Assembly: GCA_030688025.1 (NCBI GenBank)
Contig: JAUYJL010000008.1
Location: forward strand, 37,136-101,135
DNA from: Candidatus Peregrinibacteria bacterium
Lineage (GTDB): Bacteria; Patescibacteriota; Gracilibacteria; UBA1369; LOWO2-01-FULL-3
Reading direction: 5' to 3'
DNA length: 64,000 nucleotides
Made by a program: the position numbers and the translations under genes. Positions 1-64,000 of this stretch are shown piece after piece. Under the pieces are notes generated by a model. It had not been told where the DNA came from. It did not search any database and saw nothing but the letters and a program-made list of their open reading frames with translations. Positions within the stretch are counted from its first letter, which is position 1; each line of letters begins with the position of its first letter.

Positions 1-2
1 GA

Positions 3-794
3 CAAGCGCTTAAAACTTTGCAAGATTGTACTAAAATTTCACAAGGAATGGTGCTCGTAACCGGGCCTACCGGAAGCGGCAAAAGTACGACCTTGTACTC
101 GATGCTAAACCTCATGAATTCGCCTGAGAAGAAAACTATTACACTGGAAGATCCGGTTGAGTATTACATTCGCGGAGTTGTTCAAAGTCAGGTTAGTGAA
201 AAAGCCGGATATAGTTTTGCGGATGGACTTAGATCTATTTTGAGAAATGATCCGAATATCGTAATGCTCGGGGAAATTCGTGACGTTGAAACGGCTAAAA
301 CTGCGTCACAAGCGGCTTTGACCGGACACGTGTTGCTTTCCACTCTTCATACAAATAGCGCCCTTGAATCGATTCCTCGTCTTGTAAACATGGGGCTTGC
401 TCCTTTCATGGTTGCGCCGGCTTTAAATACAGTTGTTGCACAAAGATTGGTACGTAAAGTTTGCCCTAAATGTTCAACTCTCGATGCTATAACAGAGAGC
501 GAGAAAAAAGAATTTGATGATGAAAAAATGCCTGTTCCGGAAAAAGTTCCACATGCTCACGGATGTGATGAATGTAGTAGCACCGGATATCTTGGACGAC
601 TTGTAATAGCCGAGGCGATCACTATCGATGAGGAGATGAAAAATCTTATTTTGAAAGACGCTTCTTTGACGGAAATAGAAGCATTGGCCATCAAAAAAGG
701 CATGATAAAAATGAAACAAGACGGGTTGAATAAAGTCGCGCAAGGGCTTACAACAATGGAGGAAGTGTTTAGGACTACGAATTTTTCAGGCTAG
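3..794 (+). CDS. pilB: Type IV pilus assembly / type II secretion ATPase PilB/GspE, C-terminal part (5' end outside window)
   Basis: Walker A GPTGSGKST, EDPVEY, LRNDPNIVMLGEIRDVETA, STLHTN, zinc-binding CPKC...CDEC; frame open to window edge. Confidence 0.93.
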   Translation, partial: QALKTLQDCTKISQGMVLVTGPTGSGKSTTLYSMLNLMNSPEKKTITLEDPVEYYIRGVVQSQVSEKAGYSFADGLRSILRNDPNIVMLGEIRDVETAKTASQAALTGHVLLSTLHTNSALESIPRLVNMGLAPFMVAPALNTVVAQRLVRKVCPKCSTLDAITESEKKEFDDEKMPVPEKVPHAHGCDECSSTGYLGRLVIAEAITIDEEMKNLILKDASLTEIEALAIKKGMIKMKQDGLNKVAQGLTTMEEVFRTTNFSG

Positions 795-915
795 AGAGTT
801 ATAAAAAATGAAGTAATACAGCGTCAACTACGTCGCTTCTTCTTCGCCGTACAAATGCACGACTCTGTCAGAAGCTCCTTGTTTCCTTGTATTGCTTCAT
901 TTTTTATAACTCTCT
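793..915. repeat. MITE-like inverted-repeat element between convergent genes
   Basis: 793-820 agagagttataaaaaatgaagtaataca is the reverse complement of 888-915 tgtattgcttcattttttataactctct with one mismatch in 28; ~67 bp spacer. Confidence 0.75.
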
Positions 916-2088
916 CAAACTAGATCTGAAATACAATCCCACCGCTCCGAGAATTATTGCGAAAACTAGGAATATAAATTTGAATGGAAGTACTAACAAA
1001 ATCAGCGCTCCTATTATTGGTGTAACAAATGAGGATAATATCGTTGCGGTTGAATATATACCGAACAAATCTTCTTCTTGTTCTTTTGAAGTGTTTTTGA
1101 GGAAATAATATTCCGGTATAGGTTCAATAAATGCCGCACCTATGCTTGCGAGTATTATTATTATGAAATTCAAAATCGGGAATGGGCTTAGGAATGTCAA
1201 AAGTAGAGCGCTGGCTATTATAAAAAATCCTAATGAAACAGGGATTCTTATTCCTTTTTGGTCTGCATATTTCCCGATTTTTTCCTCTAAAAGAATGAAT
1301 GGAATTATTCCGAGCGACATGATAATTCCCGTTACCGTGCTTAAGTATCCGGATGCAATTACGTAGAGAGGAAGGTAGATCCTTTTTACTATGAACCAAG
1401 CCATAAGTGAGAAACTTATGAAGTAGGCTTTTACTCTATTTTTGTCGCTAAAATAATTTTTTACGTTTTCAAAAAGTTTTACAGTTGAGGTTCTTTTCAT
1501 GTTTATAATCGCCATGGATTCTTTGATTACGTGGTGATTATAAAAATATACAAATCCGCTAAGGATCGTGCCCGCCGCCAAAATAAAGACTATTTCGTAG
1601 CCAAATTGGCTCGCTAAAAATCCTCCGATAAGATGTCCGATCAGGTATCCTATGTTTTGAAATTTGAAATATCTCCCCTCTTCTTCTCCGAAATCTTTAC
1701 TGCTCGAGAAATCTCTTACGAAAAGCGAAAGAGTGATGATGGCGAAAAGTTCAAACCATGATTTTATTGTTGTCAGAATCGAAAGTTCCGTGATTCTTAC
1801 AACAAAAATCAATATAAAATAAATTACAGCCAAACTTATAAAACTCAATTTTAGGATTAATGTTCTTTGGAATTTCCTAAAAACTATCGTGCTGCAAAGC
1901 GCTGCGATTAAAGTCATAAGCGCCATTGCCGAGAAGAAAAGACTCACTGCGGAATCAGTGTGTACAACTGTTTTTACGAAGTTTGGGAATATTGGAACGA
2001 TAAGGCTTGCCGAGAAACCTATCAGCATAGCCAGCCATGAGAATATTTTTCCGTCTTTGCTTTTATGCGGGGTTCTGATTTTGTACAT
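904..2088 (-). CDS. MFS transporter
   Basis: ~12 hydrophobic segments, MFS-like layout; internal start MYKIRT avoids overlap with dprA. Confidence 0.8.
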   Translation of the reverse strand: MYKIRTPHKSKDGKIFSWLAMLIGFSASLIVPIFPNFVKTVVHTDSAVSLFFSAMALMTLIAALCSTIVFRKFQRTLILKLSFISLAVIYFILIFVVRITELSILTTIKSWFELFAIITLSLFVRDFSSSKDFGEEEGRYFKFQNIGYLIGHLIGGFLASQFGYEIVFILAAGTILSGFVYFYNHHVIKESMAIINMKRTSTVKLFENVKNYFSDKNRVKAYFISFSLMAWFIVKRIYLPLYVIASGYLSTVTGIIMSLGIIPFILLEEKIGKYADQKGIRIPVSLGFFIIASALLLTFLSPFPILNFIIIILASIGAAFIEPIPEYYFLKNTSKEQEEDLFGIYSTATILSSFVTPIIGALILLVLPFKFIFLVFAIILGAVGLYFRSSLREL

Positions 2089-2098
2089 GGCTTGAATA

Positions 2099-2995
2099 TT
2101 AACACTTACGTATATATTTGCCAGCATTATTAATCACAAAATTTTTTATTTCAAGTAAAGATAAAATTGTCAGGATTTTCTGAGTCTCCAGTTTTGATTT
2201 ATCTTTTATTTTTTCGAGTGATGTTTCACGTTTTATTTGCATGCAAAGTAAAATTTCTTTTTCTTCCGCGGAAATGTCGTATGCGATTTTCGGCTTGGCT
2301 ATGGGTATTTGTGGTGCTTGAGAATTTTCGATGTCTAGTTTTAATTTTGGTTGTAGCTGAAGTTGTTCGATGATTTCTTGTCCCGATAAAACCGGATATG
2401 CTCCACATTTTTGCAAAAGTCTTAAGGCTCCGATTCCTTGAAATCTATCGACATCTTGTGGCACGACAAATATGTCTCTGTTTTGTTCAAGTGCGAGACG
2501 AGCTGTGATAAGTGCCCCTGATTTTTCCGGAGCCTCCACGACTAAAGTCGCTATAGAAAGCCCTGAAATGATCCTGTTTCTTTGTGGAAAGGTGTATTTT
2601 GACGGTCTTGAATTTTCTTCATATTCGGAAATAAGAAGTCCTTTTTCAGAAATTTCCTGCGCTAAATTTTTATTTTCCGGTGGATAAACGTCGACAAGTC
2701 CGCTTGGCAAAACTGCAACTGTTTTTAAATTATTTTTTATCGCTGATTTGTGCGCAATCGTGTCGATGCCTTTTGCAAGCCCTGAAACGATGGTCACCTC
2801 ATAGTGAGATAATTCTTCTACAATCTTTTCCGTCATCATTTTTCCATACTCTGTGCATCTTCTTGTCCCGACGACCGCGATGCAAGTTCTGTCTAAAATG
2901 CCTAGATCCCCTTGGTAAAAAAGTTGTTGAGGCGGGGCGTGAATTTCCTTTAGTAGTTGCGGATAATTTTTGTCCGTTGGGTGTAGTATTTGCAT
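2099..2995 (-). CDS. dprA: DNA-processing protein DprA/Smf
   Basis: VVGTRRCTEYG, SGLAKGIDTIAHKSA, TFPQRNRIISGLS, LITARLALEQNRDIFVVPQ. Confidence 0.93.
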   Translation of the reverse strand: MQILHPTDKNYPQLLKEIHAPPQQLFYQGDLGILDRTCIAVVGTRRCTEYGKMMTEKIVEELSHYEVTIVSGLAKGIDTIAHKSAIKNNLKTVAVLPSGLVDVYPPENKNLAQEISEKGLLISEYEENSRPSKYTFPQRNRIISGLSIATLVVEAPEKSGALITARLALEQNRDIFVVPQDVDRFQGIGALRLLQKCGAYPVLSGQEIIEQLQLQPKLKLDIENSQAPQIPIAKPKIAYDISAEEKEILLCMQIKRETSLEKIKDKSKLETQKILTILSLLEIKNFVINNAGKYIRKC

Positions 2996-3021
2996 AAAAA
3001 AAGGTTAGATATGCTCTAACC
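2996..3021 (-). terminator. Rho-independent-like hairpin with U7 tract abutting the dprA ATG
   Basis: minus strand GGTTAGA gcata TCTAACC TTTTTTT ATG. Confidence 0.7.
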
Positions 3022-3065
3022 TTAAACTATTGATATTAAATTTTCTTAAAATCTTTCTAAATTTT

Positions 3066-4103
3066 TTATAAACCTTTTATCGTAATTTTTCCGCCTTCAA
3101 CTATTTCTCCAACAACTTGCATCTTGATATTATGTCTTGCGCAAGCCTCCGTGATCACATCAACGTCGTTTGAGACGAGCAACATTCCGACCCCCATGTT
3201 CCATGTTCTATATGCATCCTCTTTTGGAATATTTCCGATTTCCATAAGTTTTAACATTTGTTCGTGTGGCACAGGCAAATTATCGAGGTTTGCACCAAGT
3301 CCTGTTTTCTTCAATACTCTGCCGAAATTCCCGGCTATTCCTCCTCCCGTGATGTGGGCTATTCCTTTTAGTTCCGCTTTTGGTTGTTCTTTATATCTTC
3401 CGTGCAAGTCCATTATCAGACTTGTGAAAATCACTGATGGAATAAGAACCACTTCTCCCCAAGTTCGCGTGTCATCATATTTTTCATGAACCCAATCAGC
3501 TCCGAATTTTTGTTTCAAAACGTGTCTAACAAGTGAAAGTCCATTAGCCCTGAAACCGTTACATTGAAGCGCTATAACCTTGTCTCCCGGTTTGATATTT
3601 TTGCCTGTGATTACTTTGTTTTTTTCGACTACTCCAACCGCTGTCGCGTTCCAAATGTAGCCATTTAAAACGTCTCCAAGTTCTGCAATTTCTCCTCCCG
3701 GAACTATTACCTTATGTTCAATTGCGGCTTTCTTGAGCCCTTCCATCATTGCTGTTATTTTTTTCTCATCAACGCGATTTGCATCGATTGTGTTTGAAAC
3801 TGAAATTGTTTCTGCACCTACGCAAGACGCATCATCCGCTACCATAGCCACTAAATCGTATCCAATCGTGTCATATTTCCCCATCAATTCGGCGACTTCC
3901 ATTTTTGTTCCGATCCCATCGTCGTTTTGTACAAGCAGATAATCGCCCATGTCCATTGCGCCTGTGAAACCACCTTCTTCGATTACAGGTTCGCCGATCA
4001 TGCCTTTCCTCCCAGGGAAAGTTGCTTTTGCTGCGGCGTATGCGATTGCCGAACATTTATCTCCCAAGTCGATGTCGACTCCAGATTCTTTATAAGTTGC
4101 CAT
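3066..4103 (-). CDS. purM: Phosphoribosylformylglycinamidine cyclo-ligase
   Basis: YKESGVDIDLGDKCS, NDDGIGTKMEVA, HITGGGIAGNFGRVL, WNMGVGM. Confidence 0.93.
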   Translation of the reverse strand: MATYKESGVDIDLGDKCSAIAYAAAKATFPGRKGMIGEPVIEEGGFTGAMDMGDYLLVQNDDGIGTKMEVAELMGKYDTIGYDLVAMVADDASCVGAETISVSNTIDANRVDEKKITAMMEGLKKAAIEHKVIVPGGEIAELGDVLNGYIWNATAVGVVEKNKVITGKNIKPGDKVIALQCNGFRANGLSLVRHVLKQKFGADWVHEKYDDTRTWGEVVLIPSVIFTSLIMDLHGRYKEQPKAELKGIAHITGGGIAGNFGRVLKKTGLGANLDNLPVPHEQMLKLMEIGNIPKEDAYRTWNMGVGMLLVSNDVDVITEACARHNIKMQVVGEIVEGGKITIKGL

Positions 4104-4116
4104 ATATTTAGATAAG

Positions 4117-4773
4117 TTATTTGTCGCTGATAATTTTTCCTTCTTTAAGTGTAATCACTCTTTTTTTGACGCGAGTTATAACGTCTTTATTGTGAGTTGA
4201 AAGTAAAATTGTCGTTCCTGATTTATTTATTTTTAATAAAAGTTCCGCCAATGCGAGGGCATTTTCCGGATCCAGATTTCCTGTTGGCTCGTCGGCAATT
4301 AGCAGTTGTGGCGCATGTACAAGCGCTCTAGCAATTGCAACTCTTTGTTTTTCTCCTCCTGAAATTTCGCGAGGAAAACTATTTCTCAATTCCTCAAGTC
4401 CTGTAAGTTTCAAAACTTCCGTAACTCTTTTTTGCACAAAATCTTTTGGATATCCTGAAACCTCCAATGAGAATGCGACATTTTCGAAAACTGTTTTTTG
4501 TGCGAGAAGTTTGTAGTCCTGAAATACAATTCCGATTTTCCTTCTGTAGGACTGAAGCTTTTCTCCTTTCAATTTGTTTACCTCGAAATTATCCATAAAT
4601 ATATTTCCTGCGTTTATCTTTTCTGCACCAATAATCGCATGAATAAGCGTCGTTTTGCCTGCGCCAGAATGTCCCGTAATACAAACAAATTCACCTCCGT
4701 CTACATTGAAAGATACAGAGTCTAAAACTTTCTTATTCCCGAATTTTTTTGTGACGCGGTCTATGAAAATCAT
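4117..4773 (-). CDS. ftsE: Cell division ATP-binding protein FtsE (no adjacent ftsX)
   Basis: GHSGAGKTTL, VFQDYKLL, SGGEKQRVAIARA, ADEPTGNLD. Confidence 0.88.
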   Translation of the reverse strand: MIFIDRVTKKFGNKKVLDSVSFNVDGGEFVCITGHSGAGKTTLIHAIIGAEKINAGNIFMDNFEVNKLKGEKLQSYRRKIGIVFQDYKLLAQKTVFENVAFSLEVSGYPKDFVQKRVTEVLKLTGLEELRNSFPREISGGEKQRVAIARALVHAPQLLIADEPTGNLDPENALALAELLLKINKSGTTILLSTHNKDVITRVKKRVITLKEGKIISDK

Positions 4774-4825
4774 GGTTGTATTGTATCAAATAAAATTGTA
4801 ATGCAAAAGGGTAGGATGCATTTTC

Positions 4826-5245
4826 CTATGTATTCTTTTTGAAACTTGGCCAAATTTCATGGTTTAAGTCGAACCAAACTATGAAAAATGTGTTATCTGC
4901 GTAACCTCCAAAAACTCTGGCTTTTTGTTGATTTATTCCCAGCAATGAAAATTGGAAGTTTGGGATTTCGGTAATTCTACCTTTTGGAAATCCTTCTTCC
5001 CTGCATTGCGTCCAGTCTATCTCATGCAAACGATATGTTACTCTGTCACGTTGCAATTCTTGAAATGTTTTTTCACATATTTCTTTTAGTCTTTTTAATG
5101 CCATTGCTGTCTCTTCTTCCGACCACTGCGACAAGCAATATTTGTTGCAATTTGTATCGTAAAATTCAAAACTAAATTTTAGATTTGTAGCTGGAAGTTT
5201 TGTTTCCGGTATGTTGAATTTATTCTCTTTTCCCATACTCTTCAA
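4826..5245 (-). CDS. Small hypothetical protein, candidate toxin/partner of the upstream Panacea-domain protein
   Basis: 139 aa, overlaps 3' end of the DUF4065 ORF by ~26 nt. Confidence 0.5.
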   Translation of the reverse strand: MKSMGKENKFNIPETKLPATNLKFSFEFYDTNCNKYCLSQWSEEETAMALKRLKEICEKTFQELQRDRVTYRLHEIDWTQCREEGFPKGRITEIPNFQFSLLGINQQKARVFGGYADNTFFIVWFDLNHEIWPSFKKNT

Positions 5246-5753
5246 TTATATCTTCGTCTGATATTTCAGTTGTGCTATGTGCCGTTGGAGAGAGTTCTTG
5301 CCTTGCTCTTTTCCATGGTTTTTCGTTGTGCGTCATTGTAACCAATTCAAAAGCATTTCTTACGATATATTGATCGTATACTTTGTCTATTATATCTAAT
5401 GTCCCTTCAGGAAAATTTTTTTTTAATTCTTCTAAATCATTCTCATCTCCTAGTTCTATAAATGATGGATCTATCCCTCTACCTTCAAATTTTTTCAATT
5501 TTTTGTATAAACTTGGGAGTACCGGACCACGTGGCCACGCTTGAAATTTTTCATCAAAAATATGATTATTTTTTCTAACTAAAACCCATACGTAAGCATA
5601 ATAAAGAAGTTTTTGCATTTTTAATGGAGTAATCGTCTCTCCGTCAAAATTTGCACGATACAAAAAATATCTTGCTATATTTATGGCCATGTTTTCGTCA
5701 ACTTTGTTTGCCATATCAGTTTCTTTATTTACTACGATATAAAAATAGCCCAT
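5220..5753 (-). CDS. Panacea/DUF4065 (SocA/GepA-like) domain protein, candidate antitoxin
   Basis: ITPLKMQKLLYYAYVW...FQAWPRGPVLPSLYKKLKKF matches the DUF4065 signature. Confidence 0.82.
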   Translation of the reverse strand: MGYFYIVVNKETDMANKVDENMAINIARYFLYRANFDGETITPLKMQKLLYYAYVWVLVRKNNHIFDEKFQAWPRGPVLPSLYKKLKKFEGRGIDPSFIELGDENDLEELKKNFPEGTLDIIDKVYDQYIVRNAFELVTMTHNEKPWKRARQELSPTAHSTTEISDEDIIEEYGKRE

Positions 5754-5882
5754 GTTTATCCTTAGTTCAAGAGGTTTGGAAAATTATCTTTTTATAATTT
5801 TTTAATGAAAATTTTAAATTATTTTTTTTCGTTAGAGTCACTATCATCGAGGTTATTATTGAAAGTGGAATCACATGGTTAT

Positions 5883-6788
5883 CTATTTGTGAAACCTTTC
5901 GTGTATCTCCCTCAGTTTTTTGTTGGTGACGTGGGTGTAGACTTGGGTGGTGGTGATTGAGCTGTGGCCGAGCATTTCTTGGACGGAGCGGATGTCGGCG
6001 CCGTTTATTAGTAACTCTGTTGCGTAGCTGTGGCGGAATGTGTGAGGTGTGATCTTCTTTATTAATCCGGCTTTTAGTGCGTATTTTCGAACCATTTTTT
6101 CTATACTTACCGCGGTGAGTCTGTGTTTTTCTTCTTCCAAAATATCGCTTACTTTCAAGTTATTTACGAATAATGGTTTAAAATTGTCGTTTCGGGTTTT
6201 GAGATAATTTTCCAATGCATCAACTGCGTTTTTTGAAAGGAAAACGATTCTTGGTTTTTTGCCTTTTCCTCGAACCATGAATTCTCTTCTTTTCAAATCC
6301 ACCTGATCACGATTTAAGTTTTTTAATTCACTGACACGAAGACCCGTAGAATAAAGCGTTTCCAAAATCGCAGTATCACGAATACCTAAAACTTTTGATT
6401 TATCTACAGCGTTAAAAACACTTTCCAATTCTTCGCGACTCATCACTTCTACAGTGCGTTCCGGGATTTTTGAAAGTTCGATTTTTTCCGGAGCGAGAGT
6501 TTCGATGTCCTGTTTTATCAAATATTTTAAAAACGCGCGAAGGGCTATTACATGATAGTTTTGAGTCTTTGACGAAAGTGTGTTTCCTTTGTCGTCCTCC
6601 AGTCGATTCAAATAAAGTCGATACTTATTTATGTCTTCTAAAGTGATTTTTTCAGGCGCAATATCTTTGTCCAAAAATTCCAGAAATCTTTTTAAATAGT
6701 GGGCATAGTTTTCCAAAGTTTTTTTGGATTTGTTTTTCGTAATTTCAAGATATTCTAAAAATTTCTGTAAGTGTTCGGAAAATTTCAT
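5883..6788 (-). CDS. Tyrosine recombinase XerC/XerD family
   Basis: LYSTGLRVSEL, TPHTFRHSYATELLINGADIRSVQEMLGHSSITTTQVYTHV. Confidence 0.93.
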   Translation of the reverse strand: MKFSEHLQKFLEYLEITKNKSKKTLENYAHYLKRFLEFLDKDIAPEKITLEDINKYRLYLNRLEDDKGNTLSSKTQNYHVIALRAFLKYLIKQDIETLAPEKIELSKIPERTVEVMSREELESVFNAVDKSKVLGIRDTAILETLYSTGLRVSELKNLNRDQVDLKRREFMVRGKGKKPRIVFLSKNAVDALENYLKTRNDNFKPLFVNNLKVSDILEEEKHRLTAVSIEKMVRKYALKAGLIKKITPHTFRHSYATELLINGADIRSVQEMLGHSSITTTQVYTHVTNKKLREIHERFHK

Positions 6789-6816
6789 AAAAAAACCTTT
6801 AAGTTCATCTTAAAGG
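6789..6816 (-). terminator. Rho-independent-like hairpin with U7 tract abutting the xer ATG
   Basis: minus strand CCTTTAAG atgaa CTTAAAGG TTTTTTT ATG. Confidence 0.75.
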
Positions 6817-6849
6817 TTATCAGAGCGTAAAAGAAAAGTCACTAATTAC

Positions 6850-7170
6850 TTATTTCGCAGCGTCTTTGATTCCGTCCAGATAATTTGATATGATAGTTCG
6901 CCCCTCTTCGTCGTCCGTATATTCTTCCATCATTTGAGTCCTTATTGCTTCCATTACCTCTTGGAAATCCGCTTTCTCTTTAGGATTTATTACTTCGTTC
7001 AAAAGGGCTTGCCTTACAAGTTTGTTTGCCAATGAAACTACATCCCTTCTCCTTAGAATCTCTGTAGCATGCTCCATGTACGGCATAACTTTTCGAGCTG
7101 TGTCAGAAAGAGCGGATTTTTCCACACTTTCCGGAGATGATTGTCCTCCCATTGATAATGGTCCAGTCAT
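6850..7170 (-). CDS. Hypothetical protein
   Basis: 106 aa ORF in a gap between other genes. Confidence 0.55.
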   Translation of the reverse strand: MTGPLSMGGQSSPESVEKSALSDTARKVMPYMEHATEILRRRDVVSLANKLVRQALLNEVINPKEKADFQEVMEAIRTQMMEEYTDDEEGRTIISNYLDGIKDAAK

Positions 7171-7228
7171 ATATTTTTGTTTTATTTATCGTATTAGTAT
7201 ATCATGTTTGTGGTTTAATTTCAAGGAT

Positions 7229-8332
7229 ATGTGCTACGAAAATCTAAAGAAGTACGCGATAAAAGAGAGTTTTGGACGAAAATTTGAAGAAAATGATGCT
7301 GTAGATAAAAGAACTCCTTTCCAAAAAGATCAAAATAGAATCCTGCATAGCAAGGCTTTTAGGCGTATGGATGCGAAAACTCAGGTGTTTACTGCCGGTA
7401 GTGGAGATCATTATAGGACGCGTCTTACGCATTCCTTGGAAGTTGCACAAATTAGCAGGGATTTGGCGAGAAGGCTTGGATTGAATGAGGATTTATGTGA
7501 AGTTATAGCGCTCGCGCATGATCTTGGCCATCCGCCTTTTGGACATGGTGGCGAAGATGCAATAGATGAAATGATGAAAAAGTATGGAATGCATTTTGAA
7601 CATAACGAGCAAAGTCGAAGAATCGTCGATGAGCTTGAGAAGGCTTATCCCGATTTTGACGGACTGAATCTAACTCTTGAGGTTTTGGACGGGCTTATAA
7701 AACACCAAACTGTTTTCGATCAGAAAGGAAAAGTTTTTGAGGCTGCTCCACATTTGGAAGCGCAAGTTGTGAATATTGCCGATGAAATCGCTTATACGAA
7801 CCATGATTTGGACGACGGAATTCGTGGAGGATTTTTGAAAATTGCCGAACTCAAGAAAAAAACTTTGTGGAAAATTGCGGAAGAAAATGTACAGAAAAGA
7901 TATGGAAAAATCGCAGACAAGGACGTTTTTATTTCGCGAACCATCAGTAATATTCTTTCAATGATGGTCGAGGATTTGTGCGAACAGACAGAGAAAAACC
8001 TTAAATCTAAAAAAATACAAAACGTGGACGATGTGAAAAATCACAAGGGTATGATTGTAAAATTCAGCGATGAAATGTCTGCGAACATAAAACAATTACG
8101 CAAATATTTGCTCGAAAATTTTTATATGAATCCTAAAATTTTTAGCAAAGTTGAGAAAGGAAAGAAGATGATCAAAAAACTTTTTGAATTTTATGTGAAA
8201 AATCCGAAGAAATTTCCGAGGAGAAAATCGGCTAAGAGAAACCCTATAATCGTTGATATCAAAGATTATATCGCAGGAATGACCGACTCTTTTCTCGTGA
8301 CTGCGTTTGAAAAGATTTCAAAAGTACATTAA
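7229..8332 (+). CDS. dgt: Deoxyguanosinetriphosphate triphosphohydrolase (HD domain)
   Basis: DQNRILHSKAFRRMDAKTQVF, RTRLTHSLEVAQI, ALAHDLGHPPFGHGGE. Confidence 0.93.
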   Translation: MCYENLKKYAIKESFGRKFEENDAVDKRTPFQKDQNRILHSKAFRRMDAKTQVFTAGSGDHYRTRLTHSLEVAQISRDLARRLGLNEDLCEVIALAHDLGHPPFGHGGEDAIDEMMKKYGMHFEHNEQSRRIVDELEKAYPDFDGLNLTLEVLDGLIKHQTVFDQKGKVFEAAPHLEAQVVNIADEIAYTNHDLDDGIRGGFLKIAELKKKTLWKIAEENVQKRYGKIADKDVFISRTISNILSMMVEDLCEQTEKNLKSKKIQNVDDVKNHKGMIVKFSDEMSANIKQLRKYLLENFYMNPKIFSKVEKGKKMIKKLFEFYVKNPKKFPRRKSAKRNPIIVDIKDYIAGMTDSFLVTAFEKISKVH

Positions 8333-8344
8333 ACTTAGAAACAG

Positions 8345-8791
8345 ATGAACTGTCCAAAATGCCAAAAAGGAGATACGTGCGTACTTGATTCTCGTGAAAC
8401 TGATGGCCATAAAGCTGTCCGAAGAAGACGAGAATGTGAGAAGTGCAACCACAGATTTACCACTTTCGAAAGAGTAGAGGTGAATAAATTTATCGTTGTC
8501 AAAAAAGATGGCTCACGTGAAGCATATGACAGAGAGAAGCTCGAGAAAGGTATTTGGAAGTCTTGCGAAAAACGAAAAATCACGGAAGGACAAGTAAGTC
8601 AGATGTTAAATAAACTTGAAGAAGAATGGTCAAATCTTGGAAAAGAAGTCGATAGCGGGATCATCGGCGAAGGAATTATGAATGCGCTGAAAGAATTGGA
8701 TGAAGTCGCGTACATCAGGTTTGCGTCTGTATATAGGCAATTTAAAGACATTGATACTTTCAAAAAAGAACTACATAAACTTTCTAAGTAG
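8345..8791 (+). CDS. nrdR: Transcriptional repressor NrdR
   Basis: CPKC...VLDSRETDGHKAVRRRRECEKCNHRFTTFER, ATP-cone. Confidence 0.95.
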   Translation: MNCPKCQKGDTCVLDSRETDGHKAVRRRRECEKCNHRFTTFERVEVNKFIVVKKDGSREAYDREKLEKGIWKSCEKRKITEGQVSQMLNKLEEEWSNLGKEVDSGIIGEGIMNALKELDEVAYIRFASVYRQFKDIDTFKKELHKLSK

Positions 8792-8792
8792 A

Positions 8793-8864
8793 AGGCTTCG
8801 CTTCGCTCAGAAGTGGCAGAGCCACATTCTTCGCTAGCTTAAGCGCTCGCGCCGTGCGCTCGCC
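8793..8864 (+). repeat. Dispersed ~70-bp palindrome-containing repeat, copy A
   Basis: shares GTGGCAGAGCCACA...GCGCTCGCGCCGTGCGCTCGCC with copies at 29351, 31093, 60560. Confidence 0.85.
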
Positions 8865-8949
8865 TTTTCATCCAATCAAGGTGTTGCATTTATGGCTGTT
8901 TTGTTGTATAATATGGTTAGTTAAAAATAAAAATTAAAACAAAAACAAT

Positions 8950-10014
8950 ATGAAAAGGAGTAAATTTTTGATTGGAATTGTTACTGCTCTCTCGTTATCT
9001 ATATTGATTTCAGGGCTTGCCAATGCTGATACTAAGATCATGCGAGCATCTGTTTTTAGTGCAAATGATTTTGAGAATGTGGCGGTAAATGTTCCAAAAA
9101 TGCCAGCTGAGAATTGTGTATATGAAACTCCAGAAAATAAGAGTTTTAAGGCTCAGACGATAGCTGTTCGTAGAAAATTAAAGATAGATACAGATGAAGT
9201 TTTTAGAGTTACGGTGTTTGTAAAAAATGCCGGAAACATGCCTTGGTTCTCAGGGAAAAGCACTTGTACGGGGCCTCATGTTTCACTTGGAACAGATAAG
9301 CCAAGAGACAGCGCAAGCCAGTTTTACGCAAAAGAGCTTGATGGAGTAGTCGATACAAATTGGGAAGGAAATAATAGGATTGGAATGGATCAGCTTAGAG
9401 TTGATCCCGGATATACAGCTTCATTCACATTTTTCTCAAGATCTCCAAAATCGGCAGATATTCTAAAAGAGAATTTGACGCCAGTTGTGGAAGGAATTAC
9501 ATGGATGGATGAGGCTAAATTTTCATTTGATTTAATGGTCGGGGACTCAGGAATGATGCCTGCTGATGTGCGCCTACGAATGTTTTACGCCAACCAAAGT
9601 GGTTCGGCTATGGATATTCCTATAGACGGCGAGAAGAGTTTTCATCTCAATCTTGATACACAAAAAATGCATATAAAATTGGGAGATTATGTCGTACGTG
9701 AATTCACTATAAGTAGTGGAGCATCCGCTACACCAACTCCTCGTGGTGAGTACAGTGTTATCTTAAAACAAGAAGTCAGGGTCGGCGGTAAAGAACCTCA
9801 TTATATAATGCCGAATTTCATGATGTTCGATAATAGAGGATATGGATTTCATGCTCTGCCAAGTCTTCGAGGCAGAGGAGATGCTTTCTGGACAGAGGCA
9901 CAAAGTCATATCGGTATTCCAGTGAGCCATGGATGTGTAAGAATGCTACCTGAAGAATCTCAATTTGCATTTGATTTCGCAGACATAGGCACAAAAGTAC
10001 ATATTGAGAGATAA
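8950..10014 (+). CDS. L,D-transpeptidase (YkuD/ErfK family), secreted
   Basis: signal peptide; C-terminal SHIGIPVSHGCVRM (HxxxxxSHGCxR). Confidence 0.88.
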   Translation: MKRSKFLIGIVTALSLSILISGLANADTKIMRASVFSANDFENVAVNVPKMPAENCVYETPENKSFKAQTIAVRRKLKIDTDEVFRVTVFVKNAGNMPWFSGKSTCTGPHVSLGTDKPRDSASQFYAKELDGVVDTNWEGNNRIGMDQLRVDPGYTASFTFFSRSPKSADILKENLTPVVEGITWMDEAKFSFDLMVGDSGMMPADVRLRMFYANQSGSAMDIPIDGEKSFHLNLDTQKMHIKLGDYVVREFTISSGASATPTPRGEYSVILKQEVRVGGKEPHYIMPNFMMFDNRGYGFHALPSLRGRGDAFWTEAQSHIGIPVSHGCVRMLPEESQFAFDFADIGTKVHIER

Positions 10015-10068
10015 ACTTTTGGGTATCTCAACCTTTTGATATATAATCGAGCTCCATTATAAAAATAT

Positions 10069-12273
10069 ATGAGCTCGATTTTCGATAATTTGAATGACAG
10101 GCAGGTTGAAGCGATGACCCATTTTGAGGGTCCTCTTTTGGTTATAGCAGGTGCTGGCAGCGGAAAAACGAAGGCGCTGACACACCGAATCGCTTACTTG
10201 ATAACAGAAAAAGGAGTCAATCCTTGGAATATTTTGGCGGTAACTTTTACAAATAAAGCGGCCAAAGAAATGAAAGGACGTGTCCTTAAACTACTTGGAA
10301 AGAAAGAAACACCTTTTACTGTCGGGAATTTTTATGAAGACAATACTATCCCTACCGTTGGGACTTTTCACTCGATATGCGTGAGGATTCTTAGAAAATA
10401 TATTCATCTACTTGGATATGAAAATTCTTTTGCGATTTACGACGATACAGATCAACAAATTTTGATGAAACATATTTTGGAAGAGATGCTGCTTGATCCG
10501 AAAAAGATGGTTCCAAGAGCTATTTTGGGAAGTATTTCAAATGCTAAAAATCAACTCCTTGGACCTAAAGAATTCGAATCATACGCACATGATTTTTTCT
10601 CGGAAAAAGTTGCGGAGATTTATCCGAGATACCAAAAAGCTTTGATTAAAGCCAATGCTTTGGACTTCGATGATATCATTATGAAGACGGTTGAACTTTT
10701 TCAGACGCATCCTGAAGTGCTTGAAGTGTATAGGGAAAAATTTAAATTTATTTCGGTAGATGAGTATCAGGATACAAATAGAGCGCAATATATTCTCGTA
10801 AAAATGCTTGCTGAAAAATACAAAAATTTGTGTGTTATCGGAGACGCGGATCAAAGTATTTATAGTTGGAGAGGAGCGACGATTCAAAATATTATGGATT
10901 TCGAGAAAGATTATCCAAACGCAAAAGTGGTTACTCTTGAGCAAAATTACAGATCCACTCAACTTATTTTGGATGCAGCAAATCAGATCATCAAAAAAAA
11001 TGAGAGAAGAAAGCCGAAAGATCTTTGGACTTCACGCGAAGGTGGAGAAAAAATCAAAGAATTTATTGCTGACAATGAAAGGCATGAGGCAGATCTTATT
11101 TCGAGGGAAATTTCCGAATTATTAATAGGGAGCGAGTATCCCATTTACAATGATTTTGTCGTTTTATATCGCACGAATGCGCAATCACGCGTACTTGAAG
11201 AAGTTTTTATTCGACAGGGAATTCCTTATAAAATTGTTGGTGGAATAAAGTTTTATTCCAGAAAAGAGGTGAAGGATATTATCGCTTATTTACGCGTGAT
11301 TCAGAATCCGAGTGATAACGTAAGTTTGCTTAGAATTTTGAATACTCCGGCAAGAAAAATCGGACCAAAAACTATCGAAGCGATAAGAGATTTTTCTATC
11401 GTTCATGATATTTCTTTTTTTAATGCAATGCTTTTGCACGAACAAATAGAAGATATTTCAGACAGCAAAGGCGAATACCTTGAAAATTTTGTTAAACTTA
11501 TTACAGATCTTCGCGACTTAAATTCCAAGAGTAATGCGTCAGCGATGGTTCGTCACGTTCTTGATAAAACCGGATACAAAAAAATGATTGATGATGGCAC
11601 TATTGAGGGAGAAAGTAGGCTTGAAAATATCGCCGAACTTATTTCCGTTTCTCATAAATATGACAACATTGAGGCGGTCACTTCTTTGAGTATTTTCCTT
11701 GAAGAAATAAGTCTTATCTCAGATCTTGATACTGTAAATGAGACTGACAATGCTGTGACTTTTATGACTGTGCATAGCGCCAAGGGGCTTGAATTTCCTT
11801 ACGTTTTTATTGCCGGATTGGAGGAAGGAATTTTTCCACATAACAGAAGTTTGATGGACAGAGAACAATTGGAGGAAGAACGCAGACTTATGTATGTGGC
11901 TATGACTAGGGCGAAAGACAGGCTTTATTTACTTCATGCTCGCGAAAGAATGCTTTACGGAGAATCAAAAGCGAATATTCCTTCTCAGTTTTTGGAAGAT
12001 ATTGACGTAAGCCTTGTGGATAGGAATTATGGACAAAATTCTTCAAGAAAACATTTCTCGATTTCCGAAATCGAAAGACGACCTGTGCCTGTTGAGCTTG
12101 ATAGAGGTGTTGATATAGAACTTGCGTCAGGAGATAGAGTCTCTCATTTGATTTTTGGAAGCGGGATCGTGGTGAATGTTACGGGTGGAGTTGCGACTGT
12201 TGCATTTGAAGATCCGAAAGTGGGTGTTAAGAAACTTGCTATCAGCGTTGCACCTCTCAGAAAAATAAGCTAA
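10069..12273 (+). CDS. pcrA: UvrD/PcrA-type DNA helicase
   Basis: NLNDRQVEAM, GAGSGKT, VDEYQDTN, GDADQSIYSWRGA, VHSAKGLEF, MTRAK. Confidence 0.94.
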   Translation: MSSIFDNLNDRQVEAMTHFEGPLLVIAGAGSGKTKALTHRIAYLITEKGVNPWNILAVTFTNKAAKEMKGRVLKLLGKKETPFTVGNFYEDNTIPTVGTFHSICVRILRKYIHLLGYENSFAIYDDTDQQILMKHILEEMLLDPKKMVPRAILGSISNAKNQLLGPKEFESYAHDFFSEKVAEIYPRYQKALIKANALDFDDIIMKTVELFQTHPEVLEVYREKFKFISVDEYQDTNRAQYILVKMLAEKYKNLCVIGDADQSIYSWRGATIQNIMDFEKDYPNAKVVTLEQNYRSTQLILDAANQIIKKNERRKPKDLWTSREGGEKIKEFIADNERHEADLISREISELLIGSEYPIYNDFVVLYRTNAQSRVLEEVFIRQGIPYKIVGGIKFYSRKEVKDIIAYLRVIQNPSDNVSLLRILNTPARKIGPKTIEAIRDFSIVHDISFFNAMLLHEQIEDISDSKGEYLENFVKLITDLRDLNSKSNASAMVRHVLDKTGYKKMIDDGTIEGESRLENIAELISVSHKYDNIEAVTSLSIFLEEISLISDLDTVNETDNAVTFMTVHSAKGLEFPYVFIAGLEEGIFPHNRSLMDREQLEEERRLMYVAMTRAKDRLYLLHARERMLYGESKANIPSQFLEDIDVSLVDRNYGQNSSRKHFSISEIERRPVPVELDRGVDIELASGDRVSHLIFGSGIVVNVTGGVATVAFEDPKVGVKKLAISVAPLRKIS

Positions 12274-12282
12274 AATTCTCGC

Positions 12283-13524
12283 ATGTACGAACTTGATAAT
12301 ACAAGCACAGGGAAGAAAATTTTTGTCGGATCATTGATTGCCGTTTTTTCCTTTTTGGTCGGATGGCAGGCAAGCAGTTTTGGGCTTCTTGGTAATGTTT
12401 TTGACACTACTAGAACTGTGGTTTCAACGGGCGAAAGTGCTGAAAAAGTTGAGGGGCACGATGAAAATTTAAATCTCTTTTGGGATGTTTGGGACAAGCT
12501 TGATAGTGAGTATGTTGATAAAGATAAGGTCACTCCTGATGATAAGGTCTATGGTGCGATTAAAGGACTCGTGGGTTCTTTTGAAGATCCTTATACCGTT
12601 TTTATGACTCCGAAAGAGAGTAAAGAGTTTAGCGAAAGCATAGATGGAAAGCTTGAAGGCATTGGGGCTGAGCTTACTGTAGAAGATAAATTGCTAAAAA
12701 TCGTTACTCCGCTAAAGGGCAGTCCTGCTGAGAAATCCGGCATTTTGCCTGGAGATATCATCTACAAAATAGACGGTAAAGATGCGGGAGATATGTCTCT
12801 TTTTGACGCAATAATGTCTATTCGCGGCCAAAAAGGAACTAGTGTCACTCTTACAATCGGAAGAAAAAATCTTGATAAAACTTTGGATGTTTCGATTGTT
12901 CGCGACAGCATAGAAATCGACAGCGTCACTATGGAAAAATTAAATAATGGAATTGTTTATTTGAGTGTAAATCAGTTTAATGGAAAGACCAATGAACAGT
13001 TTGGGAAAGCTGTTTCCGAAATGATTTTGAATGAGCCAAAAGGCCTTATTATTGATTTGAGATATAACGGTGGTGGATACTTGGATAGCGCTGTGGAGCT
13101 TTTGTCTTATCTTTTCCCGAAAGATACTGATGCCGTTGAAATTCGCCAACGTGGCAAAGAAAATGACATGATGAAAACAAATGGAAATCCAAAAATTACG
13201 AAAGTACCGCTTGTTGTTTTGGTGAACGAAGGAAGCGCTTCTGCATCAGAGATTCTTGCCGGAGCGGTGCAGGATCTTAAACGAGGAATCGTCATGGGAA
13301 CAAAAACTTACGGGAAAGGTACTGTTCAGGAAGTTGACAGTTTTGCCGACGGATCAAGCATAAGAATGACTATTGCGAAATGGTTTACGCCTAACGGGCG
13401 CAATGTAAATAAAGTCGGACTTACTCCAGACATTATTGTTGAATTGAAAGATGAAGATTTGAAAAACAAAAAAGACACTCAAAAAGAAGCCGCTATAAAA
13501 TATCTTGAGGAGCTATCCCAATGA
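12283..13524 (+). CDS. ctpA: S41 C-terminal processing peptidase with PDZ domain
   Basis: LIIDLRYNGGGYLDSAVEL, NEGSASASEILAGAVQD; terminates with TGA. Confidence 0.9.
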   Translation: MYELDNTSTGKKIFVGSLIAVFSFLVGWQASSFGLLGNVFDTTRTVVSTGESAEKVEGHDENLNLFWDVWDKLDSEYVDKDKVTPDDKVYGAIKGLVGSFEDPYTVFMTPKESKEFSESIDGKLEGIGAELTVEDKLLKIVTPLKGSPAEKSGILPGDIIYKIDGKDAGDMSLFDAIMSIRGQKGTSVTLTIGRKNLDKTLDVSIVRDSIEIDSVTMEKLNNGIVYLSVNQFNGKTNEQFGKAVSEMILNEPKGLIIDLRYNGGGYLDSAVELLSYLFPKDTDAVEIRQRGKENDMMKTNGNPKITKVPLVVLVNEGSASASEILAGAVQDLKRGIVMGTKTYGKGTVQEVDSFADGSSIRMTIAKWFTPNGRNVNKVGLTPDIIVELKDEDLKNKKDTQKEAAIKYLEELSQ

Positions 13525-15021
13525 CCTTCGAATTTCCGCGGCCCTTAGCGCATCTTCTGCAAAGTCTTCGTTTGAGATCAATCTCTGGTAAAGAGTTGAA
13601 GTGATGTTTCTGTGGATTATGTGTCTTGGTTTTTCTTGTCCGATTTCCACTCCAATAATTTCTTCGATGTCCGCTATTTCCGATCTAACGTCTTTCCATA
13701 TGTCATTTTTTTTGCATAATAGATCTAGATTTTCTTTGTTCAAATAATGTCCTGCGTGTCTAAAATCTTCTGCAAGATATGGGCATAGATGCTTTATCAA
13801 ATCCAGCATGCCTTTTTTCTTCGCATATTTAAGCGCTCTTCCCTGCCCTATTAATTCCGGAGGGACTCCCAACGAGTAAAGCGCGCCTGTGAAAATAATT
13901 GCACGTGGAAGTTTTACTTTTCCTTCTCCACGTGAATATCCGAAAAGTCCGACGTGCTGCATACGCTCTCTGTGTTGAGGCAATTTTTTCCCTATGTGAT
14001 TTATCATTTCCGCTGATGGCTCTATTACAGATTTGAAGTATCTCGCTACGTAGTTATTAAAATCGTTTAATTGTTCTTGTTCTTTTTCGCTTATTTTTAT
14101 GTATTTTTTTCTATTTTCAGGAATTTTTTCGTTTAATTTCTTTATCGCTTTTTTGACTTCCTTTAGCGGATAATCGTATCTAAACGCGCTCTGAAGAGTT
14201 AGGGTTGCGACACCTTTGTATTCTTCCAAAACTGCATCGATATTTTCAGGATTTATTCCGCCTCTAAATGGCAAAGCGCCACCGCCAACCCATGGATACA
14301 TTTTGATGCCTTGTTCTTCTCCGAACTCGTGATAAAGACTTATCGCTTGTTTTGAAAAAAGTTTCGCAGGCAAAAAACCGCTATTCATAGCCGTATCGCT
14401 TCTTGCTGAAAAAGTTCGCATATACTCCGGCTTGAAGTGATAGTCCTTCTTCAAAAAATCTATGTATTCTTTTAAAATCGATTTTATTTTTGGAAGTGTT
14501 TCGAATTTTTCGAAAAGTGGAATAACATCAATTCTCTTTAAATCAGATTTCATTTCGAAAATATCTGTTGTTGCTTTTGATATTTTTGAAAATGTTTTTT
14601 GTAAGTAAATAAGCTGCTCTGCGCTTGCTGTCATCGGTAAAATCACTTCAAAAAGAGGAGGTGTGTGCATTTTATAAGTCTTTGCCGCGTTCTCTGCCGT
14701 GATCATATTCATAAAAGCACGAGGGAGTTTGTGGCTTGGTTCAAGCCATATATTCGGAACTCTGAAAGTCAGAAACACATCTCTTCCGATTTGTTTCTTG
14801 GAAAAAAAACTGTGATATTTATTAAAAAGTCTGTCGATTACCGCTTCGTCTACAAATTTTCCTTCCCAGTCCCACATGTATTCTTCGGCATTTAACTCGG
14901 AAAAACACCTTACGCATTCTTCCACTTCGTCGTTCACGGAAATAAATCTTTTGCCTGTGAAATATGTGGCGCAAGCATTGTCTGGATGCTGGGTTGCCAT
15001 TGTTGCGGGGATTTTTCTCAT
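13513..15021 (-). CDS. ppcA: Archaeal-type phosphoenolpyruvate carboxylase
   Basis: starts MRKIPATMATQHPDNA, a hallmark of archaeal-type PEPC; ~500 aa length. Confidence 0.88.
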   Translation of the reverse strand: MRKIPATMATQHPDNACATYFTGKRFISVNDEVEECVRCFSELNAEEYMWDWEGKFVDEAVIDRLFNKYHSFFSKKQIGRDVFLTFRVPNIWLEPSHKLPRAFMNMITAENAAKTYKMHTPPLFEVILPMTASAEQLIYLQKTFSKISKATTDIFEMKSDLKRIDVIPLFEKFETLPKIKSILKEYIDFLKKDYHFKPEYMRTFSARSDTAMNSGFLPAKLFSKQAISLYHEFGEEQGIKMYPWVGGGALPFRGGINPENIDAVLEEYKGVATLTLQSAFRYDYPLKEVKKAIKKLNEKIPENRKKYIKISEKEQEQLNDFNNYVARYFKSVIEPSAEMINHIGKKLPQHRERMQHVGLFGYSRGEGKVKLPRAIIFTGALYSLGVPPELIGQGRALKYAKKKGMLDLIKHLCPYLAEDFRHAGHYLNKENLDLLCKKNDIWKDVRSEIADIEEIIGVEIGQEKPRHIIHRNITSTLYQRLISNEDFAEDALRAAEIRRSLG

Positions 15022-15042
15022 AGGATTTGGCGGGTAAATCTT

Positions 15043-15209
15043 AGGGAGGGAGGGATTTACCCCTCACAATTCTTCAATAGGGATTTGCTAAGCTTTCTTA
15101 AGAAAGCGGAGAGGGAGGGATTTACCCCTTCGGGGCATAAACTTCGAATCCCTCGCTCTGACTAACAGGTTTTAAATCATCCCTGCCAAAGGGCAGGGTT
15201 GCTTTAAAA
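15043..15209 (-). repeat. tRNA-Ser(GCT)-associated mini-element(s) with tRNA 3'-end duplication and nested hairpins
   Basis: 15106-15122 gcggagagggagggatt repeats 15213-15229 of the tRNA; further partial copy at 15043-15063; nested palindrome GTTTTAAA...CCCTGCC/GGCAGGG...TTTAAAAC. Confidence 0.7.
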
Positions 15210-15210
15210 C

Positions 15211-15303
15211 TGGCGGAGAGGGAGGGATTCGAACCCTCGCGGGAACTTACGTCCCCCTACAGGTTTAGCAAACCCGCCTCTTCAGCCTCTTGAGTACCTC
15301 TCC
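15211..15303 (-). tRNA. tRNA-Ser (GCT)
   Basis: minus strand GGAGAGGTACTCAAGAGGCTGAAGAGGCGGGTTTGCTAAACCTG...GGGTTCGAATCCCTCCCTCTCCGCCA; long variable arm; CCA encoded. Confidence 0.93.
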
Positions 15304-15425
15304 ATTGGGTTTTGCTAGTCAAAAAGCTACATCACTATATGGAAAACATTGCCTAAAGTCTAGGTGATTTTCTTGTTTTTTTGATTAATCGAAGTTATAA
15401 AGTAGCTACTATTTAATAAAATTTT

Positions 15426-16244
15426 ATGAAAAATATCAAACTTTTGGTTTTAGGGGTTATTTTGGCCTCATTTGTTCTCACGGGATGCGCTTCGTCTTCA
15501 GGAAAGTTGAAGCTTACGCTTGATAATGTTTCATGGAGAGGAGATAAATTCTTGAATTTCGATCTTTACCTAGAACGTCCTGATCTTGCTTTGAGCGAGC
15601 CTATTGGCAGCACTGATGATTTGTATTCTTCAGATTTATCTGATGCCATCAATCCACAACTAATGTATGTCAGTACTACAGATGATGAAGATCCTGAAAG
15701 CGGTAATATGTGCGACAGACCAAGATTTCCTCATAGATGTAGCGTTACTTTGAAAGAGAATGAGGCTAAAAAAAGCTCTAATGATTTTCTTATAAAAATC
15801 ACTTTTGAAGATGGGACTTACCTTGCGAAAGAAATTTCCGTACCGATGCCAGAAAGGCTGGAACTTCCTGCAATCTCTTCACCAAGCGTTTTGCCAAAAC
15901 AAGACGAAGCTTTCCAAGTACAATTCAAAGATGTTGGGGCTGACGAATATACTGTCGAAGTGAATATGTGCCAACCTTATGCGGATAATGGCATAAATCC
16001 ATGTTTGGATGGTGGATCATATGTACTTCAAAGAAAAGATGGCAAACTTGTGTTGGCTGAACCTGATGTTTCTTCTAAGCCTGTGGTTTCTGAAAAAGAT
16101 GGCATGATTGAAGTCAAAAGCGATCTAAAACTTAAGTTTACAGAGAGCGTTGAGTACTATGTCACTGCCGTTAAAAGAGGAGAAGTTGATGGAGTGAAGA
16201 GTTTTGTAGACCTTACCGATTCAAAAAGTTTTCCGGTAAAATAG
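15426..16244 (+). CDS. Hypothetical lipoprotein
   Basis: lipobox VLTGC after hydrophobic signal. Confidence 0.75.
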   Translation: MKNIKLLVLGVILASFVLTGCASSSGKLKLTLDNVSWRGDKFLNFDLYLERPDLALSEPIGSTDDLYSSDLSDAINPQLMYVSTTDDEDPESGNMCDRPRFPHRCSVTLKENEAKKSSNDFLIKITFEDGTYLAKEISVPMPERLELPAISSPSVLPKQDEAFQVQFKDVGADEYTVEVNMCQPYADNGINPCLDGGSYVLQRKDGKLVLAEPDVSSKPVVSEKDGMIEVKSDLKLKFTESVEYYVTAVKRGEVDGVKSFVDLTDSKSFPVK

Positions 16245-16245
16245 T

Positions 16246-17898
16246 TTATTTATTATCGAGTCCGACGGCTTGCGAGATATTCTCCAGGCCGTCTTTTTTT
16301 AGGAGTTTTACGAGGCCCTGATTTATTTCCCCTATCACCTGAGGGCCTTCGAAAATCATTCCTGTAATCATTTGCAAAAGCGATGCACCAAGACGTATTT
16401 TTTTGTATGCATCTTCTGCGCTAAATATTCCGCCAACTCCTATTATTATCGCTTTCCCCTGCGTCTTCTTGTACATATATTTGATCGTTTCATTTGATAA
16501 ATCTTCGACCGGTTTTCCACTTATTCCTCCAAAACCAACGATATTTTTTTCGTAAATTTTTGACATCATTTTTTTATTTGCCCTGTCTTTCGTGAGGTTC
16601 GTACAAATGAATCCGTCTATTTTATATTTTTGCGCGACTTCTATTATAGTATCTATTTCTGAATGTTTTAGATCTGGCGGCATCTTTATAAAAATAGGTT
16701 TTTTATTTCTGTTTTTCGCTATCACTTTTAGTAATCTGCCCAAAGACTCTGCGTCCGTAAATGGCTGTCCGCCGTGCGCATTTGGGCATGAGATGTTTAT
16801 AGTCATGTACGAACCGATGCCTTTTGTCAGATTGAATCCTTTAAGGTAATCCTTGATTCCTTCTTGTGAAATTGCTGTGCGTTCGCAGTTTGTTTTCGCG
16901 ACACTTATTCCGACAGGAAATCTGAATCTATCTTTTTTTATTCTTTTTGAAATTTCGTCCGCGCCTCTATTGTTTAGTCCGTAATATACTATAAGTCCTT
17001 GTGATTTTTTAAGTCGCCATAGTCTTGGTTTTGGGTTTCCTTCGCTCTTATCCCCTGTTATTGATCCGCCTTCTTCATATCCGAATCCGATCTCCGGAAG
17101 AATTTTATAAAGCTGTATGTTTTTGTCAAAACCTGCCGAAAGTCCTACAGGATTTTCGAATTTTATTCCAAGAATTTTTTGGGAAAGCATAGGATTTTTG
17201 TAATAAAAAATCGCACGAGTGAAAAGCCTTGTAACGAAATTGCTTCCTAAAAATCTGCCAAATAAATTAAAAAGATCGTGAATTAATTCCGGATCAAATA
17301 AAAATACGATTCTTTTCACGACGTGTTTATATAAAAATTTTACCACATCGTTTTTGAGAGCGATAAATTCCTCTGCTGAATTTAGCCCTATTATAAGCCA
17401 AATTGCTGCGATAAGTATTGCGCCCGCTATGTCCGAGGGATAATGCACGTGCAAATAAAGTCTGCTAAATCCGACGAGAGACGCCAATGTCAGACAACCT
17501 GCAAAAAATATAACTTTCAAAAATTTATTTTTTATTCTGTCTTTTAGGGTGAAGAATAAAAGCATGAAAAATACGAAAGACATTGTCGTATGTCCGCTTG
17601 GAAAACTTGGGTCGTTTTCAAAAATTAACATCCTTGGCGGACGCGCTCGCAATACCGTATATTTCAAGATAAATTCAGTGAAAAATCCTCCAAATACTGT
17701 AATGCCTACCGCATAAAACTTTTGAATTTCTTTTTTTGAAAGCAAAAAAATCAAAAGCAGAATCGTGAAAAAAATAATCGCCGTAACGCTTCCAAAAGCT
17801 GTAATCATTTTAAAAACTTTCACCAAAGAATCCGTCTGAAGTGATTCAATCTTTGCGAGAAGTGCTTGGTCGAAGTCTATTATGTTTTGTAAAATCAT
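16246..17898 (-). CDS. pyrD: Fusion protein: N-terminal PAP2 phosphatase domain + dihydroorotate dehydrogenase (PyrD)
   Basis: PAP2 KYTVLRARP..PSGHTTMSF..SRLYLHVHYPSDIAGA, then PyrD FENPVGLSAGFDKN, NISCPN, IFIKMPPDL, GVGGIFSAEDAYKKIRLGASLLQ in one frame. Confidence 0.9.
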   Translation of the reverse strand: MILQNIIDFDQALLAKIESLQTDSLVKVFKMITAFGSVTAIIFFTILLLIFLLSKKEIQKFYAVGITVFGGFFTEFILKYTVLRARPPRMLIFENDPSFPSGHTTMSFVFFMLLFFTLKDRIKNKFLKVIFFAGCLTLASLVGFSRLYLHVHYPSDIAGAILIAAIWLIIGLNSAEEFIALKNDVVKFLYKHVVKRIVFLFDPELIHDLFNLFGRFLGSNFVTRLFTRAIFYYKNPMLSQKILGIKFENPVGLSAGFDKNIQLYKILPEIGFGYEEGGSITGDKSEGNPKPRLWRLKKSQGLIVYYGLNNRGADEISKRIKKDRFRFPVGISVAKTNCERTAISQEGIKDYLKGFNLTKGIGSYMTINISCPNAHGGQPFTDAESLGRLLKVIAKNRNKKPIFIKMPPDLKHSEIDTIIEVAQKYKIDGFICTNLTKDRANKKMMSKIYEKNIVGFGGISGKPVEDLSNETIKYMYKKTQGKAIIIGVGGIFSAEDAYKKIRLGASLLQMITGMIFEGPQVIGEINQGLVKLLKKDGLENISQAVGLDNK

Positions 17899-17973
17899 TA
17901 TTTATTTTTAATTGGCACGCATTTTATATTAGCATGCCTTCCCGTTTTTTTAAATGTTTTACAGATCTTCTAC

Positions 17974-19572
17974 TTACAAGTCATTTCCGGAATATGACAG
18001 GTTGAAACTTTTGTTTATAAGTGGGAAGTCTGGAACTACATTGTCAAAACCAGCGCCACCTACCATTGACCAGTTGACGAATGAAGGGTCATGGGGGACA
18101 ACTCTGCTTATATTCCCTTTTGAATCTGTTGTCACAAAATAAACTATTTCCCCTCTCCAACCTTCAACGGTAGTTACTGCACATACATTTGCTTTGAATA
18201 CAATGTTTGTATTTGGTTCGCAGGTAGCTCCTCCCGGCAATTTACGAAGCAAATGTCTAATGATTTTAATTGAGGCATTCACCTCTTTGATTCGAACATA
18301 AAATCTTGCACAAACATCGCCGTTTTGCTCTGTTTCAACTTCATTCATTTGCGCTTCCTCATACGCCTCATAGGGAAAATCAACACGTGCATCTCTTGGT
18401 ATACCAACGGCTTTTGCTGCAATCCCAAGAGCGCCACGATCTTTGGCAAGTTCATATGAGAGCTTACCAGTGCCTTTTAACCTATTAAAAAGTGATGCAC
18501 TGTTTTCCGCTACCTCTATAACTTCCGAGAAATCTTTTGCCGTTGCTTCAAGATCATCGGATAATTTATTTTTCTGTTCATCGTTAATATCTTTAGTTAC
18601 ACCGCCAATGACATTAACTCCTCGCAAAAATCTGCTGTCGGTAAGTCGTTCGTTAATTTGCATAATTATTTCTCGCAGTCTGGCACCATTTGCTCCTCCA
18701 AAATTAAATCCGGTGTCTGTCATAATCGCACCAATGTCGCCAAAATGATTGGCCAATCGTTCAAGTTCTGCATAAATAACACGTAAATACTGTGCACGCT
18801 TAGGCACTACGGTACCACTCAATTTTTCCAATGCCTGACAAAAGGCCATGCAGTGGCTAAAAGAAGTGTCTCCCGAAATTTTCTCCGATAGACGTATTTT
18901 TTCATTAACTGGAAGGATTTCGAATAGTTTTTCGCTTCCTTTGTGTACGAATCCCAATCGTGGATCTAAAAGTACAATGCTTTCACCGGCAACGCTGAAG
19001 CGGAAATGTCCTGGTTCAATTATTCCGGCATGGATAGGCCCAACCGGTATTTCATAGATTCCTTCACCTTCGACTTTTTGGAACTCATATTTCCATGATC
19101 CTTTTTTTGGTCTTTTTTGCCAATCGAAATCTTTTCTTAACGGGAAAATATCATCCGGCCAATTTTCGTGCAGAATAATAGGTCTTTGATCTGGATTTCC
19201 TACCGGAGTTAACCCAAAAAAAGTTTGGATCTTTCTTTCATAATTGTCAGCTCCGTGAAAAATAGAACTCACTGAAGGGAATTCTTCCGTGTTTTTTAAT
19301 TCTACAAAAGGGATTATAAATATATTTTCTTTTGGAATTCCAAAAATATACCAAATCTTAAAACATCCATTGTTGGCTCTTTCATCAGTTGCAGTTATCA
19401 GTTTTATTTGCAGATTTTTATTCCGATATAAACCACTAAAAACTTCTTTAATATCTAATGCCTGTACTTCAAACCTGACTGTATTATCAAAGATTTCTGT
19501 CTTTGCGTTTTCAGGAATATATTGCTGTATATTTTTCGTATTCATATTAGTAAGTTGAAACAACATTATCAA
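17974..19572 (-). CDS. NuoCD/HyfG-like large subunit of hydrogenase-4-like complex, Ni-Fe ligands absent (start may be MNTKNI at 19545)
   Basis: VGPIHAGIIEPGHFRF; L1 region EKISGDTSFSH (no CxxC); C-terminus VPHDPSFVNWSMVGG...PDFPLINKSFNLSYSGNDL (no DPCxxC). Confidence 0.9.
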   Translation of the reverse strand: MIMLFQLTNMNTKNIQQYIPENAKTEIFDNTVRFEVQALDIKEVFSGLYRNKNLQIKLITATDERANNGCFKIWYIFGIPKENIFIIPFVELKNTEEFPSVSSIFHGADNYERKIQTFFGLTPVGNPDQRPIILHENWPDDIFPLRKDFDWQKRPKKGSWKYEFQKVEGEGIYEIPVGPIHAGIIEPGHFRFSVAGESIVLLDPRLGFVHKGSEKLFEILPVNEKIRLSEKISGDTSFSHCMAFCQALEKLSGTVVPKRAQYLRVIYAELERLANHFGDIGAIMTDTGFNFGGANGARLREIIMQINERLTDSRFLRGVNVIGGVTKDINDEQKNKLSDDLEATAKDFSEVIEVAENSASLFNRLKGTGKLSYELAKDRGALGIAAKAVGIPRDARVDFPYEAYEEAQMNEVETEQNGDVCARFYVRIKEVNASIKIIRHLLRKLPGGATCEPNTNIVFKANVCAVTTVEGWRGEIVYFVTTDSKGNISRVVPHDPSFVNWSMVGGAGFDNVVPDFPLINKSFNLSYSGNDL

Positions 19573-20989
19573 TTAATGTACGTAAGAATGTCGGGATGTA
19601 AAAACTCAAGAAAAGAGCTGTCAAAATAAGAGCTAATGGAGGGAGAATCAGCCAGCCGCTTATTTCTCCAGTTTTTATTCCCTCCGGTTTTTCTCCAAAT
19701 AGCATTTCCGTAACATGCTTGAAGAATCCAACGAACAAAAGTGCCATTAAAAACATTGCTATGATGCTAACTACCGGATGCATTTTTATGCCAGCTGAAA
19801 GAATTGATATTTTGGTAATAAATATCCCGAATGGTGGCGCGCCTGTTATGGCAAAAAATCCTGCAAAAAATATTATACCTGTAACAGGGAGTGTCGTAAG
19901 TATTCCCTGTATTTTTGCTATTTTTGTTGAGCTGTATTTCAAAAATATTGTACCGGCGGACAAAAAGAGCGTTGATTTTATAAGAGCGTGATAGATCATA
20001 TGAAGTGTCGCCGCAAAAATTCCTGGAGTCCCAAATCCAAATCCGATTGCGATAATTCCCATGTTTTCAACACTTGAGTAAGCTAACAATCGTTTGTAAT
20101 TTTTCTGCAGGAGAATGATTAAAGCGGCGATTAAGATTGAAAGCATTCCAAATGTTATCAGTAAAGTTTGGGAGAATGTTTCTCCTATAACCATGTCAGT
20201 TATTATTTTGAATCTAAAAATAGTTACGATTGCAACATTTAAAAGAACTCCGGATAGAAGTGCGCTTATTGGTGCCGGCGCTTTACTGTGGGCATCAGGT
20301 AGCCACGTATGCATAGGTGCAAGCCCCACTTTTGTGCCATAACCGATTAATACAAAAATAAAAGCAATTTTAGCGATCATTGGATCCATTTGTGTAGCAT
20401 TTGCCGCTAATGTCTGCCAACTAACTATGCTATTGCTAATTGACGAATCAATAGAAGTGAAATACAAAAGTGTTCCGAAAAAGCCCAAAAGTAGACCTAC
20501 CGAACTGATGATTAGGTATTTCCACGCGGCCTCCATTGCGGAATGTTTATTGTAAAAACTAATAAGAAAAGCCGTTGAAAGCGTTGTTCCTTCAATCGCA
20601 ATCCATGTGAAAATTGGACTGCTGGCCGTTATCGCCAAATACATAGCAAGAAGAAAAAGATTTAGAAAAATGAAATACTGCCTAACTCTGCCAAGCCCAA
20701 TAATTTCTTTTGTCACTTCTTGTCGAAGATAAAAAACTGAATATACAGTCACCGCCATTCCAATAAGCCCGATTATAAGCATTATGATAGCTCCAAATGA
20801 GTCGATTGAGAAAAATGACAAAGTCTCATATCCGCCTGGGGGAGCGACTTTTACGGCCACAATGATTGATCCTATGAACGCGATTGCCGTAGCGGCAATC
20901 GATGTTGCCTCGAGAATACTTCTGTGTTTTACCAGAAGTCCTAATACTGCCGCCGCCAGAAAAGATGCAAGGATAATTGTTATTTCCAT
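19547..20989 (-). CDS. HyfF/NuoN-like proton-pumping antiporter-type subunit
   Basis: GYGTKVGLAPMHTWLPDAHSKAPAPISALLSG, LLAYSSVENMGII. Confidence 0.9.
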   Translation of the reverse strand: MEITIILASFLAAAVLGLLVKHRSILEATSIAATAIAFIGSIIVAVKVAPPGGYETLSFFSIDSFGAIIMLIIGLIGMAVTVYSVFYLRQEVTKEIIGLGRVRQYFIFLNLFLLAMYLAITASSPIFTWIAIEGTTLSTAFLISFYNKHSAMEAAWKYLIISSVGLLLGFFGTLLYFTSIDSSISNSIVSWQTLAANATQMDPMIAKIAFIFVLIGYGTKVGLAPMHTWLPDAHSKAPAPISALLSGVLLNVAIVTIFRFKIITDMVIGETFSQTLLITFGMLSILIAALIILLQKNYKRLLAYSSVENMGIIAIGFGFGTPGIFAATLHMIYHALIKSTLFLSAGTIFLKYSSTKIAKIQGILTTLPVTGIIFFAGFFAITGAPPFGIFITKISILSAGIKMHPVVSIIAMFLMALLFVGFFKHVTEMLFGEKPEGIKTGEISGWLILPPLALILTALFLSFYIPTFLRTLIDNVVSTY

Positions 20990-20993
20990 AATT

Positions 20994-21641
20994 TTAATCT
21001 TTTAAATGTCTCATTGATGTTACATCGAGAGATCCGAAATGTTTATAAAGCATAGATGCAAAAACTATCGCTATAATTAACCAAATAATAATATCGAATA
21101 TAATGCCAACTTGTAGCGCCGCTGATTGTTCAAGGCCTGCAAATACGCTGAAAGCCACAATGCTATTTTCAAAAGAGAGAACACCTGCAATTTGAGAAAG
21201 GGCGCCTCTGCGATTGACTATCAAGAAAAGCGAAAGGAATATCGCAGAAAGTGCGAGCGCCAACAACTCTTGATTTGCCATGATTATACCTGTAAGCGGT
21301 ACTAATTTCTGAGAATGAACTATGGCCGTCAGAACCGCAATAACAATTAGTGTCAGCGGCGTGTTGAGATATGTGCTTACTGAAAATTTTAATTTGTTCT
21401 TTTTAATCAGTCTTATGAAAAATATCGGTGCCAGTAGTACTTTGACGATAAATTCTAACAGAATTATAAATAATAAGGAGATCGTTCCCGTTTCCAAAAA
21501 AGAATTAACTAATATTAATACGACCGCCAATGACTGAATACCGTACGCTATGGCCGCACCAAAATTCTTTTTTGCTATATGTAGAAATACAATAGTTAAG
21601 AATATAACCCCTAATAAAAATTGTAAAAATATAGTACTCAT
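20994..21641 (-). CDS. HyfE-like membrane subunit
   Basis: position in cluster, hydrophobic HyfE-like sequence. Confidence 0.8.
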   Translation of the reverse strand: MSTIFLQFLLGVIFLTIVFLHIAKKNFGAAIAYGIQSLAVVLILVNSFLETGTISLLFIILLEFIVKVLLAPIFFIRLIKKNKLKFSVSTYLNTPLTLIVIAVLTAIVHSQKLVPLTGIIMANQELLALALSAIFLSLFLIVNRRGALSQIAGVLSFENSIVAFSVFAGLEQSAALQVGIIFDIIIWLIIAIVFASMLYKHFGSLDVTSMRHLKD

Positions 21642-21644
21642 AAT

Positions 21645-22571
21645 TTATTTTATAAAACCAATAGCTACCGCATTAAGAATAAAAGATATCAATAAAATAT
21701 CAGGTAGACGGAAAAATCTATACTTCGCCATGCTGGATTCGATGATAGCAATCGCCAGGCAGAAAACAAACATTTTTATCACCAAAAAACTTATTCCCAT
21801 CATTATTTGTTTAATATCTGCTGTCTGCGCAAGTCCGAATGGTAGAAATAGATTTGATCCAAGTCCTACAAAAATTAGAAATTTATTAGCTGATGCCCAC
21901 TCCATGAGTGCTAATTTTTTGCCTGAATACTCTAAAATCATTGCTTCGTGAATCATTGTTAATTCCAGATGCGTGGCAGGATTATCGAAAGGAAACCTAG
22001 CGGTTTCAGCTAAAAGCACTATAAAAAATCCTATAAATGACAACATTATAGGTAGAAAAAACTGAGTTTCTGAAACTATATTACTGCCGGAAATTGCGAA
22101 TAAATTTGAATCTCCTCTTGGCAATGAAACTGTTAGAAGTGAAAAAATAAGGCCTCCTTCCGCTAGAGCGGACATTGTCATTTCTCTGCTTGAACCAAAA
22201 CCTCCGAAAGCGCTTCCAGTATCCATGCCTGCGAGCGCCAGAAAAAATGTGCCGATAGCAAGGGCGTAAACAATAAACAGAAAATCGCTCGTTATGTTAT
22301 TTTCAAGAAACGATGCAAAAAGAGGAATACTCGCTCCTACAATAATCGTTATTGTAAAGATGATGAATGGAGCTACGCGAAAAATCCAAGATGCATCTTT
22401 GCTAATCACTTCATCTTTATGAAATAGCTTCCATAAATCTTTGTATGGCTGAAAAATACTTGCACCCTGACGATTTTGGAATTTGGCTTTTATTTTTTTG
22501 ATAACACCTATGCATAGCGGTGATACCGTCGGTACAAAAATAAGTTGAATTATCCAAATAATAATTGTCAT
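21645..22571 (-). CDS. HyfC/HycD/NuoH-like membrane subunit
   Basis: NRQGASIFQPYKDLWKLFHKDEV, FGGFGSSREMTMSALAEGG, ETARFPFDNPATHLELTMIHEAMILEYSG. Confidence 0.92.
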   Translation of the reverse strand: MTIIIWIIQLIFVPTVSPLCIGVIKKIKAKFQNRQGASIFQPYKDLWKLFHKDEVISKDASWIFRVAPFIIFTITIIVGASIPLFASFLENNITSDFLFIVYALAIGTFFLALAGMDTGSAFGGFGSSREMTMSALAEGGLIFSLLTVSLPRGDSNLFAISGSNIVSETQFFLPIMLSFIGFFIVLLAETARFPFDNPATHLELTMIHEAMILEYSGKKLALMEWASANKFLIFVGLGSNLFLPFGLAQTADIKQIMMGISFLVIKMFVFCLAIAIIESSMAKYRFFRLPDILLISFILNAVAIGFIK

Positions 22572-24616
22572 AATGCTAAAAATAATGTAATGATCAGCGC
22601 CGCGAAAATATATAAAATATATGCATTAATATTTCCTCCTTGAATCTTCTTTGCTTTAACAGACAACGCGTTAATAAATTTTTGTAATGGTTTATATATG
22701 TATGAATTGTTAACATCTTCCACGCCTAATGTAACATTCATAGATTTTTGTAAATATCTGCTTTCAGAGTCCTGATAATCAATTTCATACTGAATGCTTG
22801 GTTTTAGTAAACCTTTAAATATAAGGATTATTGATCTGGCGAATCCTGTTGAGGTTATTTCCATGCGTGGAGTCAAGTCTGTACCGCAATCCCAAGTAGC
22901 GCCGATTTTTATTTTTTGATTTTTATTAATCAAATATTTTACAAAAATTACCGCAATAAACGCCACGATAATGAAAATAATAAAAAATGCCGGACCTGAG
23001 ACGTAGGCTGTTCCATTTTCCAAGCCAACACCTTGTGTCGAAGCAGACAGCAAAGCTGGCGCATTTTTGAAAATTGCTAAATTTTCTCCTATCTTTTTTA
23101 TAAAAGAAATCATCGGTCCTGAAAAGACTCCGAACAGTAGAGCTAATACCGCTATTCCTCCCATTGCCAGCTTCAAAGAAAATGAAGACTCTTTCGCGTG
23201 CATAACTTCTTCGCTTCTTGGCCGTGCTAAAAATGTCGAACCAAATGCCTTAACAAAGCAAGCTAGAGCCAATCCTCCGGTAAAAGCTAACGAGCCGGCC
23301 GCTGAAATAAATATCCATTTTTGCGGAAAATCTAAAAGTTTTATACCCTCAAATAATGACTGAAACGTCAACCATTCGCTGAAGAATCCGTTAAAAGGAG
23401 GGAGGGCCGATATTGCCATTGACCCAATCAGGAAGAAGAATGCCGTATAAGGCATGTATTTGATCAGTCCGCCATATTCTTCCATGTTTCTTGTGTGTGT
23501 CGCATTAATAACGGAACCTGCGCTCAAGAAAAGTAATGATTTAAATGTTGCGTGATTCAATGTGTGGAATAGTGTTGCTACAAAGCCCAATAACGCAAGC
23601 GATGGCATATTCATAGAGGAAAACATCAATGAGCTACCAAGTCCTAGCAATATAATCCCAATATTTTCGATGCTGTGATAAGCCAAAAGTCTTTTTATAT
23701 CGTGTTCCGTGAGTGCATACAGAACTCCAATCAGAGCCGATACTGCCCCAACAACCAACACTGCAAGCCCCCACCATGCTGGAACAGGCTGAAGAATCTC
23801 AAGAAAAATTCTAATCATCATGTAGATGCCAGTTTTAATCATAACTCCTGACATCAGACCTGACACGTGCGAAGGAGCGGCCGGATGCGCGGCCGGAAGC
23901 CAAATGTGGAATGGTATAATACCTGCTTTTGTTCCAAAACCAATCATTGCAAGGACAAAGATTATATCTTTTACAAACAAAGGGATTAAGCCCACATTTG
24001 CTTTTATTACTTCAAAATCAAAAGAACCCGTAAATTTATAAAGTAATATAAAAGCAGATATTATGAAGGCCGTCCCGACATGAGTCATCAATAAATAAAG
24101 GAATCCCGCCTTAACATTTTGCTCATCATTTCTGTCATAAACCACTAGAAAATATGATGCGATTGACATAATTTCCCACGCAATAAGGAAAAAAATTCCG
24201 TTCGATGCGGACACAACAAGTAACATTCCCACTAGAAAGAGATGATAAAAAAATCCCAAAGCCCCTATATCATATTTTTTGTAAAAATGTTTCACGTATC
24301 CGATTCCGTAAATCGAGCAGAAAAGAGCAATTAAAGAAATGACAAAAATGAAAAAAGCTGACAATGCGTCGATATTAAAAGACAAAGAAAGGAATTGAAA
24401 ACCTGACTCTCCAAGTGTGAAAGATTGATTATTCCCTATTGTTATCGCGGAAATTGAAAATATTATGCCCCATAAAGAGCCGATTATTCCAAAAATACCG
24501 CTCCATTTATTTGCGATGTCATCATATTTTCGTAGCAATAAAGAGCCTATTGCCCCAACCATAAGACATATAAGCAAAAATATAAAACTTGATGGAGATG
24601 CAATCATGTTTATCAT
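22568..24616 (-). CDS. HyfB/NuoL-like antiporter-type subunit
   Basis: WEIMSIASYFLVVY, GFGTKAGIIPFHIWLPAAHPAAPSHVSGLMSGVMIK, LLAYHSIENIGIILLG. Confidence 0.92.
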   Translation of the reverse strand: MINMIASPSSFIFLLICLMVGAIGSLLLRKYDDIANKWSGIFGIIGSLWGIIFSISAITIGNNQSFTLGESGFQFLSLSFNIDALSAFFIFVISLIALFCSIYGIGYVKHFYKKYDIGALGFFYHLFLVGMLLVVSASNGIFFLIAWEIMSIASYFLVVYDRNDEQNVKAGFLYLLMTHVGTAFIISAFILLYKFTGSFDFEVIKANVGLIPLFVKDIIFVLAMIGFGTKAGIIPFHIWLPAAHPAAPSHVSGLMSGVMIKTGIYMMIRIFLEILQPVPAWWGLAVLVVGAVSALIGVLYALTEHDIKRLLAYHSIENIGIILLGLGSSLMFSSMNMPSLALLGFVATLFHTLNHATFKSLLFLSAGSVINATHTRNMEEYGGLIKYMPYTAFFFLIGSMAISALPPFNGFFSEWLTFQSLFEGIKLLDFPQKWIFISAAGSLAFTGGLALACFVKAFGSTFLARPRSEEVMHAKESSFSLKLAMGGIAVLALLFGVFSGPMISFIKKIGENLAIFKNAPALLSASTQGVGLENGTAYVSGPAFFIIFIIVAFIAVIFVKYLINKNQKIKIGATWDCGTDLTPRMEITSTGFARSIILIFKGLLKPSIQYEIDYQDSESRYLQKSMNVTLGVEDVNNSYIYKPLQKFINALSVKAKKIQGGNINAYILYIFAALIITLFLAL

Positions 24617-25194
24617 ATTGATTCAAGAATATTAAGAAGGTGTCGAATAATTATTTTGGGAGATGGGGGATTTCCCGGGATTTGATAGTCAACAGGAATC
24701 ACCTTGCCGACTCCATCCAACACCGCATATGAACCTTTGTATATACCACCATTTATAGCATCATCCCCTACCGCTACAACAATTTTTGGATCAGGCGTAG
24801 CGTCATATGCCCGCCTTAAAGCTTCCTCCATGTTTCTAGTTACTGGGCCCGTGACAAATAACATGTCGGCATGTTTTGGTGAAGCAACGAAATGGATACC
24901 AAAACGCTCAACATCGTAATATGAATTGGAAAGTGCGACTAACTCTTGTTCGCAAGAATTATCCGAACCTGCATCTACTTCTCTAATCGCCAAAGACCCT
25001 TTATATATTTTTTTTATTTTGTCCTGCATTTGTTTACCTAAAGCGGTGAATTCCTTTTGCTCGTTATCCTCTGCACACATTGGGATTACATTGTTCTGCG
25101 TTTTAAATATTTTAAGAAAAAGACTCAGCATGTCCGTAAAATTTATTTGGAAGGCTGAGAGTATATGACATTTTTTCCGACTAGTCAAAGCCAA
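24613..25194 (-). CDS. HycG/HyfI/NuoB-like small subunit, most Fe-S ligands absent
   Basis: VDAGSDNSCEQEL, DMLFVTGPVTRNMEEALRRAYDATPDPKIVVAVGDDAINGG, IPGNPPSP: fold motifs present, 3 of 4 Cys replaced. Confidence 0.85.
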   Translation of the reverse strand: MALTSRKKCHILSAFQINFTDMLSLFLKIFKTQNNVIPMCAEDNEQKEFTALGKQMQDKIKKIYKGSLAIREVDAGSDNSCEQELVALSNSYYDVERFGIHFVASPKHADMLFVTGPVTRNMEEALRRAYDATPDPKIVVAVGDDAINGGIYKGSYAVLDGVGKVIPVDYQIPGNPPSPKIIIRHLLNILESI

Positions 25195-25378
25195 TTTTTT
25201 GACTTTGCGGAATTATGTAATTAAGTGGCATTATTAATTGAAAAAGACCAAAGAAGAATGCGATACGAAGTGCTTTTGTTAGCGGCATTTTGTGATGATG
25301 CGCACCGTTTGCCGCGGCCACAGCCATTGCGTCAAAAGATAGTGCTATTGCGATCAATAGAATGCTTAGAAAGGTCAT
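25181..25378 (-). pseudogene. mntP: Truncated MntP-like manganese efflux pump, N-terminal fragment
   Basis: MTFLSILLIAIALSFDAMAVAAANG...ALRIAFFFGLFQLIMPL then loss of homology and stop; 65 aa. Confidence 0.65.
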
Positions 25379-26293
25379 TATTTTGCGTCTAAATACTTGA
25401 TAGATATGTAACCCTGCTTGTCTACCTTACACTGTTTTTCCGGCAATTTGAAATCCGGATATACTGATTTGTAAGTGCTTAATTTGTATGGTGTTTTTAT
25501 CCAAACATATTCTCCTTCTTTTTTTTCTATATGGCTATCCACTCCGATTTCGACTTTTCCGATTTGTGTATCGACTATATATGCGGGATTTATCCTTCCC
25601 GTAGCGCTTCCACCTCTGAAATATTTTTTCATTTCGATTCCTTTTTGGATTGATGTTCTAAAATGTTTTGTTCCTTTGACTGGATCGCAATGGTACAAGG
25701 CATAAATTTCTACGCCCAATAGATGTAATTTCCTAAATAAATCTTCCAAAATTTTCGGATTATCATTTATTCCTTTCAGTAAAACTGATTGATTGTAGAC
25801 TTTGATTGGTGAGTTTGTGAGCTTAGTGATGGCATTAATTGACTCAAGGGTTAATTCGTCAGGATGATTGAAGTGTACGGCGATTTCTATCGGTTTCATT
25901 TTCTTGAAATCGTGATACTTGAGTAACATTTTTACAAAATCTTCTGTGATTTTTTCTGGAGCAAACATCGGGGAACGCGTTCCTATGCGAATATCCTGAA
26001 TGTGTGCGATTTTTCTTAGATTTTTTATAATATATTCTTTCAAGTCCTTCTATTCCCGTTTTCATAACTCCGGAAAACGGTTTTTCGCATCCGTTTTCTT
26101 TGAGTTCTTCTATATTTGGAAAGAATTGCATGGCTACGGCTGGCGATTTTTTTGATAATTTCAAAAGGTAATCGGTCAATCTGACCGGCATTGTATCGAG
26201 TATTTTTGTAATGTTTTTATGTTGATTCTTCGCGGTTTTTTTCCCCGTCAACTTTTCCAGTTCCTCTATTTTTTTGATTTGATAGATAGCCAA
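25378..26293 (-). pseudogene. kamA: Lysine 2,3-aminomutase-like remnant with radical-SAM core deleted and frameshift
   Basis: N part ...AMQFFPNIEELKENGCEKPF...GLERIYY (ORF 25859-26293) continues in another frame as EYIIKNLRKIAHIQDIRIGTRSPMFAPE...NQSVLLKGIND...HCDPVKGTKHFRT; CxxxCxxC and SGGDPL segment missing. Confidence 0.8.
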
Positions 26294-26463
26294 AGGTAGT
26301 AGCTAGAGAAAATTGCATAGATCAGCATGATAAATCCGCCGATTGCAAACAACCAATTTTTGAGTGACTGCAGAGGATGTTTAATATTTTTTGATTCCGG
26401 CCATGCCGCCCCTGTCACGAGAACAAGTGAGCCTATAAGTCCTGTAAAGAAAACATAATCCAC
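26266..26463 (-). CDS. Small hypothetical membrane protein
   Basis: 65 aa with two hydrophobic segments. Confidence 0.5.
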   Translation of the reverse strand: MDYVFFTGLIGSLVLVTGAAWPESKNIKHPLQSLKNWLFAIGGFIMLIYAIFSSYYLWLSIKSKK

Positions 26464-26472
26464 AGGAAAAGG

Positions 26473-27408
26473 TTAAGTTATTTCTTTTAAAAACCAATTA
26501 ATACTGTTTTTATACACCTTTATTGTATACCAACGCCATTTGTTTTTTCTGCCGTCGTCGGCTTGGCTCAAGGCATTGAAATAGGATTGCCTGTTTTGAT
26601 ATAAAAATAGAATTGGCGGATATCCGTATTGTAATAAAATAAAATTAAAAAGAAGTCGACCGATTCTGCCATTACCATCTTCAAATGGATGTATATGCTC
26701 AAAACGCTGATGAAAATCCGAGGCAATTTCCAGAGGATGTCGTTTGTTTTTTTTAACGCCCTTTAACCAATTTAATAACCCATTCATTTCCGACCTGACC
26801 TGTCCGGCAGGAGTGGTATTTCTATTGTTGACCACAATATCCACCTTTTTGTAGCCGGTATTTATTCCCAATCCACCCACTAATAACTTATGTAAATTTA
26901 TTATTTTATGTTGATTCAGTTTAAATTTATCACTTTTTATGAGATTAAAGACCTCGATAGAATTTTTTACCTCCTTTATTTCTCTGCGTTCTATCGTTTT
27001 TTTAATATATTTTTTTTGTAGTATTGAATTAACTTCGTTTTGGCTTAATTTACTACCCTCAATAGCATTGGATTCGAAAATAAATTGTACCGCATAACGT
27101 GTCCATAGTTGCTCTTTTTTAGCATCGGATAAATTGAATATTTTGTATTTAAACTCTATTTTTAAATTTTCAATCTTACATGTCTGTTCTTTAGTGAAAA
27201 TGCTATCGAATATGAATAAATCGGCTAATTTTTCTTTAATCAAGTATTTTTCTTTGACTGATAACTTCTGACAATATTCGGCTAAATCGTTAGGGATATT
27301 TTTGCCCAAATAAACTTGTATTTTTTTATTCGCACCATTTATCCTGATTTGCTCGTTAAGATAATAATATGGCTTATTCTTTATGATTTTACTATATACT
27401 TTCGGCAT
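26473..27408 (-). CDS. Fic/DOC family protein with N-terminal inhibitory helix motif
   Basis: [14 protein letters not shown]; inhibitory-type FESNAIEGS. Confidence 0.9.
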
Positions 27409-27598
27409 GGAAGTTAGGGATACTTTTTATACACTTATTGTATCGCAATATATTACATTTGTCAAAACATACATTTTAAATATCTCTACCTTCAGTAGGT
27501 CTATTTTAAAATTGGCGGTGTTTGTTGGACAAAGTTCGAAACTATTTCGAGCAAAATCCAAAATATTAAAGTAAAAAAATTACGCATAATATTTTTAT

Positions 27599-35992: not shown

Positions 35993-37303
35993 ATGAAGGT
36001 CTCCTCAAAAAAGTTAGCTTTTGTGCTTATTGCGATTTCCATCGTGGGAGGAGTTTTCGTGAATAAGGCCTTGAATAAGAGCGATTATGACATTATCAAC
36101 ACATCTGTTTTGGGTGTTTTGAAGGCAACTTATGAAGACATTGCTCCGTCCGCTTCTGATCTTGCAATCGTGAATGTTGTTTTGAATAAAGAGTCTGACC
36201 CGACTGAAAATTTCAATTACTACAAGTATAAAGCCAGCATCGTCGTGAAAAATAATGGCGGCAGGCTTATCAATGCACGTCTTCTTTTGCGCGGAGACGG
36301 GAATCAAAAAAGTGTGGTCGTGAGAAATACCGATTATGGATTTTCTTTGGCGAAAGACGGCACCTATATCATCAAAAATTATGACGTCATTTTTGACGGA
36401 AATTACAATGGCGGGGAAATTCCGATTTACATTGATATAACCGATAAAACCGACACGGACACTACAAATAATGTTTTTGTTTCGAAAGTTTTTGAGGGCC
36501 CAGCGAAGATCAAAGATATTTTTATTTCCGATATTTCGCCAGATGGAAAAATAGAACTTAATTTTAATGACAATAAATATTTTGTAAAAAAACATGGTTT
36601 CGAATTATTTCGAAAAGATAATGTTTCTTTGGAAACTGGAGAGGGAAAGTATTTTGAAAATACAGCTTTTGAAAAACCGATTGGATATCATGTCTATGAA
36701 AATTCTTTAAAAAATCTTGAAGCGGACTTTGATAAGACTGAGCGTACTGAGGAAAATTCTCATTATGTGAAATTTTCGGAGCATCCTTATGGCGCGACCA
36801 ACAATCATTATGTTTTCGTGAAAGCCACAAATCCAGAGAATGGATATTACGGAGTGAGTGACATCATAAAACTTGGGCCGCAAACAGATATGAATAGGGC
36901 GCAGTTTGTAAAAGCTTTCGTTGATTATTTGAAGATTTCTTTGGCTAAAGAGGACATGCTTTATTACACGGATGTAAGCCCTGATGAATGGTATGCACCT
37001 TATGTTAAAACAGTTTACAATCTTGGACTTTTGAATACTGCTTCTATCAGTTTTTCTCCTGAAAAAAAGATTACACGAGGTGACGTTTTGAAATTGGTAA
37101 TGGATTATTTTGAAGCTGACCTTACACAAAATACTGAAAAACATTTCAAAGATATTGATGAAAGTTCACCTATTTACCCTTACGCCCAGAGCTTTTTGGC
37201 CGATGGCAAAGCAAGTGGACTAGGTAGCAAATTTGCACCTGATTTACCCGCAACGCAGGATTTTATAAAAAATATTATAGATGAATATAGAAAAAATAAT
37301 TAA
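35993..37303 (+). CDS. SLH-domain surface protein
   Basis: C-terminal SLH-like repeats RAQFVKAFVDYLKI...YYTDVSPDEWYAPYVKTVYNLGLL...ITRGDVLKLVMDYF. Confidence 0.75.
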   Translation: MKVSSKKLAFVLIAISIVGGVFVNKALNKSDYDIINTSVLGVLKATYEDIAPSASDLAIVNVVLNKESDPTENFNYYKYKASIVVKNNGGRLINARLLLRGDGNQKSVVVRNTDYGFSLAKDGTYIIKNYDVIFDGNYNGGEIPIYIDITDKTDTDTTNNVFVSKVFEGPAKIKDIFISDISPDGKIELNFNDNKYFVKKHGFELFRKDNVSLETGEGKYFENTAFEKPIGYHVYENSLKNLEADFDKTERTEENSHYVKFSEHPYGATNNHYVFVKATNPENGYYGVSDIIKLGPQTDMNRAQFVKAFVDYLKISLAKEDMLYYTDVSPDEWYAPYVKTVYNLGLLNTASISFSPEKKITRGDVLKLVMDYFEADLTQNTEKHFKDIDESSPIYPYAQSFLADGKASGLGSKFAPDLPATQDFIKNIIDEYRKNN

Positions 37304-37928
37304 ATTTTATTTCCTTTTTGTGATGATTGTTTGCTCAACCGTTGCCGTTGGCGCGGATAGAAACACTCAAACTTTCATGGCGAATGTTTTGGGATATAAT
37401 TCCGTACAGCATTCTGTTAAAGACGTCGATAACAGGAAAATCGACCTTGAGATCTCAAAAAATAAAGAGGTTTTGTATGTGGTTGCAGGAAATACAAATG
37501 TAGATATTTCAAAAATATCTTTCAAGACTTATGATGACGAACTGACCTTGAACGGATTGAAATTTAAGATTTCAGGAGTGCTTTCTGGAAATATTGATAA
37601 GGCCGTTTTGAAAGATGGCGATGAGATTTTGGCTGAAGGAAGGGTAGAAAACGGATATGTTTCTTTTGGAAACGTCGGATACAAACTTGATGAGAATTCT
37701 GAAGGATTTGTGACCGTTGAAATTGATGCCGGTAAAAATTTGAGGGCGGGCGAAAGAATAAGGCTCGACATAGAGGATTCAAAAGATGTTTATGTGATGG
37801 TCGGTGGTGAAATTTTCGAATTAAAAAACTCTTTTCCTTTGAAAGGAAAACCTTTGAGTGTCGTTGCATTGCGCAAATGGGAGCCCGGATACACTATGCC
37901 TAAAGGCGCTGTAGTAGTGAAGAAATAA
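37281..37928 (+). CDS. Hypothetical secreted protein
   Basis: signal peptide, overlaps previous gene by ~23 nt. Confidence 0.6.
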   Translation: MNIEKIIKFYFLFVMIVCSTVAVGADRNTQTFMANVLGYNSVQHSVKDVDNRKIDLEISKNKEVLYVVAGNTNVDISKISFKTYDDELTLNGLKFKISGVLSGNIDKAVLKDGDEILAEGRVENGYVSFGNVGYKLDENSEGFVTVEIDAGKNLRAGERIRLDIEDSKDVYVMVGGEIFELKNSFPLKGKPLSVVALRKWEPGYTMPKGAVVVKK

Positions 37929-37931
37929 GTT

Positions 37932-39632
37932 TTAGATATTTTCTAGATAACATTTTTCGCAGTAGACTATTTCTTTGCGATTCGGTGCGTATGTAGTTGA
38001 TATTTCTGTCCCGCATTTCATACATTTTCTGTCGTATAGTTTTCTCGGATTCATTTTCCCTTTTCTTTCGAAATGCCTGCAATCGTGACATAGATGAGGC
38101 AAAGCCAATCCGTGTTTTCTGTAAAACTTTAATTCTTGAGGAATTATTTTGAAAGACTTTCCATCTTTTTCACATTCTATAGTTGTATTCAAAATTTCAT
38201 CTGTTACTCCCGATATATCGTTTGGGAGATCGTTTGCTTTTGTGCTTTTTAGTTCCGTTTTAGGCTTCTCATAGTCCTCCCAAAGAAACCCCTGTTTTTC
38301 CGCAGAAGTTTTATCTAATGGAAAATAATACTGAGCCATCGAGCTGTTGTATCCGATAAGGCTTATTTTGGGATCAAAAAATTCACCCCATTCCCCTGTT
38401 TTCTTTAAGTGTTCAATAATCCTTGGTAAAAGTTTTTCGTATTCTTCTTTTGTGTATTTTTTATTTAGGATGCAGTATTCGTTGTAATTTAGATTGGTGC
38501 ATCCGAAACAATTGCTTAGTTTATAGCAGTAATCACAATAAAAAGTGTCGTTGACCTGCGAGCATTTGTTACAAAATTTTACATTATTCGCTCTATAAAC
38601 GCCGACCGATTCATAGATAAAACTTGAATCCAGCCCTGTGTTGAAACAGTCATATCCTGTGTTCATCATGCCATCCCAAACATATTTACAATCCTGTGAT
38701 TCCATTACATCAAAACAATTTGTACAATTTTTTGAATTGCTTATGTAGTCGCCCAAACAATTTTCACTGCTATCTATTTCGAGGTTTTTGTGTGGGATTT
38801 TTAGCCTTAGCTCCGCCAATTTTTCCTTTGAGTCTCTTATGTTTTCGTATGTAAATTTGAATTCGTTTATGAATTTTTCATATTGTTCTCGACTTAATTG
38901 TTTGTTGAATAAACAATATTCTTTGTGATGAAGGCCTACACATCCGAAACAGTTTTTGCATCCGATTAAGTCTTCGCAAAAGAAACAATCGCTGATATTG
39001 CTTGAATTAAAGCAGTAAAAACAGTGATAACCTCCCGTCACTTTTGTGCACTCGTAACATAGTTCGCATGAGAGCGCCCAAAACATATCCATGGAGTCCT
39101 TGCCATAGGCGCTTGTCGTGCAGTAATAAAAATCTTGAGACTGTTCGCTGTTGAAACAAAGATAGGAATCTTTTAATTGACTTGTGTCATTGCAATAGTC
39201 GCTGTTTTCATTTGCCCTGTTATCGAGATTTATCTTCGGTACTTTTACGCAAAGCTCTTCGAACTGCTCGAAAAATGGCCTATTAAAGTCAAAATCCACT
39301 CCGTAATCAAGTGCATTCCATTTGTCTGACCACCATATTTTTTGTTCATAGACTGTGTATTTTGTTGTCGGCGGATATACGGAAAGCATGTCTTGATTTG
39401 AAAAAGAACACTTTGCTTTGTACAAAGTCCTTTCATTTCTGAAACACATTTTGCGCTGCATCCTGCACGGAGGACAAAGTGTTGGATGAGGAACATTCAT
39501 TTTCGCGTAAAAATCTTCATCTTCTTTTTCGATGAAAAATTTCGCTTCACATTTTTTACAATTTTTATTTTTTCGTTCCATATGTCTCCATGTAATCAAA
39601 CAATTTTTTGTATGATTCTTCGTGTGGAACAA
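37932..39632 (-). CDS. Large Cys-rich repeat protein with terminal zinc-ribbon-like CxxC pairs
   Basis: repeated C-x2-C / DCxNC units through ~500 aa; N-terminal CKKC...CPPC, C-terminal CHDC...CMKC...CEKC. Confidence 0.75.
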   Translation of the reverse strand: MFHTKNHTKNCLITWRHMERKNKNCKKCEAKFFIEKEDEDFYAKMNVPHPTLCPPCRMQRKMCFRNERTLYKAKCSFSNQDMLSVYPPTTKYTVYEQKIWWSDKWNALDYGVDFDFNRPFFEQFEELCVKVPKINLDNRANENSDYCNDTSQLKDSYLCFNSEQSQDFYYCTTSAYGKDSMDMFWALSCELCYECTKVTGGYHCFYCFNSSNISDCFFCEDLIGCKNCFGCVGLHHKEYCLFNKQLSREQYEKFINEFKFTYENIRDSKEKLAELRLKIPHKNLEIDSSENCLGDYISNSKNCTNCFDVMESQDCKYVWDGMMNTGYDCFNTGLDSSFIYESVGVYRANNVKFCNKCSQVNDTFYCDYCYKLSNCFGCTNLNYNEYCILNKKYTKEEYEKLLPRIIEHLKKTGEWGEFFDPKISLIGYNSSMAQYYFPLDKTSAEKQGFLWEDYEKPKTELKSTKANDLPNDISGVTDEILNTTIECEKDGKSFKIIPQELKFYRKHGLALPHLCHDCRHFERKGKMNPRKLYDRKCMKCGTEISTTYAPNRKEIVYCEKCYLENI

Positions 39633-40113
39633 AAGTTTTGTCGTTGGCCTCTATGTGCTGTTTTAGCTCTGCCACCTGCATGAATTTCACTTCTGAAACT
39701 TCTTCCGGATCGAGTTTTAGATCTTTTATTTCCATATCTTTTTTCATGAGATAAACATCTTTGTGTTCGTTGTTTACGAATTTGCCTTTGTTGGTTACGC
39801 AAGAATCTTTGACTTTAAAAAGCAATTTTAAGCCTCTCTCTTCAGTATCAAGACCCAATTCTTCTTTCAGTTCGCGTATTGCCGAAGTTTTAGAATCCTC
39901 TCCTTCCGAAATATGGCCTGAGCAAGACACTTCCCAAAGACCGGGGAATGATTCTTTTTTCTTTGCGCGCTTCTGAAGTAAAAGTTCGCCACGACTATTC
40001 AAAATCCAAATATCCACAGCCATATGCCAGTCTCCATCTTTGTGAACTTCTGCTCGAAGTTTTGTTTGATTTAGTTGCTTGCCGTTTTTGTCATAAAGGT
40101 CGAAATATTCCAT
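39565..40113 (-). CDS. Nudix hydrolase
   Basis: Nudix box GHISEGEDSKTSAIRELKEELGL. Confidence 0.9.
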   Translation of the reverse strand: MEYFDLYDKNGKQLNQTKLRAEVHKDGDWHMAVDIWILNSRGELLLQKRAKKKESFPGLWEVSCSGHISEGEDSKTSAIRELKEELGLDTEERGLKLLFKVKDSCVTNKGKFVNNEHKDVYLMKKDMEIKDLKLDPEEVSEVKFMQVAELKQHIEANDKTFVPHEESYKKLFDYMETYGTKK

Positions 40114-40187
40114 TTGATTGTTTTTTGTAGATGACGTAATTTCAGTTTAGCTCTTTTTGAAGCATTTGTTAACCCTTAAGTGCCTTA

Positions 40188-40529
40188 ATGTATTATCTCT
40201 ACATACTTGAATGCGCTGATAATACCTTATACACGGGAATTACCGTAGATTTGGAGCGCAGAATAAAAGAACATAATACTTCCAAACTTGGCGCGAAATA
40301 CACTGCTGCACGCAGACCTGTGTACCTTGTCTATTCAAAAAAGTTTCGAAACAGGTCGACGGCTTCGAAGGCCGAGAGTCAAGTGAAGGGGCTCCACAGA
40401 GAAGAAAAGTTAGAGTTAATAAAAAAACCGGTGTATAATTATAGCAATATTTTAACCTCAAAAAATATGGCTAAAGGTAAAGATAGTCGTAAGGAGAAGA
40501 AAAAACCAAAAAAAGATAAGAAGAAATAG
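40188..40529 (+). CDS. GIY-YIG endonuclease-like protein with Lys-rich tail
   Basis: YYLYILECADNTLYTGITVDLERRIKEHN. Confidence 0.87.
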   Translation: MYYLYILECADNTLYTGITVDLERRIKEHNTSKLGAKYTAARRPVYLVYSKKFRNRSTASKAESQVKGLHREEKLELIKKPVYNYSNILTSKNMAKGKDSRKEKKKPKKDKKK

Positions 40530-40548
40530 TTCTCGTCGTTTTCAGCTT

Positions 40549-40590
40549 GTTCTTCTATATTAAAACGCCTCAAGTATATGAGGCGTTTTG
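40549..40590. repeat. comM 3'-end-like repeat forming a strong hairpin (copy 1)
   Basis: CTTCTATATTAAAACGCCTCAAGTATATGAGGCGTTTT vs 41993-42030 CTTCTATATTGCAACGCCTCAAGTATATGGGGCGTTTC. Confidence 0.7.
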
Positions 40591-40632
40591 GTGTTAGCCG
40601 TTTTGACTGCATCACGGCACGAGAATGTGCAT

Positions 40633-41895
40633 TTAGAATTTGATTTTGCCTACAAATTCATCTGTAGTGGTAATTGTGTTTGGCATTGTTGCGTAAAAAA
40701 CATCTGTCATTATGCCAGATTCAGCTGATCTTATCGTGATATTGAACATGTGATTGTCTGATTTTAGCCCATTTGGGATATAATATTCTACCCCATCCAG
40801 TTTACCTGTAAAATCTGAGAAATAGTGATACTGCACCCTTAGTGCCTTTTTGCCGCCTACTGTTGTTTTTTCCACCTCAATATCTTCTAACCCTAAACCT
40901 TTGCTTTTAGAGAAAATAAGCTTTAGCTCGTTTTCTGATTTGTCGAAATCAAATAAAGACCAGTTTGTTTGAGCAATATCGCCGCTTCCTGTAAGTACAA
41001 AATCTGAGCGTTCATACCATATTTCCGGAGTTTCTTTGTTTTGGTTGCCTAATTCATCTTCAAAATTGAAAAAGTATAGCTGTTCTTTGAAATTGGATTT
41101 GTCGTACATTACCGCGCTGCCAAATGTTTTAGGTACGCACATTTGTGTTGGTTCGCTGTCTACTTGGATTATAAAGTATTCATCGTTGTGGCAATCTACC
41201 GCATCATCTACAAGTTCGTCGTATGTTACGTATTCGGTCGTGAATGGATTTCCACTTGTTAGCTCATATGGAGTGTCCATGAATTTGCTCTTCATTGTTC
41301 GATGAAGGAGATTTGCCATTTGTCCGCGAGTTACATTTTGATCCAAATTTGCAAAGGCTAGCGGAATGATATGGCCATCTTCTGCTATTTCTGTGAGTTC
41401 TTTGTACCAAGGCGTACCCTCTTCAAACGAAGCTCCAACGGTTTTTAGAGTAATTTTTAGGGCCTCTGCTAGATTCACTTTGCTTTCTGGGCTAAATGTT
41501 CCGTCTGGATTTCCTTTTACTATTCCTTGAGTTTTAGCATAACAGACATATTTTGTATACCATTCATGTGGAGGTACGTCTGTGAAACAGCCTTGATCCC
41601 CATAATCGTCTACAGGGTTTGCGGCGCTGAATTGCACTAATCCTTCTACGAGTATTTTTAGAAATTCAGCACGATTTAATTTGCGATTTGGTTTGAATTC
41701 GCTGTCTGAGTATCCTTGCACTATGTTTAGATTCGATAGAAACGAAATGTCCTTTTCGTATTTGTGAGTGCTGTCTACATCGAGATATTGGACTGTGGCA
41801 AAGGCTGTTTGGGAAATCAGAAGTGAGAAAATGATAGAGACCAGTAGGAGTTTTTGCATTTTTTGTGGAATTATGTTATAAATCGATTGTAGCAT
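40633..41895 (-). CDS. SLH-domain surface protein
   Basis: signal peptide and SLH repeats (YEKDISFLSNLNIVQGYSDSEFKPNRKLNRAEFLKIL; YVCYAKTQGIVKGNPDGTFSPESKVNLAEALKITL). Confidence 0.87.
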   Translation of the reverse strand: MLQSIYNIIPQKMQKLLLVSIIFSLLISQTAFATVQYLDVDSTHKYEKDISFLSNLNIVQGYSDSEFKPNRKLNRAEFLKILVEGLVQFSAANPVDDYGDQGCFTDVPPHEWYTKYVCYAKTQGIVKGNPDGTFSPESKVNLAEALKITLKTVGASFEEGTPWYKELTEIAEDGHIIPLAFANLDQNVTRGQMANLLHRTMKSKFMDTPYELTSGNPFTTEYVTYDELVDDAVDCHNDEYFIIQVDSEPTQMCVPKTFGSAVMYDKSNFKEQLYFFNFEDELGNQNKETPEIWYERSDFVLTGSGDIAQTNWSLFDFDKSENELKLIFSKSKGLGLEDIEVEKTTVGGKKALRVQYHYFSDFTGKLDGVEYYIPNGLKSDNHMFNITIRSAESGIMTDVFYATMPNTITTTDEFVGKIKF

Positions 41896-41982
41896 CTTTT
41901 TGGTTTAATACCAATGCTCTGTTCAAACCTGCAGGAGTCCATCAATGTGAAGATCTGATTTTTAGCTTAGGCGAGGCTGAGG

Positions 41983-43506
41983 CTAGCTCGTCCTTCTATA
42001 TTGCAACGCCTCAAGTATATGGGGCGTTTCGATTTTTTCTTTTAGGTCCATGTCGGCGATTGTGCGGGAAATTTTTATGATTTTTAGGTAGCCTCGGTTT
42101 GAGAGATTTAGTTTTTCGGAGGCGCGATTTAAGATGTCTTTTGCGTCTTGCGTAAGTTCGCAGTATTTTTTTATGTCTTCGATATCCATGTCGCCGTTTC
42201 GTGAAATTGAGGATTTTGAGAATCTTTCTTTTTGCATTTTTTCGGCGTTTTCCATGAAGGATGGATGTGAAGATTTTTGAGGATTTTTTGGTTGCGATTC
42301 TTTTTCCAAGACTTCGTGTATGTTTGATTTTTCAACTTCCACGAAAATATCGAAGCGATCGAGAAGTGGACCGGAAAGCCGTTTTTGGTAGTTGCCGATT
42401 TGCGAGTCAGTACAAATGCAACGAATCTTTTTGTCCGTTTTAAATCCACATGGGCATGGATTCATTGTCGCAAGAAACATAAAATTTGAAGGAAATTTTA
42501 TCGCCAAATTTATGCGAGAGATGTTTATAAATTTGTCTTCGAGCGGTTGTCTTAGAGAGTCTAAAACTGTCGGATTGAACTCTGCAATTTCGTCAAAAAA
42601 TAAAATTCCATTGTGCGCAAGTGAAATCTCGCCCGGGCGGGGAATGTTTCCGCCGCCTATTATTGACGACATCGTTGCGGTGTGATGAACTTCACGGAAA
42701 GGTCTGGATTTTACGAGCGGAGAGTCGGCATTTAATAATCCTGAAACCGAATAAATTTTTGTAGTTTCCAAAATTTCTTCTTTTGTCATTTGCGGAAGAA
42801 GGTGTTTGAAAGCTCTGCAAAGTATCGTTTTCCCGCAGCCCGGAGATCCATGAAGCAAAATGTTGTGCCTCCCGCAAGCGCCTATAGTAAGAGCTCTTTT
42901 GGCCTTTTCGAGTCCTATTATTTTGTCGATAAAAGTAAAATCGCAAGTGTTTTGGTCCGAGTCTTCGTTTGCACTTTTGTATGGCAAAATTTCTTTTTTG
43001 CCCGAAGCAAATTCCACGATGTCTTTCAAGTCTTCGATGGGAATTATCTCTATTCCTTCGATAAAACTCGCTTCCAAAGCATTGTCGGCAGGTAAAAATA
43101 TTTTCTCAAAACCCTGCTCTTTTGCGAATTGTGTAATGAGTAATGCGCCGGCGATGCGATTTACTTTTCCGGTCAAAGACAGCTCACCAACGATTATCGA
43201 ATTTTCAAATTTTTCTTTTGGGACTTGTTTGCTTTCGATCAACATACTGAGGGCTATCGGCAAATCGAAAAGTGCGCCTTGTTTGCGGACTTGAGCCGGC
43301 GCGAGGTTTATTGTTTTTCTTGTTTTTGGAAATTCCATCCCCGAATTTTTTATTCCGAGACGCACTCGTTCTTTTGATTCTTGTACCGAAGTATCGCCTA
43401 AGCCCACTATCGAAAATGACGGCATGCCGTTTGAGATGTCCGCCTCGACCTCTATTATTCGGCATAATAGACCCGTAAAAGAGCATGAATATATTTTTTC
43501 TGCCAT
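41983..43506 (-). CDS. comM: Mg-chelatase-like competence protein ComM (YifB family)
   Basis: SIVGLGDTSVQESKERVR, HGSPGCGKTILCRAF, RPFREVHHTATMSSIIGGG, LATMNPCPCG. Confidence 0.92.
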   Translation of the reverse strand: MAEKIYSCSFTGLLCRIIEVEADISNGMPSFSIVGLGDTSVQESKERVRLGIKNSGMEFPKTRKTINLAPAQVRKQGALFDLPIALSMLIESKQVPKEKFENSIIVGELSLTGKVNRIAGALLITQFAKEQGFEKIFLPADNALEASFIEGIEIIPIEDLKDIVEFASGKKEILPYKSANEDSDQNTCDFTFIDKIIGLEKAKRALTIGACGRHNILLHGSPGCGKTILCRAFKHLLPQMTKEEILETTKIYSVSGLLNADSPLVKSRPFREVHHTATMSSIIGGGNIPRPGEISLAHNGILFFDEIAEFNPTVLDSLRQPLEDKFINISRINLAIKFPSNFMFLATMNPCPCGFKTDKKIRCICTDSQIGNYQKRLSGPLLDRFDIFVEVEKSNIHEVLEKESQPKNPQKSSHPSFMENAEKMQKERFSKSSISRNGDMDIEDIKKYCELTQDAKDILNRASEKLNLSNRGYLKIIKISRTIADMDLKEKIETPHILEALQYRRTS

Positions 43507-43591
43507 AGTTTTTTTGTTAGAAAACTATCGAACTATGACAGGTCGACATTAAATTTTCGTTAAATATTCTTAAAATTTTTCTAAAATCTAT

Positions 43592-44560
43592 CTACTCGAG
43601 GATGATTCTGAATTTTTTATCTTTTGTTGCGACGTAGACCACTCCCCCATTTGCGGTGGCGATGATGTCTTGAGGATATTCTTTTATTTCCGGGAATGTA
43701 CCGAAATTTTTGAAAGTGCCTAGTCTTGGGTCGTACAAATTTACGCTGAAATTTTGGCTTATTACCATGATTTTGTTACCGTATATCCAATCTGTTTTTA
43801 GAGTGTTTTCTATCTTTGTTTGAGTCGGTGCACTTATATTTTTTGCGCCTAAGTCCATGAGCCACCAATATTCTGAGTCTGCCGTTTTAAACTGAAAAAG
43901 ATTTCCGTCGGGAGAAAATTTCCATTCCGTTATGCCGGCGTAATCAAAAACAGGAAGTGGCGTTTTGGTTTTGATGGAGAGGTCTACGGCATACGCCTTC
44001 AGTTGTGATTCCGTGGCTATTTTTGGGTTTTCAATAACAATTGCAGTGTATTTCGATCCAAAAATTTTTGAATCTTTAATCTCTTCCGTAAAATACGTTA
44101 GAGCTTTTTTCAAAGAATCCGATTTATCAAAGAGTTTGTAGTTTTTTGTTTCCTCATTGAACATGATGTCATATAAGATCTCTTTTTCTTTTTCCGGGAT
44201 TACGTCTGTTTCTTCGATGTATGGATTTACTTTGAATGCCAAGGTATAAGGTATCGTTTTCCATAATTTGAAATCCATCGGAATCAAGTCCTGCTGAAAA
44301 TTTTCTTTTGAGATTATTACTTGGTAAGTGCCTGTTTTTGCTTTCAGTTCACACGGAGAGTCGACACAGAAAAATGTTTCTACTCCAAAAAGTTCCGCTT
44401 TAAATGGCGCTTCTCCGTAAAGAGTCACTTTTCCGAAATCCAAAAAATTCGCCCAAACAAAATACAAAATAGCACTGCCTAAAATAATCAGAAAAAATGC
44501 CACTCTCCTGCGTGTTTTGCTTTTTTCTTCGTCCGGCGTTTGATATTGCTCGTCATCCAT
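43592..44560 (-). CDS. Hypothetical membrane protein with PEGA-like region
   Basis: single N-terminal TM; VTLYGEAPFKAELFGVETFFCVDSPCELKAKTGTYQVIISKENFQ. Confidence 0.6.
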   Translation of the reverse strand: MDDEQYQTPDEEKSKTRRRVAFFLIILGSAILYFVWANFLDFGKVTLYGEAPFKAELFGVETFFCVDSPCELKAKTGTYQVIISKENFQQDLIPMDFKLWKTIPYTLAFKVNPYIEETDVIPEKEKEILYDIMFNEETKNYKLFDKSDSLKKALTYFTEEIKDSKIFGSKYTAIVIENPKIATESQLKAYAVDLSIKTKTPLPVFDYAGITEWKFSPDGNLFQFKTADSEYWWLMDLGAKNISAPTQTKIENTLKTDWIYGNKIMVISQNFSVNLYDPRLGTFKNFGTFPEIKEYPQDIIATANGGVVYVATKDKKFRIILE

Positions 44561-44924
44561 TCAGGATATTTTTAAAATGTTTTATGCCGAGGAATTTCCC
44601 CTCTCTTGTTAATTTTACGGCAATTACATCTATTCTCCAACTTTTATGCCGGATTTCCCTTGCGAGATTTAAAAAATTTATCGCAGCTTTAAGTGTTTTT
44701 ATTTTTTTCTCATGCGTAACAGACTCCTCTGGTTCGCCAAAAAGATTCGACGATCTGGTCTTTACTTCAACAAAAACTATTTCTTGCGTGATTATTTCAA
44801 ATGCCACGATGTCTAGCTCCCCTTCCCGGAAATAAACATTCTTTTGCAAGATTTTGTAATTATTGGCAATAAGAAATTTTTCAGCTATGACTTCTCCTGT
44901 TTTCCCGAGCCACATCTTGTCCAT
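44553..44924 (-). CDS. yraN: YraN/UPF0102 family endonuclease-like protein
   Basis: GEVIAEKFLIANNYKILQKNVYFREGELDIVAF...VFVEVKTRSSNLFG. Confidence 0.88.
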   Translation of the reverse strand: MDKMWLGKTGEVIAEKFLIANNYKILQKNVYFREGELDIVAFEIITQEIVFVEVKTRSSNLFGEPEESVTHEKKIKTLKAAINFLNLAREIRHKSWRIDVIAVKLTREGKFLGIKHFKNILNG

Positions 44925-44940
44925 CAGTATAAGGTTATTT

Positions 44941-44962
44941 GGTGTATGACTAGTCGTACACC
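44941..44962. promoter_or_regulatory. 22-bp near-perfect palindrome in yraN/dnaB divergent intergenic region
   Basis: GGTGTATGACTAGTCGTACACC, 20/22 symmetric. Confidence 0.5.
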
Positions 44963-45069
44963 ATGGACATTAAATTTTTATAAAATCCTTGTTGAAGAGT
45001 GAAGTTTTTTAGTGTAATACTTGTAGTCCGAGCACATAGGGGGCAAAGGAAATTCTATAATTAAAGCTT

Positions 45070-46443
45070 ATGTCTGATCAAAGCGGTTTTGTTCCGCCTC
45101 ATAGTTTGGAGGCAGAAAAATCCACAATTGGTTCTATCTTGATTGATAAGGATGCGATCACAAAGGTTTCCGATTTTATTAAAAGTGATGATTTTTATCA
45201 TGATGCACATCGGCTTATCTATCAGTCAATGGTCGATCTTTATGATAAAAGAACTCCTATCGATTTGGTGACTTTGACTAATATTTTGGAAGAAAAGAAA
45301 TCTCTAAAAATAATTGGAGGAGCTTCTTATTTGGCGCTTTTGGCAAACGAAGTTCCGACCGCCACTCATATTTTTCAGTATGCGACTATCGTCAAACAAA
45401 AGTCGATTTTGAGGAAATTAATTTTGGCGGGAGATGCGATAAAAGGGCTTGGATATATGGAAGAACAGGATACGGAAGAGCTTATTGAAAAGGCTGAGCG
45501 TTCGCTTTTTTCAGTTTCTCAGACATACATGAGTGATCGTTTTGTGCATATTAAAGATGTTTTGAATAAAACTTATGAAAAAATTTCCGATTTACACGAT
45601 CCTGAAGCGAAAGAAAAATATCGTGGTATTCCCACAGGATTTAAGGCTTTGGATAATCTTTTGTCAGGACTTCAACCTTCGGATCTTGTAATTCTTGCGG
45701 CCAGACCGTCTATGGGAAAAACCGCTCTTGCGCTTAACATAGCCCAAAATGTCGCAAAAAGAGGAAAATGCGTCGGACTTATTTCTCTCGAAATGTCGAA
45801 AGAACAACTTGTTGAAAGAATGTTTTGCTCTCTTCTTTCCGTCGATTCATGGAAAATGCGAACTGGAAAACTTAGTGATGATGATTTTGGAAGAATCGGA
45901 TCAATCATGGATGAGCTGAATTCTATGAAAATTTTTATAGATGATTCTATTGGAAATTCTATCGCCGAGCTCAAGGCTAAGGCCAGAAGGCTGAAAATGG
46001 AGAATGGGTTGGATTTCCTTGTGATTGATTATTTGCAACTTATGAGCGCCGGCAGTTCCGGCTATAGTTCTCAATCAAATCGTGTACAAGAAATTTCTGA
46101 AATTTCCAGATCTTTGAAGGCTTTAGCTCGTGATCTTTCTATTCCGATTTTGGCACTTTCGCAGCTTTCTCGTGCGGTTGAAATGAGACCTAGCAAAGTT
46201 CCACAGCTTAGTGATTTGCGTGAATCTGGAGCGATTGAGCAAGATGCGGACGTTGTTCTGATGATGTATCGTGAGGATTATTATGAAGAAGATACAGATA
46301 GAAAAGGTGTCACAGATTTATTTATCAGAAAACATAGAAATGGGCCTATTGGTCACATCGAACTCGCATTCAAGAAAGAACAAATGAAATTTTTGGATAT
46401 TGATACGAAGAGAAAGTTTGATGATTATGCAAAAATGGAATAA
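45070..46443 (+). CDS. dnaB: Replicative DNA helicase
   Basis: PPHSLEAEKSTIGSIL, ILAARPSMGKTALALNIA, IDYLQLMS, SRAVE...LSDLRESGAIEQDADVV. Confidence 0.95.
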   Translation: MSDQSGFVPPHSLEAEKSTIGSILIDKDAITKVSDFIKSDDFYHDAHRLIYQSMVDLYDKRTPIDLVTLTNILEEKKSLKIIGGASYLALLANEVPTATHIFQYATIVKQKSILRKLILAGDAIKGLGYMEEQDTEELIEKAERSLFSVSQTYMSDRFVHIKDVLNKTYEKISDLHDPEAKEKYRGIPTGFKALDNLLSGLQPSDLVILAARPSMGKTALALNIAQNVAKRGKCVGLISLEMSKEQLVERMFCSLLSVDSWKMRTGKLSDDDFGRIGSIMDELNSMKIFIDDSIGNSIAELKAKARRLKMENGLDFLVIDYLQLMSAGSSGYSSQSNRVQEISEISRSLKALARDLSIPILALSQLSRAVEMRPSKVPQLSDLRESGAIEQDADVVLMMYREDYYEEDTDRKGVTDLFIRKHRNGPIGHIELAFKKEQMKFLDIDTKRKFDDYAKME

Positions 46444-46520
46444 GTAAGTGAATCTTTGTTCCTTTGCGAATATCCGCAAAGACTGGTAATATTTTCCCAG
46501 ATTTTTTAATTTATTTAAAT

Positions 46521-48122
46521 ATGGCGGTCACACAATCCAACGAATACCAAGACAGGTTGAAAAAACTTTCCGATCTGAGAGATGGCGGAATCAGTCCTTA
46601 CGTTGGCAGATATGATAGAACTGCAACGACAAAAGAGGCTTTGGCGCTCGGAGAAAAGGGTTCTTTGAGAACTCATGAAGAGATTATGGCTAAGCCATCT
46701 AAGAAAGCGCTGAAGCTTTGTGGAAGGCTTATTTCTTTCCGTGAACATGGGAAAATTTCTTTCGGAAATTTGCAGGATTTTGACGGAAAAATTCAGCTTT
46801 GTTTTATGGAAGATTTTCTTGGAAAAGATAAATTTGAATTTTTGAAAAAGACTGATGTTGCCGATTTTATCGGTGCGGAAGGTGAACTTTTTGTTACAAA
46901 GAGAGGTGAAACTACGCTTTTTGTTTCGGATTTTGTTTTGCTATCAAAGGCACTAAGACCGCTTCCTGAAAAATGGCACGGACTTCAAGATCAAGAGCAA
47001 AAATACAGACAAAGATATTTGGATACTGTTATGGACAGAACTGTTCTTGATAGATTTGTTTTCAGAAGTGGGCTTATTAAAGCACTTCGTGAGTTTTATT
47101 GGCAACAAGGATTTACGGAAATTGAAACGCCTGTTTTGGAAAATATTTCTTCCGGCGCGAGTGCGAGACCTTTTATCACTCATCACAATGCGCTTGATAT
47201 CGATGTTTATCTTCGAATTGCGGCCGGTGAACTTTGGCAGAAAATGGCGATTGTTGGAGGTTTTGAAAAAACTTTTGAAGTTGCGAGATGTTTTAGAAAT
47301 GAAGGAATGGATCCAAGTCATTTGCAGGAATTTACGATGGTTGAGCATTATGCGGCTTATTGGAATTTTGAAGATAATATGGAATTTACGGAAAAAATGT
47401 TTGAGTCTCTTCTTCAAAAAACTGTCGGGACTTTGAAAATAAATGTCAAAGATAGAAATGGCGAAGACAGAGAACTTGATTTCAAAGGGCCTTGGCCAAG
47501 AAGGAAGTTTACGGAGATTATCGAACATGACTGCGGAATCGATGTTTTGGATTATGTTGATGATGCGAAGGGTCTTCTAAAAGCCATCAAAGCTAAGAAG
47601 ATTGTGATTGAAAAAGCTGAAAGTTTGGGATATGGAAATTTGGTTGATGCGCTTTACAAAAAGGTTTCCAGACCAAAACTTGTACAACCGACTTTCGTGA
47701 CTCATCATCCCCTACTTACAAAACCTTTGGCGAGAAAGAATGACGAAAATCCAACTATTTGCGATACTTTCCAACTTTTGGTAAATGGATGGGAAGTCGT
47801 AAATGCGTATAGTGAGCTTGTAGATCCCACAGATCAGAGAGCGAGATTTGAGGCGCAAGCAAAAGCAAAAGCCGGCGGAGACGAAGAGGCAATGATGATG
47901 AATGAAGAATATTTAACTGCGATGGAACACGGCATGCCTTGTATGTCCGGCTGGGGGATGGGAATAGATAGACTTGTGACTCTTCTTACAGGACAAGAAA
48001 ATTTGAAGGATAGTGTGTTGTTTCCACTGATGAGGCCTGAGGGAATTGAAATTGCAAGAAAACAAGTAAAAGAAGGGCATGTATATAGCCAAGAGGAAGT
48101 TTATAAAAAACTTGGGTTGTAA
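46521..48122 (+). CDS. lysS: Lysyl-tRNA synthetase class II
   Basis: RYRQRYLDTVMDRTVLDRF (YRQRYLD), FEVARCFRNEGMDPSHLQEFTMVEHY, GMGIDRLVTLLTG. Confidence 0.94.
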   Translation: MAVTQSNEYQDRLKKLSDLRDGGISPYVGRYDRTATTKEALALGEKGSLRTHEEIMAKPSKKALKLCGRLISFREHGKISFGNLQDFDGKIQLCFMEDFLGKDKFEFLKKTDVADFIGAEGELFVTKRGETTLFVSDFVLLSKALRPLPEKWHGLQDQEQKYRQRYLDTVMDRTVLDRFVFRSGLIKALREFYWQQGFTEIETPVLENISSGASARPFITHHNALDIDVYLRIAAGELWQKMAIVGGFEKTFEVARCFRNEGMDPSHLQEFTMVEHYAAYWNFEDNMEFTEKMFESLLQKTVGTLKINVKDRNGEDRELDFKGPWPRRKFTEIIEHDCGIDVLDYVDDAKGLLKAIKAKKIVIEKAESLGYGNLVDALYKKVSRPKLVQPTFVTHHPLLTKPLARKNDENPTICDTFQLLVNGWEVVNAYSELVDPTDQRARFEAQAKAKAGGDEEAMMMNEEYLTAMEHGMPCMSGWGMGIDRLVTLLTGQENLKDSVLFPLMRPEGIEIARKQVKEGHVYSQEEVYKKLGL

Positions 48123-48196
48123 ATTATAGGGTTGAGTATACCGATTGTGCATTTGATGAGATAAAAAAACTTGGCAAAAAGACCGCCAAGCGTGTT

Positions 48197-48391
48197 TTGG
48201 ATAAAATAAAATTTTTCAGTCAGCAAAAAGATCCTTTATCTTTCGCTAAAAAACTTGAAAATCCTCGCTTTGGGATGTATAGATTTCGCATCGGGGACTA
48301 TAGGGCAATCTTCGATATAGATCGTAATGGAAATATTACAATCCTTCTGATTCTTTCGGTTAAACATCGAAAAGATATATATAAGTTTTAA
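48197..48391 (+). CDS. RelE/ParE-like toxin; homology extends upstream to ~48125 without an obvious start codon
   Basis: YRVEYTDCAFDEIKKLGKKTAKRVLDKIK...RFGMYRFRIGDYRAIFDIDRNGNITILLILSVKHRKDIY. Confidence 0.65.
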   Translation: MDKIKFFSQQKDPLSFAKKLENPRFGMYRFRIGDYRAIFDIDRNGNITILLILSVKHRKDIYKF

Positions 48392-48394
48392 CCT

Positions 48395-48670
48395 TTAGAA
48401 GTTTTTGTAGATATTTTTTCGATGCCCGATATCTACGACCAGAAATTCTATGTTTGTTTTGTCCTGTTCCGATAATAAAAGCAAAGCTCTGTAGTGTCCA
48501 ATTCTTAGTCTATGCGTCGCATATTTAAATAGTGTTAATTTTTTGAGAATCGTGAAGATATTCCTGTGATTTTTCAGGCCGGTTAATTTCTCGATAATTC
48601 TCTCTTGCTCCGAAAGATTGAATCTCTTGAACTTTGCTTTTGCCTTATCTGTAAAAATAAATTCTATCAT
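48395..48670 (-). CDS. RelE/ParE-like toxin
   Basis: YATHRLRIGHYRALLLL...VVDIGHRKNIYKNF. Confidence 0.78.
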   Translation of the reverse strand: MIEFIFTDKAKAKFKRFNLSEQERIIEKLTGLKNHRNIFTILKKLTLFKYATHRLRIGHYRALLLLSEQDKTNIEFLVVDIGHRKNIYKNF

Positions 48671-48675
48671 CTGTT

Positions 48676-48990
48676 TTAAATTACCAAGTCGCTTTTGCCC
48701 GAATTGATTGATTGTTTGTATTTTTCATCAAGACGATTTCTATTCATGAACATTTCGTAATCTTCAATATATTCAGCGATTAATTCATCGCATCCGTGAA
48801 AATATGGAAGCATTACAACTTTGCCCTCTCCTTTGTTTGTCACGATATAGCTTGTTTTGTCTATATTTTTGGCTATTTCGCCTATTTTTTGTTGCACGTG
48901 AGTAGTCGTTATTATTGTTACCATATATGATAGGTTATATGTTTTATCATATACATGATATCTGTGTGTTTGAGATCCGTCAACAAGCAT
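48676..48990 (-). CDS. Phd/YefM-like antitoxin (start likely internal MVTIITT)
   Basis: QQKIGEIAKNIDKTSYIVTNKGEGKVVMLPY; adjacent to toxin. Confidence 0.7.
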   Translation of the reverse strand: MLVDGSQTHRYHVYDKTYNLSYMVTIITTTHVQQKIGEIAKNIDKTSYIVTNKGEGKVVMLPYFHGCDELIAEYIEDYEMFMNRNRLDEKYKQSINSGKSDLVI

Positions 48991-49082
48991 TGTGGCATGC
49001 AGATTTAAAATTTTCTTAAAATAATTCTAAAATCTTGAGATTGGAAAATTGGAATAGGTGGACATTTTTGTGTTTTTATTTC

Positions 49083-49111
49083 AAAAAAAAGCTCCACACA
49101 AGGCGGAGCTT
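49083..49111 (-). terminator. Rho-independent terminator
   Basis: minus strand AGCTCCGCCTTGTGTGGAGCTTTTTTTT. Confidence 0.85.
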
Positions 49112-49135
49112 CAAAGAAAGGATAAAGTTCAAAGA

Positions 49136-49933
49136 CTAAGCTTTTTTGACCCTTAGCGCGGCGCAGAACGAACCATTACTATCGTGAGCGTTCGCATTGA
49201 ACAGGAAGATACCATAAAGGTTACCATCGAACGCCTCGCCGGTTTTTCTAGTAGCTTCATCTGTTTTTGACCAAACCCAACCATTTTGTACTCTTAATTG
49301 TTCATAAAGCTCTTTATCAGCCAGTTCAACACCCATTGATACAGCAATATCCTCGGCATTACCATTTATCTTGTATTGCGGAGAATCCGTTTGGGCTTGT
49401 TTATCATACATAATTGTCCTGTGTTCCAGTGCAATTTCCGTAACATCTCTCTGGGCAGAACGGAACTGAATTTCACCATTCTTTTCACCAAAAACATTCA
49501 TTTCATGGCCTTTTTCATCCAAGGCTTTAAGCTTTCTCATAGCTTCTGGGTCTGCTTTGAGTGATGCATCAACATCTTTCCACTGTACCCCTTGATGCAA
49601 TTGTGGAAGAGCGTCAAAGCGAGCCTTAAATTCCCCAAACCATTTTTGTTCCGGAGTAAGTTCAGGCTTTGGTGCCGATGCCGTGTCTGTTATTAAATCT
49701 GTTTTTCCCGAAGCAGGCTTAGATTCATCGCTATTTGCAAGGTCTAGAATCCCCTCTACTCTTGTCTTTAAAGCTTGGTTTGTAAGATCACCTGCTCTTA
49801 CGTCAGTTGGATCTACAGCTGTTTTTCCATCATCTATGGTTCTTTTTGCAATATTCAGTGCAGTAACTCCGACCGGAGCTTGTGCAGTTCTTCTTTCCAC
49901 TCCATCCCAAGGTGCTTTTGCTTCTGGTGCCAT
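49136..49933 (-). CDS. Hypothetical protein
   Basis: 265 aa ORF followed by a terminator. Confidence 0.65.
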   Translation of the reverse strand: MAPEAKAPWDGVERRTAQAPVGVTALNIAKRTIDDGKTAVDPTDVRAGDLTNQALKTRVEGILDLANSDESKPASGKTDLITDTASAPKPELTPEQKWFGEFKARFDALPQLHQGVQWKDVDASLKADPEAMRKLKALDEKGHEMNVFGEKNGEIQFRSAQRDVTEIALEHRTIMYDKQAQTDSPQYKINGNAEDIAVSMGVELADKELYEQLRVQNGWVWSKTDEATRKTGEAFDGNLYGIFLFNANAHDSNGSFCAALRVKKA

Positions 49934-50077
49934 ATAATTTGTAATTATAAATTAGGAGAGCATTAAACACCTGAATGTGTGTTTTTGTCAAGTGGGAAGT
50001 TTTTGGTTTGAGGTTTAGTGCTTTATGAAGGGGGGATTTTTTTGTAGAATTGGGATAGTAGTTTATACTTGTTTTAT

Positions 50078-50398
50078 ATGAATAAAGAAAAAGAATTAAA
50101 AAAATTGAAGATTGTTACTCAAAGGATTGTTGAAAATTATGATCCGGAAAAGATCATCTTATTTGGGTCTTATGCTTGGGGAAAGCCAAACAAGGATAGT
50201 GATTTTGATATTTTGATAATAAAAAATGGTAAGAAAAATTTCCTTAATGAACAGCAAAAAGTACGTAGAATTGTTGATGGAGAAATAGCTTTGGACATAC
50301 TTATAGCAACCCCAGTTGAGGTTCAAAATAGGCTTAAAATGGGTGATTTTTTCTTTAGAGATATTATTAATAAAGGCAAATACGTTTATGCCAAATAA
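50078..50398 (+). CDS. MNT-type nucleotidyltransferase (minimal NTase)
   Basis: ILFGSYAWGKPNKDSDFDILI. Confidence 0.88.
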   Translation: MNKEKELKKLKIVTQRIVENYDPEKIILFGSYAWGKPNKDSDFDILIIKNGKKNFLNEQQKVRRIVDGEIALDILIATPVEVQNRLKMGDFFFRDIINKGKYVYAK

Positions 50399-50789
50399 AC
50401 AAGACAGAGATCATAACGCAAAGGAATGGCTTAAGAAAGCCCATCAGGATGAGATATCCGTTTTAGCTTTGTTGAAAAATAATATTGGTTCTCCAAGTGT
50501 TGTTTGTTTTTTGAGCCAGCAAATGGCAGAAAAACTATTAAAGGCATATTTGGTTCATAAAGTGAAAGATTTTCCTAAGATTCATCAGCTGGATAGATTG
50601 GTAAAGATGTGTACTGAAATTGATGATAGTTTTGAAGTACTAAAGGATGATGCAATATATTTAACTGCATTTTATGTTACCACCCGATATCCAGGAGATT
50701 ATCCTGATTTCAACTGGAAAGCCGCGAAGAGTGCAGGTGATAGCGCAAAAAAGATAAAGAATTTTGTTTTATCAAAGATAAATGAATAA
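50388..50789 (+). CDS. HEPN-domain protein, partner of the MNT gene
   Basis: AKEWLKKAHQDEISVLALL...CFLSQQMAEKLLKAYLV...TTRYPGDYPDF; 11-nt overlap with MNT gene. Confidence 0.88.
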   Translation: MPNKQDRDHNAKEWLKKAHQDEISVLALLKNNIGSPSVVCFLSQQMAEKLLKAYLVHKVKDFPKIHQLDRLVKMCTEIDDSFEVLKDDAIYLTAFYVTTRYPGDYPDFNWKAAKSAGDSAKKIKNFVLSKINE

Positions 50790-52584
50790 GATTGCAGTTT
50801 TAGATTTTGGAGGACAGTATTCGCATTTGATCGCGAATAGGATTCGTAGACTTGGTGTTTATACTGAGATTTTGGATCCGGAAACGCCTTATGAAAAACT
50901 TTTGGAATACAAAGGGATTGTTCTTTCCGGTGGACCTTCGAGCGTAAATGATCCAAATAGCGCTAAATGTGATAAAAGAATTTTTGAAATTGGTGTTCCT
51001 GTTCTTGGCATTTGTTTTGGACATCAGATTATTGCGCATCTTCTGGGAGGCTATGTTGAGCACGGGAATGTTCGTGAATATGGACATGCAAATGTGAAAT
51101 TTTCCGAAAAAAAAGGTGTTTTTGAAGGAATTCAGGACTATGAAGATGTTTGGATGAGTCATTTTGATCAAGTAACTAAATTGCCGGAAGGGTTTGTGGA
51201 AGTTGCAAGCACCGAGGACTGCCCTATTGCGGCGATGGCTAACTACGAAAAGAATATTTATTCTCTGCAATTTCATCCTGAAGTTACACATACGCGTTGC
51301 GGAAATATTATTTTGGAAAATTTTGTGGCAATGACTGCAGCTGCTAGAGATTGGAGTATCGATACATATGTTGATGAAATTATCGGTGAAATAAAAACAA
51401 AGGTCGGTGATAAAAAAGTGTTCCTGATGATAAGCGGCGGGGTTGATAGTACTGTTGCTTTTGCGCTCATCTGTAAAGCAATAGGTGCCGAGCGGGTATA
51501 CGGACTGTTCGTCGATACCGGATTTATGCGGATGAATGAAAAGGAAGAAGTTTCCAGCGCTTTGAAAGAGCTTGGAGTCACAAATTTGCACGTTTATGAT
51601 GCCGGCAAAGAATACATCGATGCGTTGAAAGAAGTTTACGAACCGGAAGCTAAACGCAAAATTATTGGTGATTTATTTTTGAGTATTCAGGAGAAAGTTT
51701 CAAATGAACTTGGACTTGATCCAAACGAATGGCTTTTGGGACAAGGAACGATTTATCCTGACACTATCGAAACCGGTGGAACAAAACATGCGGATAAAAT
51801 CAAAACTCACCACAATCGAGTGGAGAAAATTCAGAAATTAATAGAGGCGGGAAAAGTCATCGAGCCTATTTCTCAGCTTTATAAAGATGAGGTAAGAATG
51901 GTTGGAGAAAAACTGGGGATAAAGAAAGAACTTGTTTGGAGGCATCCTTTTCCAGGTCCCGGACTTGCTGTTCGTATACTTTGTGCGAAGGAGGCGGACT
52001 ATCCGGAATCTTTGAAAAGCGTTGAAGCTAAGATAAACGAGTTTTTGGCTGACAAAGGCTTTAAAGGACATATTCTTCCTATAAAGAGTGTTGGAGTGCA
52101 AGGAGATGAGAGAACTTATCGTCATCCGCTTTTGCTTATAGGTAAGCCTTCGGATTGGGATAGCTTATCCACTCTGGCTACTCAGTTGACTAATCAATTC
52201 GCCGACATCAATCGCGTACTCTTGTGCTTACAGCCTAGCGAAATCACGTCTACGGCTATACGTAATAAATACCTAACTTCTGATAGAATTTTGACTACCC
52301 AGAAGGCCGACAAGATCGTCATGGACTATATTGCAGAAGCCAAAATCTTGAATGACATATGGCAGTTTCCGACTGTTCTTATTCCCCTATCGTTGGATAG
52401 TCGACCCGAGGAATGCGTTGTCCTTAGGCCAGTAAACAGCCAAGAGGCTATGACTGCAAACTTCTACAGAATGGATTTTGAGAAACTTGCGGAGCTAACT
52501 TCTAGGCTTGCGAAAGTGGAAGGAGTTTATGGAATATTCTATGATATCACCAATAAACCACCTGCTACGATTGAATGGGAGTAA
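50782..52584 (+). CDS. guaA: GMP synthase (glutamine-hydrolysing)
   Basis: DFGGQYSHLIANRIRRLGVY, GICFGHQI, SGGVDSTVAFALI, RHPFPGPGLAVRILC. Confidence 0.95.
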   Translation: MNKIAVLDFGGQYSHLIANRIRRLGVYTEILDPETPYEKLLEYKGIVLSGGPSSVNDPNSAKCDKRIFEIGVPVLGICFGHQIIAHLLGGYVEHGNVREYGHANVKFSEKKGVFEGIQDYEDVWMSHFDQVTKLPEGFVEVASTEDCPIAAMANYEKNIYSLQFHPEVTHTRCGNIILENFVAMTAAARDWSIDTYVDEIIGEIKTKVGDKKVFLMISGGVDSTVAFALICKAIGAERVYGLFVDTGFMRMNEKEEVSSALKELGVTNLHVYDAGKEYIDALKEVYEPEAKRKIIGDLFLSIQEKVSNELGLDPNEWLLGQGTIYPDTIETGGTKHADKIKTHHNRVEKIQKLIEAGKVIEPISQLYKDEVRMVGEKLGIKKELVWRHPFPGPGLAVRILCAKEADYPESLKSVEAKINEFLADKGFKGHILPIKSVGVQGDERTYRHPLLLIGKPSDWDSLSTLATQLTNQFADINRVLLCLQPSEITSTAIRNKYLTSDRILTTQKADKIVMDYIAEAKILNDIWQFPTVLIPLSLDSRPEECVVLRPVNSQEAMTANFYRMDFEKLAELTSRLAKVEGVYGIFYDITNKPPATIEWE

Positions 52585-53347
52585 GATTTTTTAATACTTC
52601 ATGTCCTAGAATTTCCCGCACTCTTTTTCGACGAGGATTTAAATCGTGAACGTATTGCCTTAGTGGAGTATTTGGTCCATCGCTGGATTTTATTCTGATT
52701 TCTTTTCTTTTAGAATCGAAAAAGCGATCTCTTACTCCCAAAGAACGCACTGGCTCTCCTTCCCAAATACAATCTGAACCATCAAATTTAAGGGCAATTT
52801 TCCATCCATTCTCAATCAATACTCTGGATTTTTCAACTACATAGGAGGCTATCCCTTCAAGGACATTGCATGGAAAAACAGGTCCATGATTAGAATCGCT
52901 ACCACGACGAACACCCTGAATATGATCTATCACACAATATGGCACTTCCTCTCCTACATCGAACGCGTATTTTAGCATAACGACGCCAAAATCATGCCCC
53001 CCCCTTGAAAAGATATAATAATTCCCTGATTGCCTGTATTCATCTCTATAAATCCAAGATTGTGATGGTGTAACCTGAAAATTTGGTCCACCTTGCATCA
53101 TCGCCAATGAATGTTCAATAAAAGAATCTTGATCTCTTCCTGAAAAACTTTCAGACATACACCCTAGAGTATCGGATATTCTCCGCCATATCGCCACCTG
53201 TGCTTCTAGCGGCTCCGTCTCGACCATTCTGTTAATTTCGCGAACGGTCTTAACTCCCTTCAACTCCTCTACTGTCTGAGCATATTTTTCCAATGGGTCA
53301 GCATCATACTTGCCGATATATCCGTCACCTAAACCCCCTATATCCAT
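52565..53347 (-). CDS. Hypothetical protein
   Basis: 260 aa ORF, 3' end overlaps guaA by ~20 nt. Confidence 0.6.
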   Translation of the reverse strand: MDIGGLGDGYIGKYDADPLEKYAQTVEELKGVKTVREINRMVETEPLEAQVAIWRRISDTLGCMSESFSGRDQDSFIEHSLAMMQGGPNFQVTPSQSWIYRDEYRQSGNYYIFSRGGHDFGVVMLKYAFDVGEEVPYCVIDHIQGVRRGSDSNHGPVFPCNVLEGIASYVVEKSRVLIENGWKIALKFDGSDCIWEGEPVRSLGVRDRFFDSKRKEIRIKSSDGPNTPLRQYVHDLNPRRKRVREILGHEVLKNLTPIQS

Positions 53348-53423
53348 GCGATCTTGTTTAAAATAATTTAGCGCTTATTAAAACACTGATTTGCAAATTA
53401 GTCAAAACCTTTATCCCAAAGCC

Positions 53424-54233
53424 TTATAAACTTATCTTCTCCGGCATCTTGATTTTCATACCGAGGTATTTTTCTGTGAACTCTTTGAAGCGCGCAGGAT
53501 CATCTGTTGTGAGGAATTCTTTTTTGCCTTTTTTTGATAACTTTCCCTCTATTTCTGGATGTCTTCCGAGATAAGTTTTTAGGCTTTGTGCTGTCACTTC
53601 TCCTGATTCGATTATACGGATTTTTTTGCCTAAAATTCTTTTAAAATTTTTGAGCATTAGTGGGTAGTGAGTGCATCCAAGAATGAGCGTATCCACGTTA
53701 TTGTTTTTTATGTCTCTGAGATATTTTTTTAGAATTGAGTGAGATTCTGGTTTGTTTTGCCATCCTTCTTCGATTAGTGGAACAAGTAGTGGGCAGGCTT
53801 TTCCGTAAACTTTTATATCTTTATCTAGCTTGTTGATCTCTGTTTCGTATACCTTTGAATTTATCGTAGCCTTTGTCCCAACTACTCCTATCCTTTTGTT
53901 TTTTGTCACCTCTATCGCCTTCTCTGCGGCCGGAATTAAAACACCTAAGATTTTTCGATCTTGCTCATCTTTTCCTTTCAAATATTTTTCCTGAACATGT
54001 CGAAGAGATGTGCTAGATGCCGTGTTGCAGGCAAAAATTATTAGTTTTACTCCTTTGCTAAAAAGGTATTCCACCGCTTGCTCTGAGAACATTTTGATAT
54101 TTTCCGTGCTGTGATTTCCATATGGAGCTCTACCACTGTCCCCTAGGTACATGTAGTCGTACTCAGGCAAAAGCTTGAGTATTGGTTTTAGGACTGTGAG
54201 TCCGCCGTATCCTGAATCAAATAGTGCAATCAT
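53424..54233 (-). CDS. murI: Glutamate racemase
   Basis: ALFDSGYGGLTVLK, YLGDSGRAPYG, FACNTAS, LGCTHYPLM. Confidence 0.94.
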   Translation of the reverse strand: MIALFDSGYGGLTVLKPILKLLPEYDYMYLGDSGRAPYGNHSTENIKMFSEQAVEYLFSKGVKLIIFACNTASSTSLRHVQEKYLKGKDEQDRKILGVLIPAAEKAIEVTKNKRIGVVGTKATINSKVYETEINKLDKDIKVYGKACPLLVPLIEEGWQNKPESHSILKKYLRDIKNNNVDTLILGCTHYPLMLKNFKRILGKKIRIIESGEVTAQSLKTYLGRHPEIEGKLSKKGKKEFLTTDDPARFKEFTEKYLGMKIKMPEKISL

Positions 54234-54280
54234 TGCGCAAAATATACCAAAAATTGCTTTGCAGAGCCAGTTATAATATC

Positions 54281-55021
54281 ATGGTGCTAATGTTTAATGA
54301 TAAAAATAAAAAATTTGCCGTTTCTTTTGTCTTGATAGGCCTTGTTTTAGGCCTTCTTCTTACTTGGCAATTTCAAACCGAAGTCCCAAGGGGCAGCACT
54401 TTCCCCGTTGATGAGATTGATGCAAGGAAGGATTTATTGAAAAGTTTTCTTGATGAACAGACCTACTCTCAGAGCAAAATCGTGTTTTTACGTAATGAAA
54501 TAGAAAAATCGCAGAGCCTAATAGAATCAAAAACTAAGGATGTGAATATAGAGACTCTTGATAAGATTAAGAGGAAAATTGGCCTTAGCGTTACGGAAGG
54601 AGAAGGCGTGGAAATTGTAATAGATGACGGGCCAACGGCTTCCAGAGAAGGTGCGGAAGTTTCCGATAGCTTGCTTGTGCAAGCTTCTGATCTTCGTGAT
54701 CTTGTGAATATGCTGAATTCCGCAAAGTCTGACGCTATTTCTGTGAACAATCAAAGAATTATAGCGGAATCCTCTATCTCTTCGATTGGGACAAGCATTC
54801 TTATCAACAACACTTATATTTCTCCACCTTTTACAATAAATGCTGTGGGAGACAGTGGCAGTATTATGCAAAGAATTATGAATGAAGCCTTGTTTCCTTC
54901 GATATACAAAAGATCGAAGAAAGGCGAGATTCGATTTAAGGCTGAGCCAAAGGCTTTTTTGTCTATTCCTATCTACAATGGAGATCTTAAAACAAACAAC
55001 CTAAATATCGTAAATAAATAA
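54281..55021 (+). CDS. DUF881 family protein
   Basis: N-terminal TM, coiled coil, EGVEIVIDDGP...LVNMLNSAKSDAISVNNQRI. Confidence 0.82.
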   Translation: MVLMFNDKNKKFAVSFVLIGLVLGLLLTWQFQTEVPRGSTFPVDEIDARKDLLKSFLDEQTYSQSKIVFLRNEIEKSQSLIESKTKDVNIETLDKIKRKIGLSVTEGEGVEIVIDDGPTASREGAEVSDSLLVQASDLRDLVNMLNSAKSDAISVNNQRIIAESSISSIGTSILINNTYISPPFTINAVGDSGSIMQRIMNEALFPSIYKRSKKGEIRFKAEPKAFLSIPIYNGDLKTNNLNIVNK

Positions 55022-55641
55022 TGAATAAAAGAAAAATTTACATATTGATAATCGCTATATTGCTTGGCAGTTTTATAGTAATCGAGGGGAGATCTTTTGA
55101 TATTGTAAATAACATTATTTTGAGGGATTCGAAAAGCGATGTGTTTAAGGAAATCAAGGTTTTGAGGGAGGGAAATCAAAATCTTAGGGATGAGATTAAA
55201 GATTTGGAAGCTACTCTTTCGAGCCTTTCCGACAAAGATTTGGCCGTAAAAACCATACAAAATGAGATTGAAAAATATAACAAACTTTCCGGAGAATATG
55301 CCGTTTACGGGCCTGGCGTTTCGATTGCGATAAGCGGAAAAATCACTGCACCATGGATGGTAGATTTAATAAATGAACTTTTTCATGCCGGAGCTCAAGC
55401 TGTAAGCATAAATGGTATACGTATAACGAATGAATCTTCCGGATTTGATACTCTTCCGAAGGGACAGATTTATATAGATGGCACGATTTTGAGTCCTCCT
55501 TACGTTTTTAATGCGATAGGGGAAGCTATCACCCTGAATAATGCTCTAGGCGCCATAGGCGGCATTTTTGATAGGATAAGAGCAACATTTGGGGGCGTTT
55601 CTATAGTGCTAGAACAAAAGGATGTGCTGGAAATAAACTAA
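55021..55641 (+). CDS. DUF881 family protein (tandem paralogue)
   Basis: GPGVSIAISGKITAPWMVDLINELFHAGAQAVSINGIRI. Confidence 0.85.
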   Translation: MNKRKIYILIIAILLGSFIVIEGRSFDIVNNIILRDSKSDVFKEIKVLREGNQNLRDEIKDLEATLSSLSDKDLAVKTIQNEIEKYNKLSGEYAVYGPGVSIAISGKITAPWMVDLINELFHAGAQAVSINGIRITNESSGFDTLPKGQIYIDGTILSPPYVFNAIGEAITLNNALGAIGGIFDRIRATFGGVSIVLEQKDVLEIN

Positions 55642-55656
55642 TGAACCTCTGAAAGT

Positions 55657-56331
55657 TTATTTGTAGTACAAGAGAAGCCAAAGTGGCTGAAGTGCCAGAG
55701 TGAAAAGGAGGATTGTTAAAAGAATTCTTTTGTTGAATTTTTCTATTTTTACGTTCAAATGGACATCTTTCATCTCTTTTTCTTTTGTCTCTATTTTTTC
55801 CTTCAATTCCTGTTTCTCTTTGTCGCTTTGATACTTATCTCTGTGAAATTCGAGCATTGGAATGCTACTTCTGAGCCGTGCTTCGAGCTGGCCCACTCTG
55901 TAATTTGCTATTTCGAGGCGTTCTTGTTTCACATTTAACTCTTCTTTGACATCAAAATATAATTTTTTATATATCTCATGATCTTCCTTTGATGGATCTG
56001 CTTTAGTCTTAGCCTCAAAAACCTCCACTCTGTCTACATTGTCTACTGCTTCGTCTATAGACTTGTCTATAGACATCTCAGGTATAGACATGTCGACATT
56101 GTCTACTGTGACTGTAGACACCTGTCCACCCTTAAGCTTGCGTATTTCGCCTTTATTAAGCCAAATACGCCCGTCTTCTATACGACTAGACAGCTTTTTA
56201 GATTTTATATACCTGTCTAGTGTTCTTATTGACACTTTTAACAATCGGCTTGCGGCTTTTCGGTCTAGATTATATGTGGACAAGGTGCTGTCTAGTTGCA
56301 TATCTATTATGTATTTAATGTCTATAGACAA
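55657..56331 (-). CDS. HTH (excisionase/MerR-like) protein with coiled coil and C-terminal TM (start may be internal MQLDST)
   Basis: DRKAASRLLKVSIRTLDRYIKSKKLSSRIEDGRIWLNKGEI; C-terminal ILLTILLFTLALQPLWLLLYYK. Confidence 0.72.
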   Translation of the reverse strand: MSIDIKYIIDMQLDSTLSTYNLDRKAASRLLKVSIRTLDRYIKSKKLSSRIEDGRIWLNKGEIRKLKGGQVSTVTVDNVDMSIPEMSIDKSIDEAVDNVDRVEVFEAKTKADPSKEDHEIYKKLYFDVKEELNVKQERLEIANYRVGQLEARLRSSIPMLEFHRDKYQSDKEKQELKEKIETKEKEMKDVHLNVKIEKFNKRILLTILLFTLALQPLWLLLYYK

Positions 56332-56395
56332 GACATAGACATCTTTGCCATGATTTTATTCTCTTTGTCTATACGTGTCTAGTTGATTGTCCACT
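56031..56395. promoter_or_regulatory. Dense TGTCTA/TGTNNACA palindrome array over linker-coding region, 5' end and promoter of the HTH gene
   Basis: TGTCTATAGACA at 56064-56075 and 56319-56330; TGTCGACA 56091-56098; TGTAGACA 56113-56120; TGTGGACA 56275-56282; plus about a dozen TGTCTA/TAGACA half-sites. Confidence 0.7.
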
Positions 56396-56415
56396 GAACT
56401 CTCTTTATAATTGAA

Positions 56416-58584
56416 TTGTTCTCATTCCTATTCCTACATTTCATGCGTTTTATTAATACCTTATTATTAGTAATCGTGTTCATTGGCACTTCAATGTCTT
56501 TAAATTTTAGCGTATTAGCTGAAAATTTTGATGATGCCTATGTCCATGAACTCTTTGCGGGGGTAGACGTCTCTAAGGTCGAATTTGAGGGAATTTATCC
56601 TGGAAGTCAGCTTGGCGCCGACACTAAGAGTGGAGATTTTAATCGCGATGGAATCCAAGATATTGCAATTGCCGCGCCTTTTGCCTCTGTGGACGAAAGA
56701 AAATGGAATGGGCAGGTTTTAGTGTATTTTGGAAAAAATGATTTTTTTCTAGATAAAGCCAATCTCTCTAATTTCACTGCGGATATTATTATTACTGGAC
56801 GAATTTCCGGAGATCAGTTGGGAACTTCTATCACCACCGGTGATTTTAATGGAGATGGAGCTGATGACTTGGCGATAGGAGCTTATAATGCCTCGGCTTT
56901 CTATGCTTATGAGAAAGACAAGCATCCGGGACAGGTCTATTTAGTTTATGGAAAAAGTTATTGGAGCGAGAAGAATATAGATCTTTTATATAGATCCGCC
57001 GATTTTACGATGTATGGAGTTGAGGATGGAGATGCTTTCGGACTATCTATGGAAACTGCCGATATAAATTCCGATAAGATTGATGATCTGCTTGTCTCTG
57101 CGCCTTTCTCGTCTTCTACTTCAGGAGAGGGGAGCGGAAATGTATATGTTTTTTATGGAAGATTTTCCGGTATTTATTTTTATCCTTCTTTTTCTTCAAA
57201 TGCGGATATTGTTTTTCACGGACAAGTTAAAAATGAAAGATTTGGAGCGTCTATGGCGGCAGGGGATATAAACGGTGACAAAAGAGTTGATTTGCTCATA
57301 GGCGCCTACTATTCGGGCATTCAAAATATGGATAAAACCGGACGCGTATATATTTATGAAAATAAAAAATTCGAAAGAATTGTCAATAAGCCTACAAATG
57401 TGGTTAACGGGATTTTTGATAATGAATGGTTTGGGTTTTCTATTGCGACCGGAGATATAAATAATGATGGCAATAAAGATTTTGCGATTTCGGCTTTCCC
57501 TTACGAAGGACCAAAAAATAAAAGTCGCGTGGCCTTGTATTACGGCAGAAGTGATTTTTCCAAAAAAAATGTAAAGGTAATTTCGCCTGATTTTGTTATT
57601 GAAAATCCTTTAAATGAGATTTTACTTGGAGCGAAAGTTTTGATGGAAGATATGGATGGAGATGGCTTGAGTGAGGTCATTGTTGGCGCTCCCGGAATAG
57701 GAAATTCTGTCAGCCTTAAAGAGGGGAATGTTTATGTTGTAAATATTGATGAGAAGAAATCCCGCTACAGTATGAGAAAAAATGAATTTTCTTCAGTAAT
57801 ACACGGAGAAAATTCTGATGATTGGTTTGGGTTTAGTTTGGATACTGTGGATTTTAACGGGGACTCTAAAAAAGATTTACTTATCGGCTCAAGATATTCT
57901 GATTTTCCGAATCGTATAAATGCTGGAAAGGCTTTTGTGTTTTTTGGCGAGGATGGCGCTTTTGGCATAAAGAAGCCTGTTTCTGATCTTGATAATGAAA
58001 GAACTGTCTCGAGAGGGGAACTTGTGAAGATGGTCACAGACAGGTTTGATTTGAAAAATAAAAAAACCGATAGCATACAAAAATGCATGGATTATAAAGA
58101 GTTCTGTCTTTTTAATTTCATGGCGATGTCTTCTTTTGACGGCATAACTCTCGATCCCGAGCTTATTCTTTATCCTGATGTTGAAAAAGATAATCCTTAT
58201 TATGAGGAAATAAATATTGCCACGATGCTTGGGGTTATCAACGGCTATCTAAATGACACAAATAGCCCTTTTAGGCCCGAGGAAACTATTTCCAGAGTAG
58301 ATGCACTGAAAGTTGTTTTAACTGCGACAGACCTTTTAGATCCGAAATATCGATTCGAATTGTCCAAGGAGCTTGGAGGAGATGATAAGCTGGCTAGTCA
58401 ACCTTCATATTTTGTTGATATTAACCCGAAAATAAGTTATATGTGGTGGTATCCGCGTTATGTAAATTTTGCGGTAGACAATGGTATTGTCGACAAGTAT
58501 GAATACTTTAGACCTGACGAGCCTATAACGATGAAAGAGCTCGATAATATGATTGTTCGAACATTTTCTTTCATAAACAAGTAA
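56416..58584 (+). CDS. FG-GAP/integrin-like repeat surface protein with C-terminal SLH domains
   Basis: repeated GDFNGDGADDLAIGA / GDINGDKRVDLLIGA; SLH RGELVKMVTDRF, RVDALKVVL. Confidence 0.88.
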   Translation: MFSFLFLHFMRFINTLLLVIVFIGTSMSLNFSVLAENFDDAYVHELFAGVDVSKVEFEGIYPGSQLGADTKSGDFNRDGIQDIAIAAPFASVDERKWNGQVLVYFGKNDFFLDKANLSNFTADIIITGRISGDQLGTSITTGDFNGDGADDLAIGAYNASAFYAYEKDKHPGQVYLVYGKSYWSEKNIDLLYRSADFTMYGVEDGDAFGLSMETADINSDKIDDLLVSAPFSSSTSGEGSGNVYVFYGRFSGIYFYPSFSSNADIVFHGQVKNERFGASMAAGDINGDKRVDLLIGAYYSGIQNMDKTGRVYIYENKKFERIVNKPTNVVNGIFDNEWFGFSIATGDINNDGNKDFAISAFPYEGPKNKSRVALYYGRSDFSKKNVKVISPDFVIENPLNEILLGAKVLMEDMDGDGLSEVIVGAPGIGNSVSLKEGNVYVVNIDEKKSRYSMRKNEFSSVIHGENSDDWFGFSLDTVDFNGDSKKDLLIGSRYSDFPNRINAGKAFVFFGEDGAFGIKKPVSDLDNERTVSRGELVKMVTDRFDLKNKKTDSIQKCMDYKEFCLFNFMAMSSFDGITLDPELILYPDVEKDNPYYEEINIATMLGVINGYLNDTNSPFRPEETISRVDALKVVLTATDLLDPKYRFELSKELGGDDKLASQPSYFVDINPKISYMWWYPRYVNFAVDNGIVDKYEYFRPDEPITMKELDNMIVRTFSFINK

Positions 58585-58585
58585 G

Positions 58586-59122
58586 ATGAAGAAATTAACG
58601 CATGAGGAGATACTCCAAATCAAACCTTCTGTCGAAGACGTAAGCAAAGCCAAAAGAAGTCCTTTTGTGGCCGTACTCGATAATGTTAGAAGCCTTTATA
58701 ATGTAGGTGCTATTTTTAGGACATCCGATGCGGTTATGCTCGAGAAACTTTATTTGTGTGGAATCACAGGACAACCACCAAGAAATGAAATTTCGAAAAC
58801 CGCTCTTGGCGCTGATGAAATTGTTCCATGGGAGCATTCGGACTCGGCCGTGGACACTATAAAAAAACTAAAAAAAGACGGCTATACAATATGCGCCGTG
58901 GAGCTTGCACATGAGAGTATTTCGTATGAGAAGGCTGATTTTAAATTTCCGCTTTGTCTTATTTTTGGACATGAAGTCGAGGGAATATCTGATGAAGTGA
59001 TGGAGCTTGCGGACATGGCTGTAAAAGTACCGATGCTCGGACGTGCAAATTCTTTGAATGTTGAGACATGTTATGGAATAGTGGTTTATGAAGTTTTAAA
59101 AAAATTGAATGAAAAAATTTAG
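58586..59122 (+). CDS. SpoU/TrmH family RNA methyltransferase
   Basis: LDNVRSLYNVGAIFRTSDA, LIFGHEVEGIS, VPMLGRANSLNVE. Confidence 0.9.
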   Translation: MKKLTHEEILQIKPSVEDVSKAKRSPFVAVLDNVRSLYNVGAIFRTSDAVMLEKLYLCGITGQPPRNEISKTALGADEIVPWEHSDSAVDTIKKLKKDGYTICAVELAHESISYEKADFKFPLCLIFGHEVEGISDEVMELADMAVKVPMLGRANSLNVETCYGIVVYEVLKKLNEKI

Positions 59123-60104
59123 TATTTTTACGTGGAGTATTATTGTTGTGATTTTTGTGGCGCTGTTTTTGGGGATGACTTATTTTGTCGGATTTACTAG
59201 GTTTGGGAAACCCCTCGAGTATAATAAAGGGAATAATGCTGTGTGGGCAGGACACGAATGGGTAGAGGAGGGAAAGACTTTTTATGAGATAAAAGATTTC
59301 GTAGATAATTTGCAAAGGCATCAAATTTCGAATGTTTTTTTACATGTCGGGCCTATTCTTGAGAACGGAGAAATAGAGCAAAAATCATATGTTTATTCCT
59401 CTTATTTTTTGAGACAGGCGAAGAGAATAAACAGCAATATAAAATATCAAGCTTGGCTCGGGCAAATACGCGGCAAGCTGGATTTGGACGATGAAAATAT
59501 CCGAAGGAATGTGGCTAATCAATGTCGTGTTTTGGGCCAGTTCATCGGCTTCGACGGCATCCACTTTGACATAGAACCTATGTCCGATGACGATATTGGA
59601 TTTATAAAATTACTTGAAGAATGCAAACAAAATATGGCTGAAGAAAAAGTTTTGTCCGTTGCGTTGCCGGATATAATTCCGGAATCTTTTTTGTGGTACA
59701 CGCAGAATGTTTTGAAGTTTGATAACGTTAATTCGGAAATAAATTATAAAAATGTGGCTAAGTATGCCGATGAAATCGTAGTGATGATGTATGACACAAA
59801 ACTTGGATCTGATTGGCTTTATAAAAAGTTTATCGTCGAGGAGGTTTCCAGAATCACTTCTCTTCTTAAAGATCGAAAAATTTATTTTGGAATTCCCGCA
59901 TATGAAAAAGGAAATGAGAAGTTCGATCCAAAAATCGAAAATGTAAAAAATGGAATACTTGGCGTCATCATGGGCCTTAATAATGCAAGGAGTAATCTTG
60001 ATAGTTTTGCCGGTATAGCTATTTATCCGTATTGGGAAATATCTGATGACGAATGGAAAACTTTTGACGAATTATGGCTTAACAAAAATGACTATGTCTA
60101 TTAA
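59109..60104 (+). CDS. Putative GH18-like TIM-barrel protein, membrane-anchored
   Basis: N-terminal TM; IGFDGIHFDIEP (DxxDxE-like). Confidence 0.65.
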   Translation: MKKFSIFTWSIIVVIFVALFLGMTYFVGFTRFGKPLEYNKGNNAVWAGHEWVEEGKTFYEIKDFVDNLQRHQISNVFLHVGPILENGEIEQKSYVYSSYFLRQAKRINSNIKYQAWLGQIRGKLDLDDENIRRNVANQCRVLGQFIGFDGIHFDIEPMSDDDIGFIKLLEECKQNMAEEKVLSVALPDIIPESFLWYTQNVLKFDNVNSEINYKNVAKYADEIVVMMYDTKLGSDWLYKKFIVEEVSRITSLLKDRKIYFGIPAYEKGNEKFDPKIENVKNGILGVIMGLNNARSNLDSFAGIAIYPYWEISDDEWKTFDELWLNKNDYVY

Positions 60105-60549
60105 ATTGAGTTTTACAAATGAGGCTAAGGAACAAGTGGGGGAAAGCATTTTTAAGCCTTTGTTCGCGCGTTTTTCGGAGATACTCGCGACTAAAATAAA
60201 AAAAATCATCGCAGAAAAAAACGGAAAAATTTCTCTGATTATCGTTAATGACAAAAAAATACAAAAAATAAACAAAGAGTTTCGTGGCTTCGACAAGCCA
60301 ACGGATGTGATTTCTTTTGAGTACATGGAAGATTCTTCCGCCGTACATGGTGGCGATGAGCTATCAGTTGGGGATATATTTATTTCTTTGGATACCGCGA
60401 AAAGACAGGCGAAAGAACGTGATCATAGTTTTCAAAAAGAACTCGGAATTTTATTTGTACATGGCCTTCTTCACGTTTTTGGATTCGATCATGATGACGA
60501 TAAAGAAGAGGCTGAGATGGAGAAGTGGGCCAAGAAAATTCTTGGATAG
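60088..60549 (+). CDS. ybeY: Endoribonuclease YbeY
   Basis: NKEFRGFDKPTDVISF, HGLLHVFGFDHDDD. Confidence 0.93.
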   Translation: MTMSIKLSFTNEAKEQVGESIFKPLFARFSEILATKIKKIIAEKNGKISLIIVNDKKIQKINKEFRGFDKPTDVISFEYMEDSSAVHGGDELSVGDIFISLDTAKRQAKERDHSFQKELGILFVHGLLHVFGFDHDDDKEEAEMEKWAKKILG

Positions 60550-60559
60550 GCCTTTTTTG

Positions 60560-60628
60560 TAGGCTCACTGCATTCAGCGATGGCAGAGCCATACGCTTCA
60601 CTTGTTCCCGCTCGCGCCGTGCGCTCGC
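60560..60628 (+). repeat. Dispersed ~70-bp repeat, copy D
   Basis: TAGGCTCACTGCATTCAGCGATGGCAGAGCCATACGCTTCACTTGTTCCCGCTCGCGCCGTGCGCTCGC. Confidence 0.85.
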
Positions 60629-61003
60629 TTATAATAATGCGTCCAAATCAACACTTTGCCAGTCGTCTGAGAGCTCTGATTTCCTTTTTAGGGACAGCGC
60701 GATTCTTGGAGGAAGTAAATCTTCAAGATATTTTTGTGAGCCTGCACCTTGAATCTTTGAGGTTTCTTTTCTTCGAGTAAGCTCAAAATCCATTTTGTGC
60801 ATATTGAATTTTATCTTGCGCTCAGTACCGACTTCCAGCTCCTGCATGCCAATATCGACGAACAAAGGATGTGTGTCGTCTTCGGTTATTTCCCCTCCCG
60901 CTGAGATGATTCTTTGCACGATTTCTTCAAATGCGTCATCTCTGCCAGCTGACCTTGTCTCATCTATTTCCTTCATTGCCGGTTTTTTTCCTCCTACTCC
61001 CAT
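60629..61003 (-). CDS. Hypothetical protein
   Basis: 124 aa ORF; stop adjoins repeat copy D. Confidence 0.55.
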   Translation of the reverse strand: MGVGGKKPAMKEIDETRSAGRDDAFEEIVQRIISAGGEITEDDTHPLFVDIGMQELEVGTERKIKFNMHKMDFELTRRKETSKIQGAGSQKYLEDLLPPRIALSLKRKSELSDDWQSVDLDALL

Positions 61004-61034
61004 GTTTTTTTGCGTTATATGCTATAATTCAAGT

Positions 61035-61664
61035 ATGACTTATAAAGGGAAAAAAATAAACAAAATTTATTCTTCGGGTGAAGGGTATGATTTGTGGGCC
61101 GAATATTATGACAAAACTTTGTCATTTTTGAATGGCCTTGAGGGCAATGAGTTGAACTTGATCCTTAGTTGTGTAGAAGGCAAAAAAGTCTTGGACTTGG
61201 GATGCGGTACGGGCAGGGGAATCAAACATTTGTATGATTTTAAGGCCGCGGATGTTTACGGAGTTGATGTCTCGAAAAAAATGCTGGAGATTGCAAAAAA
61301 GAAATTTAAAAAAGCTAATTTTGTCCTTGCAGATGCCGAAAATTTACCCTTCGAAGACGAGTCTTTTGATGTTGTCACCGCTCTTTTTCTTATCGTTCAT
61401 GTCGGAGATTTAAAGAAAACTTTTGAGGAAGCCTATCGAGTTCTTAAAAATGGCGGAGTTTTTATCTTGAGCAACATCAATCAAAGAAAACCACCAAAAT
61501 TGAAGATTTATAATGATGAAGTTATCATAGAATCTTTTTACCATATGCCAAAACATGTTCTCACCGCCCTTGAAAATTCTTTTTTTGATATAGTAATCGA
61601 TGAACTTGTGTACGAGGATGGCGTATGGATAAACCAAATCATAAAAGCTGTCAAAAGGGCTTAA
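61035..61664 (+). CDS. Class I SAM-dependent methyltransferase
   Basis: VLDLGCGTGRGIKHL, ADAENLPFEDESFDVVTALF. Confidence 0.88.
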   Translation: MTYKGKKINKIYSSGEGYDLWAEYYDKTLSFLNGLEGNELNLILSCVEGKKVLDLGCGTGRGIKHLYDFKAADVYGVDVSKKMLEIAKKKFKKANFVLADAENLPFEDESFDVVTALFLIVHVGDLKKTFEEAYRVLKNGGVFILSNINQRKPPKLKIYNDEVIIESFYHMPKHVLTALENSFFDIVIDELVYEDGVWINQIIKAVKRA

Positions 61665-61724
61665 TTGACAAGAACGTCGTCTTCAAATAGCATTGTCATG
61701 CTTTATTTTTTTTATTTTATAGAT

Positions 61725-62648
61725 ATGAATAAATTTATTCGCAATTTTATCGCTTTAGGGGCCGTGTTGGTTATTTTCTCAGGATGTAGCCTTTTTGCGA
61801 TCAATCCCGAAAAAGATGGAGATAAAATCGTGAAAGATGGACTTAGCAATTTTTATGACGTACATGTCTCTTCGTTTTCAGGAAGCTTGAAAGGTGGCGT
61901 CGTGGATAAGACTACCGGAGATTTGAATTTTGATCTTTCCTTCTCGGGTTCAAGTGATTTTCAAGATCCTAAAAATCTTCTTTTGAATTTGAAGCTTGAC
62001 GGAACCGGATCCATGGGAGAAACCAGTGAAAATCTTTCCGGAGAAGTGAAGATTAATAAATCCGATTTGTATTTCCTTATTGCAAAGGTTAGCTCTTTTG
62101 GAGGAATGATTACGGAAGATGTTACTAAACCTCTACTCGGACAATGGTGGAGAACTCAACTGCCACAAGATATAGTCGATTCTTTACAACAATCTTCTAT
62201 TTTTGGGGATGATGCAAATCTTACACCTGAGGAGATAAAACTTAAGAAATTATTGAAAAATACTCAGTTTTTTAGTGGCGCAAAATATCTCGGAGAAAGC
62301 GGTGGAGAATATCAATATGAAACAGCGTTGGACAATGAAGCTGTAAAAACTTTTGTAGATGAATCTAGAAAAATATATGGAGAAGAGTCTACTGCGGAAC
62401 AGATGAATATTCTTGATGCAAATCTTAAAAATAGTGAATTAAAGGCTACTTTCTGGGTTGGAGTCGAAGATAAAACGCTTCACAAGGCGGAGCTTAATAT
62501 CAAAGCAAATGACACTATTTCCGGTATGAAATTGGATGTTTTGCTCAAGGCATCGATATCTGATATCAATGTACCTGTGACTGTCGAAGCTCCGGAGGGA
62601 GTCAAAGAATTCGATCCTATGGCTTTGTTTAGCGGAGTTGCTCAATAA
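61725..62648 (+). CDS. Hypothetical lipoprotein
   Basis: signal with lipobox IFSGCS. Confidence 0.75.
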   Translation: MNKFIRNFIALGAVLVIFSGCSLFAINPEKDGDKIVKDGLSNFYDVHVSSFSGSLKGGVVDKTTGDLNFDLSFSGSSDFQDPKNLLLNLKLDGTGSMGETSENLSGEVKINKSDLYFLIAKVSSFGGMITEDVTKPLLGQWWRTQLPQDIVDSLQQSSIFGDDANLTPEEIKLKKLLKNTQFFSGAKYLGESGGEYQYETALDNEAVKTFVDESRKIYGEESTAEQMNILDANLKNSELKATFWVGVEDKTLHKAELNIKANDTISGMKLDVLLKASISDINVPVTVEAPEGVKEFDPMALFSGVAQ

Positions 62649-62653
62649 ATTTC

Positions 62654-63838
62654 ATGCCTGATTTATCTAAAATAAGTTTAAAACCGAAGAAGGATATGCC
62701 TGTAGTTTCGGGTCATCCGTGGATATTTTCCAATGGAATATCCAAGTGCGAAGCTGAGCGTATTGGTGAGGTCGTAGAAGTTTTTTCCGATGGCGGAGAA
62801 TATGTTGGAACAGGATATTTCAATCCAAGTGGATCCATCAGTGTGCGAATTTTGTCGAGGGATAGAGGTGAAACTTTCGATAGTGCGTTTTTTGAAAAAA
62901 GATTTCGTAAACTTGATGAACGTAAAAAAAATATTATTCCGGAAAACACAACCGGATACAGGCTTTGTTATGCTGACTCTGATGGCCTTCCAGGGCTTAT
63001 TGTAGACAGATATGGCGATGTGTTCGTTTTTCAAATTCATACTGCCGGAATGGATAATTTTAGAGATGAGATTATTTCTGCGTTGAAAAATGTGTTTAAA
63101 CCTTCCGCTATTGTAGAAAGGTCTGATGTCGAAATACGCAAGCAGGAAGGGCTAAAAGTACTTACACCTATTGTTCATTTTGGGGAGGTGAGTGGTGAAA
63201 TTGTTTTTGAAGAGAATGGAATTAAATTTTACAGTGACGTTTTGGGCGGACAAAAAACAGGATTTTTTCTGGATTAAAGAGATGCGAGAAAAAAACTTTT
63301 GGAGATGTCCAATGGTAAAAAAGTGCTTAATTTATTTTGTTATACTGGAGCTTTTAGTCTTTATGCCGCCAAAGGTGGTGCTGAAAAAATTGTGTCTGTC
63401 GACACCTCAAAAACCGCTACAGAGCTTGTTAAAAAGAACTTTGAATTGAATAAATTAGGATCTGGAGAAGTCGTCGTCGCTGATGTTTTTGATTTTCTTT
63501 CGACTGAAAAAATCAAAGCCGGAGATTTTGATATTATCGTTTGTGATCCTCCAGCTTTTGCAAAATCTGGCGGGAATGTGCAAAAGGCTTTGAAAGCTTA
63601 CATGGATTTGAATAGAAAATGCTTGGCTTTGCTTAAAAAAGACGGGGTTTTGTTTTCAAGTTCTTGTTCTGGTAGAGTTTCTATCGATGACTTCAGAAAT
63701 ACGCTGAAAATCGCGGCAGGAGGCGCGAAAAAAGATGTTCAAGTAATCTCGACAATAGGCCAAGCCGTAGACCATACCGATAAATTATCTTTTCCCGAAG
63801 GCAGGTACCTAAAAACGCTGGTTTTGCAAGTCCTGTAG
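62654..63838 (+). pseudogene. rlmI: RlmI-like 23S rRNA cytosine methyltransferase interrupted by in-frame TAA at 63275-63277
   Basis: PUA part ...GGQKTGFFLD* then same frame RDARKKLLEMSNGKKVLNLFCYTGAFSLYAAKGG...VCDPPAFAKSG; stop replaces conserved Gln of FLDQR. Confidence 0.85.
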
Positions 63839-63870
63839 CCATAAAGTTAACTTTCCACGGTGTAGTAGTT

Positions 63871-64000
63871 TCAAACATTTAGGACAGTGTAGTTGAGTTT
63901 TTGTTTATGCAACTGGTATTTCAGGATTCCAAATTTCAATGGTGACATAAAATGTTTGGTTTTTTGTGGACGGTTTTCGTTGAAATATTTAAGTGTCTTT
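63871..64000 (-). mobile_element. C-terminal end of an integrase-core (IS3/IS481-like) transposase, continues past window
   Basis: minus strand KTLKYFNENRPQKTKHFMSPLKFGILKYQLHKQKLNYTVLNV*. Confidence 0.55.

Follow-up and report, generated by a model that had tools for sequence, protein, structure and literature searches.

A tail-anchored MerR-like protein of the Peregrinibacteria with a site array in its own gene: a candidate membrane tether for the chromosome

A gene for a 214-aa protein, located in the 64-kb stretch of DNA analysed here (the window), carries inside its coding sequence and directly upstream of it a dense array of TGTCTA-type sites, which the encoded protein, judged from sequence, very probably binds. 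We put at about even the chance that this protein is a chromosomal, membrane-tethered anchor that resembles RacA, RocS and pSK1 Par, uses the array within its gene as a centromere-like site and probably also regulates its own expression. What is new here is the transmembrane (TM) helix, the dense array inside and beside the protein's own gene, and the occurrence of both in a clade mostly without ParAB. The centromere-like tether is now better supported than an autoregulatory operator embedded in coding DNA.

The host genome is 1.18 Mb in size and 98% complete, and its closest named relatives are metagenome-assembled genomes of Ca. Peregrinibacteria and Ca. Peribacteria. The features of the locus are collected in Table 1. 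An alternative, longer reading of the array gene begins at TTG 56331 and encodes 224 aa; the ATG at 56301 is the more likely start, since orthologue alignments begin nearby, and with this start the upstream palindrome falls in the leader/promoter and not in codons. The promoter of the divergent FG-GAP/SLH neighbour lies within the array or beside it. The synteny block guaA-murI-DUF881-DUF881-array gene-FG-GAP is also present in other genera, which argues that the array gene is a vertically inherited core gene, and its protein family is almost confined to its own class. A mobile or phage element is ruled out, as no plasmid or phage record matches and the synteny is conserved.

Table 1. Features of the array gene and its surroundings (positions in the window)
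Feature	Position	Strand	Basis
Gene of the HTH-linker-coiled-coil-TM protein, 214 aa	55657..56301 (stop included)	-	ORF; orthologues; structure prediction
C-terminal TM helix ILLTILLFTLALQPLWLLL, residues 193-211	55669..55725	-	19-residue hydropathy 2.33
Coiled-coil region with conserved core RLEIANYRVGQLEAQ	55732..55995	-	predicted helices 103-145 and 149-213; near-invariant columns
Predicted disordered linker, residues 61-102	55996..56121	-	pLDDT < 50; synonymous resampling
Winged MerR-like HTH, residues 7-60	56122..56283	-	AlphaFold model; Foldseek; alignment
Array, coding part: TGTC[TCG]A half-sites over linker and HTH codons	56031..56301		site counts; shuffles; synonymous resampling
Array, non-coding part between the divergent genes	56302..56393		site counts; 11-bp phasing of the equivalent orthologue region
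Perfect palindrome TGTCTATAGACA, linker codons	56064..56075		pattern match
Perfect palindrome TGTCTATAGACA, leader/promoter	56319..56330		pattern match
Divergent neighbour, FG-GAP repeat / S-layer-homology (SLH) protein	56443..58584	+	Pfam; conserved synteny
Pair of DUF881 genes in convergent orientation to the array gene	54224..55641	+	Pfam; conserved synteny

The TGTCTA/TAGACA hexamer occurs 35 times in the window, and 15 of these occurrences start within 56031-56376, i.e., in about 350 bp; TGTC[TCG]A half-sites number 20 between 56031 and 56393. The earlier note on this DNA had placed about 20 sites at 56031-56395, including two perfect palindromes, over the divergent promoter and the linker-coding segment, and had quoted the linker peptide; the site counts agree, both palindromes were recovered, sites are carried by the coding as well as the non-coding part, and the peptide is present in the translation. 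The non-coding part overlaps promoter-like sites on both strands. Under dinucleotide shuffling, the array region is expected to hold 0.6 TGTCTA sites, against the 15 observed (z 18.5; 0/300 shuffles), and a chance or low-complexity repeat is ruled out by these shuffles together with conservation and synonymous resampling.

Selection at the level of DNA was revealed by synonymous resampling, in which the peptide was fixed and codons were drawn from local usage: the 41 loci with a coding array contain 243 TGTCTA sites, compared with 34.9 expected, so that the array is kept while synonymous positions vary, which was the check proposed in the earlier note. Furthermore, xTAGACAG is the codon sequence at the invariant x-D-R residues of the HTH in 28 array loci vs 3 of the other loci. 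The low-confidence segment of residues 61-102 is the one encoded by the densest sites, and the linker is rich in VD, MS and ID because the DNA sites encode it. The array is not a by-product of a VD/MS-rich linker, since enrichment extends to the codons of the invariant HTH residues and to non-coding DNA, and the array is confined to upstream DNA in some lineages. Thus, as far as sequence comparison can tell, selection for DNA sites dictates the linker sequence and the HTH codons wherever the array is coding. In the non-coding DNA of the orthologue arrays, same-strand sites are spaced by 9-12, 22, 33, and 44 bp, with peaks at 11, 22, 33, and 44 bp, and palindromic pairs by 6, 17, 28, and 39 bp; this spacing, with a period of about 11 bp, places the sites on one helical face. 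Such phasing is the expectation for cooperative loading by MerR-like winged HTH (wHTH) proteins such as BldC (PMC5859096).

The predicted structure and the hydropathy profile accord with the N-terminal HTH, coiled coil and C-terminal TM helix that had previously been read from the translation. In the alignment, the HTH residues R14, A17, R26, T27, D29, and R30 are invariant, and invariant residues are clustered in the recognition helix. Foldseek matches, which cover the HTH only at E values of about 0.01-0.2, comprise BldC (6ama, the best), Xis (4j2n), RacA (5i44), and pSK1 Par (8csh). A profile search returned weak matches to Xis and RacA, with RacA as the best named cellular match (E 0.79), and the scores for Pfam MerR and HTH_17 membership stay below the curated cut-off (16-17 vs 27-28 bits). 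Only 3 residues follow the TM helix in the window protein, and a C-terminal hydrophobic helix is found in 71/71 orthologues, with a 19-residue hydropathy of at least 1.82 and at most 6 residues beyond it, which argues for an anchor and not a sensor. An extracytoplasmic sensor domain of the ToxR/CadC type after the helix is absent from these 71 orthologues, and a membrane-bound sensor-regulator is ruled out, as there is no domain beyond the helix.

Orthologues of the array gene are present in 90 of 99 relatives. The array was tested in 71 of them over positions -330 to +240 relative to the HTH anchor and was significant in most; the orthologues, whose lack of an array the earlier note had named as the observation that would speak against it, have thus mostly kept it. 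Families f1, f2, f5, f7, f10, and f14 have a strong array, families f4, f8, f15, and f22 have 2-5 sites only, and no array beyond chance was found within this region in L146 and L147 (both f8) and L156 (f3). In f10, f12, f13, and genome G069, hardly any coding site is present and the array is located upstream, which indicates that it is the DNA beside the gene that is kept and not the linker peptide. The array of G069 consists of 44-bp tandem units, extends over at least 0.8 kb, and is interrupted by a contig break: a 44-bp minisatellite of TGTCTA/TGTCGACA sites lies at the end of one contig and at the start of another (L044:4971-5465 and L045:37-362), directly upstream of the orthologous gene, and is probably one long array split by the assembly. 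A change of motif paralleling HTH change across the lineages was sought and not seen, the motif being constant as TGTC(T/C/G)A.

The genome-wide count of TGTCTATAGACA that had been proposed was carried out by pattern searches and showed the sites to be concentrated at the array gene. The whole host genome holds the two perfect copies at the array plus one more; the 99 relatives hold 57, most of them at the array gene, vs 3 of the reversed control, and 136 genomes outside the class hold 4. Among the 14 palindromes lying outside the array, 7 share a contig with the main array, all of them 2-66 kb away from it, compared with 1.06 expected from the lengths of the contigs (P 9.5e-6, or 1.0e-5 with homologous cases merged; post hoc statistics on 14 sites with the length of one contig assumed). 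The location of these outside palindromes changes from lineage to lineage: they are in nadK (G019, G009), in nrdR (G045, G083), in the own genus in an exonuclease gene just upstream of ftsA-ftsZ, and in G024 and G029 in a cohesin-domain gene that adjoins the gene of another small HTH protein; in G015 and G007 TGTCTA clusters occur at this place. The satellite-bearing genes and the array gene belong to one syntenic region, and such regional clustering, noted post hoc, is hard to explain by gene-specific regulation.

Several further clusters were observed. In the genus of the window (L037/L038/L046), 5-7 TGTCTA sites are clustered inside the 5'-3' exonuclease gene, which is followed by ftsA-ftsZ. 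A non-coding stretch of about 600 bp at L244:700-1400 (G091:C1, about 190.7-191.4 kb) contains 8 TGTCTA half-sites, 50 kb from an array gene that in G091 has a weak array only. A second excisionase-like HTH coiled-coil protein of 154-157 aa (L041:7026-7490; L043:4412-4885; L098, near G000:C6:22904) is encoded in this region in several genera, near satellite TGTCTA clusters; its neighbours are PPDK, a protein with a cohesin domain and one of lamin-tail/dockerin-like type.

The chief rival to a tether, which we regard as possible but unlikely, is that the array is a large autoregulatory operator and nothing else, exerting steep, cooperative self-repression on a membrane protein with another job. 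It would account for an array that always lies next to its own gene, over the promoter, and holds most of the perfect palindromes, and the handful of promoter sites in the distant lineages f4, f8, f15, and f22 would suffice for an ordinary operator. However, 15-24 half-sites that dictate linker and HTH codons exceed what an operator needs, as does the length of the G069 array; the satellite clusters sit in unrelated coding genes and yet in the same chromosomal region, and no sensory domain exists past the TM helix.

Membrane attachment combined with specific sites would equally suit nucleoid occlusion or division control of the Noc/SlmA kind, in which the membrane-attached array complex keeps the division machinery off the region, and the own-genus satellite cluster does lie in the gene directly upstream of ftsA-ftsZ. 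Occlusion, however, requires sites chromosome-wide, whereas these are found at one locus and its surroundings, and in other genera no ftsA cluster is present, the clusters lying instead in nadK, nrdR or the cohesin-domain gene; this reading is therefore improbable. Similarly doubtful, and to be given little weight, is the idea that another protein, e.g., the excisionase-like coiled-coil protein HTH157 of the same region, reads the array and that the 214-aa protein is merely its host. A second small wHTH coiled-coil protein is indeed encoded near the satellite clusters in G007, G015, and G024; however, HTH157 has a different HTH, the array follows the 214-aa gene when it is shifted from coding to upstream DNA, and invariance of the motif goes together with invariance of R26-T27-D29-R30 in the recognition helix.

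For the preferred centromere-like tether, the following mechanism is proposed. The MerR-like wHTH would recognise TGTCTA half-sites, whether these are single, repeated directly at a spacing of one helical turn, or joined into TGTCTATAGACA palindromes. Many copies of the protein would load adjacently on one face of the array, which spans the gene's promoter and the 5' part of its coding sequence. Multimerised by the coiled coil, the loaded copies and their DNA would be held on the inside of the membrane by the C-terminal TM helices. Together with the small satellite clusters up to about 70 kb away, the locus would form a region that acts like a centromere or anchors the nucleoid. With its promoter occupied, the gene would also be autoregulated, a part of the scheme that we consider probable. 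That the locus is tethered to the membrane and takes part in segregation or in positioning the nucleoid is suggested by architecture and analogy and may be right or wrong with similar likelihood.

The sites of RacA are not known to be packed within racA's own gene, unlike the array described here; the centromere of pSK1 Par lies upstream of the par gene, and a B. subtilis parS lies within spo0J. RacA of Bacillus subtilis, which acts on ram sites, resembles the array protein in its MerR-like wHTH and coiled coil, its centromere-like repeated sites, and the link between DNA and membrane (PMC6593407) that is proposed for the array protein, but contacts the membrane via DivIVA and lacks a TM helix; a symmetric dimer binds its GC-rich site (PMC5859096), and its sites are spread near the origin (PMC6593407). 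RocS of Streptococcus pneumoniae has an N-terminal MerR-type wHTH, a coiled coil, and a C-terminal membrane anchor, and is required for chromosome segregation (PMC11500499). In contrast to the array protein, RocS employs an amphipathic helix, is said to bind DNA without sequence specificity (PMC7022226), and acts with ParB, and the available portions of PMC11500499 and PMC7022226 describe no site array for it. pSK1 Par, a single-protein partition system of a staphylococcal plasmid (PMC11500499), likewise joins a wHTH and a coiled coil in one protein that has cognate centromere DNA and is matched by Foldseek (8csh); it differs in being plasmid-borne and in having an amphipathic stretch at the C-terminus, where the array protein has a TM helix.

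The MerR-like wHTH protein BldC of Streptomyces loads head-to-tail on direct repeats that vary in number and are spaced by one helical turn (PMC5859096). Here, 11-bp phased direct repeats and a fold match of the HTH are observed, and loading of the BldC kind may occur; BldC itself is a 68-aa soluble regulator with another motif and without coiled coil or membrane anchor. TubY, from type III plasmid partition, has a MerR-like HTH, a multimerising coiled coil, and a membrane-binding C-terminus, and binds its own region (PMC7762940), but is accessory to TubZR and has an amphipathic tail, not a TM helix. ParB-parS and Noc share the centromere-like arrays or sites, and Noc brings DNA to the membrane (a reference cited in PMC7022226); the array protein, however, has another fold and no ParB_N/CTPase domain. 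With a predicted MerR-like wHTH, a predicted central coiled coil and a C-terminal membrane helix, it shows these three features of single-protein anchors of the RacA, RocS, and pSK1 Par type, for which no curated family exists, and the precedents of RacA, RocS, pSK1 Par, and TubY (PMC6593407; PMC11500499; PMC7762940) show that a wHTH, a coiled coil and membrane attachment together serve DNA positioning.

The position of the array relative to the replication origin was considered through GC skew. In G091, whose skew is ordinary, the negative-to-positive switch lies near 148 kb and the array gene at 140 kb, 7 kb apart, and in G031 a noisy but suggestive switch between 125 and 140 kb accompanies an array gene at 153 kb. 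No skew switch was found near the array in f1, f2, and f4 genomes, and an array at a skew switch, be it oriC or terminus, is rejected for G001, G015, G019, and G045; skew of one sign over hundreds of kilobases means that the origin cannot be placed by skew in f1, f2, and f4. One-sign skew was observed in G007 (L057-L076, L043, L047), G015 (L186-L202), G001, G045, G058, and G071; all 22 sampled stretches of the single 998-kb contig of G007 have the same sign, and there is no switch at dnaA in G007 or G015. Skew curves of Peregrinibacteria have been described as typical, with two extremes (PMC7143001), and one-sign skew has been reported for Microgenomates. Unidirectional replication, or an origin and a terminus that are adjacent, are possible explanations of the one-sign skew. 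That the array serves as an iteron-like origin of replication, or as a site of replication control, with a regulator bound to the membrane is highly improbable: the iteron-like layout adjoins the gene of the probable binding protein, the G091 switch is close, and many relatives have an unplaced origin, but a domain search detected no initiator or AAA domain in the 214-aa protein, dnaA is encoded elsewhere, and the four genomes named above show no switch at the array.

ParB_N was detected in 4 of 41 relatives and was absent from 37, and strong ParA matches were obtained in 2 of 25, the ParA test being the weaker one as it used one Pfam model on a partial sample. Both searches were positive in most named control genomes, and their negatives are bounded by the completeness of the assemblies. 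The 214-aa protein itself has no ParB_N domain in Pfam and, with ParA and ParB rare in the relatives, is not assigned to the ParABS systems. Since the class is mostly without ParA/ParB and has a membrane-anchored protein with a site array at its own gene, a chromosome tether made of a single protein is conceivable. More tentatively, a ParABS-independent centromere might be envisaged, in which the main centromere of one tail-anchored protein lies within and directly ahead of the gene encoding that protein and shapes part of its sequence, and satellites drift among the genes of one near-origin region. Our literature search found no paper on chromosome segregation in Patescibacteria without ParAB.

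The array gene thus offers a testable segregation candidate that is kept across the Peregrinibacteria class, for which the protein, the probable site (TGTCTATAGACA or 11-bp TGTCTA repeats) and the location are given. It is also a clear case of an array of DNA sites that overrides codon choice and shapes a disordered linker, such that a segment of the protein can be read as embedded DNA-binding sites.
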